Positions 1-64,000 of a stretch of DNA of 64,000 nucleotides are shown here, in pieces (within the stretch, counting starts at the first letter, position 1; each line of letters starts with the position of its first letter). The notes below the pieces were generated by a model. That model was not told the origin of the DNA and did not search any database. It worked only from the letters and a program-made list of their open reading frames with translations. The stretch is from positions 2,728,001-2,792,000 of the forward strand of contig OY979719.1 of assembly GCA_963855995.1 (NCBI GenBank), given 5' to 3'. This stretch comes from Muricea muricata (taxonomy: Eukaryota > Cnidaria > Anthozoa > Malacalcyonacea > Plexauridae). A program made the position numbers and the translations under genes.

Positions 1-118
1 TGTTTAGAATTCTGTGTGTGTCGTTTAGGCAGGAAAGATCCTCTGGTGTTGTACCAAACATCTTTCCATCCTAGCGCAAATTTCTTGCCAAATCATCGAT
101 TTTAAAGATTGAACTTAC

Positions 119-2534
119 TTTATTGTTTGCCAATCGATAGTTTTAGTTAATGGTGAACTTTCTTGCGGAATGAAAATTCTTCCACGGCACGACTCCGACT
201 CGCACTAGATCATGGAAACAATTACCATGTCATTTATATATATAGTATATACAGTATACACAAAAAAGCCAAGATTTTCAGACGAAGCTCTGGCAATAAT
301 CGAATTGTTCATACCTTGGTGGGTAGTTTGTACTTTCCATCTGGTAAAGACAACACCTGTGAAATATTTTGAAGATATCCCTGTAGTTAATTCTATCTAC
401 AAGGTGTCACCACATTGTGCATATTGTCTATTTTCCGTTTTTCCCACCTGAGTTTCTTTGCATAAGTTGCACATGAATGCCATATGTGTCACTTGGGGCT
501 TTATGCTGCTAACTCTGACCACCGTTCCACAAATTGCGACAAATTTTCCTGTGTTATATATAGGGGGAAAGTGACTGCACATCCTAGTGTTTATAACTAT
601 GTATGCATAGTAAGATTGATTGCCTACATGGCTACATACAGATTGTTCAAAGCATGACTTAAAACCACTGATTGAGATAACACAAGTATACAAGTACCTG
701 AATATGTAACTACAGCCTAAATTACTACTTCTAATTGATGTACAGTATCTTGCTAACTCAATCCATAGATACTGCACTGCATCACTACTCGCACTGGCAG
801 TTACTGATGACATACCATAGCAGTTAGCCTTTAGGCTTTTCAATGGTGTGATTGGAGTATAATTATAAATCCTACACAAGCAAGAAGAGAATTAAAAGAT
901 AATTGAATTTATTCTTAATTTGTCATGAAATAATACAACACAGAAACAATAAACAACCTTGCTTGAATACGAGGCAATTCAAATAAGAGCTGGACATTTG
1001 ATTGGCTTAATTCCTCATATCTAGCAACAAGTACCTGTAAAGCATGATCAAGCTCAATCTTGGGTGATTAGGGTGAAGGACAGTGATTAGATCTATCATG
1101 TCAATAACTAATTATTTGATTACAATTTTAGCAGTGTTCTGCTTAACAAAAACATATATATTAAGTACTTTCCAGCCAATACAATACAACACCTGATGAA
1201 CAGCAAGGCTCAGAGCAGAAAGAGTTTTATCTGGATTATCTTTAAGATCTTCTGCAATACTAGGTATACTTTCCAGGATATCTATGAGAAGCAATCAATT
1301 ACTCATACCATGTAGATCAGCGTAGATTGTTTACATGTAATATTTGATGATTTTACTTGTCAAGAGAGCACAGCCATAGCCAAGATTTTCTCTGAGGGGA
1401 AGGGGGGGGGGGGGGAGAGAAAACCTGAGGGAAGACCTGTTTTAGAATTACTAATTCTCAGGGGCAGCAATCCTGCCAAGGGGAGGGGAGCACATGCCCC
1501 AGTGGCCCCCACTGGCTACATCTCTGCAAGAGAATACATATCAAAACTTGACAGTCTTTCTTCACCTGCATGTAAAGTAAGTTCCTTGAAGTCAAATGTT
1601 TTTGCTCCTGTTGATTCAATTTCACCCTGACAAAAGGTACAAACATTAATTTAATGAAGGTGGGCATACTAGAAGCCCACGCCTATAAAGAGCTACATAT
1701 TGAGCTACATAACTCCTGGAAACAACAAAAACAAAGTACCAACGGAAATCTGTCACCAAAGCTTTCAATGTAAGTTACAAAAGCTTGGATTTTCTTGGCC
1801 AGAGATGAGCCAGCAATGTAAGCTGTTAAAAAGATGCTTATAAGAACATTTATTGTTTTTCATCAAATTTCATTTCATTTACTGTAATAAAACCATACCA
1901 TCATCTGGGAAGTACAAGTGCCAGTTTCTATATGGACAGTTGCCCAATGTTGTTTGTTGAAGGGCTGGTCTAGGTTGAGAATTTCTGTCAGGTATTTGAG
2001 GGGTCCCATTACCTGGTGAAGAAAAACGGTTCTAATGAGACACAAATTTAATAGACTTCAATGGTCCTTGCGTCATGCCAGAGTTAAACAATGAATTGCA
2101 ATGCAATGTGGGGAAAATTTACCTTATATTTATATCCATTGAAAACCACTATTGATGGGTTAAAAACTTTAAATGTTTTAAATCGCTGGGGTAAAAATAT
2201 CATACATTGGCATTGCCCCGTAAAATTTTTTTGGAGAAACAGTTGAGTATATATAGCATATAAAGTGTAAAAATATAAAGTGTAAAAATATAAAGTGTAA
2301 TGATATTAAATATGTAAATTGTTCAATAGAAATTAAATATGCAATTTTTTTTTCTTATTGTAATGCCAAATTATAATAATTTGTTAAACCCAGCGCACTT
2401 CCAACAGTAGTTTTTAATTTTCCACATCGCCCACCTCTCAAATTTGACCTGTCCCCGCCTCTTGCTCTGCTACCTCGAAAATTGTACCCCCTACGACCTC
2501 CCCTCCAAGCATTGCCTCGAGAACCAGAACTCAT
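119..2534 (-). CDS. MCM8: MCM8 helicase, N-terminal part (gene runs off the left edge)
   Basis: Ten coding exons on the minus strand: 2435-2534, 1899-2012, 1740-1822, 1566-1626, 1193-1281, 958-1034, 816-871, 448-548, 315-356, 119-204, all with GT-AG borders and compatible phases. MCM8 is a hexameric MCM-family ATPase that works with MCM9 in homologous recombination and repair. The start at 2534 opens a Gly/Arg-rich tail (MSSGSRGNAWRGGRRG), as in vertebrate MCM8. Later exons give DFKEL, DKTLSALSLAVHQ, RIYNYTPITPLKSLKAN, CGTVVRVSSIKP with CNLC, then LPDGKYKLPTK, CRGR and SSPLT-DWQ, which follow human MCM8 in order. The CxxC pairs belong to the OB-fold zinc finger. The ATPase domain lies outside the window. 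Bases 1-118 show no exon I can join, so they are probably intron. Its 5' end faces PAF1 across a transposon-filled gap. Confidence 0.93.
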
Positions 2535-2889
2535 AATGTTCTCTCAAGGCCAAAATTTGGCCTTTCTCAATAAATAATTAATCGTTTCATTTCCAAACAA
2601 TTTCATTTGTTTTTGCGGCCATATTGAGTTTTCATTTTCCCGCCAATGCAATCTCTATGATGTTGATACTGTCCCCTGACCCCTGCTCAGGAATTTGAGT
2701 GGGAAGCCTAGTGGAAAGATGAGGAATGTTAAGAAAAGACTTGTATACTGTATATTCCAAATTGGCTTCTTAAAAATAAATAAAAAAATTGCGCAGAAAA
2801 TAAAGTTAGATACAATTCTCGTCTATCCAGTTTATTTGAGTTCAGTTGAAGCGCAAATCTGCGGAATTCGTCGTGTTATTTCTGCCGAC
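2535..2889. promoter_or_regulatory. MCM8-proximal part of a divergent MCM8/PAF1 promoter interval
   Basis: No gene is seen here. It is the 5' flank of MCM8 and, once the insertions at 2890-5932 and 5995-7616 are removed, would be continuous with 5941-5994 and 7627-7666 just upstream of PAF1. A direct 8-bp copy CTGCCGAC at 2882-2889 is the left target-site duplication of the element that follows. The promoter role is inferred from the head-to-head gene layout. Confidence 0.45.
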
Positions 2890-3269
2890 CATTGATCTGT
2901 ATAATACTGGATCACGCATACAGTGGCATCAAGTGAAGCCAGCAGAAATGACGAATTTGGAGTACCAAGATGGCGAACAATCAGCATTTTCAATAAATAA
3001 ATAAACTTCCTTATTTTAAGGAAATTTACGGAAATTGAAAACGCTGCTTAAAAGCTAACTCTTACACCCGCAATTAAATGTATACATGTGACCGAAATAT
3101 TAATAATGTGATTGCTAGATAGACTTATTCACGACGTTCAAAAGCACCCATATTAGTCTAATTTGACTGAAAAAAATGGCAAAAGCTAAGCTTAGTTTTT
3201 TGTATCACCGAGGATGGTTAGTGGCAAAGAGAGTCGAAAGCTACATTACTGAGGGTTTTAGGGAAAAAG

Positions 3270-4515
3270 TTTTGACAAAAATTTTTTTTCAAAATTTTTT
3301 CCCAAATTTTTTTTCAAAATTTTTTCTCAAAATTTTTTCGTGAATTTTTTTCAAAATTTTTTCCAAAATTTTTTGTCAAATTTTTTTCCCAATTTTTTTT
3401 TCAAAATTTTTTCCAAAATTTTTTCCCAAATTTTTTGGAAAATTTTGAAAAAAATTTTGAAAAAAAAATTGAGAAAAAAAAATAGAAAAAAAATTTCAAA
3501 AAAATTCCGGAAAGTATTTTGAGAAAAAATTTTGGAAAAATTTTTGAAAAAAAAATTTTTTTTTCAAACTTTTTTCCTAAATTTTTTTTTAAAATTTTTT
3601 CCCAAATTTTTTGTTCAAAATTTTCCCCAATATTTTTGTCAATTTTTTTCAAAATTTTTCCCCAAATTTTTTTTCAAAATTTTTTCTTAAATTTTTTGTT
3701 CAAAATTTTCCCCAATATTTTTGTCAATTTTTTTCAAAATTTGCCAAATTTTTTTTCAAAATTTTTTCCCAATTTTTTTTTCAAAATTTTTTCCTAAATT
3801 TTTTTTTTAAAATTCCCAAATTTTTTGTTCAAAATTTTCCCCAATATTTTTGTCAATTTTTTTCAAAATTTTTTCCCCAAATTTTTGTCAAAATTTTTTC
3901 ATAAATTTTTTTTCAAAACTTTTTCTCAAATTTTTTTTCAAAATTTTTCCCAATATTTTTGTCAATTTTTTTTCAAGATTTTTTCCAAAATTTTTCCTGA
4001 ATTTTTCTCCAGTTTTGTTGGTCGAGGGTTTTTTGTCAAATTTTTTCCCCATTTTTTTTCATATTTCCCATATTGGGAAAAATTTTGAAAAAAAGTTTAG
4101 AAAAAAATTTTGAAAAAAAATGAAGAAAAAATTTGACAAAAAATTTTTGACCGAAAAATTTGAGAAAAATTTGGGGAAAAAATTTGAAAAAAATTTTGGA
4201 AAAAATCTTCAAAAAAAATTTGGGAAAAAATTTGAAAAAAATTTTGGAAAAAATTTTGGAAAAAATCTTGAAAAAAAATTTGGGAAAAAATATTGGGAAA
4301 AATTTTGAAAAAAAATTTGGGAAAAAATATTGGGAAAAATTTTGAAAAAAAAAATGGGTAAAAATATTGGGAAAATTTTGAAAAAAAATATTGGGAAAAA
4401 ATTTTGAAAAAAAAATAGGTAAAAATTTTGGGAAAAAAATTTCAAAAAAATTTGGGAAAAAATTTTGGCAAAAAATTTGGGAAAAAAATTTTGAAAAAAA
4501 AATTTGGGAAAAAAT
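3270..4515. repeat. Opposed A/T-tract repeats (T-rich then A-rich), hairpin-forming
   Basis: From about 3270 to 4070 the plus strand is mostly irregular units like CAAAATTTTTTCCC, with a short A-rich interruption near 3440-3550; from about 4070 to 4515 it switches to the reverse complement, units like GGGAAAAAATTTTG. The block as a whole is an imperfect long inverted repeat. It is open in several frames and would read as runs of Phe, Lys, Asn, Ile and Gln, but this comes from the repeat and not from selection on a protein. Confidence 0.8.
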
Positions 4516-4785
4516 TGTGCCCCTGACGATTGTGAGAAAATCATCAAAAGTTTGAATTTCAGGGGAGAATTGATTAGTATGCCCAGCCATCTTGACCACC
4601 AGACAACAATAAACAATCCCTGGCGAAAATTTGTTCATGAAGTCATGAACTTTCGTGGTCTGTTCATTTTCATGAACAGACCATGAAAGTTCATGACTTC
4701 ATGAACAAATTTTAGCCAGGGATTGCTTATCGTTGTCTGGTGGTCAAGATGGCTGGGCATACTAATCAATTCTCTCCAAAAACTT
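4516..4785. repeat. Palindromic spacer between A/T-tract blocks
   Basis: A more complex stretch whose two halves are reverse complements around about 4672: the half reading GAATTGATTAGTATGCCCAG near 4567 returns inverted near 4750-4775, and the centre is built on CATGAACAGACCATG. A second copy of the left half lies at about 5395-5560. The repeated block suggests internal duplication of the fold-back element. Confidence 0.7.
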
Positions 4786-5390
4786 TTTCCCAATATTTTT
4801 TTCAAAATTTTTTCCCAATTTTTTTTTTCAAAATTTCCCATTTTTCTTCAAAATTTTTTCCCAATATTTTTGTGAATTTTTTTTCAAGAATTTTCCAAAA
4901 TTTTTTCCCAAATTTTTTTTTTAAAATTTTTTCCCAAATTTTTTTTCAAAATTTTTTCCCCAAATTTTTGTCAAATTTTTGTCTAAATTTTTTCCCAAAT
5001 TTTTTTTCAAAACTTTTTCTCAAATTTTTTTTCAAAATTTTTCCCAATATTTTCGTCAATTTTTTTTCAAGATTTTTTCCCAATTTTTTTCCAATTTTAT
5101 TGGTCAAAAATTTTTTGTCAAATTTTTTCCCCATTTTTTTTTCCAAAAAAAAATTGGGAAAAATTTTGAAAAAAATTTTGGAAAAAATTTTGGAAAAAAT
5201 CTTGAAAAAAAATTTGGGAAAAAATATTGGGAAAAATTTTGAAAAAAAATTTGGGAAAAAATTTTGAAAAAAAAATAGGAAAAAATTTTGGGAAAAAAAT
5301 TTCAAAAAAATTTGGGAAAAAATTTTGAAAAAAAATAGGAAAAAAATTTTGGGAAAAAAATTTTGAAAAAAAAATTTGGGAAAAAATTGT
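4786..5390. repeat. Second opposed A/T-tract inverted repeat
   Basis: It repeats the pattern of 3270-4515 on a smaller scale: T-rich CAAAATTTTTTCCC-type units to about 5145, then A-rich GGGAAAAAATTTTG-type units to about 5390. It looks like a duplicated and partly deleted copy of the first block. Confidence 0.75.
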
Positions 5391-5968
5391 GCCCTCCTCT
5401 GTGCCTTTACGATTGTGAGAAAATCATTAAAAGTTTGAATTTCAGGGGAGAATTGATTAGTATGCCCAGCCATCTTGACCGCCAGACAACGATAAGCAAT
5501 CCCTTGCGAAAATTTGCTCATGAAGTCATGAACTTTCATGGTCTGTTCATTTTCATGAACGTTCATTCAAGTGGGGCCATTCAACATGGCCGCACAAGTC
5601 TAAAAATGTGACGTACTTCTGGCTTCAAAACCTAACAATCCAACAATAGATGCGCTATCGAGCTTTATGCTTTTGACTAACTACGATTTTTTAAACAGCC
5701 AGCCTGAAACATAATATCTTCAGAACACAGGACATAATTGGTGACGAAACACAGGTGAGGAAAGGTGTTCTGCGCATTTCCGAACGCGCATGACCACAAT
5801 GCACTGCGGTAAACATGGTTTGAGATAAATTCTCCCCTGTATACACAAATTAGGTCTGCTGCTTCGCTCGCTCGCTTCAGGCTCGCTCGCTCCGCAGCAA
5901 TGATGCGTGATCCAGTATTATACAGATCAGTGCTGCCGACCCGACAAAAACTCCCGGTTTTCTTATCT

Positions 5969-5981
5969 CAAGATGGCTGCC
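5969..5981 (+). promoter_or_regulatory. YY1-like motif upstream of PAF1
   Basis: The bases CAAGATGGCTGCC resemble the YY1 consensus (AAGATGGCGGC), which is common near animal housekeeping start sites. Without the transposons it would lie about 50-60 bp upstream of the PAF1 start codon. It is a motif match only. Confidence 0.3.
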
Positions 5982-5994
5982 AAACCTCCTGCAA

Positions 5995-7616
5995 GAAGCG
6001 GACATTGAACTATAATAGATCTGGAACGATAACTTCAGTGTTTTAAACCTATGATTGGCTGAAGCCGGCGCGCTGGAAAATCAACATTCAAAAAGACTGG
6101 GGAGAGGTCGGATTTGGTTTTCGAGGAGTGAGAATTTTTGTTTTCGAGCAAAAATTGGCAAGAAATACACTGTTTTTGTCGAAAGACATCATTATTTTGG
6201 ATTCAGACCAGGTTTCCTGTTTAGTTCCAACTGTCTTACACCTATCTGCAGCAAAAAGTGAGCATTTTGACTTTAGTATTTTTAAAAAATTATAAATGTT
6301 TGTACGTGTCAAAGAAAACTTTGCTCTTGAGCTCAAAAAAAATATATAATGAAACCTTTAGACAGTCCCAAACTTATTTTGCAGTGAACGCCAGGTACTC
6401 CTCTTTATTCTGAACTTTTAATCCTTGCTTTAACCCTTTTAAAACATGAAGAAATTGACGTTTTTCATGCGTTTTTCGTAAACAATGTTTTTTAAATGCA
6501 TTTTTTCGACCCTAAAACGTCCAATCTTCCTAAAACTTCACACACGGATGTATTTTGCATGGAGTTAAATATTTCCTGTGGTTTCACGTCTTGGTTCTTA
6601 CTTGAACTTTCAAAAACTCAGAAAAAGTAGCCAAAATCTGGCGGATTTTTCGTAATTTTCGCCTTTGCTTCAACATTTTTCCGTGATAGTACGATTTTTG
6701 TCAAATTTTATAACATATTATATAAATTCAACTGTCATTGTTTAAATATTTCTGAATCTTAGAGATCTGTTAGTAGGTTTAAATAAAGAATTTTACGGAT
6801 ACAAAAATGATATTTTTTACACGAAATTCTTAAAAAGGACTGGGTCTACCTGCAAAGTGAACACAAAGTCGGCTTCAATTTCCCCCCCTGACTTATCGTT
6901 CCAGATCTATTATAGTTCAATGGAAGCGGATGGATATAGGAATTGCACATTGGCCGCCATATTGGTTTTTGCCATCCTGTGGCCTGAGCACGAGTACGAA
7001 ACACTTCCGCCGGAAAACTGATAACATTCTAATAATCACAGTTCAGAAAAGTTGCCTACATACATTATACTATCGTGCGCGAAAAGACAGAAAAATACGT
7101 AACATAACATAACGTCAAATCTCAATTCCAGAAATATTTTTAAAAATCAAAAAGGCAGCAACTCCAACGTAGAATGGTCCATGTTTAATAGACACTAAAT
7201 AGATAAACTTGTGGCAACAAACAAATTAGCAAAAATGAATAAAAAAATAAAAATATTTGTTACAATATTAATATACATTATACAAAATTTGTTCTGATAT
7301 ATAATGGAAACATGGCACGGTATTAAATTCGAGTTCAATTACAAATCAGTTATTTTTCCAATTTTGATGGTAATAAATATTAAGAATGCCTGACCATTTG
7401 ATTTAGCAACTTAAATTTTAAACTTAGCAACCACATTCAACCAAACCACATTGTTCAAAAATTTGCGTCGTACTTCATATAGTGTTTTTATTTTTGCCGA
7501 CCGAAAACCGGAAGCGCTGGCGATTTTGACGGAAATCTTTAAACTCGTTACCAGGCTCTTGTGCGATTAAATTCAATATGGCGGCCAATGTGCAATTCCT
7601 AGATCTAACGGCAAGT
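5995..7616. mobile_element. DNA transposon remnant or MITE, interrupted by a nested hAT element
   Basis: The inner ends share the inverted repeat GGAATTGCACATTGGCCGCC (about 6939-6960, and reversed at about 7576-7598); the outermost 15 bases match only partly. An exact 10-bp direct repeat CCTCCTGCAA flanks it at 5985-5994 and 7617-7626, the expected target-site duplication. About 920 bp of its length is the nested element at 6003-6922, leaving a host element of roughly 0.7 kb. No transposase was seen. The 9-10 bp duplication would suit a Mutator-like element, but that class is only a guess. Confidence 0.68.
6003..6922. mobile_element. Nested hAT-like MITE, 920 bp
   Basis: Inverted ends match over about 30 bp: CATTGAACTATAATAGATCT at the left and the same sequence on the minus strand at the right, both continuing through GGAACGATAA. 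An exact 8-bp duplication GAAGCGGA lies at 5995-6002 and 6923-6930. The first bases resemble those of the 2890-5932 element (CATTGA), so the two may use the same transposase. The AT-rich interior has no convincing gene. Confidence 0.85.
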
Positions 7617-7666
7617 CCTCCTGCAATATTTTTATAAAAAGAAAAGGAAAAACATTGCAATAAAAT

Positions 7667-12533
<4,867 letters not shown>

Positions 12534-13103
12534 TTCATGACAGACACACGGTAACAAACACATGTGCCAAGAAACTTCAAGTTTTTATCATCATTATGTA
12601 AAATATCTTAACTCGGAGATTCTAAAACGTTGGCACAGGAGAGCAATTGTAATTTGTAGGTATTTTATGTATCACTCACAGTGTAAATTAACCCATTTCA
12701 GATCATGTGATCAGAAATGGCTACTTTTTTTGGCCATTCGGCAATCGTATGATCTGAAAAGGGTTAGTTCACAGGTAAGCTGAGGAGGTCTATAGCATGT
12801 CCAGATCAAAAACATGTTTTTACGTGAAATAATAAAGTGTAAAAGTTTGGCAAAAAATGAGTACTGCAAAAATCACATTATCATGAACTGAATAATTTTT
12901 TGTGTAAGGAAACCACTAAGTCTGAAGTCACATAAATCTCAATTCCTCTGACTTGACTATGTGGGTATTAAACCAAAGCCTTCCATCACATTGTCTCAGT
13001 GATTGGCTCCCAACCAGGCCCCCATTCTGGAGCGTTTTAAAAAAGAGCGAACTTAGAAAAAAGACTCGAAACTAGAAGTGCTTCGTTGCCAAGGTAACGG
13101 GCA
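12534..13103. other. PAF1 3' flank and SAMD15-like promoter interval
   Basis: No further gene is seen. A canonical AATAAA at 12831-12836 is a plausible poly(A) signal for PAF1. The last 60 bases before 13104 are probably the 5' UTR of the next gene. Confidence 0.45.
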
Positions 13104-13801
13104 ATGGCGGACGAAAATAAAAACAACGAGAGCGATATAAAAAATAAATTTTCTCCATCATTTAACAAGGAAGGCATTCCCGTTTGCTTAGAATGGACCC
13201 CTGAAGATGTAGCCGAATGGATAGAACACTTGGGCTTTCCACAATATAAGGTGGGTTTTGCTTGTGTTGTTGTGCATGTTTTGCTTGCCAAGGGGTTCAA
13301 AAGATCAATATTAATAGATCATACGTGTGGTTTGTGTTTTTTTAAACAGAGATGCTTTTCAGATAATCTCATAAATGGACGAAAATTAATAACTATACAT
13401 GCTTCATCTCTGCCGCGAGTTGGAATTACTGACTTTGAACATATAAAGGTACATTTAGTTGACTATTCTGATTGTGTTGTATAGCTCCCACCTGCCGTAA
13501 TATTAGAACTGATATAATTTTATCTTTAATTAAACAGTTTATTGCCAGAAAGGTGCGAGAAGTGACAGGTATTGAAGAACCAGATTGGACTAGAAGCATT
13601 ACGCTTCAACATCGCGAAAGACTTGGTCTGTTTTTGGAGAAACGAGCTCGTACTGGACTGGAAAGGGATGCAGAGACGTACCTGGAATTTCAAAGATTTC
13701 TAGATAACATGGAGGAACATACACCAGCCAAAAGAGTTGTTGATCCTGACATGAAAAACACTGGTGATAGAAAACGACCCAGTCTTGCAGCAAGGACCTA
13801 A
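13104..13801 (+). CDS. SAMD15: SAM-domain protein, SAMD15-like
   Basis: Three exons, 13104-13250, 13350-13448 and 13538-13801, give a 169-residue protein. A sterile alpha motif fills roughly residues 25-95: WTPEDVAEWIEHLGFPQYK, then NLINGRKLITIHASSLPRVG and ITDFEHIK. It continues with IEEPDW-RSI, which resembles the C-terminal part of vertebrate SAMD15 (LGFPQYK, ISGRKLI, MGITNFEDMK, IEEP-KRSI). The vertebrate protein has a long N-terminal extension that is absent here, so this may be a short ancestral form. SAM domains mediate protein or RNA binding; the specific role is unknown. It is convergent with GNPNAT1 and only 213 bp separate the stop codons. Confidence 0.8.
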
Positions 13802-13886
13802 ATATTTCCTTAGCTGGAAAAGCAATAGACCAACAGACCTTGCCAATGTAATTTTGAAAGGCATGTTCCAAAAGTCGAACTGGTGT

Positions 13887-13906
13887 AATAAAGTCCTGTT
13901 TTTATT
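13887..13906. terminator. Back-to-back poly(A) signals of convergent genes
   Basis: AATAAA at 13887-13892 on the plus strand would serve the SAMD15-like gene, and TTTATT at 13901-13906 (AATAAA on the minus strand) would serve GNPNAT1. The two signals are 8 bp apart, so the transcripts probably overlap at their 3' ends. Confidence 0.5.
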
Positions 13907-14014
13907 AACCCTGTGTATTCCAGTAGTATTCCTACACATTCTTTAATAATTTATAATAACATTGATAGATTGCTAATTTACACTAGTATAATTCATAATG
14001 CCTAGGTAGTAGTA

Positions 14015-16010
14015 TTAATTATATATTCTATTTACTAAATAATGCACATCCTCTTTCTTATAACCAAATTTGTTATAATATGCAATAAGTGGTTCCTTGC
14101 AGTCTAAACTGATCTTGTAACAGCCAAGATTTTTTGCCAGGAGTGTCAAGGATTCCACCAGCCTAAAACATCAAACATGTAGTTAAGCCCATTCTCCTCT
14201 AAAACTGAACCATAACAAAATGTAGCATATTCTATTGTGTCCATATTATTATTTCTGCCTGAGTCTTCACAAAATAATGAAATACACATTTCACTATGGT
14301 ATAGTTGAAGTACAAAACAGGCTTCAAACAGGCTTGATCATGAGGAGAAATATACAGCTACAGTACATCTAGCTAGCTTTGAGAAAATATCATCGACTAT
14401 AGGACCTCCTGCAGGATTAAACCTACACTGCTGTGATGCTGCTGCACTCACTGCACTGTTTGGACCACAGAACTACAGACATAGCTTACCATATTAAAGT
14501 CTTGCATGCTCCATGACACATTGGTTAACTTTAAGTATACTTGCACTTAAAATTTACTTACACTGTCCCAAAATGTTTCCCTCTAAATTCGGTATGCACT
14601 ACAACTTCTTCTATGCGACCTCTCTGCAAAAGTGTAAATGTTAATTGTACAAAAATCATATCAGTTCATTCTAAAGTGAGTACTTGCTAAAACTAAGCTT
14701 AAATTAAACAAAGTCTGGTTACACAGGCTCTTGAAAAGTAGGCAAAATTGAGCAAATGTTAGGTTTCTTACCATGGCAATTTCATGAATAAATTTCTGTT
14801 CAAGAATTAGTGATGCAGCAGCAACAATTTTTTTTGTGTCTGTATTCTCTATGACAGCAATATAGTATGTGTTTGGGCACTGTTTCATCTCTTTGAATCT
14901 TCCTATTAAAATATTTACATAAATAAGATTAACGTTAGGAGGCAGGGTCAAGAACAGAGGGTGGGTGACCACTTGCCCTCTTGGTATATCAACAGGTATA
15001 CGAACAAAAATTCTTACTTTGATATTTTTCTTCTGTTATATCACCTACTTTTGTGAGCTGAGCAAGAAGGTCAATGTAACCTAATGATAAAAATATTGTA
15101 AGAAAAAGTTGAAAGACATTCATATAAAAACCTGAGGGGTAACTGGGCATACATTGTGATAAATTTGTCTTGGGGCTTTTAGGAAAATAGAAAATAGATT
15201 TAATTTGCAATCATAGACATGGCCTGTCCTGATACAAAATACAGCCTGTTTTATTCTGTAAATGTGTTTTCTAAAGGAAGAAATTTCGAAGAAAAATTTG
15301 TGGCTTTATCCCAAATGCTCAATCCAGGTTTCCTGCACCTGGACACACCCTTGTATACCTTTTTCATAATCACCAATAGAAAGAGGTCTCAGCACATAGT
15401 TTTCACCAAGGTTTGAGGGTGAAACTAATATGTCCAGTCTCTTCTGACTTTCATCAAAATTTATGGACTTGAGAAGTTTTTCATCAAATAGAAACTCACT
15501 GCATTCTTCTGATGAAACATGATTCTAGTAAATTCAAAACTGTCAGTAAATCCATGTTATCAAAATACATTACTGTATTTATTATGTACATGACAAAATT
15601 ACTGCAATTTTAAAAATTGGTTAATAGCTGGATTATTGCCAATAATTCCACTCCTCGGGTTGCGCTCTTGCCATTAGTGATTGATTACCTATGTTCAGAA
15701 TTTATGTGCAGCGTATAGTAGATTAATCTAACTACTTAAATGTGTTTCTTTCAGTGTTTTTGATACTATTGTTATAATGTATATACTGTAGTTTATAAAA
15801 TTTTGACAACTCTACAAGACAACGTTTGTCAAATAATTGCAAATCAGAAAGGGTAAAAAATGTAATACAGAAACAATGTCATCGACGTGGCATGTGACAC
15901 AGGCAGTTCCTTGTCATTTTAACTTATATAAATTGTACATATACCCGCTATACAGTTTCTGACCTACACAGATATCAAATAAAAGTGAAAAACCCTCTTA
16001 CTTCAGCCAT
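14015..16010 (-). CDS. GNPNAT1: Glucosamine-6-phosphate N-acetyltransferase
   Basis: Six exons on the minus strand: 16002-16010, 15359-15524, 15018-15080, 14772-14902, 14562-14623, 14015-14162, giving 192 residues (human 184). The enzyme transfers acetyl from acetyl-CoA to glucosamine-6-phosphate, a step toward UDP-GlcNAc. The GNAT fold shows in VLRPL, then ILEQKFIHE (human IIEHKFIHS), RGRIEEVVVHTEFRGKHFG, which holds the acetyl-CoA-binding RGxxxG-type loop, and LTLLAKNLGCYKI with YNKFGY near the C-terminus. The first exon codes only MAE and is assigned by phase and splice signal, so it is the weakest part. It is divergent from NIF3L1, with the giant fold-back element inserted between them. 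Confidence 0.93.
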
Positions 16011-16165
16011 AGTACTTTCCTGTTTGACTTTGACGCTTTGCTTTCAACAATATTTGTATCACTATAAACATTGGTTTGAATTTTGGAATGCTGAGTCAGC
16101 AATTAGAGATAAAGCATAGGAAGTCTGGGGTGAGTGAGTTTCAGAATCATCTTCATTCACGTGCA

Positions 16166-16172
16166 CTTTTCG
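16166..16172 (+). repeat. Left target-site duplication of the giant fold-back element
   Basis: CTTTTCG here is repeated in the same orientation at 27615-27621, immediately outside the two ends of the palindrome. Confidence 0.75.
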
Positions 16173-19045
16173 GAGGTATTATTATTTCAGACAAAATTTG
16201 TTCAAAAACCAACAACTGAAACCAAGGCATGGTTACTAAGCTAAACGCGATCAAAGGTACTGGTAAGTAATTTCAACATGGCTTCCTTTTCTAACAAGAG
16301 TCAAAATATGAATATGGATGATATTGGATGATATGGATTAGATATGGATGAGCTTTCTAATAATGAGGGCTTGAATATTCACGAATCCACGGAAAGTAGC
16401 GAGGTAAATAGAATTGGTAATATTTTTCCTGAGTACAGACTGTACGACTACGTGGTTTGTTTATGAATTTCACCAGTTTAATATACGTACGGATATTGGA
16501 TGATATTAATAATATGAAAATGGTGCGCGGAGTCGCAGAGATACCAGATTTATTTCGAGTGTTGAACATGATATCCTACGAGTGAGTGCAGCGAACGAGG
16601 GCATTTCCTAGCACCATGTATTTTTCTGTTTATTATATAAACTACAGTGTTTTCTACTAATATAAAACATCCAGAAGCTATTAGTTGATTGTTTGAAAAG
16701 CGATAATTTTCACATGTCATGATCTCACATTTGAGAGTATCAATTTTATCAGTGCTGGAAATCTTTATGAAGCACTGTACTTTAAATAATAAGTATTGAT
16801 AGACTATAGTCTGTCTAGTCACGAAGGTTAGTAATTCATTGCATGTAGTGATCATGTGATGGCAAACAGGCAGGTAAAAATTCGAGATTGTATTCAACCT
16901 ACAATTATAGTCCTATATAAAACCCACAAGTAAGTCTCTTTTGACTTTGTCTTGTAATCAGCCGGTATGGTCTGGAAAGTGTGGCAATTACACACTCAAG
17001 AATTTTTGTTGTGTTCAGGTTTGCATACTTGGCTTAATACTGAATATGGTGAATATGGCCAGTGCTAGGTATCTAACATGCACACTGAAGTGCATTTGAC
17101 ATAGGTTTGCGCGCTGTACATTTGAAATTTTTGAAACTCGAGATCTTGTTAAAAACAGCCATACTTTCCAGTCTAGGTCATCAGTCTACAGTATCTGACT
17201 GCCTATCAAAGTGGATTGTTTGTACTGCACAGCCAAGATACATTATTGGGCTGCAATTTTGATGTCTTCTAATAAATTTTCTATTAAATGTCTTCTATTA
17301 TATTGCCTATATTTTAGTCCCTATATATTTTCTATTAAATATTTTAAATCTCAGCACATAATCTTTCCAGTCTGGACTGCAGGTTCATAAACACTAAAAT
17401 TTTCGAATAATCAACATTATTGATTTCTTGTGGGTACAAGACTGTTGTTTGAAACATTTGAAAATGTGAAAATAATGCAACCGACTGTGGCTAGTTTGAA
17501 AATAAGCTAGTTAAGTGGACTATTTTTTATCACTCCCTGTATACTATCCTTCTGCCCATGCCATCTTTTTGCAACATTCAGTAACTGTCTTATTAAGGTT
17601 AAGTTAACAGTATCTAGCCATCCACAGAAATTTAATGTTTATTTAATCAGAAATCTTTAGTAATGTTTGGTCACTATATACTTTGGAACTTCAGTATTAG
17701 TAGAGAATAGCCAACAATAAGTCTCACTCATGTTGGGACCTATATGTTTTTGTCTCCTTGGCAGTGACCATGCCGTCATTCTAGCAGCTAAACCTGGGGC
17801 ATAATAAACATTTGAAAAACTTCATGAGATTTAGTCTGTGCAGAGATTGTGCAGAATGGAAATATATGAGCATGCACCCCCCCCCCCCCAATTATCAGTA
17901 ATTAATATTTGATAATTATTTTTAGTCTCTGAGGCTGAGAAACAAATTCACACAATTGCCTGCATGGTAAATATTGTTTGGCTGGACCAACATTTCAGTC
18001 CTGTAAAGTATGCATTCACCAAATGATCTGGCCTGCACAGTCATATTTGGACAATTCAGTCATCCACGGAAATGCACAATATAAATTCCAACAAAACGTC
18101 TGCAAGCTATTTTAGGAAAAGAAAGGAACTTTAAAAAGACACACAATGGATGTGCTGTAAAGCCATAGATTAAGGATAAACAGATGTGCAACTGGATACG
18201 TGCCAGTCTCTCATGTTCTATGCTAATATACGACGTCACATCCACGAACCATGAAAGTGTTCATAAAATCGTCAATTAATTGACATTTCTCTTTCTAATT
18301 CGTTATAAACTTTGGCTTGTGTACTCGCCAGTATATTGCGCATATGCATTGCTGCTATGCTATGACCTGGTTTTTGTTGGCAGCATGAGCATCAGTAAAA
18401 TAAAAAGGGATAACGTTTCCAGTGAATTTTGCGAAAAAATGCTGAAAGAATTTTCTTTAAAATTTGTTTTTGTTCCGACGCACATTTCAGTACTGTTGAT
18501 TTCTTTGTTTTTTAACCGTGTGCTTATGTTCATCTTGCTAGTCAAAATCAGGTCTAATTAAATGTTCATTTATCTTATACTAAATATACCGTAATTAGTC
18601 AAATGAATACGGTTTTTGTAAATAATAGAATTTAATAAATAATTTCTTCTTATCTTGTGTTCAGATTTATTTATAAATCAAAATACAATATAATAATCTT
18701 ATTACGAAAAACAGTGCATGTACCATATATTTTTGCTAACCTCATACATATATTATTCACTTTTTAACACACCTTTGTCTCGCTACTAGCCTAGTACTCA
18801 CTCTTAAGCGCTTAAGATAATATTCTCCCTGTCCAAAATGCATGGTTACATAAATGTAGTTGTATACAAGACTGAATTTTGGGAGAGGTGCGCACCTCCC
18901 CTGGGAATAGGAGAGGTGCACACCTCCCCAAAAAAAACCCCCACATTCCCTTACAATTTCTCCAAAATCTGGCCTTGGTTATATGTTAACTCGGTTTGTG
19001 CATGCATGCCACTTGATTTCTTATCTTTACTTCAAATGGTCATTG
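16173..19045. repeat. Left arm of the giant fold-back element
   Basis: Unique-sequence arm matching the inverse of 24750-27614 with scattered substitutions and small indels. A 115-codon open frame (16550-16897, minus) and a 70-codon one (16357-16569, minus) recur in the other arm with a few amino-acid changes, but they match no family I know. Near 16278-16407 an ATG-opened stretch ending at a donor-like GAGGTAAAT looks like a first exon, but the stop TGA occurs in both arms. Confidence 0.8.
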
Positions 19046-22000
19046 TGACCATGCGTGTGTCTTTAGTGTTGGGAAATGTTATAAGGATTGAAATTATTGT
19101 TTTCAGAGATTTTACGACTTTGGTTAAATAGGAACAAATCTTGTCATTATTTAACCAAGCCTATTATTACACGAATTATTATGTATTTAGTGTTTGAAAA
19201 TGTTATTATACAGATTGAAATTATTGTTTTCAGAGATTTTATGAGTTTGGTTAAACATGATCAAATTTTGTCAATATTTAACCAAGCCTATTATTGCACG
19301 AATTATTGTGTCTTTAGTGTTTAAAAATGTTATTATAAGGACTGCTGTATTGTTTTCAGAGATTTTATGACTTTGGTTAAACATGATCAAATTTTGTCAA
19401 TATTTAACCAAGCCTATTATTACACGAATTATTGTACCTTTAGTGTTTGAAAATGTTATTATAAGGATTGAAATTATTGTTTTCAGAGATTTTATGACTT
19501 TGGTTAAATAGGTACAAATTTTGTCATTGTTTAACCAAGCCCATTATTACACGAATTATTGTGTCTTTAGTGTTGGAAAATGTTATTATAAGGATTGAAG
19601 TTACTGTTTTCAGAGATTTTATAACTTTGGTTAAATATGTACAAATTTTGTCATTGTTTAACCAAGCCCATTATTACACGAATTATTGTGTCTTTAATGT
19701 TTAAAAATGTTATTATAAGGATTAAAGTTACTGTTTTCAGAGATTTTATAACTTTGGTTAAATATGCACAAATTTTGTCATTGTTTAACCAAGCCCATTA
19801 TTACACAAATTATTTTGTCTTTAATATTTAATTAATTAAAAATGTTATTATAAGGATTGAAGTTACTGTTTTCAGAGATTTTATAACTTTGGTTAAATAT
19901 GTACAAATTTTGTCATTGTTTAACCAAGCCCATTATTACACGAATTATTGTGTCTTTAGTGTTGGAAAATGTTATTATAAGGATTGAAGTTACTGTTTTC
20001 AGAGATTTTATAACTTTGGTTAAATATGTACAAATTTTGTCATTGTTTAACGAAGCCCATTATTACACGAATTATTGTGTCTTTAGTGTTGGAAAATGTT
20101 GTTGTAAGGGCAGCTGTTAGTGCTGTATTGTTTTCAGAGATTTTATGAGTTTGGTTAAACATGATCAAATTTTGTCATTATTTAACCAAGCCTATTATTA
20201 CACGAATTATTGTGTCTTTAATGTTTAAAAATGTTATTATAAGGATTGAAGTTACTGTTTTCAGAGATTTTATAACTTTGGTTAAATATATACAAATTTT
20301 GTCATTGTTTAACCAAGCCCATTATTACACGAATTATTGTGTCTTTAGTGTTGGAAAATGTTATTATAAGGATTGAAGTTACTGTTTTCAGAGATTTTAT
20401 AACTTTGGTTAAATATGTACAAATTTTGTCATTGTTTACTCAAGCCCATTATTACACGAATTATTGTGTCTTTAATGTTTAAAAATGTTATTATAAGGCT
20501 TGAAGTTACTGTTTTCAGAGATTTTATAACTTTGGTTAAATATGTACAAATTTTGTCATTGTTTAACCAAGCCCATTATTACACGAATTATTTTGTCTTT
20601 AATGTTTAAAAATGTTATTATAAGGATTGAAGTTACTGTTTTCAGAGATTTTATAACTTTGGTTAAATATGTACAAATTTTGTCATTGTTTAACCAAGCC
20701 CATTATTACACGAATTATTGTGTCTTTAATGTTTAAAAATGTTATTATAAGGATTGAAGTTACTGTTATCAGAGATTTTATAACTTTGGTTAAATATGTA
20801 CAAATTTTGTCATTGTTTAACCAAGCCCATTATTACACGAATTATTTTGTCTTTAATGTTTAAAAATGTTATTATAAGGATTGAAGTTACTGTTTTCAGA
20901 GATTTTATAACTTTGGTTAAATATATACAAATTTTGTCATTGTTTAACCAAGCCCATTATTACACGAATTATTGTGTCTTTAATGTTTAAAAATGTTATT
21001 ATAAGGATTGAAGTTACTGTTTTCAGAGATTTTATAATTTTGGTTAAATATATACAAATTTTGTCATTGTTTAACCAAGCCCATTATTACACGAATTATT
21101 GTGTCTTTAATGTTTAAAAATGTTATTATAAGGATTGAAGTTACTGTTTTCAGAGATTTTATAACTTTGGTTAAATATGTACAAATTTTGTCATTGTTTA
21201 ACCAAGCCCATTATTACACGAATTATTGTGTCTTTAATGTTTAAAAATGTTATTATAAGGATTGAAGTTACTGTTATCAGAGATTTTATAACTTTGGTTA
21301 AATATGTACAAATTTTGTCATTGTTTAACCAAGCCCATTATTACACGAATTATTTTGTCTTTAATGTTTAAAAATGTTATTATAAGGATTGAAGTTACTG
21401 TTTTCAGAGATTTTATAACTTTGGTTAAATATATACAAATTTTGTCATTGTTTAACCAAGCCCATTATTACACGAATTATTGTGTCTTTAATGTTTAAAA
21501 ATGTTATTATAAGGATTGAAGTTACTGTTTTCAGAGATTTTATAACTTTGGTTAAATATGTACAAATTTTGTCATTGTTTACCCAAGCCCATTATTACAC
21601 GAATTATTGTGTCTTTAGTGTTGGAAAATGTTATTATAAGGATTGAAGTTACTGTTTTCAGAGATTTTATAACTTTGGTTAAATATGTACAAATTTTGTC
21701 ATTGTTTAACCAAGCCCATTATTACACGAATTATTGTGTCTTTAGTGTTGGAAAATGTTATTACAAGGATTGAAGTTACTGTTTTCAGAGATTTTATAAC
21801 TTTGGTTAAATATGTACAAATTTTGTCATTGTTTAACCAAGCCCATTATTACACGAATTATTTTGTCTTTAATGTTTAAAAATGTTATTATAAAGATTGA
21901 AGTTACTGTTTTCAGATATTTTACAACTTTGGTTAAATATGTACTATATTTTGTCATTGTTTAACGAAGCCTATTATTACGCGAATTATTGTGTCTTTAG

Positions 22001-22206
22001 TGTTGAAAAATGTTGTTGTAAGGGTTGCTGTTAGTGCTGTATTGTTTTCAGAGATTTTATGAGTTTGGTTAAACATGATCAAATTTTTTCAATATTTAAC
22101 CAAGCCTATTATTACATGAATTATTGTGTCTTTAGCGTTTAAAAATATTATTATAAGGACTGCTGTATTGTTTTCAGAGATTTTATGACTTTGGTTAAAC
22201 ATGATC
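19046..22206 (+). repeat. Tandem array, about 127-bp unit, forward orientation (about 25 copies)
   Basis: Each unit contains TTTAACCAAGCC, ATTACACGAATTATTGTG, AATGTTATTATAAGGATTGA, TTTTCAGAGATTTTATAACT and TTGGTTAAATATG. A 9-bp inverted repeat TTGGTTAAA / TTTAACCAA, about 20 bp apart, gives each unit a possible small hairpin. A variant with TTATCAGAG recurs 508 bp apart (about 20765 and 21273), so four-unit blocks have been copied together. Because 127 is not a multiple of 3, overlapping 64-codon frames arise repeatedly; these are not genes. Confidence 0.9.
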
Positions 22207-24749
22207 AATAATTCGTGTGATAATGGGCTTGGTTAAACAATGACAAAATTTGTACATATTTAACCAAAGTCATAAAATCTCTGAAAACAATAATTTCAAT
22301 CCTCATAATAACATTTTCCAACACTAAAGACACAATAATTCGTGTAATAATGGGCTTGGTTAAACAATGACAAAATTTGTACATATTTAACCAAAGTCAT
22401 AAAATCTCTGAAAACAATAATTTCAATCCTCATAATAACATTTTCAAACACTAAATACATAATAATTCGTGTAATAATATAGGCTTGGTTAAACAATGAC
22501 AAAATTTGTTCCTATTTAACCAAACTAATAAAATCTCTGAAAACAATACAGCAATCCTTATAATAACACTTTTAAACACTAAAGACACAATAATTCGTGT
22601 AATAATAGGCTTGGTTAAATAATCACAAAATTTGTTCCTATTTAACCAAACTCATAAAATCTCTGAAAGCAATACAGCAGTCCTTATAATAACATTTTTA
22701 AACACTAAAGACACAATAATTCGTGCAATAATAGGCTTGGTTAAATAATGACAAAATTTGATCATGTTTAACCAAACTCATAAAATCTCTGAAAACAATA
22801 CCGCAGCCTTTATAATAACATTTTCCAACGGTAAAGACACAATAATTCGTGTAATAATAGGCTTGGTTAAGTATCACTAAATTTGTTCCTATTTAACCAA
22901 ACTCATAAAATCTCTGAAAACAATACAGCAGTCCTTATAATAACATTTTTAAACACTAAAGACACAATAATTCGTGCAATAATAGGCTTGGTTAAATAAT
23001 GACAAAATTTGATCATGTTTAACCAAACTCATAAAATCTCTGAAAACAATACCGCAGCCTTTATAATAACATTTTCCAACGGTAAAGACACAATAATTCG
23101 TGTAATAATAGGCTTGGTTAAGTATCACTAAATTTGTTCCTATTTAACCAAACTCATAAAATCTCTGAAAACAATAATTTCAATTCTTATAATAACATTT
23201 TCCAACACTAAAGACACAATAATTCGTGTAATAATAGGCTTGGTTAAACAATGACAAAATTTGTACCTATTTAACCCAAAGTAATAAAATCTCTGAAAAC
23301 AATATATAATTTCAATCCTTATAATAACATTTTCCAACACTAAAGACACAATAATTCGTGTAATAATAGGCTTGGTTAAATAATGACAAAATTTGTACAT
23401 ATTTAACCAAAGTCATAAAATCTCTGGGAACAATAATTTCAATCCTTATAATAACATTTTCCAACACTAAAGACACAATAATTCGTGTAATAATAGGCTT
23501 GGTTAAACCATGACAAAATTTGTTCCTATTTAACCAAACTAATAAAATCTCTGAAAACAATACAGCAGCCGTTATAATAACATTTTCCAACGGTAAAGAC
23601 ACAATAATTCGTGTAATAATAGGCTTGGTTAAGTAATCACAAAAATTGTTCGTATTCAACCAAAGTCATAAATAAAATCTCTGAAAACAATAATTTCAAT
23701 CCTTATAATAACATTTTCAAACACTAAAGACACAATAATTCGTGTAATAATAGGCTTGGTTAAATAATGACAAAATTTGTTCCTATTTAACCAAACTAAT
23801 AAAATCTCTGAAAACAATACAGCAATCCTTATAATAACACTTTTAAACACTAAAGACACAATAATTCGTGTAATAATAGGCTTGGTTAAATAATCACAAA
23901 ATTTGTTCCTATTTAACCAAACTCATAAAATCTCTGAAAGCAATACAGCAGTCCTTATAATAACATTTTTAAACACTAAAGACACAATAATTCGTGCAAT
24001 AATAGGCTTGGTTAAATAATGACAAAATTTGATCATGTTTAACCAAACTCATAAAATCTCTGAAAACAATACCGCAGCCTTTATAATAACATTTTCCAAC
24101 GGTAAAGACACAATAATTCGTGTAATAATAGGCTTGGTTAAGTATCACTAAATTTGTTCCTATTTAACCAAACTCATAAAATCTCTGAAAACAATAATTT
24201 CAATCCTTATAATAACATTTTTAAACACTAAAGACACAATAATTCGTGCAATAATAGGCTTGGTTAAATAATGACAAAATTTGATCATGTTTAACCAAAC
24301 TCATAAAATCTCTGAAAACAATACAGCAGCCGTTATAATAACATTTTCCAACGGTAAAGACACAATGATTCGTGTAATAATAGGCTTGGTTAAGTAATCA
24401 CAAAAATTGTTCGTATTCAACCAAAGTCATAAATAAAATCTCTGAAAACAATAATTTCAATCCTTATAATAACATTTTTAAACACTAAAGACACAATAAT
24501 TCGTGTAATAATAGGCTTGGTTAAATAATGACAAAATTTGTTCCTATTTAACCAAAGTCGTAAAATCTCTGAAAACAATAATTTCAATCCTTATAATAAC
24601 ATTTTCCAACACTGAAGATAGAATAATTCGTGTAATAATGGGCTTGGTTAAACAATGTCAAAATTTATGCCTATTTAACCAAAGTCATAAAATCTCTGAA
24701 AACAATAATTTCAATCCTTATAATAACATTTTCCAACACTAAAGACACA
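22207..24749 (-). repeat. Tandem array, about 127-bp unit, reverse orientation (about 20 copies)
   Basis: The same unit as in 19046-22206 but inverted. Orientation flips abruptly near 22206, where a truncated forward unit ending CATGATCA abuts ATAATTCGTG of a reversed one. Subtypes with a GCAATAATAGG or CAACGGTAAAG variant recur about 251 bp apart (near 22710, 22965) and again near 23990, showing two-unit blocks here in place of four-unit ones. Confidence 0.9.
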
Positions 24750-27614
24750 TGCATGGCCACAATGACCATTTGAACTTTGAAGTAAAGATAAGAAATCAAG
24801 TGGCATGCATGCAAAAACCGAGTTAACATATAACCAAGGCCAGATTTTGGAGAAATTGTAAGGGATGTGGGGGGTTTTTTGGGGAAGTGTGCACCTCTCC
24901 TATTCCCAGGGAAGGCGCGCACCTCTCCCAAAATTCGGTCTTGTATACAACTACATTTATGTAACCATGCATTTTGGAGAGGGAGAATATTATCTTAAGC
25001 GCTTAAGAGTGAGTACTAGGCTAGTAGCGAGACAAAGGTATGTTGAAAATTGAATAATATATGTATGAGGTTAGCAAAAGTATATGGTATATGCACTCTT
25101 TTTCGTAATAAGATGATTATATTGTATTTTGATTTATAAATAAATCTGAACACAAGATAAGAAGAAATTATTTATTAAATTCTATTATTTACAAAAACCG
25201 CATTCGTTTGACTAATTACGGTATATTTAGTAGAAGATAAATGAACATTTAATTAGACCTGATTTTGACTAGCAAGATGAACATAAGCACACGGTTAAAA
25301 AACAAAGAAATCAACAGCACCGAAATGTGCGTCGGAACAAAAACAAATTTTAAAGAAAATTCTTTCAGCATTTTTTCGCAAAATTCACTGGAAACGTTAT
25401 CCCTTTTTATTTTACTGATGCTCATGCTGCCAACAAAAACCAGGTCATATGCGCAGTATACTGGCGAGTACACAAGCCAAAGTTTATAACGAATTAGAAA
25501 GAGAAATGTCAATTAATTGACGATTTTATGAACACTTTCATGGTTCGTGGATATGACGTCGTATATTAGCATAGAACATGAGAGACTGGCACATATCCAG
25601 TTGCACATCTGTTTATCCTTAATCTATGGCTTTACAGCACATCCATTGTGTGTCTTTTTAAAGTTCCTTTCTTTTCCTAAAACAGCTTCCAGACGTTTTG
25701 TTGGAATTTATGTTGTGCATTTTCGTGGATGACTGAATTGTCCAAATATGACTGTGCAGGCCAGATCATTTGGTGAATGCATACTTTACAGGACTGAAAT
25801 GTTGGTCCAGCCAAACAATATTTACCATGCAGGCAATTGTGTGAATTTGTTTCTCAGCCTCAGAGACTAAAAATAATTATCAAATATTAATTACTGATGA
25901 TTGGGGGGGGGGGGTGCATGCTCATATATTTCCATTCTGCACAATCTCTGCACAGACTAAATCTCATGAAGTTTTTCAAACGTTTTTATGCCCCAGGTTT
26001 AGCTGCTAGAATGATGGCATTGTCACAGCCAAGGAGACAAAAACATATAGGTCCCAACATGAGTGAGACTTATTGTTGGCTATTCTCTACTAATACTGAA
26101 GTTCCAAAGTATATAGTGACCAAACATTACTAAAGATTTCTGATTAAATAAACATTAAATTTCTGTGGATGGCTAGATACTGTTAACTTAACCTTAATAA
26201 GACAGTTACTGAATGTTGCAAAAAGATGGCATGGGCAGAAGGATAGTATACAGGGAGTGATAAAAAATAGTCCACTTAACTAGCTTATTTTCAAACTAGC
26301 CACAGTCGGTTGCATTATTTTCACATTTTCAAATGTTTCAAACAACAGTCTTGTACCCACAAGAAATCAATAATGTTGATTGTTCGAAAATTTTCATGTT
26401 TATGAACCTGCAGTCCCGACTGGAAAGATGATGTGCTGAGATTTAAAATATTTAATAGAAAATATATAGGGACTAAAATATAGGCAATTTAATAGAAGAC
26501 ATTTAATAGAAAATTTATTAGAAGACATCAAAATTGCAGTCCAATACTGTATCTTGGCTGTGCAGTACAAACAATCCACTTTGATAGGCAGTCAGATACT
26601 GTAGACTGATGACCTAGACTGGAAAGTATGGCTGTTTTTAACAAGATATCGGGTTTCAAAAATTTCAAATGTACAGTGTGCAAACATGTGTCAAATGCAC
26701 TTCAGTGTGCATGTTAGATACCTAGCACTGGCCATATTCACCATATTCAGTATTAAGCCAAGTATGCAAACCTGAACACAACAAAAACTCTTGAGTGGCT
26801 AATTGCCATACTTTCCAGACCATACCGGCTGATTACAAAATAAAGTCAAAAGAGACTTACTTGTGGGTTTTATATAGGATTATAATTGTAGGTTGAATAC
26901 AATCTCGAATTTTTACCTGCCTGTTTGCCATCACATGATCACTACATGCAATGAATTACTAAACTTTGTGACTAGACAGACTATAGTCTATCAATACTTA
27001 TTATTTAAAGTACAGTGCTTCATAAAGATTTCCAGCACTGATAAAATTGATAATCTCAAATGTGAGATCATGACATGTGAAAATTATCGCTTTTCAAACA
27101 ATCAACTAATAGCTTCTGGATGTTTTATATTAGTAGAAAACACTGTAGTTTATATAATAAACAGAAAAATACATGGTGCTAGGAAATGCCCTCGTTCGCT
27201 GCACTCGCTCTTAGGATATCATGTTCAACACTCGAAATAAATCTGGTATCTCTGCGACTCCGCGCACCATTTTCATATTATTAATATCATCCAATATCCG
27301 TACGTATATTAAACTGGTGAAATTCATAAACAAACCACGTAGTCGTACAGTCTGTACTCAGGAAAAATATTACCAATTCTATTTACCTCGCTACTTTCCG
27401 TCGATTCATGAATATTCAAGCCCTCATTATTAGAAAGCTCATCCATATCTAATCCATATCATCCAATATCATCCATATTCATATTTTGACTCTTGTTAGA
27501 AAAGGAAGCCATGTTGAAATTACTTACCAGTACCTTTGATCGCGTTTAGCTTAGTAACCATGCCTTGGTTTCAGTTGTTGGTTTTTGAACAAATTTTGTC
27601 TGAAATAATACCTG
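24750..27614. repeat. Right arm of the giant fold-back element
   Basis: Inverted copy of the left arm. It carries the mirrored 115-codon frame at 26893-27240 and the 70-codon frame at 27221-27433 on the plus strand. The right target-site copy CTTTTCG follows at 27615-27621. Confidence 0.8.
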
Positions 27615-27621
27615 CTTTTCG

Positions 27622-28024
27622 TGCACTCATTTAAAAGCAGTTCAATGTTGGTAAGTATTTTAGACTTTTCAATGCCTTCACACAGACTTTATCATTTATT
27701 CTATTTTTAATTTTTTTACCTATCGATGGTCTTGTTTTCATGGTTTATTTTGCTTGGCTTTTATATATTGATCCCATGTTTGATGTTTTCTTACTAAAAA
27801 ACACATTTTCCTGAAACTCTTTTACACACCCACCTTTAGCCTTCTCAGACAGAAATCATATGAAAATAACTGCATAAATATGCATTTATTGGGTACCATG
27901 CACCAGTCGATGCTCCCCCCCCCCCTGGAACACCTGGTTGAGATACACAATTAATACTAGTCAAAAAGGTTGGATGCTGGTAAATTTAGTTCTTGTTGAA
28001 TTTTTCAGATGTGACAATAATTAA
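27622..28024. promoter_or_regulatory. NIF3L1 5' flank, half of a split divergent promoter
   Basis: No gene is seen. With the fold-back element removed, this joins 16011-16165 to form a 0.56-kb interval between the divergent start codons of GNPNAT1 and NIF3L1. A C-run sits near 27916-27925. The promoter role is inferred from layout. Confidence 0.4.
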
Positions 28025-29495
28025 ATGATCCTAAGAACAACTTTGAGACAGCCATTTCGATCAGTGGTAACTACCAGTATTGCAAATATTAGAAGCTATC
28101 TATCAATATTTAGAAGCATGGACACAGCTATTCTGTCAAATAGCGTCGAAAGATATTTAAAAAATACTGAAAGAAGTTGCCAGTCGGCTGTCAATGGCAT
28201 GGAGCTTGGCGAGATAGTTAAACGTCTTGAAAACTATGCTCCACTATCATTGGCCGAAAGCTGGGACAATGTTGGGCTTCTTGTCGAACCATCAACCGCA
28301 AGTCATTTAGTTAAATCAATCCTGTTAACCAATGACCTAACAGAAGCGGTCATGGATGAAGCTATTAAAAAAGATGCAAATATGATTTTGTCCTATCATC
28401 CTCCAATATTTACACCTTTAAAAACATTGACTAGAAGCACCTGGAAAGAAAGAGTTGTTTTGAAGGCTGTTGAGAATAAGATAGCCATATATTCTCCACA
28501 TACAGCATTTGATTCTGTCAAGGATGGAGTAAATGACTGGTTGGCCAGTGGTCTAGGGAAAGGGACAGTTAGACCATTGCAGAACACTTTTGTTGAAAGG
28601 ACATTAGGAGTGCACAAAGTAAACATTGTTGTTTCCAAAGGCAAAGATGATCAGAGCAAAGTGGATGAGTTGGTATCCAAAGTAAAAGAAATTGATGAGA
28701 ATATTGTCATCCATGTTGGAGAGAATTTGTAAGTATAACAATACATAGATTTTGGTAAGTAACAGCATAGAAATTTATATCAAGAGTTGCAATTGATATA
28801 TTCAAATGATTAAATGTTGTTTGTTCTTTCTGATGTAGATGTGATATGGGTGTAAGTTTAAAATGCAATGTCGGCTCTTTGATGCAAGTTATGAAGTTGT
28901 TAAAAAATGAGTTTCCAGAAATGTTAGAGAGCACTGATGTATTTAGTTTGGCAAAGGTAATGTTGCACATGAAAGATGTTTGCTTTGAGCAATCTGTTGC
29001 ATTAGCCGTATAATAAGCCCTTTTTTTATCCTCGCTTGCAAAACAAAGATATTTTATGTTCAAGATTGTTACTCTAATGTTGTCCAGGTGCCCTTGGAAG
29101 ACACTGGCATTGGCCGTTTGTGTGTGTTGGAAGAAGCAGTGTCTGTTGAAACCCTCGTCCAAAGAGTAAAAGATCATTTAAAGTTGGTTAATATTCGTTT
29201 CGCATTGGCAAGTCAAAGATCACAAACTGACCTTATCACTACAGTTGCCATCTGTGCAGGCTCAGGTGGGAGCGTTGTGAAGGGTGTGAAAGCTGACCTG
29301 TATTTGACAGGTGAAATGTCACACCATGATGTGTTAGATGCTGTCTCGAATGGCATTCATGTTGTCTTAGGGGAACATAGTAACACTGAACGTGGATTCT
29401 TTAAAAGGTTTTCTAGACTTTTGTATGATATGCTTGATGGACAAGTAACAGTCCATCAATCAGTTGTTGATGCAGATCCCATTACCATAGCTTAG
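28025..29495 (+). CDS. NIF3L1: NIF3-like protein 1
   Basis: Three exons, 28025-28728, 28839-28956 and 29088-29495, encode 409 residues (human 377). NIF3 proteins are conserved dinuclear-metal proteins; animal forms occur in cytosol and mitochondria and their exact reaction is unsettled. Recognised blocks are LSLAESWDNVGLLVEPS, LTNDLTEAVMDEA, LSYHPPIF (metal-site His), IYSPHTAFDSVKDGVNDWL, then CAGSGGSVVKGVKADLYLTG, EMSHHDVLDA (metal-site His) and EHSNTERG. The N-terminus is longer than in human, rich in Arg, Ser and Thr, and could be a mitochondrial signal; Met44 (at 28109) is a possible shorter start. A poly(A) signal AATAAA lies at 29545-29550. Confidence 0.95.
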
Positions 29496-29779
29496 GCCTT
29501 GTTTTAATTAAAATATTCTTTTGTTTTCCATTCTTCAAAATGGAAATAAATAAAGTCAGGAAAAACAAGGTGTGACTTTGAAAATGATTTACAACTTACT
29601 GTGTTTGCAACAAGTAAAATATACTCTCATGAACTTACAAGTCACACTAACACTATTGCATAAGTGGGTACCTGATTATGAAGTCTTGTACAAAAAGGCC
29701 CACCCCTCCTCTAACAAGCCAGCTCTGAACCGCCCCACTTTCTTTCTTTTTCTCAAAATTCAAATTTCACGTGCGCATC

Positions 29780-30801
29780 ATGGCGGCTAAAATCGGCATA
29801 AGTAGGTAAGTTATAATATTATGTTTTGCGCAAATAAAGTCAATATCTTTACCCATTTTGTGGACATTATACAGTTTTGTAACTAGAATATTTTTGCTGG
29901 GTTTAGTTCTCGATATAAGGACGCTTTGGAGCAAACCTCGGCATACAATGCCCGTCTTTGTTTTGAACGTAAACAAAGGAGTCCATTTCTCGACTCTCAA
30001 ACTGGCGTAGCTCAAGTTAACTGCCATCTTTGGAAAAGTAAACTGTCCAGACGAGTTCCAGCGTATCCGTATCAAATATACAGCTATCCTGGTCGTCGCT
30101 GGAAGCGAAAACCTCGCGAGCAACCGGTTGAAGATGAAAGCGAGCCGGTGGTGCAAGAGACGTCTGAAGGTGAGTGTGATTAAGGGAAACTCTTTTTACT
30201 AGGAGATATTTTATAGGTATTCTTAGTTAAAATGCGTAATTTAAAGTGGGTTTTAATGCTGATGTTTCTCAATTGTTACTATTTTCTGATTAGAATTTGA
30301 AAATATGTAACTTTTGGTGGCCATATTGGATATTACTAAGAATGAAAAGTAGAGAATAGCAGTAGATTTCATGGATGAATTACTAAATACTTTATTACGA
30401 GTTATTGACAAAGTTGGGACATTTGTGAGGGGCATCGTAAAAAATGAATGGTGTATGAATCAATTTGTTCATAGCTGAACATTAGTAGAGGCATTAACAC
30501 CCCCCCCCCCCCCCCCCCTTTAAATATATAATGACAAAATTTCATGCACAGTTGTCTTCTTACAAAACTTTGAGAATAAAGAATGGGGGTGCCTCCCCCT
30601 CTGGTAATCTCATGTGGGGGAAGGGGACACCCAACCCTGTTCATCATTCTTTTGTGGTTTCTAGTAAATGCCTGGCCTACTTTTTAGTATAAGAAATGTT
30701 ATATATACATATATGTATGGGCAAAATTTAATAAATAAAAAAAATAAAAATAAAATAATTAAAGATGTTATTAGCATATAAAACATGCTTATATATATAC
30801 C

Positions 30802-30889
<88 letters not shown>

Positions 30890-33214
30890 ATATGTATATA
30901 TATATATTCTTGGTCAACAAATATTATACTCTTGGTTCATATGTGATTGTGAAATGGGTCCTGCCAACTGAGCTATAATCATTCAATCACATTATAGCAA
31001 TACTTACTTCAGTCAGTGAAGTTGTTCCAAGTCAACCAGTGGTGTCTTGTGCTGAACCAAATGTTAGTATTGTTGAAGAACCTACAGAGTCAGCAGAAAT
31101 GGAAAATATCGAGGAGAGTGAGGAGGAGAGTGAGGAAGACTCAGATTTTGATGATGACCAGAACTCAAGAAAAGGAGGGAGACTGGGGAGGTCGAAGAAA
31201 GGCTTAAGTTCTGGCGGGCCTAATTGCAAGGTATATATGGTGTGAATAAGGATGGGATCACATGTAGCTTCCCCATATATGACATAAGTTTGCGTATTGG
31301 TTCAAATTGATCTTGCTGGAGTTTTTAATGCCATCTTTGTTTGTAGACAAGCAGACAGAAAATAATACATACTACATGTCGGCAATATAAGTGAATTGAT
31401 GTTGTTGCTTTTAGTTTGAATTCTGTTCATTTGTTTCATATCGGTCTAAATTAGTTGACGAAGGTTGACCCAAACGCTCTGAAAATAAAGAATTATACCA
31501 AAGAAGAATTAGCCAAGATGACTTATGAAGAAAGACAGAAACCTTATGTTTGTGAGAGTAAGTTTGGTTGAATGGTATGTCCACATGAAGGATCAGTGTG
31601 CAAATTAATCAGTGTGCAATTGTGTTTTGAAATCCTCCTTCAGTTGGAATAGCAATTTTAGTCTGTCTGTCTTTGTCTTTGTCTAGGATATATATGTTTA
31701 TTTATTCAGATGTTTATTCTTAACCTTTAGTTTGTGGCAAGCGATACAAAAATGGTCCTGGGTTAAAATATCACTACACGCACTACAATCATGATCAAGA
31801 TGGATCCTCAAGTGAAACAACAGAGGTCAACCCACCACCCCCAGTCCCAGGCTTCCCTGGCTCACCCATGGTCGAACCAACCCCTCAGCCTTCTGTTATA
31901 ACTACTACTGTTGCTGTAACAAAAGAAAGCCAACCAGGAATTGCAAATCCCAATGACTATTGCGATTTCTGTCTGGGTGATGCAACGCAAAACAAGAAGA
32001 CGTTAATGTCGGAGGAATTGCTGTCTTGCGCTGATTGTGGCCGATGTGGTGCGTTGCGGATCAAAATGAGAATCGATAAACGAGAATTTGCATATCAAGC
32101 GTTTTCTCATCCCTTAGCCCCTAACTATAAACGATAGCTGAAGTTGCCTACTAGCTAACAACTAAAATTCTCGCTTGCGTTATGCTCGTATGTTTTGCCT
32201 TTGGTTTTTGAAAGCGTTCTCTGATCGTAAAATTTATTTTAACGCGAGCTTTCGACTGCCAGTCTGCAGTTTTCGACAGGTAAAGTGATGACTGCCGAGT
32301 GGCAGTCGAAAACTCGTGTTAAAATAACTTTTACGATCATGGAGCGTTTTCAGAAACTTGTTATGAATCCTGGTCGCGCATCTAGCTTTTTTAAGCTTGT
32401 ATGTTTATTTATTTTCGTTGTAAATTGCCAATGTCCACTCTTCCAAAGTTATCTAATTGCAATACACGTTTATCAAAATCAATTTCCGCAGCCCAGAAAC
32501 AACGACATACTGTAATGATAATTGTATTTTCTTATGGTGTGCTTCTTCTCCCTGTTATAGGTCATCCTAGTTGCTTGCAGTTTACAGAGAAGCTCACTGC
32601 TAAAGTGAAACAATATCGCTGGCAGTGCATTGAGTGCAAATCTTGCTCCTTCTGTGGCACATCGGATAATGACGTATGTATCTTAGCATATAGGATGCGA
32701 TGATAAGTTGTTACTCATATCTAGCTGATCCTTAAGTAATGTAAACTCGAGACTGGCGAACATTTGCGGTGTAAATCGTCTTTAAGATAAAGTTAAGGTT
32801 TTAAAAAGGTACTCATTTACTAACCTGAAACTGTGAGTTAAAGAAGAAACTTGCATACATAGCGATCTCGAATCTCTTTGGTTTGCAAAGGTCTTGTGTT
32901 GGTATCATCAAAGACTGTGTGGTTACGCGATCATGCTGCGCTAGGCGTTGTTGGTTTGGTCAATATTATGAGAAAGTACAAGCAGAGTTTAACTGTGCAA
33001 TGCTTTCTTTTTCTAAGGATCAATTGTTATTTTGTGACGATTGTGATCGAGGTTACCATATGTATTGTTTGGACCCGCCTATGGAGACCCCGCCTGAAGG
33101 CAAGTCAAGATATCATTTTAGGTCTACTTAAAATCTTCTTTTCAGCTCCTAATTAATGTGATTCTGAATCTTTTAGGGAGCTGGATTTGCAAGTTGTGTG
33201 AAATGGGGAGATGA
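29780..33214 (+). CDS. DPF2: d4-family double PHD finger protein (requiem/DPF, BAF complex subunit)
   Basis: Eight exons: 29780-29805, 29907-30169, 30998-31230, 31455-31557, 31731-32048, 32561-32673, 33018-33099, 33177-33214; 391 residues, the same length as human DPF2. DPF proteins are SWI/SNF (BAF) subunits whose tandem PHD fingers read acylated histone H3. The requiem domain shows as [16 protein letters not shown] and [10 protein letters not shown], followed by SYPGRRW. An acidic linker leads to a C2H2 finger ([20 protein letters not shown]), then PHD1 from YCDFCLGD through [15 protein letters not shown], and PHD2 with [16 protein letters not shown] and WICKLC. The seventh intron has a GC donor (GAAG|GCAAGT). 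DPF1, DPF2 and DPF3 are vertebrate duplicates, so the symbol marks the family only. The start codon overlaps a YY1-like ATGGCGGC. Confidence 0.95.
30487..30520. repeat. Poly-C tract in a DPF intron
   Basis: About 20 consecutive C residues lie near 30500-30519. Similar G or C runs occur near 1397, 17880, 25905, 58852 and 62519. Confidence 0.7.
30800..30905. repeat. (TA)n microsatellite in a DPF intron
   Basis: An alternating TA run of about 90 bp, with slightly interrupted edges, in the second DPF intron. Confidence 0.9.
32205..32357. mobile_element. Hairpin MITE in a DPF intron
   Basis: The left arm reads TGATCGTAAAATTTATTTTA and GAGCTTTCGACTGCC. The same sequence returns inverted at about 32300-32340 (GGCAGTCGAAAACTCGTG, then TAAAATAACTTTTACGATCA). 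The arms are about 50 bp with a short loop. Target-site duplication was not resolved. Confidence 0.65.
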
Positions 33215-34019
33215 GAAAATAGTCGCAAGAAGTCTTCGACTTTTGCAAGCCCGTTAATTGACGCCATGAAATCCCAAGAATCTTGGTGCAAAACGGACAA
33301 ATGCGGAAAAATTTAACATTGAGAAAATTCAAACATTCCTTTTGCCCTGATATGCAACAAATTGCAACATTAAATTGGTTCGACGGCTTCATATTAAATG
33401 CACTGCCGTACTTTTTCTAATTACAAGTTAGAACTGATGATAATTATACACAGAAAAACGTGGGGGTAACATCAACTGTAAATAACTTCCAGCAAAATTT
33501 TTAATACGGTACAGTGTACATTTATATAAAATTCAGGGCGTAAATAATTCTTTGGAATCGCATTAGTTTGTCTTTCATAAAATGAAAGTCAAACACATCT
33601 GCCAGCCTTAGTACCGCTCGTGATTTTAATCGACATGCAGTCAGCGTCCTCGTATTGTCTTTTGGAAACGCGCAAACCGCAAATTAAAAAGCCCCCACTG
33701 ACCGGACGCGATTTGACAACCCGACGCAAATTTTCTATTTTCAGCGTTCTGTATCTCTAATCAATTTTCATTTTTCTTCAATCTTCGAAACGACCTGAGC
33801 AATGTAAGCTATTTGGTGCACATGTCTTGCAAGATTTTATTCCGTTAATAAGTTTTATTTGGTTTTGAAAAGTGAAAAATCGCGTCCTGTCTGTGTGGGC
33901 CTAAAGAGCTTTTGTTCCTTGTCCTTTTTTTGCAACCAAGACGTTGAGCGCCAGGCCACTAATTATCATTGCTTGAATATTTTTAATATGAGGTGTAGTT
34001 TTCAATGTCATGCAGCGCC
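33215..34019. other. DPF 3' flank, no gene seen
   Basis: AT-rich sequence downstream of the DPF stop codon. No coding exon, RNA gene or clear repeat could be supported. Confidence 0.4.
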
Positions 34020-34330
34020 AAGGCCGTAGGAAGATGAAAAAAGTTAGGGGGGCTCTTCGAGCGATGAAGACACAAGTGCTGCTAGGGGGTCCGGGGCCCC
34101 CCCCAGAAATTTTTTTCTATTTTTAACACGCTCAAACATGCTTTTCTGCCCTTTTGAGGTTAGTTTTACCATAATCATTGGATTAATACATGTGTAACAC
34201 TGTAAACCGTTAAAAACATGTATTAACTTCGGGACTGAAAGATCTGTTTTAGGGGGGCTCAGCCCCCCTGCCTTTGAAGTTAGGGGGGCTCGAGCCCCCC
34301 CTGCCCCCGTGGTTCTTACGGCCATGTGCA
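34020..34330. mobile_element. Putative MITE with GGGGGGCT-rich ends
   Basis: The outer motif GGCCGTAGGAAG near 34021 is mirrored by TTCTTACGGCC near 34312. The inside is marked by GGGGGGCTC / GAGCCCCCC blocks near 34048, 34253 and 34283 and a GGGGTCCGGGGCCCCCC stretch near 34087. The high G+C of these blocks is unlike the flanks. Family assignment is not possible here. Confidence 0.5.
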
Positions 34331-34796
34331 GTGCAAACTCGTTCATGTAAAAAGCAGGTTTTAAACCACCAATGTTTGGATGTTATATTAACATCATATC
34401 TGTTACACACAAATTTAGACACAACGGTTTCACCTAAGTTCCGAAGGCAGGGGTTTTATAATTAATATTTTTAAAACTTTATTACATGCATTATTAATAT
34501 TTAATTAAATACTCAAATTTCAAGCTTCGACTGTTACCTTCCAGAAGTTTTAACACAGAAATTTTCATGTCTTAGTTTCCAGAAACGTAAATATTTGATC
34601 AGGAGGCAAGTAGCTAGACCCCCCTGGGTTCCACAGTACTTTTTTCTCTTGGTAATAGAAGACAGGAGGGGGGCGAAGGTGGTAAACTTTGAGTGTTCGA
34701 CGTGGCAGCCGGTAATTACCATATTGACACAATCTAGCTATCATGCCTTAAGTTTATGATAACTCCAAGATTAATTTCAAAAATTATTAAAACAAG
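34331..34796. other. Upstream flank of the ankyrin-GH20 gene
   Basis: No gene or clear repeat is seen. It should hold the promoter and 5' UTR of the next gene. Confidence 0.35.
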
Positions 34797-37700
34797 ATGA
34801 GCGAAGAAAGCATTATTGCAGAAAGTTACAGTAAACTAAAGTCGGCTGTATTGCTTGGACGAACAGATATTGTGCGAGGAATTCTTTCAACTGCAGCAGA
34901 AAGTAAGAATTTGCTCATTTTGTGTGCAAATTGCAAGACATAAGTATGATTTATTTTATTTCATATAGCATCTGTTTTCATACCGTTACTGTTTTGTTAC
35001 GTGATGTATTAAACTCTTCCCGGTTCGTTTCATACTTTTGTAACATTTTTGTAAGTCATATAAGACTTAAGTGAGACATACACTTAATAGTTTACAAAAT
35101 AAAGCGTAGTAATTATAGACTTGTCGTCCCCTTAAGAGTACATTCATGATCAGTGATCTTGTTCGTGTCTCTTGTCCTATTGTGTTGTAATATATCCGAA
35201 TCTGAGTTCCAAAGTAATATTTTGGGTGTTGAGGCATGTAAAAATTAATCTTGAAATAAATAAGTTTATGATTCTGGGAATGTTACCTGATCCGTAAAGG
35301 ATCATATATTCTCAGACAAAAACAGAAGGATTAAGTCATAGAGATTTGAAAATAAGGATCATTTACTTGACCTGCACCAAGTGCCTGTGGTGCTATGAAA
35401 TAATAATACTGCAAAAGAGCTGGCATCCAAAGGGGGAAGGTCATATCAAGACAACTAGAAGTTAATAGAGCTGTTGTAGATGACAATGGGTTTTGCTTTT
35501 ATTATGTTTATTTATCTGAGTTTACCTCATTCTTTCAGAAACATCTATCAAAGTGTATACTTTGAGTACATACTTTGATAGTTGTTTTTTTTATGCTTTG
35601 ATAGTGTTTTTTATGCAAAAACAAATATACATAAGAAGTTACTTTTTTGTATGATAACAGTGAGCCACACGCCAGGTTGCAGGGCCACCTTTTCACAAAA
35701 CCTGATGAAAGGTGTTGACAGCAGTAAACTAATTCCAGCAGAAATTTATGTTTGAAACATCTGGGAAAATCCATGACTCCTGTTTGTGATTTTGCCATGA
35801 AATAGCTGTCACAATCTATAATTGTCTGATAATGATTGTAAATAATGTCAGCTTTAACACTTCCATTGAGCTAGTTTGAAAGGGACTGAATTAATATACA
35901 GCCATTGATTATAGTGACAGTTGATTGACCTGAGTTGGGTTAACATTTTTGCCAATTTAGGTAGGTTTGAAAATGGTTTCTTTGATGATGATGAGGATGA
36001 AACTGATGGAGAAGATTTTCGGATTAGAAAATGGGATGAAGATTATGAAGATAATCCCTATGACATTTTACGTGTGATGCTGAATTATGTTGATGACGAT
36101 GCTGGCACTGCATTGCATTTGGCAACCAAGGTGAGAATTTTGGCCAAGTGGTCAGCCTTTCTTTACCACCCTAGTATGTGTTTTGGTTGTTGGCGTTGGT
36201 GTGTTGGCCATGGTTTGATGGTATAGGGACAGTTGATCAGTTTGACGCCTGATTTGATGCCGGTAACTTGTAATGTATATTGGTAAAAAATTCCGTCCTA
36301 TAGTTCAGTCCCTGCCCACCACCACCCTAATATGTTGTGAGCTTTGGAGTTGGTGTGTTAGCCATGATTGAGACAGTTGATCAGTCTGATAGCTGATTTG
36401 AAAAGACAAGTACCGGTATAAAATACACTCATTGTTATCAAAATAAGAATGCCCCACAATTCAGCTTTGCCTCCCCCCGTACCACCCAAATATCTTCTGT
36501 GGGCCTTGCAGTTGGTGTATTTGCCATGATTAGAAATACTCTTTTCCAGCTTGGCAATGCTGATATAACCAGAGCTTTATTATCTGCTGGTGCTGATCCA
36601 ACTAGAACCAACAAAGAAGGAGCTACGCCATTTGAATATTGCAGTGATGAAAAAATACTGAGAGTTTATAATGAACAACTTTTAGAGGCTGCTGCACATA
36701 GCCAGTAAGATATCTCAAAATTTCAACATGTATTGTAGCTTTACTAATCCATGTACAGTACGTACATTAAAGTCAAGTTGGTCAACAATTTTCACTAACC
36801 TAAATTAATTTTAATTAATTTTGGGCTTTCATTTACAAAGTTGTCTTTATCTGCAGATTAACAAAGTTAGAAAGATTTCTAAATGCTGGAGTTAGTGCAA
36901 ATGCAGGAGATGGAACAAAAGCAAACAACCGAGCAATACATTGGGCAGCAACATTTGGTGGTCATGAAGCTGTCAAGTTATTGTGTGGTGAGTAGGGTAT
37001 TGGGGTGCACCCCCTAGCCCTGGCCAAATGGGATGGAGGTGGTGCTAGTGCTATTTTTTATGATAAAGCAAAATACATAAGGAAATACACAGTCGTCATG
37101 CACTAGCTTCAGTCTGTATATTTTCATTATTGTTTTAGCCCTATTAGTTTGCAATGACCAGGTTTCAATATTGTATGTCTGTGACTTATTGGACATCTGT
37201 GACTTCACCAATTTTCAGAGCACAATGCAGATGTTAATGCCACCAACAGTAGTGGTTCCACAGCATTGTTTGATGCAGTCAAACGTAGGGATGGACAAAT
37301 AGTTGATATCCTTTTACGTTATGGAGCACAGACTGATGTTAAGCTTACACAAGGGTATGTTTCTTACAAAAGTATTTGCATCGGACAATTTAAGAACAGG
37401 TTGAAGAAACTAACGAGTTTTTCCAATAATTCTTTTCTAGCCCAAATAAAGGCAAAACACCTCTTGATCTGGCACCAGATGATTCAGAGATCAAAGAACT
37501 TTTACAGAACCCTCCAGAAAGAGTCATTCCATTACCAGAGAAAACACACAGTGAAATGAATGGTTCTGTAAATGAATCTGGTGAAGAAAATGGTAAGTTC
37601 TCTGTTTCTAACAAAATAAGATTACCGTACATTGATTATACATTTTGCAATGTTGTCTGGTGAACATCTAACTCATCATCATCATGTATAGATTGTGCAG

Positions 37701-40700
37701 ATTACTTTTTGAGCAGCATCCACCTGGACCCATGCTTAGCATGTTTTTGTACTCTCACTGCTGAAAAACCCAATCCAATTGTAAGAGACTTCCCAAAGTT
37801 AATATCTCCTGCATGCTCCAAGGGTTTTACCCTGTGTACAAGTTTGGGTGTTTTTCCTCTTTATAATCAATACATTCATGTCAGGTTAATTGACAGGCTC
37901 GATTTTGATACATGCATGATCTGTCTTGAAGTTCTCAAATGAATGTAAAGTGTGTTATACTTGTAGACGTCACCTGCCAAGATAGCACAAGCAGCGTAAG
38001 CAGCCTGGGATATGAAGTGAACACTTCGGACAAAGAAGGGAAGGAAAGCTTGCCTGAACTTGATCTGACCTTGTTATGGCCTTACCCCCAGCAGCTGACT
38101 TTGATCAAAGGAAGCCGATATTTTCCCGAGGCTTATCTCAGTGTTAGGATACTGACTCAAGGACAAGAAGGTACCACAAATATCCATTCATAGAAATGAA
38201 AAGTACCACTTTAACCCTTACTGTTTGATACAATGCTAATTATTGGGGATTACATAAAGACCTGTTACTAGCCATGGCTGCACATCAAGTGTTAAATATC
38301 CATTTAAAATATTTCTAGATCCACACAACATTCATGACATGTGGCGAGCTGTTGATGAATCTTTCAAGAAACTTGGCTTTTCTACAAGAATTCTTTTTAT
38401 CTCTGACAATGAGAAAAGCGAAGTGCCTGGCTGCATAACCTGTTCCATTTCTCCTCTGCTCTTTTCTAAACCTGAAAGTTATTCCATTCATGTCTCATCA
38501 CATAAGGTAAAATGTTTCACTTGATTTGCTTGAAAACAGGCTGAAGCTGAACTAAACTCATTTAGTCGATACTGTACACATTTAGTACACATTGTTACAA
38601 GTAGTACAGAATTTCGTAGCCACCCTATCCACCCCACCCTCCTAGATCCGCTTCTAGACCCAGTTAAGCCATGACTTGGACCGGTGTTGATCAATACAAG
38701 AGGAAATTAGGCTTCCTGTGAATAATAACTTGGACTCAAGCTGCTGTAGACACACGTAAAACAAACTAGAATCACGTAAATTGACCTATATAGCTTTACA
38801 ATTCATGAATTGATTTCGTTTACTTTTAAACTTATTCTTGACCTTCATCGTTTATGTGGGTGAATTATGTTTTAATGGTATTCTGTAAACATCTTCAACA
38901 ATTATTATAGATTCGTTTGTGTGGCAGCGATTCTCGAGCTCTATGGTACAGCATTAATACGTTACTTCAATTATTCAGACTGTCGAAAGGAATTGGTATT
39001 CCTCAAATGCAGGTAGAGAGATTGTAGAGTAAATCTCAAATTCTTACTGCCATATCAAGAGTCGAGCAAGATTTGAAGATGCTCTTAAATAGTCGTTGAA
39101 AGTTCGTTAAAATGATTCACTTTGCTAATGTTCTTCAAGACTTTACTCTAATCATTCTCCTATCTCCTGCAGATATACGATTGGCCTGACTTAAAATACC
39201 GAGCATTCTTTGTAGACAGTGGGCACGGACGAACACTTAACCCAGTACGTTATACACTGTGTATAAACACCTACCAAATTGGTTCAACAGCAATAAAAAT
39301 GCCACCTTTCAATACATTTTATTTCCCGCCTCGATTTCGAGATAAACAGTTGGTATTAAGAATTTTACTTACAGTTCAATGGCTTCGTACTGAGGGAACA
39401 ACTGTTTATTTTCACAATGAAACCAGATTACATAAAAAGAAAGAATTTCCGAAAAATAAAGTCATCTTGCAATTCAAGATATGAATAAAAACAAGACAAA
39501 CAATTGAAACTGTGAATTTTCGATAAAGTCGAAAATTCACAGTTTCAATTGTTTGTCTTGTTTTTATTCATATCTTGAATTGCAAGATCACTTTATTTTT
39601 CGGAATTTGTTTTTTTTTGTATTTTCTTAAATTGTTGGCTGCATGGCCGTGGTTTTTAAACCAGATTACGTTCTCTAAGTTTTATTTCTCACATTTTCGG
39701 CCAATATTCTAGGATTCGTTGTTATTCTTAGTCGATGCTCTCGCGAATCTCAAGTATAATCAGGTATGCAGTGAAGAATTTCTCTGTGAAGCGATGTGTG
39801 ATCGTTATTTCCATTTTGCTCATCAATAAAGTCTCTTTTTAGATGGTTTTATGTGTGCAAAACAGTTTTCAATTTGAAAAACACGATGTTGCGTGTGAAC
39901 AATTTTCTTCATACACGCAAAGGTAATACATCTTCTTCTTCTTAAACAATTTTTAGAAAATGTATTGTTCTTCATCTATAATTTCTTATCGTTCTTTCTA
40001 CATTAAATTTCTTTTTCTTTTTTAGTGACATCCTAAAGCTGGATCGATATTGTCGGAAACGATACATCGAGTTGATTCCGTGTATGGATCATTTGTCCGA
40101 CTTTGGACAATGGTAATTTTTTATACATTTTATAAATTACCCACTAAATGAGGTTTGTGATGTACTCTAGAGATTTATCTATATCAGGCAATTCACCGTA
40201 TCAAAAAAGATGGCGGATGTCGATTTTATCAGAATGCATTGCGGTTTAAGATGGTTTAAAAAGTGTAAATTAACGCCTTTTGAAGAACAGACAGAAGACA
40301 ACAGGTCGTTTTCACACGTGTGTTGAAATTTCAGTCCATTAGCTTTACCTCTTTCCATCTTTTTTCCAGCTTTTCTCACTTGATACCCGCAATGAATTCT
40401 GGTAAAATCGACATGTCGCCATCTTTTTTGCTACGGTGAATTTAGCTGGGTAGTATACTTGACCGCGGTGAGAATCGAACGTACGACCTTTGAACTCAGA
40501 TTAACACCACAAGCCTCATTTTTATGAGAGTAGATGCATGACACTAAGACCCAATACGAATTTTATACGAATCACGATATTAACTTGCAAAATATTGATA
40601 TAAGGTGTCGCATGCCAATTGAAGTATTGACTAAGTCTGTGAAAATACAGGTTGAAACATGACAAATACAAAAATCTTCGCGAAACATCCGTCGCTAACT

Positions 40701-43700
40701 GCTCCAAAGCTGAAAGGTACGAACAGAAAACTTTAATATCATAAAATTTAATTTTAATTTATTTACCTCGAATTTTTAGCGATTATGACGTCAATTAAGA
40801 TTCTGTTCTTTTGTATTCCCTAGTTCCTCACAGTGTCTAGGCCTCACAAAAGTTGAAACTACAAACTTTGTAAGGGATCTAAACTCGCAATTATGCGCGT
40901 CCTTTCCCTCGACAAGGTAAACTTGGTAAAACGATCTAAATTACTTTTTCGTTTTTGAAGTATCATAGACGATTGTTGTTGACTTTTTGCAGATTTGTTC
41001 ACGTTGGGATGAGCAAAATGAATGACTGTGGCAATGAATCTGAGGCTGCTACAGAAAATGTAAGTGCATTCTTACTTGCTCGCATGTTCATTGCCTAGGA
41101 ACAAAGTTTGATTCATTGATTAGGATTATATGCAGTCCTCTTCACCCCACCCCACCCCACCCTCCCAATGGAGCTTTAACGTTTTAGATTAAATTTTGAA
41201 AAAATTCGAAACAGGCAAAAATATCAGCACATCTTGGAAGTGCGTCCTAAGCTTAGTAAAATTGCAAAGTTTGTTTGTGAAATGTTCTAAAATATGGAAA
41301 ATATAGCCTTGCGAATTTGGCAAATTTTGTATGAATTTGTATTACGGGTGGAAAATAATACCCAGTTGATACCCTTGGGTATATATATATATGTATTCAT
41401 GTTGTAGAAAAATCAAAACTACGCACTATCGAGGCATCTGATAAACATAAGCGACCTCTGTCAAAAACAGAAAAAAGTCTGTATGATGTGGACGAACTCA
41501 TTTCATAAATACATGAAGCAGGGACATGAATTACCTCACGGTGTAATAGCTATGGAATATGGTGGCAAGGTGACTATGATTAAACCATAAGTTTTTGTTG
41601 AATTTTTGTTTGTAGTTCTTAATGCTCATTTTGTATTTTCGGTTGCGTTTTAGTCCTCGCATGAGTTTGGTGCCTTTTGTAAATTTTGTTCTGATTCTGG
41701 GTAAGCTAGAGCATCACGAAACTTGGCAATGAGAACTTGTTTTTTGACCAGCGTACCTCGTTTCTGGATGTCTTTTGTGCTTCTTGATTTTTGTTTAATT
41801 CGAGTTTTCTGTCTGATGTTTTGAATTATAGAGTTCCGTACTATGTCTGTCCTGGAACAATGAGCTGGACTAGGTACGTTTAAGGTGATACTGTTTAAGC
41901 CGCATATGGCATAGTTTGTGTCAAAATTATGTTAAAGATATCCCATTCTTGGTGGTAGTATTTAGGTGATCTGAAAATACGGAACATCACAGACACGAGT
42001 TGTTAAACATTTTTCGTTCAAAACTATTAAATGCGTCATTAAATATAATTTACTTTGTTTTCAAATTTCTGGTGGACTTATAATTTACTTTACTAAGCAT
42101 GGTTACTTAGTTTCAACAAGTTTCATAAAGGATTTCCACTCAGTAGCTAGTTCTAGGACTTTTACTTGCTGTCAGATCCACTGGATTCTACTGTAGTTTA
42201 ACTTAATTCTTCTGCCAATGAAACTTCTACCTAATTCTTCCCAGCCTGGTCGGAGCAGATAGCATTGACTTGATTGATGATGCAGTACAAACCGCTGTTC
42301 ATTACAATGCCCTGGGTGTCCTCGTCACTGATTGGTCAGCATATGGTCACGTGTCGCCTCTGGAAGTCAGCTTGCCTGCATTTGCAGCTGGGGCAGCACT
42401 TTCATGGAATTCGAAAATAAAACAGGTTCGTCCGGTTTCGTGTACAACTAATCACTTTACTACTAATCAGTTTACCGCTAATCACTTTACTACTGATCAC
42501 TGTTCTACTCATCACTTTACTACTGATCACTGTACTACTGATCACTTTACTACTGATCACTGTACTACTAATCAGTTTACTACGAATCACTTTACTACTG
42601 ATCACTGTACTACTAATCACTTTACTACTAATCACTGTACTACTAATCACTTTACTACTAATCACTTTACTACTGATCAGTTTACTACCGATCAGTTTAC
42701 TACCGATCAGTTTACTACCGATCAGTTTACTACCGATCACTTTACTACCGATCACTTTACTACCAATCACTTTACTACCAATCACTTTACTACCAATCAC
42801 TTTACTACTAATCACTTTACTACTAATCACTTTACCACTCATCACTTTACCACTCATCACTTTACCACTCATCACTTTACCACTCATCACTTTACCACTC
42901 ATCACTTTACTACTAATCACTTTACTACTAATCACTTTACTACTAATCACTTTACTACTAATCACTTTACTACTAATCACTTTACTACTAATCACTTTAC
43001 TACTAATCACTTTACCACTCATCACTTTACCACTCATCACTTTACCACTCATCACTTTACCACTCATCACTTTACCACTCATCACTTTACCACTCATCAC
43101 TTTACTACTCATCACTTTACTACTCATCACTTTACTACTCATCACTTTACTACTCAACACTTTACTACTAATCACTTCACTACTAATCACTTCACTACTT
43201 ATCACTTTACTACTAACCACTTTACTACTGACAATATATTTCGCAAAATATTGGGGGAATTTGAGACCTCGTTATTGAGAAGGGGTCACCCCATATCTCC
43301 CTCGTCCACATTACATCCTCTTCCTTTTTCCCCTTAGGAAAGTGTCGTATCTGCTCTTGGTAACGTCTTGAGTGTGCACGTGTTTCACGACGAAGCCGGA
43401 ATAATAGGAGATGTGCTTCAAAATCTGACCCACGTTCATAGAATGCTTCAGCCTCAACCAATGCAGGCTCAACAAGCTCAACACGGTGTCTGTCCAGAAG
43501 AAACCGTTGAAGATGCAAGTCAGTTACTACAACTTTTCCTATTTCCAAACAGTACGAATCTTGACGACCTTAACACTGACAACATACAGGTATGTGCTAT
43601 ATGGATAAATTTAGCTAACGTTTGTTGATGCTTATTTCTCAGTCTCATTAATAATTAGTACTAAGAAAATCAATACCGTAGAGAACGTTTTGAAATCGGA

Positions 43701-44957
43701 GGAGGAAATTACATAAATTAAGACAGCTTTTGCCTTGATTTTCTCGCAAAATACTGGTTCGTTTGAGGAGTACGTTCAAACACGAATATGACGACTTGCC
43801 CCGATTTCAAAACACCTCGAAGTTGGTCAAAAATACTCGGCTTTGACTCGTATTTTCAACTCCTCTCGTTGTTTGGAAATCGGAGGAAGTCCTACTCGTC
43901 TTTGAACTATTACTTCACATTCTAAGACCACTCGCATGCCTACCTGCTATAATTACACTAGCTTGAGGCAGCGCAACGTAGAACAAAAGTAACCGCGCAT
44001 TAGAAGTAAAAACCTGAGTGAATAATTCGTAAATTCATGATTCGTATCGTGGTTCCGAAAGTACGGTAGCAAAGGAATAAACATTCTTATTTAGGCAAAT
44101 TTTTCTATTCTATGTAACTATAATATATAGATTGCTATCTAACTAGTGTTTTATACTTCCAGAAAGCCTCAAGATGCTTGCGGAAATGCCAAGCATCTTT
44201 AGCGAAAGCTCAGATGAAATGTCAGCGAGCGTCGATTACTTTAAAAGTACTCAACGTGATATTAGATATGGCTTTGTATGCCTGTAGGTGAGTAGTATTT
44301 GCTGCCCTCGTAATACTTGTATGTCTGTTTCCGTGTTAGCCGCTCGGTATCGCGTGCTTGTACTTTCCAGGAGTACTCCCCCACATTTCCCAGAATGACA
44401 GTCGGTTTTACTTTGTCACCAGACTTGGACGCGCTTTGGTTCTTTCAAAAAGTGAAAAAAATCCTGAGTCCGGATTCACGGCTACTTCAGCTCTTGCAGG
44501 CATAACAAGAACTGATCTTGCTAACAGGTTTGTTGCTAAAGGTATCAAGTTTGAAGTATAATATAAGCTACAGTATAGGTGTAGACCTTCCTGTAGATGT
44601 GAGATAATAAGTGAGTTTGAACGATAGAAAGTGAGTGTGTGGGATAGCAAAGGATAAGAGGGTACATAAAAGCAAGAAAAACACGTTGTGAGTGAGTTTA
44701 TGCATATTTTCTTGTAGTTTTTCATGGTAAACATTTAAATTGTTCTGATGTAACTCTAATTGACGCCAGGCAGGCTGGGTAACATCTGAATTATCATACT
44801 CACACTTATTTTTATTTTTACCAGGTTTCTAGGAATAATCGAGAATCATCGCCGAGTATGGTCTCTGAGTAATAAACCTGGTGGATTGGAAGAATCCATC
44901 AAGACTTTACAGCATGTTTTTGACGAAATTGTACCCTCTTCAACACTTAATGTGTAA
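34797..44957 (+). CDS. Ankyrin-repeat protein fused to a GH20 hexosaminidase-like region, probable pseudoenzyme
   Basis: Twenty-three exons give 933 residues: 34797-34902, 35961-36130, 36550-36704, 36857-36987, 37219-37354, 37441-37592, 37967-38170, 38319-38506, 38911-39012, 39173-39244, 39713-39763, 39843-39922, 40026-40112, 40651-40716, 40824-40916, 40993-41059, 41408-41569, 41654-41700, 41832-41873, 42245-42425, 43338-43589, 44163-44287, 44825-44957. After an acidic patch (about residues 40-65), ankyrin repeats run to about residue 270 (GTALHLATK, AIHWAATFGGHEAVKLL, GSTALFDAVKRRDGQIVDIL, GKTPLDLA). A GH20b-like domain (about 285-450) precedes a GH20 barrel: WPDLKYRAFFVDSGHGRTL, LVDALANLKYNQ, LDRYCRKRYIELIPCMDH, PHGVIAMEYG, YYVCPGTMSW, LVTDWSAYGH and FAAGAALSWN. 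The expected H-x-G-x-D-E catalytic motif reads HVGMSKMND, so the Asp-Glu pair seems lost. No signal peptide is seen; a cytosolic sugar-binding or scaffold role is inference. Confidence 0.85.
36160..36535. repeat. Imperfect triplicated segment in an ankyrin-GH20 intron
   Basis: Three diverged copies of a unit of about 160-180 bp, each with CCACC-CTA-TATG-TTGG-GTTGGTGT followed by GCCATG, at about 36165, 36320 and 36480. The first two also share GACAGTTGATCAGT. Confidence 0.6.
39446..39606. repeat. Near-perfect 160-bp palindrome in an ankyrin-GH20 intron
   Basis: The arms match almost base for base over about 75 bp each, running outward from TTTTCGA-TAAAG-TCGAAAA near 39525 through ACAGTTTCAATTGTTTGTCT and TTGAATTGCAAGAT to CGGAAT-type ends. 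One arm mismatch is visible (GTCATC/GTGATC). The loop is only about 5 bp, so the RNA would form a long hairpin. Confidence 0.85.
40186..40449. mobile_element. MITE with about 55-bp inverted ends
   Basis: The left end is CAGGCAATTCACCGTATC followed by AAAAAAGATGGCGGATGTCG. The right end, inverted, is CAGCTAAATTCACCGTAGC followed by AAAAAAGATGGCGACATGTCG. The match continues to CATTGCGG. CAG ends suggest hAT, but an 8-bp duplication is not clear. Confidence 0.65.
40450..40700 (-). mobile_element. Possible tRNA-derived SINE fragment (copy 1)
   Basis: Read on the minus strand it holds CGTTCGATTCTCACC, like a Pol III B box, preceded by TGTGGTGTTA and AACTC. A related copy lies at about 56990-57200, sharing AACACCACAA, ATGACAC and AATCACGATA with the same order and spacing. 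The 3' end overlaps coding exon 14 (40651-40716), so the true boundary is before it or was shared by chance. Confidence 0.4.
41185..41395. repeat. Dispersed MITE-family copy in an ankyrin-GH20 intron
   Basis: It shares TCGAAACAGGCAAAAATAT, TTAGTAAAATTGCAAAGTTT, TTCTAAAATATGGAAAATAT and TTGGCAAATTTTGTAT with the hairpin copy at 55170-55575. Weaker relatives are at about 8370-8460 and 60630-60730. Confidence 0.65.
42440..43235. repeat. 15-bp minisatellite, about 52 copies, in an ankyrin-GH20 intron
   Basis: Units of the type AATCACTTTACTACT with variants at a few positions (AAT/GAT/CAT, TTT/TGT, TACTACT/TACCACT) run in homogeneous sub-blocks. The unit is exactly five codons and lacks stops in the frame that continues from exon 20, so the exon 20 frame stays open through the whole intron (about 300 codons of Thr-Thr-x-His-Phe). 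Confidence 0.9.
43920..44045. repeat. Dispersed repeat copy, also at 61460-61585
   Basis: Both copies hold CACTCGCATGCCTA or CACTCACATGCCTA, then AGCTTG-GGCAGCG-AACG, GAACAAAAGTAAC and GAGTGAATAA-TCGTA, spaced alike. They lie in introns of the ankyrin-GH20 gene and of LYST. Confidence 0.65.
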
Positions 44958-45219
44958 CCGCAACTAATCCTTAACTTTATTTATTTCTCAAGAGGCGGCG
45001 TTTATTTGCCTCTGGATAATTGAGTCATACCATTGATATGTTGTATAGAACAGACAATTTTAGTTTGTAAGTTAGTGCTAGTGGAGCCGTACCTACCAGT
45101 TAAACTGTGAAAGTCCAAAAGAAAAGGTGTCTAAAAGACAAGAGGCCGATTGTACGAAATGTGAATTGCGCTAGCGGATAACACTTGTCCAACTACCACG
45201 GAGAGACACAAATTGAGTT
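44958..45219. other. 3' flank of the ankyrin-GH20 gene
   Basis: No gene is seen between the stop codon and the TTAA element that follows. No clear AATAAA was found close by. Confidence 0.35.
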
Positions 45220-45223
45220 TTAA

Positions 45224-45746
45224 AGGAAAATGGCAATATATTTTTTATCGGATTGTTGATAAAAACCTTTGAAGTAATTGTAACATCCGTTGTTAATTTT
45301 TTGGTAACATACTTAGTTTCTGAAATATTGAAAACAAATGATATTAGCCATCCGCCATCGTGTTTTATAATTATGTCTATTTTAATTACTGACGTCACAA
45401 CCTGGGTAAACTGTGTTAAACTTGCTGTGAATTAGTTAAATCTCAATGAAATTTTCTTCAACACTTCACAATTTACGTAAGAAGTATATGCATACAAATT
45501 CAGTTGGATTTGAACATTCAACATACTTGTTAATCGCTTCTTTAAGACAAAAAACAATTACCCAGGTTTTGACGTCATGTGGTTTTTTCTATATCCAAGA
45601 TGACGGATGAGTAGTGTCTTTGTCTTTCTTTGTCCTTCAGTATTTTAGAAACTAGGCATATTATCAAAAAATTGACAACGCATGTTACGGTTACTTTGGA
45701 GGTTCTTATCAATAAGTCAATAAAAAAAATATATTGCTGTTTCCCT
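45224..45746. mobile_element. TTAA-flanked MITE, 523 bp (piggyBac- or Kolobok-like)
   Basis: The ends AGGAAAATGGCAATATA and, inverted, AGGGAAACAGCAATATA are each bordered by TTAA (45220-45223 and 45747-45750). The arms are complementary over most of their length, for example GTAACATCCGTTGT against GTAACATGCGTTGT read inverted and the centre AACCTGGGTAA / TTACCCAGGTT. A TTAA duplication is typical of piggyBac and Kolobok elements. No transposase is present. Confidence 0.78.
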
Positions 45747-45750
45747 TTAA

Positions 45751-46619
45751 CGACTTGAAAATGCTTATCTTTACTATGGGTTTTAGAGGTTTGAGAGAAA
45801 TCACTATCCGATGAATAGCGTTATTCACCATTCTTACAACCGACCCCAATTAACCATCCAGCGGTCTTAGACTTATTTATGCCTTATTTACACCTTTCGA
45901 TTTTTCGTTTGCGGTTTTTTTCTTTTGTGAACGAGTAAACCAGCTGGAAATGTTCCGGCGAGAAATCAAGCCATCGTGACGTTCGTTATTATCCCACTTT
46001 TTCTCACCTATCAATAGGAGAAAACCGCATCAATAATTGCACCAAATTAAGTTGAATCGTTTTATTTAATGATAAATTTGCAATGATAAATTTACACAAA
46101 TGTAGATGTGTTCCCACAAAACTAAACATCTTAATTAAATAAAACACATAATGTAGCAGAAATATGTAAAGCACTATTTAAAAATAAGAATTTCCTGAAT
46201 GCTTGGATCTGCGCCAATCAATGAAGAAGACTGAATAAATTGCGTACATTACTCCATGTTTGGTTAGCACATGAGATCAGTGAGCGGAAGTGACAAGCAG
46301 AAAATTAAAAATAGAAATATCGTGCATTGTAGGAAGCTTGATCAAAACAATATCGCAAAATCTTTTTGATATTTGCTGGTGTTTAACCAGGAATTGAGGT
46401 CATGCCCGCAATGTTGTATAGGCTGTGCTAACCCAATACATGGTGAAAAGACTGCCATTTTATACCGTAAAAGTATTGTGTTTATTGCGTGTATGACTGT
46501 TGCAAATAAAATTGTACTGCATGTGACGTTGAGTATCGAATCTGCAACACGTTGTCTCGCGCTTGCATGAATTTTCAAATCATTGTGGTTAGATTTCGTT
46601 CAAGACAGTGGTATTGTAA
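45751..46619. other. LYST upstream interval
   Basis: No gene is seen. The last part should hold the LYST promoter and 5' UTR. Confidence 0.35.
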
Positions 46620-49600
46620 ATGAGCTCGCTTAAAAACGAGTTAAATTTGAGCGTTTTGAAAGAGATTTGGCAAGATTATTTGAGGACAAGCCATGAAAAG
46701 GTAAGGGGTATTATTTGTCAACATTAATTGATGATTGCAAATCATGCAGAACGTCTTGTCAGTTGTATAGTGGCACTCCAAGTGGTGTTTATATGTTACA
46801 GTTTCAAGGGGGTTTCGATACTTTATAAGTTAAGGCAGGTTATATTGTCTTTGTAGGAGAAAGAAGAAAAACTGAAACTGTTTTTGGAGGAACTAACTCG
46901 AGGTCGTGAACTGTATGAAGAAACTCTATTTTGTGCTGACAGGTATAAATTGCAGATTTTATGCAGATTATATATTTATTTATTAGAATTATACTAGTAT
47001 TCTAATGAAAATGTTGTAATTAAATTGGCTATCTCTATTCACTATCTATTCCTCGATAAATAGCCAGTAGTGAGACAATTGACTTTCTGGAAATTTTACT
47101 ACTATCAGGTGATAGTTGATTCGGCTTTGGCCTATCACATGACTACTATTGTGTACCTCATTAAAATGCAAGCTCATAATCTGATTGTTAATTAGAAAGA
47201 TTGTTATTTAAGTAATAATCAACTGAGGTACTGTTTATATGATATTAAAGATAATTTGATTGATAAATTAGCATAATAATTATGCATTATTTATCTTTAT
47301 TATATATTTTCATGATAAATCACCAAAAAAACATGTGATTTCAATCAGTTTTATCTTGTGGCCTGCTAAGGTTTACCATGACAGCCACTGCATTCATTAA
47401 AACTTATATAGTATGCATTCATTGAATCAGATTGTTTTGAATCACACACTTTCTATTTATAGATCATATCCTATGACTCCATCAACAAATTTGCCAACTT
47501 GCCAAGTTTGCCTCCTTTGCAAACTCTGAAACTAATGTGATTCAGTTGACAAAAATGCTGAATGGAATGGCTAAGAATGCTTCTATTGTCATGACTGTGA
47601 TATTAACCAACTACCATCCATATTACTGCACCATATATCATATGACTATGAATTTATTTTACTGTTTTAGTGAACTCTCCAGCTTAAGTAATCTTCTTGG
47701 GCATGAATTGTTGAAAGTGGTCAACCATCAGTGTGACATACTTGAGGATGATTTGGCATTTGTTAACTTTTTACAGCAAGGAACAGGCTTATACTTGTTG
47801 CAATCATTATATGTCTTAGCAGAACAAGTATGTTACATTTGTTGTAGCTAGATTATGTGGCCTGGTGTGGTACCTTGTTGGTATTGCTACATATAGTAAT
47901 GGTATTAGTGTGGTATGGTGTGGTATGATATGGTGTATGGTATGGTATGGCATGGTGTATGGTATGTTATGGCATGGTATGATGTATGATATGGTATGGT
48001 GTATCATATGGCATGGCATATGATAGATGGTATGGTATGGTATGGTATGGTATGGTATGGTATGGTATGGTATGATATGGTATGGTATGGTATGGTATGG
48101 TATGGTATGGTATGGTACGGTACGGTATGGTATGGTATGGTGTGTGGTATGGTGTATGCTGTGGTGTATGCAGTGGTATGGTAGATGATGTGGTCTATTT
48201 CCATCATTCAGGTAGACAATTGCAATACTGAAGTTTCAAATGTACTTATATCTGTACTTGACTGCCTGCTGTCAGCCTCGTGTGATTTAAAGAATGATGA
48301 TGGTATGTCTTCCAAACTCTAAATTAAAAGCCAGTAAAATATATCTCTTAACCACAAATTTTAACTTGCACACTTCAATAGACATTAGAGGTCCTTATGT
48401 CACACAATGAGTTGCAATGCAATGTGGGAAACATGTGGGGGAAATTTACCTTGTATTTATATGCATTGAAAACCTTTTTTTCTTTTTTTATACCATAATA
48501 AATTGAAGTGAATTTTTATAAAGTTGTGTTGATTCTTATTTGTAAACACCTGGTTATTTACTCTAAAACAATTGGTCACCTCGGTGATTACAAGCCTATA
48601 TTCACTTTGCCTTCAGCTCAGTGAATATAGGCTTGTAATTACCTTGCCCTAGGCAACTAATTGTTAAATAGATGGGCTCTAAATCTAGTGCCAACAGCAA
48701 TTGTTCTAATGTTGCTTTCTTTTCCAAAAATATTACTTTCTTCAATTCAACAGCTTTAGGCTTGCTCCAGTTGCTCACCACACTCTACAAGGAACTAACG
48801 ACTGGTAAAAAGACATTTCCAGATCTGTACAGAACAATCCAGTTACTTTTCACGCAATCAAATGGTGGGACCATTTGCCTTTTATCTTTACTTGCCCTGT
48901 TGTTGGACATCATATGGAAGCTAAATGGCCGAGGTTGTTCTCTGTCCGTTACAGAGTCCACAGTTAGCATTTCCGAGAAACTCGTGTCGTTGCTGCATCT
49001 TTTTACGAAGGAAAATAATTCCGAGATATCTTCTTCTGATGAAGACCTGCCACGGTGTACTTGGTCAGCAAATGTGAAAGTTGTGTGTGTTTGCATGGTG
49101 ATGTGCCCGTTATGGACATTCCTCGCAGCTAAAAATAGCTATGACGTATTCACTCATCGAGTTGACCTGAGTGAGCAAGTGGAGACGCTGATGATGACTT
49201 TGAAAAATTTGAAAACTGCGCTTTGCTGGAGTGGGTCTGGTTTTAGAGAGCACGATGTCGAGTTTTTAGCCTACAAGTTGTTTGTGAAGTATTCGCTCCT
49301 TGGCTTTGTGTTGGTAGTTCTCAATAGCTGTGTCCGTAGTGAGACCGAATCGTGTTCTGGAATCGATTTGACAAGGAAACTTTACTCGAAAAACCATTTG
49401 AAAACGTTCGTGAGCTATGGTGGCTGTGAATTTATTGTCAATGTGGTCGTTTCTCTGAACGAAATCCTATCTTCGGCTGGATCTCTGACCTCAGAGTTGG
49501 AAAATCTGCTTAAAACGCAAGCAAAATTTGTGATGAACGCCATTGGACATTTGGTCACTTCGCTCAAAAAGGCTATGTCATCATTGCAGAAATCGGAGGG

Positions 49601-52600
49601 GGAAATGTTAGCATTCTCGCTGGACAGGGTCAGTACGCCAAAGAGTCATGCGCAACCTCGTCAGCGGTTCTCTCGCGTGACATCTACCAGCAGCTTACCT
49701 CAAACACCTGGGTCGAGCAGCGAGGAAGACTGGGAACAACAGATTACGTGTAGCGTTGGTCAGTGCCATAACCATTCTAGCAAAGGCAAGTGGAGTTCAT
49801 CTTTGCAAGTTTAGAGCAGAATGTGCGACCTTATTAAGGTGGCTCGATGGTCAAAACTCATTAGAAATTTTCTCTCCACCACAAAATGCTTTATAGTGAA
49901 TGCTTGAGCTTAATTTAGGTCATTGAACAGCTCTATAGCACTGTTCTCTGTATTTCAAAAAGAGTTGCTGAACATAGAAATCATGTTTCCCGTTTGAACT
50001 CATTTCTATTATCCATGACAACAATGTCTGTGGACATACGAACGGTAGGAGAATAAAACATTACCAATTATGAAGACAACCAGTAGAGCTATGCATTGAC
50101 CTAAACCACTATGCCTAAACTAAGCTTCACACGTCCATCTTGCAGGTCATGCTAGCAGAAATTTATGGTTGCCTGATACTTATGCCAAAGCCCTCTGGCC
50201 ATCATGTACTCCGAAGAACAACATCTTGTAAACTCATGATATGAGCTGTTAACAACAAGACAACAGTTTTGCGGTGAAGTCATTGTCAAAGACTTTGAAA
50301 TAGGGTCGAAATATCACGGCAAAACTGTTGTGTTGTTGTTAACAGCTCATATCATGAGTTTACAAGATGTTGTTCTTCGGAGTGTGTTTCTTATATTAAA
50401 TTAAATTGTCTGCTGGTAAGGGTTTTTGCCCTCCATACGCTTTGAATATACAAGCATTTCTTTTGTTTTTTTCTAGATTGTGCGGTGTCCCGCTTTTGTT
50501 TTGCCGTGATGTCGGCGTACAAGGAAAGCACGGTGGAAGATATTGATCTTGTTTGTTTAAACTCTCTCGCACGTTCTGGCACTTGTCAATGCATGAACGT
50601 TTCGAGTTTCGCTGTAACATTACTTTCAAGGTGGGTGCATTGAGCACTTTATACACCGGAAGTGGCGGCTGCTTATGGTTGTTCTAGGAATTTTTAAAAT
50701 AATCTACATTGACAGTTTATGTTGATTTGATAAGATAACTTAACCAAGCAAAACTTTAACTTTTCAATCAAAAACTTTCATCTTTGAAAACATTATAAAA
50801 TGTTGAAATTTTAGTCACATTCATTCTTGAACAAGGAACATTTATTTACAGGTTGGCCAAAAGATCACCTGACGTCCAAAATGTTACGCTTCGTCTTTTT
50901 GGCAAAACTCTCCTTCAGCACAACTTACATTTAATTAAAAACTCTACAAAACAACTGGAGAGCTCGCGAGAATCAGTCAGTGCCGATGAAGTATTCTTGA
51001 CAAAAGTACACTATCCCCCAATCGACCATTGGTCATGCTTCGAACGTCTTTCCAGCATCCTCACCTCACAGAAAGATGAACTAACTGTGAAAATTCTAAA
51101 GTCTTTGAAAGCGCTGTCAAAGATGGCTGCTCCTAATTTGAAGGAAGCATTGTTTATCAAAGTTTTTATACCGTTTGTTCTTACTTTCAAAGATACAGAT
51201 AGGGCAAACAATTTGAGCACAATATGCTGTAAGATGACGGTAAATATAGGGAACCCGTACGATTCAGGCTACGGAACTCCGACGGAAGGGGACGCGGGAA
51301 AGACTGGAGTGTCTGTTGTATCCACTAAGGAATCAAGTCTGTCGGAAGAAGCATTGAAAATCTGCCTCGCTACAATTTTTGCACTGTTGGAGAAGGAAGC
51401 TTTGAGAAGTCGTTTCGTGAAATCGGGTGGATTGATGTGCATTGTAAACTTTCTTGGGGACCACTCACTGCATAACTTGTGTCTTGAAATACTACGTCTT
51501 CTCGCAACGCACGACGAGGTGGGTTTATCTTCGTCAAATGATGGAGAAACGCAAACACAAGCTCCTTCTACGACTACCAATCTCAAACATGGCAGCAGAA
51601 GGGAAGCAGCGAAAATATTACTGCGTTCAATGTTGTTGGTTGACCCCAAACACGACCAGTCGCTGCTTGAGCTGTCAATAAGCGACTTTGCTCAGAAAAT
51701 TCGAATCAGCCTCCATTTGCCAAAAGTTTGTGAACTACTGTGTCAGCTGTGGAAGACATGTTTTCATGTTTTGAAGAGAAACGTTTTCTTTCAAGAGAGT
51801 TTTGTCAGGTCTGGCGGACCTACGTGTGTTGTCACTGTTCTGCAAGTCGTCAAGGAGTGTTTGTATAAAGCAAAGTCGAGGTCGGATGTGAATCTTAAGA
51901 ATCAAGTCATTTCCTGTGTCAACATGATGGAATGCGCCATGGCGGTTGGCCTGGGCTTTGGTGAAGAGCAGGTTGACGGAGTACAGGTTTGTCATTCGCT
52001 TTCGAGATTCAATTTCATTCTTTTAGGAGAAAGGCTTAACTAAACTTAATTGACTTTGCTTTTTGCTTTGTATAGCTCTCACTTCAAATCAATGAGACGG
52101 TGCGAATCATGCAACGTCTCATCCAAAAAGACAAATTTCTCAAAGAAATGGCTGGCAAAACTTTTTGTCAATCCTTAATCAACCTTGCCGTCGGCGCGGT
52201 TAGCGAAGATGACTCTTTGAAAGCAGACTTGCGCGACTCCACAAAATTTTCCTTTGACTTTCGCACTCCGGATGATAGTGATAGTGAAAATGAAGTTTTT
52301 CAAAGTGGAAGTATGAAAGTGAGTGAGATTTCGACGGCAACATTCCACCAGGACCAACCACCAATGCACCCAATACACATTACTAATGTGTATTGGGTGC
52401 ATTGGTGGTTGGTCCTGCATTAAGCATTAAGGTTAATTTCTTACCGATGAAGCATTGAGGTTAATTTCTTACCGATGCTTGTATGTTTAATACCGTGCAT
52501 AATTTCCGCGCGGATACACAAGTAACTGATATTCTTATGCAAATTTTACTGTAAATCATGGCGGTTTTTTGTGTGTTCACTGTTTGTCGACTTACAATCG

Positions 52601-55600
52601 TCATATGTATTGCAGTAGCTCATAAATTAATCGAATTTAAACGTTAAATAAAAATTACATTGACACTAACAACAAATATATATACAGTTAATGGCCAATC
52701 TTTATAGCCAATTATGGAAGCAATAATTTAAATATCGAGACATATATAAACATATATCGCGTGTGTGGGCACAGAGCATACAAAGGTTCAGCTTCTCATA
52801 GCTTAGCCAGGGCGCTACGAAAAGGCTTTCTCCCCCCTGGCCATTTTTAATATCCATTATGACTATTTTCAGGGGGATAATGCTTCTTTTTAGCGCACTG
52901 GCTAAGCGAGGGATACGCATAATTGATGGAAGTTGAACCTCTATGTTCTGTGGTGTGGGCTTTATTATTCGCTGCATACTAGACAGACATCGTGTTTGAT
53001 TTCCTAGGTCAATGATAATCGGGTTTTTGCGGCAAAAGACGTGGAACCTGGGTACGAGGCAGATGCAGAGCAAGACAATGGGCTGAGCGATGTATCGGGC
53101 AAGGGGAGTGGAAACTATGCCATCAGACTCAGGAAAACGCGGGAAAAACCAAAAAGACGAACTGATTCTTTTGAACGTTACATTTTGTATCCCTATATGT
53201 GCGAGCAGTTGATCTACTTTATTGAACATGACTGTGATAGTGCATTGTAAGTTTGCTTTGAACGTAGTAGGCCTGTGTAGGAAGTATTCTACAATAAACG
53301 GTCTTGGTTTTTGCCTGAGCTGCCTGAAAAAGATGTCTCAAACGTGATAACCCAGTGTAGATAGTATTCTAGAATAAACTGTCATGGTTTGTGTCTGAAA
53401 GATTTAGAAAAGAATTCAACTGAATTTAGACTAAATTCGTTATTTCTTTCGTAGGAAAGAGAAAGCCCTGATTCTACTGGGCGTAGAAGGAATGATCAAC
53501 TTGGCTTCGTACTCAAATAGAAATCGTCAAGTCTTATGCGAAAAAGTAAGTCTCAAGGCGTTTGACTGCCATCTTTTATCCATCGTGATCAACTCTTATC
53601 AATCCTTGTCTACTTCTATACAACAATGTTTAAATACATTTAACTTTATTTTCTTCTCAGGGTCTTCTCCGTCTTATTTTGGAAAAGTTTTCTCCTTGTT
53701 TAACGTCGACAGACCCAAACATCCGAGGTAAGAATTCGTTTCTTTGTTTTCTTTTTTACATAACGTTGCGAGAGTGGCCTATAACAGACCAAAAGCCCCT
53801 GATTGACAGTACCGAGACCATTTGTTTTCTCGGAGGGGTGTTCCTGCATAGAATTTTCGATTAACCAATCATGTCCATTGTGTTGATAAGTTAGCTAATA
53901 ATTTCCTCATCTCTCCCCCCCCTGCCATGAACTCTGCCGCTTCCCCTCCCCCTGCTCCAAACAAATCAATTCAACGTCGCCAAAATTTTGTTTCTAGTTG
54001 TTCAAAAATCACTTCTTGATCTTGTTGTTGTCCTGGCCGGTTATGAGTTTCGCTGTGAGGAACTAAAGATGTTTCTAAAATTTCTACAAGACGAAGAACC
54101 TGCTTGGGTATGATAAAACTTTGTGAGATGGAAAGAGATTCTTATCTCGGAGACATCTTTTTGCTTAGCTGCCTATGCAAAAAGTGCTTCTTTTCTGTTT
54201 CAACTAACATCCCAAGTTTCCTTCGCAATTATAGCCCGAATATTTTGGAATTTAGTATTTTCATATTTTCAGGGTCTTCTGCTCAAGGCTTTGAACAACA
54301 TCACTAAACTCTCCGTTGCTTGCCGTGGTCCATTGTACACACACGTGTTTCCCGACAAAACGACTGTTTCCGACGCCACACCGAAACTCGACGAAAACTA
54401 TGAAACCGCACAACCTAAGGAGAGTGTCAAAAACAGTTCGCCAAAAAAGAAGCTAAAACGACGTATTTCAAGTAATTTATCTACACGCAGTTCTAATGTT
54501 GAGCAGTTCTTTTTTCCGTGGGATGTTTGTTGTTTTGAGTCAAAAGTCAACCAAAGCTTACCCTGGCCTGTGGGCAGCTTCAGCTTAGCGTTCTGGCTCT
54601 ACCTGGATGGTGGTCGACAGCACGTGGAACGCGATCACCACGCGCGAAGCACACGCGGGAAAGTTAGCCGAGAGTGTCAGAAGGATCATGGGAAGGATAC
54701 AGATGGCGTAGATAACATTGTGCACGTGATATCGTTTGGTAACAAAACTGCGTGGTTTGAAGTCTGGGTGAATTTTTGTACAGCTAACTTAATTTGCAGG
54801 TATGGTAGAGATTGCAAACATGTAACGTAGGTGTAGCCAAGTCGCTGTCGACATGTGCTTGTCAACAATTTCTCAAATAGTTTCAGGCTTGTCAGCCCTT
54901 GGCTTGGAAACACTGTTCCTTGTTTTTTTCACCTTTGTAGAGTTAGGAGACAATATTTCCTGGTCTGTCTTCTTTAGAGAAACTAGCTAGGAAACAATGA
55001 TTCCTGGTTTGTCTACCTTAGGCAAACTGAGATAGGAAACAATGTTTCCTGGTTTGTTCTCTTTAAATAAACGTAGCTAGGAAATTATATGTTTTCTGGT
55101 TCGTTGACCTGTGATAACCGTAACCAGAAAACAATGTTTTCTAGTTTTCCAACGTTTCAAAAGCATGGTTCAATAGACCTTTTGTCTTTTAGACGAAATT
55201 TTGAAAAAAATCGAAACAGGCAAAAATATTACCACACGTTGAAAGGGCGCCCTAAACTTAGTAAAATTGCAAAGTTTGGTTGTAAAATGTTCTAAAATAT
55301 GGAAAATATAGCCTTGCAAAGTTGGCAAATTTTCTGTAGTTTTGTATTATCCATGAGAAATGAATACCCTGCGGTATCAACTGGGTATTATTTTCATAAT
55401 ATATAGAAATGTATACAAAATTTGCCAAACTCGCAAAGCTATATTTTCTATATTTTAGAACATTTCACAACAAAACTCTAAGTTTAGGATGCTCTTTCAA
55501 GATTTGGTAATATTTTTTCCTGTTTCGAATTTCTTTAAAAATTTCTAAAAGGTTAAAGGTCCATTCTATGTTTTTTCAACCTTGACATGGCAAACGACTT

Positions 55601-58600
55601 ACAAAGTGCTGTTTTATGACAATGTTTTTATTAAAATATAATTTAGTAGAAACACCACGTACGTTTATTATTGCGATTTATATTTTAATCATATTTTAAT
55701 TTGATATTCACCATGCAAACATGCAAGGAACTTAATGTTTTTATTATTGTGTAGATGGTCGTACGATGACTCCATTACAGAGGCTAGCATTTCTCAAGAA
55801 ATTGCTCCTTTGAAATTTCCAGTAAAAGTTCACAGCTGGAATCATATTGTGATTTCTGTTCAAGCTGGACAGGAGGGAAACGTCAGTGGAGGAAGGGTGA
55901 GTGTGTAGATGAAGCATAAACCGCCGTGTATTTGTTTATTTGAACACTTGAAAAGTTGTAGTTGTACGAAAGGTGAGCAGAAACTGCTGGAGCTATCAGA
56001 AATAAATATCATACTTACACATGTGTTCTTCTTCAGGTGACGATGCTCTTTGACGGTGCATCTGAATCAGTCAGGGATTACCGCTATCCCAGCATTCCCG
56101 TGAGAAAGAACGAAGCAGTGTCAGTATTGATTGGTCAGCGGCTGTTCGAGAAAAATGATCCGAAGAGTTCGAGAGAGAAACAACACTTGTGGCCGTATTA
56201 CAAACTGGGAAACATTGCAACGTTTATCGGTGAGGTTTTCCCAGTGAACTATAGAAATACAAAGAATATATTTAAACTAAATCCAGGTTCAAACTTGTCG
56301 TAAGAATCGGTGGTTTTCTCCTTCTCACGTGTGTGAATGAATATGCCAACAAACTAAAGTATAGGACAAATATTAGATTGCGTTTGCATTGGTGTAGAAT
56401 TCACTTAATCACATCGGCCAGAAGAAGTCATCTCCGACGCTTAGAACAAGTGTGAACCAGACTTACAGGTTCCATCGTATAGCTAATCAGGTCGTATAAC
56501 GGTTGTAACATCACATCGCACATTTAGCGCGTTTCTAGTCTATTTCTTTGACTTTCTATGGTCATACCAATCAACGGGTTGCTTTTAAACAACTCGCTAT
56601 CCGGAAAATATTGTTATCCAGCCTTTGTGGAACCAACACTTGATTTGCAACGTGTTTATCTTTCAGTTACTTACCGTCTATTTCGTTTGTCATTCTAGGC
56701 GAGTTACACAGGGACGAGGGTCCGCTTACAGCTCTCATTTCCAAGTTCAATGTATCCTCCAAACACCAGGAGAAACGACGAACCTTAGAGCTGGATGATG
56801 CGGCGTTTTTAAACCTCCTGGGAGCAAATTGTCAGGCTTTAGACTTTCATTTCTGTCAAAATACGACTGCGAATTACAGGTAAAAAGTAAATCACCCTAA
56901 AATTCGCTTTCAACAACCTCAAGTATTACTCTTAGTTTATACTGAAGGAACGAGACTCGATTCCAAAATATGACTTACTCGAGCCGAGCATTTTGCCAAC
57001 ATTCCAGAGGTTGTAGGGTCCATTCCCGCCGTGGTCAGGCCAATTTTTTAGCTTACCCGGTGTGGATATAAACTCAGAGTAACACCACAAACATCATTTT
57101 CACCTAAGTACATGACACGCAAGACAAAATAGGAATCACGATACTTGCTAAATATTGATACTGTTTGAAATATGATAAATATAAAAACCTCTCAAAAGCG
57201 ATTACGTATTTGTGTCATGAATGTCCAAGTGATTTTTTGTCTCGTTCAGTAACCATATTGATGTTCGAAGTTTGGAAAGATTGCCTGAATGCACTGCGCA
57301 GTCTTTTATCGGAGGCCCTCACGGTGAACCAGTCTTGATAGAAGAGCAAAGATGGACAGATATCAAAATATCTCTGAAGAAACAGCTACTTCTCGTTTAC
57401 TCGCCTGTTCATCCGGATAAATTCATCGAGTACAAACTGGAAGGGACAAACTGGTCGAGGAGTGCGTCCTATAGCGATTACGTTATCACTGGCGATGTCG
57501 TTCATTATGCCCCTGCTCCTGTGGTACATCGAAAACGTTTGGCGGAAGCGATTCATGGCATTGGGGGCATCGGTGTCTTTCTCTTTCTGTTCGCAAAGGT
57601 ATGTTTGGGACATTTATTAGCGAGACTCAGATTTGACTTCCACCCAGGGTTGCCAGACTGCATGAATAAATTAGCCAAACTTTTAACAATGCTCTTTGTT
57701 TTTCATTGTATTTGCCTTTTGTTTTCTTTGTTTTTTTTGACAGCACTCATGATGGTTTGGCTTAATTATTCAAGAAATCTGGCAACCCTGCTTCCACCTG
57801 GATGGTGGTTGACAGCACGTGGACCGCGATCACCACGCGCGGACCACACGCGGGAAAGATCGGGGGGGGGGAGAGATATTGCTATATTCGTGTTTACCTT
57901 TCATGTACTAGTAACTGCACTTCCTGCACTGGCAATGTTAGCTTGAGTTCAGTTTCCTGACTGTAGTTTATTGCCGTTCTTTCAGACTGTTGAGAAGACA
58001 GATGACCAGAAAGCGCAAGCAGATGCCCTCTCAGTGATTTTCACATTGGCAAAAGAAAACGTTTCTTACGCGAAAGAATTAGATGGATTACTTGCAAATA
58101 AAATGATCCTTAAAGTTTTGCTGACACCAAATTGTGTAACGGGATACCATTTTGCAAAGGTACTTTACCACTCTTATAAATACGTTGTGTACTTTGACGG
58201 ATGTTTTATTCGCTCAGCAGACACAGGACGTACAGTAGCTACAATGATCGTTGAAATTTGGTTGAAAATAGGTTGATACTTTGGCAACGTGATGTCAATG
58301 TTATTAAAGTAATAATAATAATGTTTTGACGTTCTTTTACAAACATTGACATAACGTCATTCATGGTTGATTATATGACGTCGATTTGACTTGTAATCTC
58401 AACGTCGATTCAACCTTGAAATATGATTTTATTCCACCTTTTCACCGTTGTTTCAAAGCCTTAAAACTAATTTCAGATGTTTGTCCAACGTTTAACCAAC
58501 TTAATTTTGCCCGTTTCTTTCAGGTGTTTTTTTGCGCGGCATGCGAAGGCAAGGTGCTTCAGGAGACTGGCTATCGGGACAAACCATATTTCGTGAACTT

Positions 58601-61600
58601 CAACACGGATGCTGTGGTGACGAATTTCGAAATATTACGAGATTTTCTTCTCAACTGGCGCATCTGGTACAACTCAGGCTCATCTTTATCGTGGGAAATG
58701 GTTCTGCACGCACTGGAAGCACTCACGAGCAGTAACCATCGCTCATCACAGTTTAATATTCGTCAATTTGAACGAGCTGATGCACTGGGTTCTCTCTTGC
58801 TTGGTTGTCAGGTAAGCTAAACGAAATACTGAAATTCCAAATTCTTGTGGATGGGGGGGGGGGGGACGACAACTTTTGTGGTCAATCTGGGTGGGGTTCA
58901 ACCTCAACTGCATTACCTTTGTGGGTTAGGGTTGGGATTTATATCCACTGCATTTTATGTTTACAACGGATTGTTGCAAAGTCGATTGGCTTAAATGTAG
59001 GTAAACTTTTCTGAAGCAAGCATCAAAACAGTTGAGGTTGACCTGACCCAGATTCACTGCATACTGACGTAGCCAAACCCAAGAGCATCTGCCGGTATTT
59101 TCGAAGACACGACCCCCAGATTCCCGTCCCTAAACATGAACTCTTGTGCGGTCTGTTATGTCCTAGACTCTTCAAAACTTGACTACTAAATATGTTAAAC
59201 AGTCACTTTTTCTATGTAGGAAATTCAAGCTGAAAAATTGCCATTTCCCTCAACGATCACTAGTCTCCATCTGAAAATCATTCAAAATCTTCTCGGCTGT
59301 TCTGCAAACCAGCAAGTTCTGAAACGTGTCTGTGAGTTCCTCATCGCGGTTCATCCAACATCTGACACCTGGGTCATCCATTCAGCCAGTAACCTTTACT
59401 TTAAACCAAATGCCAAACTTGAAGGTAAGCGTCAAATATTATGCTTTGAAACCAAACAGAGAATCCGAAGTTCTTCATGTAATATATAAAGTACTTATAT
59501 ATCTGACAAAACAAAACCTGCGTGTATTTTAAATGACTTCAAAAAGGAACACCCATTTTATACCCAACTTGTGAGTTTATTTACGAAGAAACTTTCAATG
59601 TAGATGTTGTTTAAGCAAAGAAAATCAAGGCAAAAGTTTGTGTAAATAACGTGGATCACATATAAAGACTCCTTCACGGTCATGATTTTCTTCGTGTTTT
59701 CTTTGTATACGTTTTTAAATCTTATACTGTATATGTATTTACGGCTTAGTCCATAACCAAGCAAAAAAGAAGGACCAAGGTTTTATTGTATATACAGCTC
59801 CCAAAACGTAGCAGATATAGCTCTATTTTGGCATACAGACTGCTCAGAAACACCAATCGTATACTGACATAAACTTTCGATCCACTTTAGACCTGAACGA
59901 GAATTTCAGGAATGACGAAGAAACAGAAGATGGGGGAACACAAGATTACGCGAACACCTTGCTGTCGGAGCAAGCTGCCGAAAGCACGAGTATTTTCCGT
60001 TCTGGTGACAAACGAACAAACGTCGTGGAAACTGAGGACACAAATGATATGATTATTACGGTCGAACATTCGACAGCCGTGATGGAGGAGGGAGCTAGCT
60101 TCGAGTTCCCTCTGCAGACGACACCTGAGGTAGACAGGAAAATTGACAGTGAAGATATCATGTCACCGATTGTGGACAAAACTGCTAACAGTGAACCTGT
60201 GTCGCCACCATCTGCGTCGTAAGTGATTGGTCTAGATCTATTTAACAATTCTTGATCTATTTAACAAGCTCGAGATTTCTATGCGGTGATAGTTGATGAG
60301 GACGAAGCCCGAATCAACTATCAACGCATAGCAATTGAGAGCGAGTAGTCTAATTGTTTTAGTAGAAGCTGAGATCAATAATTGATTTTTAAGCCATTTT
60401 GCTACTATTACAAATTGACTTTGAATTGAAAAAAAATACACTAGAATAATTATTGCTTTGCTACTCGCTATCTATCGAGCAATAGGTAGCGAGTCGAGTA
60501 GCCAATCAAATTTCAGCATTTGTTTTAGTATGCTAGTATGATTCTACTAAAACACAATAGACAACTCCCATGACAAACTTATTTGTCATCCCGGCAAGAT
60601 GAAGAAAATCTTTCTTCATAGCTAAAAAGAACATCTTAAAACTAGTAAAATTGCAAAGTCGCGAGATGTTGTTGATAACGAAAATTATAGCCCTACGAAG
60701 TTTAGGAATCTTGTATATGTGCAATACGAAGTCTAGATCACTTTCAAGACTTTTTTTTTCTTCTAGGCCTGGTACCCACAGTGAGCCTATCGCTATAAAC
60801 CCACGGGAGAGGCGAGAAGCCCTGCCCAGCTCGTACGATGTCGTGTCATCCTCGGAATGCTCCACCGCAAAACCACGCTCGTCCCAGGCTGCGAACTCTG
60901 GGGAAGATTATATTGTCGTGGAAAACAGGCCAGGTTTTGCGTCTAGTATGACGACGTACAGACACTTTAAGAGACAAAGTTCTGATATGCAGGAACACAC
61001 GATACTGGATGAACTTAGGACTGGACTGCTGGAGTTGATCAATAGCGCCCTATTGAATTTGGCAGACATTGCCGTTGATAGTGTTCTGGGAGAGATTTTA
61101 AAGTTTGAATATTTTCTGTGCTTTGTCAACTATCCTTTGGCCCGAGTTCGTACATTGGCTGTAGAGGTGAGCATATCTTTTACTTGTTGTCCCATTCAGT
61201 ATATGATGATTGACATTGTAGTTTTTCTTAATAGATTCTCGGGAAAATCTTGGAAAGAGGCTCTCCTCAGCTCATCGCATCGTTTCACCAAATGTCTGGA
61301 TTTCATCTCTTGGCTGTTCAGATTCATCGACATCCGATTACGCAAGAGCTGGCCGAAGCATGTTTTTGTTTATTTTTCTATCAACCAGTTTCAATAAACC
61401 AACCGTATGTATTCCCAACAAACAAAATCGGCTATCGTTTGTTTATACCCAATTCACATTTTAAAATCACTCACATGCCTAGTTACTATTATATTAGCTT
61501 GCGGCAGCGTAACGGAGAACAAAAGTAACTACGCATTTAGAAGTATGGACATGAGTGAATAACTCGTATTCATCATTCGAATGCTTGGTTACTTTTGTCC

Positions 61601-63242
61601 TAATGTACTCTTTCGCAAACGAAAACAATGGTGATCTACGTATTGTTGTTGAACGTAAAATATTTTTTCTATTAATTCTTGTTGAATATTTCTTTATCAC
61701 AGAGGTTTTCTTGAAAGTGTTAAACGTGGTGGTGACTTAGCGAGGAAAGTGAATATACTTTCAGGAATACCGCTGCTTGGTATGTTGGAGGGCGCAGTCT
61801 GCCATCCCGAGGTTTTCCACTTTCTCACCCTGTCCCTAGTGAAGGTGCTGGACGTTGTGGAAGACTTCTTGTTGAAAGCCGCTGACCATGGATTGCTTAA
61901 GACGTTTGTGAACGGTGTGAGAGCTCTATGCATCTGGAGTATAAATAACAGGTAGGGTGAAATGTGGCAAAGTGGTTACAGTACCATAGCCTGGTTGCGT
62001 TAGCCAACGTATAGTGATTTTTTCAATGGCCACAAAAAGGCATAAAATGCATGTATTGACATGGCCGGACAACATCGCCGGCTGTTTAAGGTACTCCTTC
62101 CAGCACACTATCATTGTTTAACTTAATACCATAATTTATTTTTAGTGCAAACGGCAAACAAATTGTTCAAGCAACATCTGGTGTGGTTATGGATAACTTA
62201 CAATATCTGGTGATGGCCATTGTATATCGTGCGTTGAGGTAAATAAATCCTAACATGACACCCCCCTACCTATATGAATTACTAAACAGGCAAACATAAG
62301 GACATTACAACGGATTGCGTTTTATTGCCAGGATGTGTGGAGATCGTTATTTTCAGATATTTGATGACCTTCTTCTGGCCTTAGATACACTGCAGTATTG
62401 TGAACCTGGAAATGACGGTAGGTTCAGTGGCAATGTTTTTTAATTAATATATATTTGATCTCCCTGATATGAAATGCGTGACAATTTGCTGCGGCCAATT
62501 TCGTCCCTGGTCGACACGGGGGGGGGGGGGGGGGGGCAGCCACGCTCCCTCCTCTTTCCCTACTTTACCACAATTACCAATTTGCTGTGAGACAAATTTG
62601 CCGTGTTCTATGTTAATTAGAACTGTTTTTATTTTCTTGTATTGTAGCTCTCAAATTGCTCTTAAGTCAATCTTCAAGATTTTTACAACATTGTGCCCTA
62701 CGGTTTGCCTTGGAATACCTTGAGTTCACTCAAAAATCTAACAAGATTGTTCGCCGTAGCCTGAAGAAAGCTTTAAGGTATTTTCCGTCTTATGTGATCT
62801 GATAACCCCTTAGATTTTCACTCCAACATCCCGTTATTGGTGTACTTTCTTCAGGCTTACATCCAAACCAACCAATGAGAGCTCAGATGTTAGTTCTGGC
62901 ACTAACGGTTGCAAACCGTGTTGGGAAACCCTGGACCCCTCGGCATTCCCAGTGCTGTGGCAAACCTCGAAGTATAACCCACTCCCCGCTGAGGCCACTC
63001 CTTCAGAAGTTACGACCAGATTTCATGATGTGTGCACGAAAGCTGTGAGTTTGATATGTTACTCGGATCCCTGGCGAAGAGTCGAGGCTCCCTGGGACTT
63101 CGTTCTCAATTATGCGCAGTTCACGTTGCCGACACAATTTGAGGAATACAAGCAAGCAGATTCGGCCTTCTTAGTTAACTCCAATGAGATATTTACGCAA
63201 TGGATATTCTGTATGTTGGTGGAATTCCTTGATTTGTCTCTG
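46620..63242 (+). CDS. LYST: LYST (lysosomal trafficking regulator), N-terminal and middle part; continues beyond the window
   Basis: Twenty-eight joined exons, about 2463 codons: 46620-46700, 46857-46942, 47671-47827, 48212-48302, 48754-49785, 50477-50630, 50852-51986, 52076-52318, 53008-53246, 53455-53545, 53661-53727, 53998-54107, 54273-54799, 55755-55896, 56037-56229, 56699-56879, 57250-57598, 57986-58159, 58524-58811, 59220-59424, 59891-60218, 60767-61166, 61235-61404, 61703-61951, 62146-62238, 62332-62417, 62648-62777, 62855-63242. LYST is a giant cytosolic BEACH protein that controls size and fusion of lysosome-related organelles. Matches to human LYST include VEPGYEAD, the concanavalin-like segment (SFSLAFWLYLD, VHVISFGNK), IHGIGGIGVFLFLFAK, EILRDFLLNWRIW, FNIRQF and FLIAVHPTSDTW. 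Upstream helical repeats are poorly conserved. The PH, BEACH and WD40 parts lie past the right edge. The intron after 49785 has a GC donor. The start at 46620 is the first Met of an open exon with a good donor, but is less certain than the core. Confidence 0.9.
47880..48190. repeat. (TATGG)n pentanucleotide array in a LYST intron
   Basis: Mostly GGTAT repeats with degenerate edges (GTGTGGTATG and similar). The array ends about 20 bp before the exon at 48212. Confidence 0.9.
48575..48648. repeat. Short hairpin in a LYST intron
   Basis: GATTACAAGCCTATATTCAC returns inverted as GTGAATATAGGCTTGTAATT with a loop of about 15 bp. The outer bases CAATTGGTCACC / GCAACTAATTG are partly complementary too. 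Confidence 0.65.
50208..50383. mobile_element. Hairpin MITE, 176 bp, in a LYST intron
   Basis: Inverted ends of about 55 bp match almost perfectly: ACTCCGAAGAACAACATCTT, continuing through GTAAACTCATGATATGAGC to GTTAACAACA. The element ends about 95 bp before the exon at 50477. The target-site duplication is unclear. Confidence 0.75.
52351..52416. repeat. Perfect hairpin just after a LYST splice donor
   Basis: GGACCAACCACCAATGCACC and CAATACACATTA are followed at once by their exact inverse, giving arms of about 32 bp with almost no loop. The hairpin begins about 32 bases after the donor at 52319. Confidence 0.8.
54601..54663 (+). repeat. Coding copy of a 63-bp sequence duplicated in a later LYST intron
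   Basis: This GC-rich part of the LYST concanavalin-like exon matches 57796-57858, inside an intron, at 59 of 63 positions in the same orientation (start ACCTGGATGGTGGT, end ACACGCGGGAAAG). It encodes an insert of the type GGRQHVERDHHARS at a place where LYST proteins vary. Confidence 0.8.
54945..55145. repeat. Imperfect minisatellite in a LYST intron
   Basis: Three to four units of about 60 bp share TTTCCTGGT-TGT-T and TAGGAAACAATG in direct repetition. The last unit is diverged (TTTTCTGGTTCGTTGACC). Confidence 0.55.
55170..55575. mobile_element. Long-hairpin MITE, about 400 bp, in a LYST intron
   Basis: The two halves are inverted copies over about 170 bp each: TTAGTAAAATTGCAAAGTTT, TAAAATATGGAAAATATAGC and TTGCAAAGTTGGCAAATTTT on the left return inverted at about 55415-55500. 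A single-arm copy is found at 41185-41395. Exact ends and duplication were not resolved. Confidence 0.7.
56990..57205 (-). mobile_element. Possible tRNA-derived SINE fragment (copy 2)
   Basis: It is related to 40450-40700 and shares AACACCACAA, ATGACACGCAAGAC-like and AATCACGATA-CTTGC-AAATATTGATA in order. A tRNA-like CACGGCGGGAATGGACCC is read on the minus strand. Confidence 0.4.
57796..57858 (+). repeat. Intronic copy of the 63-bp LYST exon segment
   Basis: See 54601-54663: 59 of 63 positions are identical. It sits in the intron between the exons ending at 57598 and starting at 57986 and is followed by a G-run. Confidence 0.8.
60250..60560. repeat. Cluster of short inverted repeats in a LYST intron
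   Basis: Local hairpins include TATGCGGTGATAGTTGAT against ATCAACTATCAACGCATA and CTACTCGCTATCTATCGAGC against AGGTAGCGAGTCGAGTAG. TTGTTTTAGTAGAA near 60354 is mirrored by TTCTACTAAAACACAA near 60541, so the whole could be one degraded MITE. A partly similar stretch lies at 47050-47155. Confidence 0.5.
61460..61585. repeat. Dispersed repeat copy, also at 43920-44045
   Basis: Second copy of the family described at 43920-44045, in a LYST intron. Confidence 0.65.
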
Positions 63243-64000
63243 GTAAGTTTCTGCACATGTGTATTATGCAAAGCTATACTTTGCCATGCCATGCCATGCC
63301 ATGCCATGCCATGCCATGCCATGCCATGCCATGCCATGCCATGCCATGCCATGCCATGCCATGCCATGCCATGCCATACCATATCATACCACACTACACT
63401 ACGCTACATCGTACCACATCATACTACACGACAATACACTACACATAACACAGCACAGCAGTGCACCACATCACTCTACACTGCACTGCACTGCACTGCA
63501 CTGCACTGCACTGCACTGCACTGCACTGCACTGCACTGCACTGCACTGCACTGCACTGCACTGCACTGCACTGCACTGCACTGCACTGCACTGCACTGCA
63601 CTGCACTGCACTGCACTGCACTGCACTGCACTGCACTGCACTGCACTGCACTGCACTGCACTGCACTGCACTGCACCGCACGGCACGGCACGGCACCACA
63701 CCACACCACACCACACCACACCACACCACACCACACCACACCACACCACACCACACTAGACCACACCACACTACACTAGACCACACTGCACCAGACCACC
63801 CAACTGAACACCGCCAGTGGCGGGTCCAGGGTAAGTCAAAATATATTATAGCAGCTTAATTTTAAATTCAAAATAACTCTATAACAATGTCATAGGTTAT
63901 GAATTTCAAAAGAATAAAATCTAACCAATGAAGTTGCTTTGAAGGTATTTTAAAATGTAAATATATCCTATAATGAGCTGTGGTAATTTATTTTGACTTA
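63243..64000. repeat. LYST intron with serial pentanucleotide arrays
   Basis: After the donor at 63243 come (CATGC)n at about 63282-63376, degraded CATAC/ACTAC units, (CTGCA)n at about 63476-63674, (CGGCA)n briefly, then (CCACA)n to about 63790. The reading frames through these arrays are products of the repeats. The last 180 bases show no exon. Confidence 0.88.

Follow-up and report, generated by a model that had tools for sequence, protein, structure and literature searches.

Fold-back elements that carry tandem repeats within their terminal inverted repeats (TIRs) are an established kind of transposon, represented by FB, Galileo, Tetris and Tm1. In the Galileo and Tetris papers such elements are linked with chromosome inversions and put forward as a possible origin of satellite DNA, Tetris itself being one of the proposed sources (PMC4079207). 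In Drosophila willistoni, Galileo copy 112 is 9021 bp long, has TIRs of 4246 and 4680 bp, lacks a transposase segment and carries direct tandem repeats of ~140 bp, located ~1.7 kb from the ends and unequal in number on the two sides, with identical target-site duplications (PMC4168063, sections available to us). The same sections give the Galileo duplication as mostly 7 bp, with the consensus GTANTAC, within a palindromic target motif of 15 bp. The THAP domain of the Galileo transposase protects a site 63–80 bp from the element end and binds two more sites, which fall in repeats 1 and 2 out of four (PMC3688188, accessible text). In Tetris, the outer domain and the repeats share a stretch of 37 bp, according to the accessible text (PMC4079207), and in Tm1 a putative transposase is present in some members and absent from others (PMC3169594). 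In the open-access literature on fold-back, P-superfamily, Dada and long-TIR elements, no description of the family reported here was recognised by title or start of abstract. Fold-back elements are merely mentioned in the part of a giant-transposon review that was available, and a coral MITE paper, considered as a possible match and rejected, describes unrelated TTAA elements in its available part.

Here we describe an element of this kind in the anthozoan Muricea muricata, within a window of 64,000 nucleotides (the whole stretch of contig OY979719.1 that was analysed, whose coordinates are used throughout). The element is very probably one copy of a multi-copy fold-back DNA transposon that is non-autonomous, was moved in trans and inserted here recently.

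Architecture of the element

The element spans positions 16173–27614 (exact to the base) and is an inverted structure of 11,442 bp, in which each half consists of a unique outer arm followed by an inner tandem array, the two arrays meeting head to head at the middle. Its features are as follows, in window coordinates.

16166–16172, no strand: left target-site duplication CTTTTCG, an exact 7-bp repeat of 27615–27621
16173–19078, plus strand: left arm, the outer TIR part, unique sequence without a recognised coding domain (97.75% identity to the right arm)
16190–16203, plus strand: subterminal motif GACAAAATTTGTTC, a candidate transposase-binding site (exact copy at both arm ends)
19079–22208, plus strand: left tandem array, ~24.4 monomers of 127 bp (from Tandem Repeats Finder, with limits 19079–22203, and the monomer split)
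22202–22207, no strand: element centre TGATCA, junction of the two arrays (exact palindrome, 3 pairs)
22206–24749, minus strand: right tandem array, ~20 monomers of 126 bp in opposite orientation (from Tandem Repeats Finder and the monomer split)
24750–27614, minus strand: right arm (inverted match to the left arm)
27587–27600, minus strand: subterminal motif GACAAAATTTGTTC at the right end (exact match)
27615–27621, no strand: right target-site duplication CTTTTCG, an exact repeat of 16166–16172

Self-BLAST of the window returned one inverted match, pairing 16180–21609 with 27610–22206 at 92.45% identity over 5457 columns. Long inverted repeats make up most of the element and tandem repeats lie inside them, as in the fold-back class, to which the target-site duplication of this copy and the dispersed copies described below also conform. 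This inverted match, together with the exact CTTTTCG on both sides, bears out a first-pass annotation of the window, which had claimed an intact 11.4-kb fold-back element with a target-site duplication; its division of the element into two inverted halves, each an arm followed by a tandem array, agrees with the 2.9-kb arms and with the arrays delimited by Tandem Repeats Finder. Two further points of that annotation hold in part. The ends, described as matching over 11 bp (GAGGTATTATT on the left; CAGGTATTATT on the right, other strand), agree at 10 of 11 bases, with the outermost base differing and the left end 3 bp longer than the right in the arm alignment. The term palindromic applies to the inverted halves, but the centre is imperfect: the arrays run oppositely and join at 22202–22208, where TGATCA is the sole exact palindrome, and the left array stops mid-monomer, so that the centre does not mirror a whole unit. 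When the element was masked, arm and monomer queries retrieved only short pieces from the rest of the window, the best being 29 bp long (E 0.004).

The arms were also considered as coding sequence, and this was rejected. Scanning 15 arm frames against Pfam gave no match above cut-off. The set comprised the 14 left-arm frames that reach 56 aa (one of which begins in the flank) and, as the one frame from the right arm, the copy of the longest of them; the THAP and RNase-H-like domains of P-superfamily transposases, among them model PF12017 for the P-element transposase, were likewise absent from these 15 frames. Weak matches in 5 of the 15 frames, the best to DUF4765 (E 0.0073 in one arm copy and 0.011 in the other), were all below cut-off and were disregarded. 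The earlier description of the element as devoid of transposase is upheld for these frames, and a spliced and decayed transposase inside the arms is unlikely. Across the window, Rfam reported no RNA gene at gathering scores, and the four weaker matches (E 0.02–0.5), all below those scores, are taken as chance AT-rich hairpins.

In the right flank, a NIF3-family frame opens ~400 bp past the duplication (28025 onward; Pfam PF01784, E 1.9e-42). The NIF3 and SAM-domain matches in the window fall on split frames and, like the 453-Mb size of the assembly, are in keeping with nuclear DNA of an animal.

Target site

The direct repeat CTTTTCG flanks the element exactly on both sides, as previously annotated, and in this copy it is a perfect repeat of exactly 7 bp, the next base on either side being mismatched. 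The joined flanks read ...ATTCACGTGCA-CTTTTCG-TGCACTCATT..., the inner part of which, GTGCA-CTTTTCG-TGCAC, is a palindromic target: counted outward from the middle of the duplication, the pairs at distances 3 to 8, six in number, are all complementary, a result equalled at 74 of 63,960 window positions. A palindrome centred on the duplication is the trace that would be expected of a symmetric transposase complex. It is better evidence for transposition than for a particular superfamily, and it is not specific to P elements, because transposon target motifs are said in the available text of PMC4168063 always to be palindromes that extend beyond the duplication. Both the 7-bp repeat and the palindrome around it come from one copy.

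Divergence of arms and arrays

The two arms (~2.9 kb) differ by 64 substitutions in 2845 compared sites (38 transitions and 26 transversions), with a few gaps, the largest of 18 bp. These differences are somewhat clustered, as seen in the longest identical stretch (355 bp, p 0.012) and in the variance of their spacing (p 0.002; 20,000 shuffles). Such clustering would fit gene conversion, a hint that is not relied on here, as several of the 64 substitutions (a few, at 18943–18946) shift with the way gaps are placed.

Tandem Repeats Finder resolved the left array (19079–22203) into 24.4 copies with a period of 127 and the right array (22206–24749) into 20.0 copies with a period of 126, and for comparison the arrays were split into 25 left and 20 right monomers. 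Mean monomer identity was 0.922 among left monomers, 0.904 among right monomers and 0.887 between the two sides. No register stands out in the left-against-right comparison, offsets from −6 to +6 giving values of 0.875 to 0.899. The side-specific likeness of monomers was not reached in any of 5000 label shuffles (44 of the 45 monomers, the incomplete last left one being dropped), a comparison in which neighbouring monomers are not independent. Since monomers resemble those of their own side more closely and lack a collinear register across the two sides, each half's array has diverged on its own, and the arms have stayed much closer. A single inverted duplication of a finished array is not supported, given the missing collinear register. 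A search of viral contigs with a pattern derived from the monomer gave 0 matches.

Copies elsewhere in the genome

The genome (453,007,491 bases in 74 contigs) was searched with bases 1–501 of the left arm, and 40 of 1245 first-look candidates were scored, all with E 4.7e-247 or better. This element's own arms account for two of the 40 (the query itself being from the left one), and the others are 98–99% identical to the query. With each pair counted once, the 40 scored matches represent at least 36 loci on 13 contigs including this element, and therefore at least 35 further loci; their presence answers the main doubt raised in the first-pass annotation, which had proposed looking for such copies of the arm ends in the assembly. 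Inverted pairs were found besides this one at spans of 8505 bp (C7), 9311 bp (C10) and 10,089 bp (C4), so that at least four are present in total, ranging from 8.5 to 11.4 kb. The high identity of the copies points to a young family that spread recently.

These copies bear on a reading of the locus as an assembly artefact, in which two haplotypes or a chimeric read were joined head to head. A divergence of 2.25%, as between the arms, is within the range of allelic differences, and to that extent the structure might be expected from such a join. However, the inverted match stops at the same position in the two halves, the flanks past it differ, a 7-bp duplication is present, the arm end recurs at no fewer than 35 other loci, three of them with inverted pairs of other lengths, and the two arrays have diverged separately, all of which makes an artefact extremely improbable. 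On the strength of the boundaries, the duplication and the other copies, both an assembly artefact and a host segmental palindrome were ruled out as explanations.

A motif common to the ends and the arrays

The 14-mer GACAAAATTTGTTC lies 17 bp in from the left end and 14 bp in from the right end and is exact at both; within the arms these terminal copies are the only ones, even when up to two mismatches are allowed. With up to 2 mismatches, 42 copies occur in the arrays and five in the rest of the window. Exact copies account for 4 of the 42, all in the right array, and in each half the orientation of the array copies is opposite to that of the terminal copy there. The longest exact match to the arrays is 14 bases for the terminal 60 bases of the arm, against at most 11 for the 140 remaining arm tiles; among 2624 overlapping flank tiles, 7 have an exact array match of at least 14, at three places. 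Gapped alignment of the arm end with the monomer gives a weak signal, equalled by 61 of 1000 shuffles, and two other arm tiles score above the arm end. The parallel with the binding sites of Galileo, and with the stretch common to the outer domain and the repeats of Tetris, is suggestive; by analogy with some Galileo tandem repeats, the arrays may hold sites for the transposase in repeated form.

Proposed transposition and helper transposase

We infer that a transposase encoded elsewhere in the genome would recognise the ends of the element and excise it by a cut-and-paste mechanism. Insertion into a palindromic target with a 7-bp stagger would follow, and repair of the stagger would leave the 7-bp duplication. 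Within each half, the 127-bp arrays may expand and contract through unequal exchange or replication slippage, and the arms may be kept alike by arm-to-arm gene conversion or by recent common origin. The array units would be candidate binding sites for the same transposase, present in repeated form.

The helper transposase may be of the P superfamily and Galileo-like, an assignment that we put forward tentatively. Two alternatives differ from the reading given above in the helper only. In the first, the helper would come from another cut-and-paste superfamily, either hAT or an undescribed group, that produces a 7-bp duplication. Duplication length is the main class marker when no transposase is in hand, which gives this alternative some room, but hAT duplications are ~8 bp, although the same source gives ~8 bp for P as well (PMC3706591, available text); we regard it as somewhat unlikely. 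Dada has a duplication of 6–7 bp but is described in the available text as lacking TIRs and as lying in small RNA genes (PMC3706591), and it was ruled out here by the kilobase inverted repeats and by the lack of Rfam matches at gathering scores in the window.

In the second, the element would be a Mutator-type (MULE) fold-back like Tetris or Tm1, with a duplication that is 7 bp by chance in this case. In the discussion of the Tetris paper, the majority of fold-backs seem to be Mutator (PMC4079207, accessible text), and the TIRs of Tm1 are composite, with repeats and with terminal motifs that are not inverted (PMC3169594), a likeness to be set beside the differing outermost base of the present element. 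Duplications are nevertheless 8–10 bp in MULE and Tetris and 8–10 bp, mostly 9, in Tm1, against exactly 7 bp in the one copy seen here, and a helper of this type is unlikely. Returning to the P-type helper, an extended form of that hypothesis would have a Galileo-like P-superfamily family in which the TIRs have become opposed arrays, each unit a binding site for the transposase and the units numbering dozens, with array size selected for mobility and with the element serving as a mobile nursery from which satellite DNA is seeded; this fuller scenario is unlikely.

The set of at least 36 loci at 98–99% identity, with inverted pairs of 8.5 to 11.4 kb, offers a direct test of how array size varies between recent insertions, and the same copies allow gene conversion between arms and the presence of the end motif in tandem units to be tested. 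Of greatest interest is the possibility that the arrays serve as banks of sites for binding the transposase.

Comparison with known fold-back elements

The first-pass annotation considered the element unusual and tied it to no named family. Its design is shared with Galileo copy 112 and with Tetris, which makes it less isolated than that suggests, but it is larger than copy 112 and its arrays are far longer, with ~44 monomers in two blocks that meet at the centre. Copy 112 is the nearest in design, being composed of two very long TIRs and little else. In the D. willistoni Galileo set, as far as the available sections describe it, tandem repeats within TIRs occur in copy 112 only, as short blocks accompanied by pieces of other transposons, and in the F group of D. 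mojavensis two or three repeats of ~210 bp are reported in TIRs of up to ~1.26 kb.

Tetris of Drosophila virilis resembles the present element in being a fold-back with an outer flanking domain followed by tandem repeats of ~220 bp and, in the accessible text, without conserved open frames (PMC4079207). It differs in its TIRs of up to 1735 bp, its middle domain and its duplications of 8–10 bp, and its authors suggest Mutator. Tm1 of root-knot nematodes likewise has composite fold-back TIRs with internal repeats, but its repeat motif is ~14 bp, its duplications are mostly 9 bp and its class is Mutator/Foldback (PMC3169594).

With regard to Galileo, the 7-bp duplication of this one copy agrees with the length given for Galileo (7 bp, against ~8 bp for P), and a palindromic target that extends beyond the duplication, again seen in one copy, is also found in Galileo, whereas CTTTTCG departs from the Galileo consensus GTANTAC. 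The element would work like a Galileo-type fold-back and may be one, and if the helper is P-type, the element could place Galileo-like architecture outside the flies in which it is described. In this comparison the Muricea element is a large new example of a kind of element already known from fruit flies.

Features within and beside the fold-back element

An open frame of 120 aa has been retained in both the left and right arms of the 11,442-bp fold-back element (16173–27614), with 3 residues differing between the copies, neither of which has a Pfam family match above the cut-off.

16550–16912 (-), 120-aa open frame, left-arm copy
26878–27240 (+), 120-aa open frame, right-arm copy

The element centre presents a weak Rfam match to a mir-9-like hairpin (22179–22279; E 0.02, 31 bits vs a gathering score of 58.6), which is probably due to chance. 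A NIF3-family gene opens ~400 bp from the right end of the element, whose insertion may lie within the promoter region of this gene.

28025–29495, NIF3-family gene, at least 2 exon-like frames

Other repeats in the window

A minisatellite with a 15-bp unit (42443–43229; 52.5 copies, 93% matches) maintains long open frames in 3 frames, and short-unit arrays lie side by side near the window end.

63282–63791, arrays with units of 5 bp (TGCCA), 5 bp (ACACT) and 10 bp (CACTGCACTG)

A further inverted structure, smaller and more decayed than the 11,442-bp element, occupies 3264–5560. Its ends were not found; it comprises opposed AT-rich arrays of 12- and 25-bp units with a hairpin core between them near 4669, together with a direct repeat of a ~400-bp block (4285–4677 vs 5146–5560, 89.7%), and is possibly another fold-back element.
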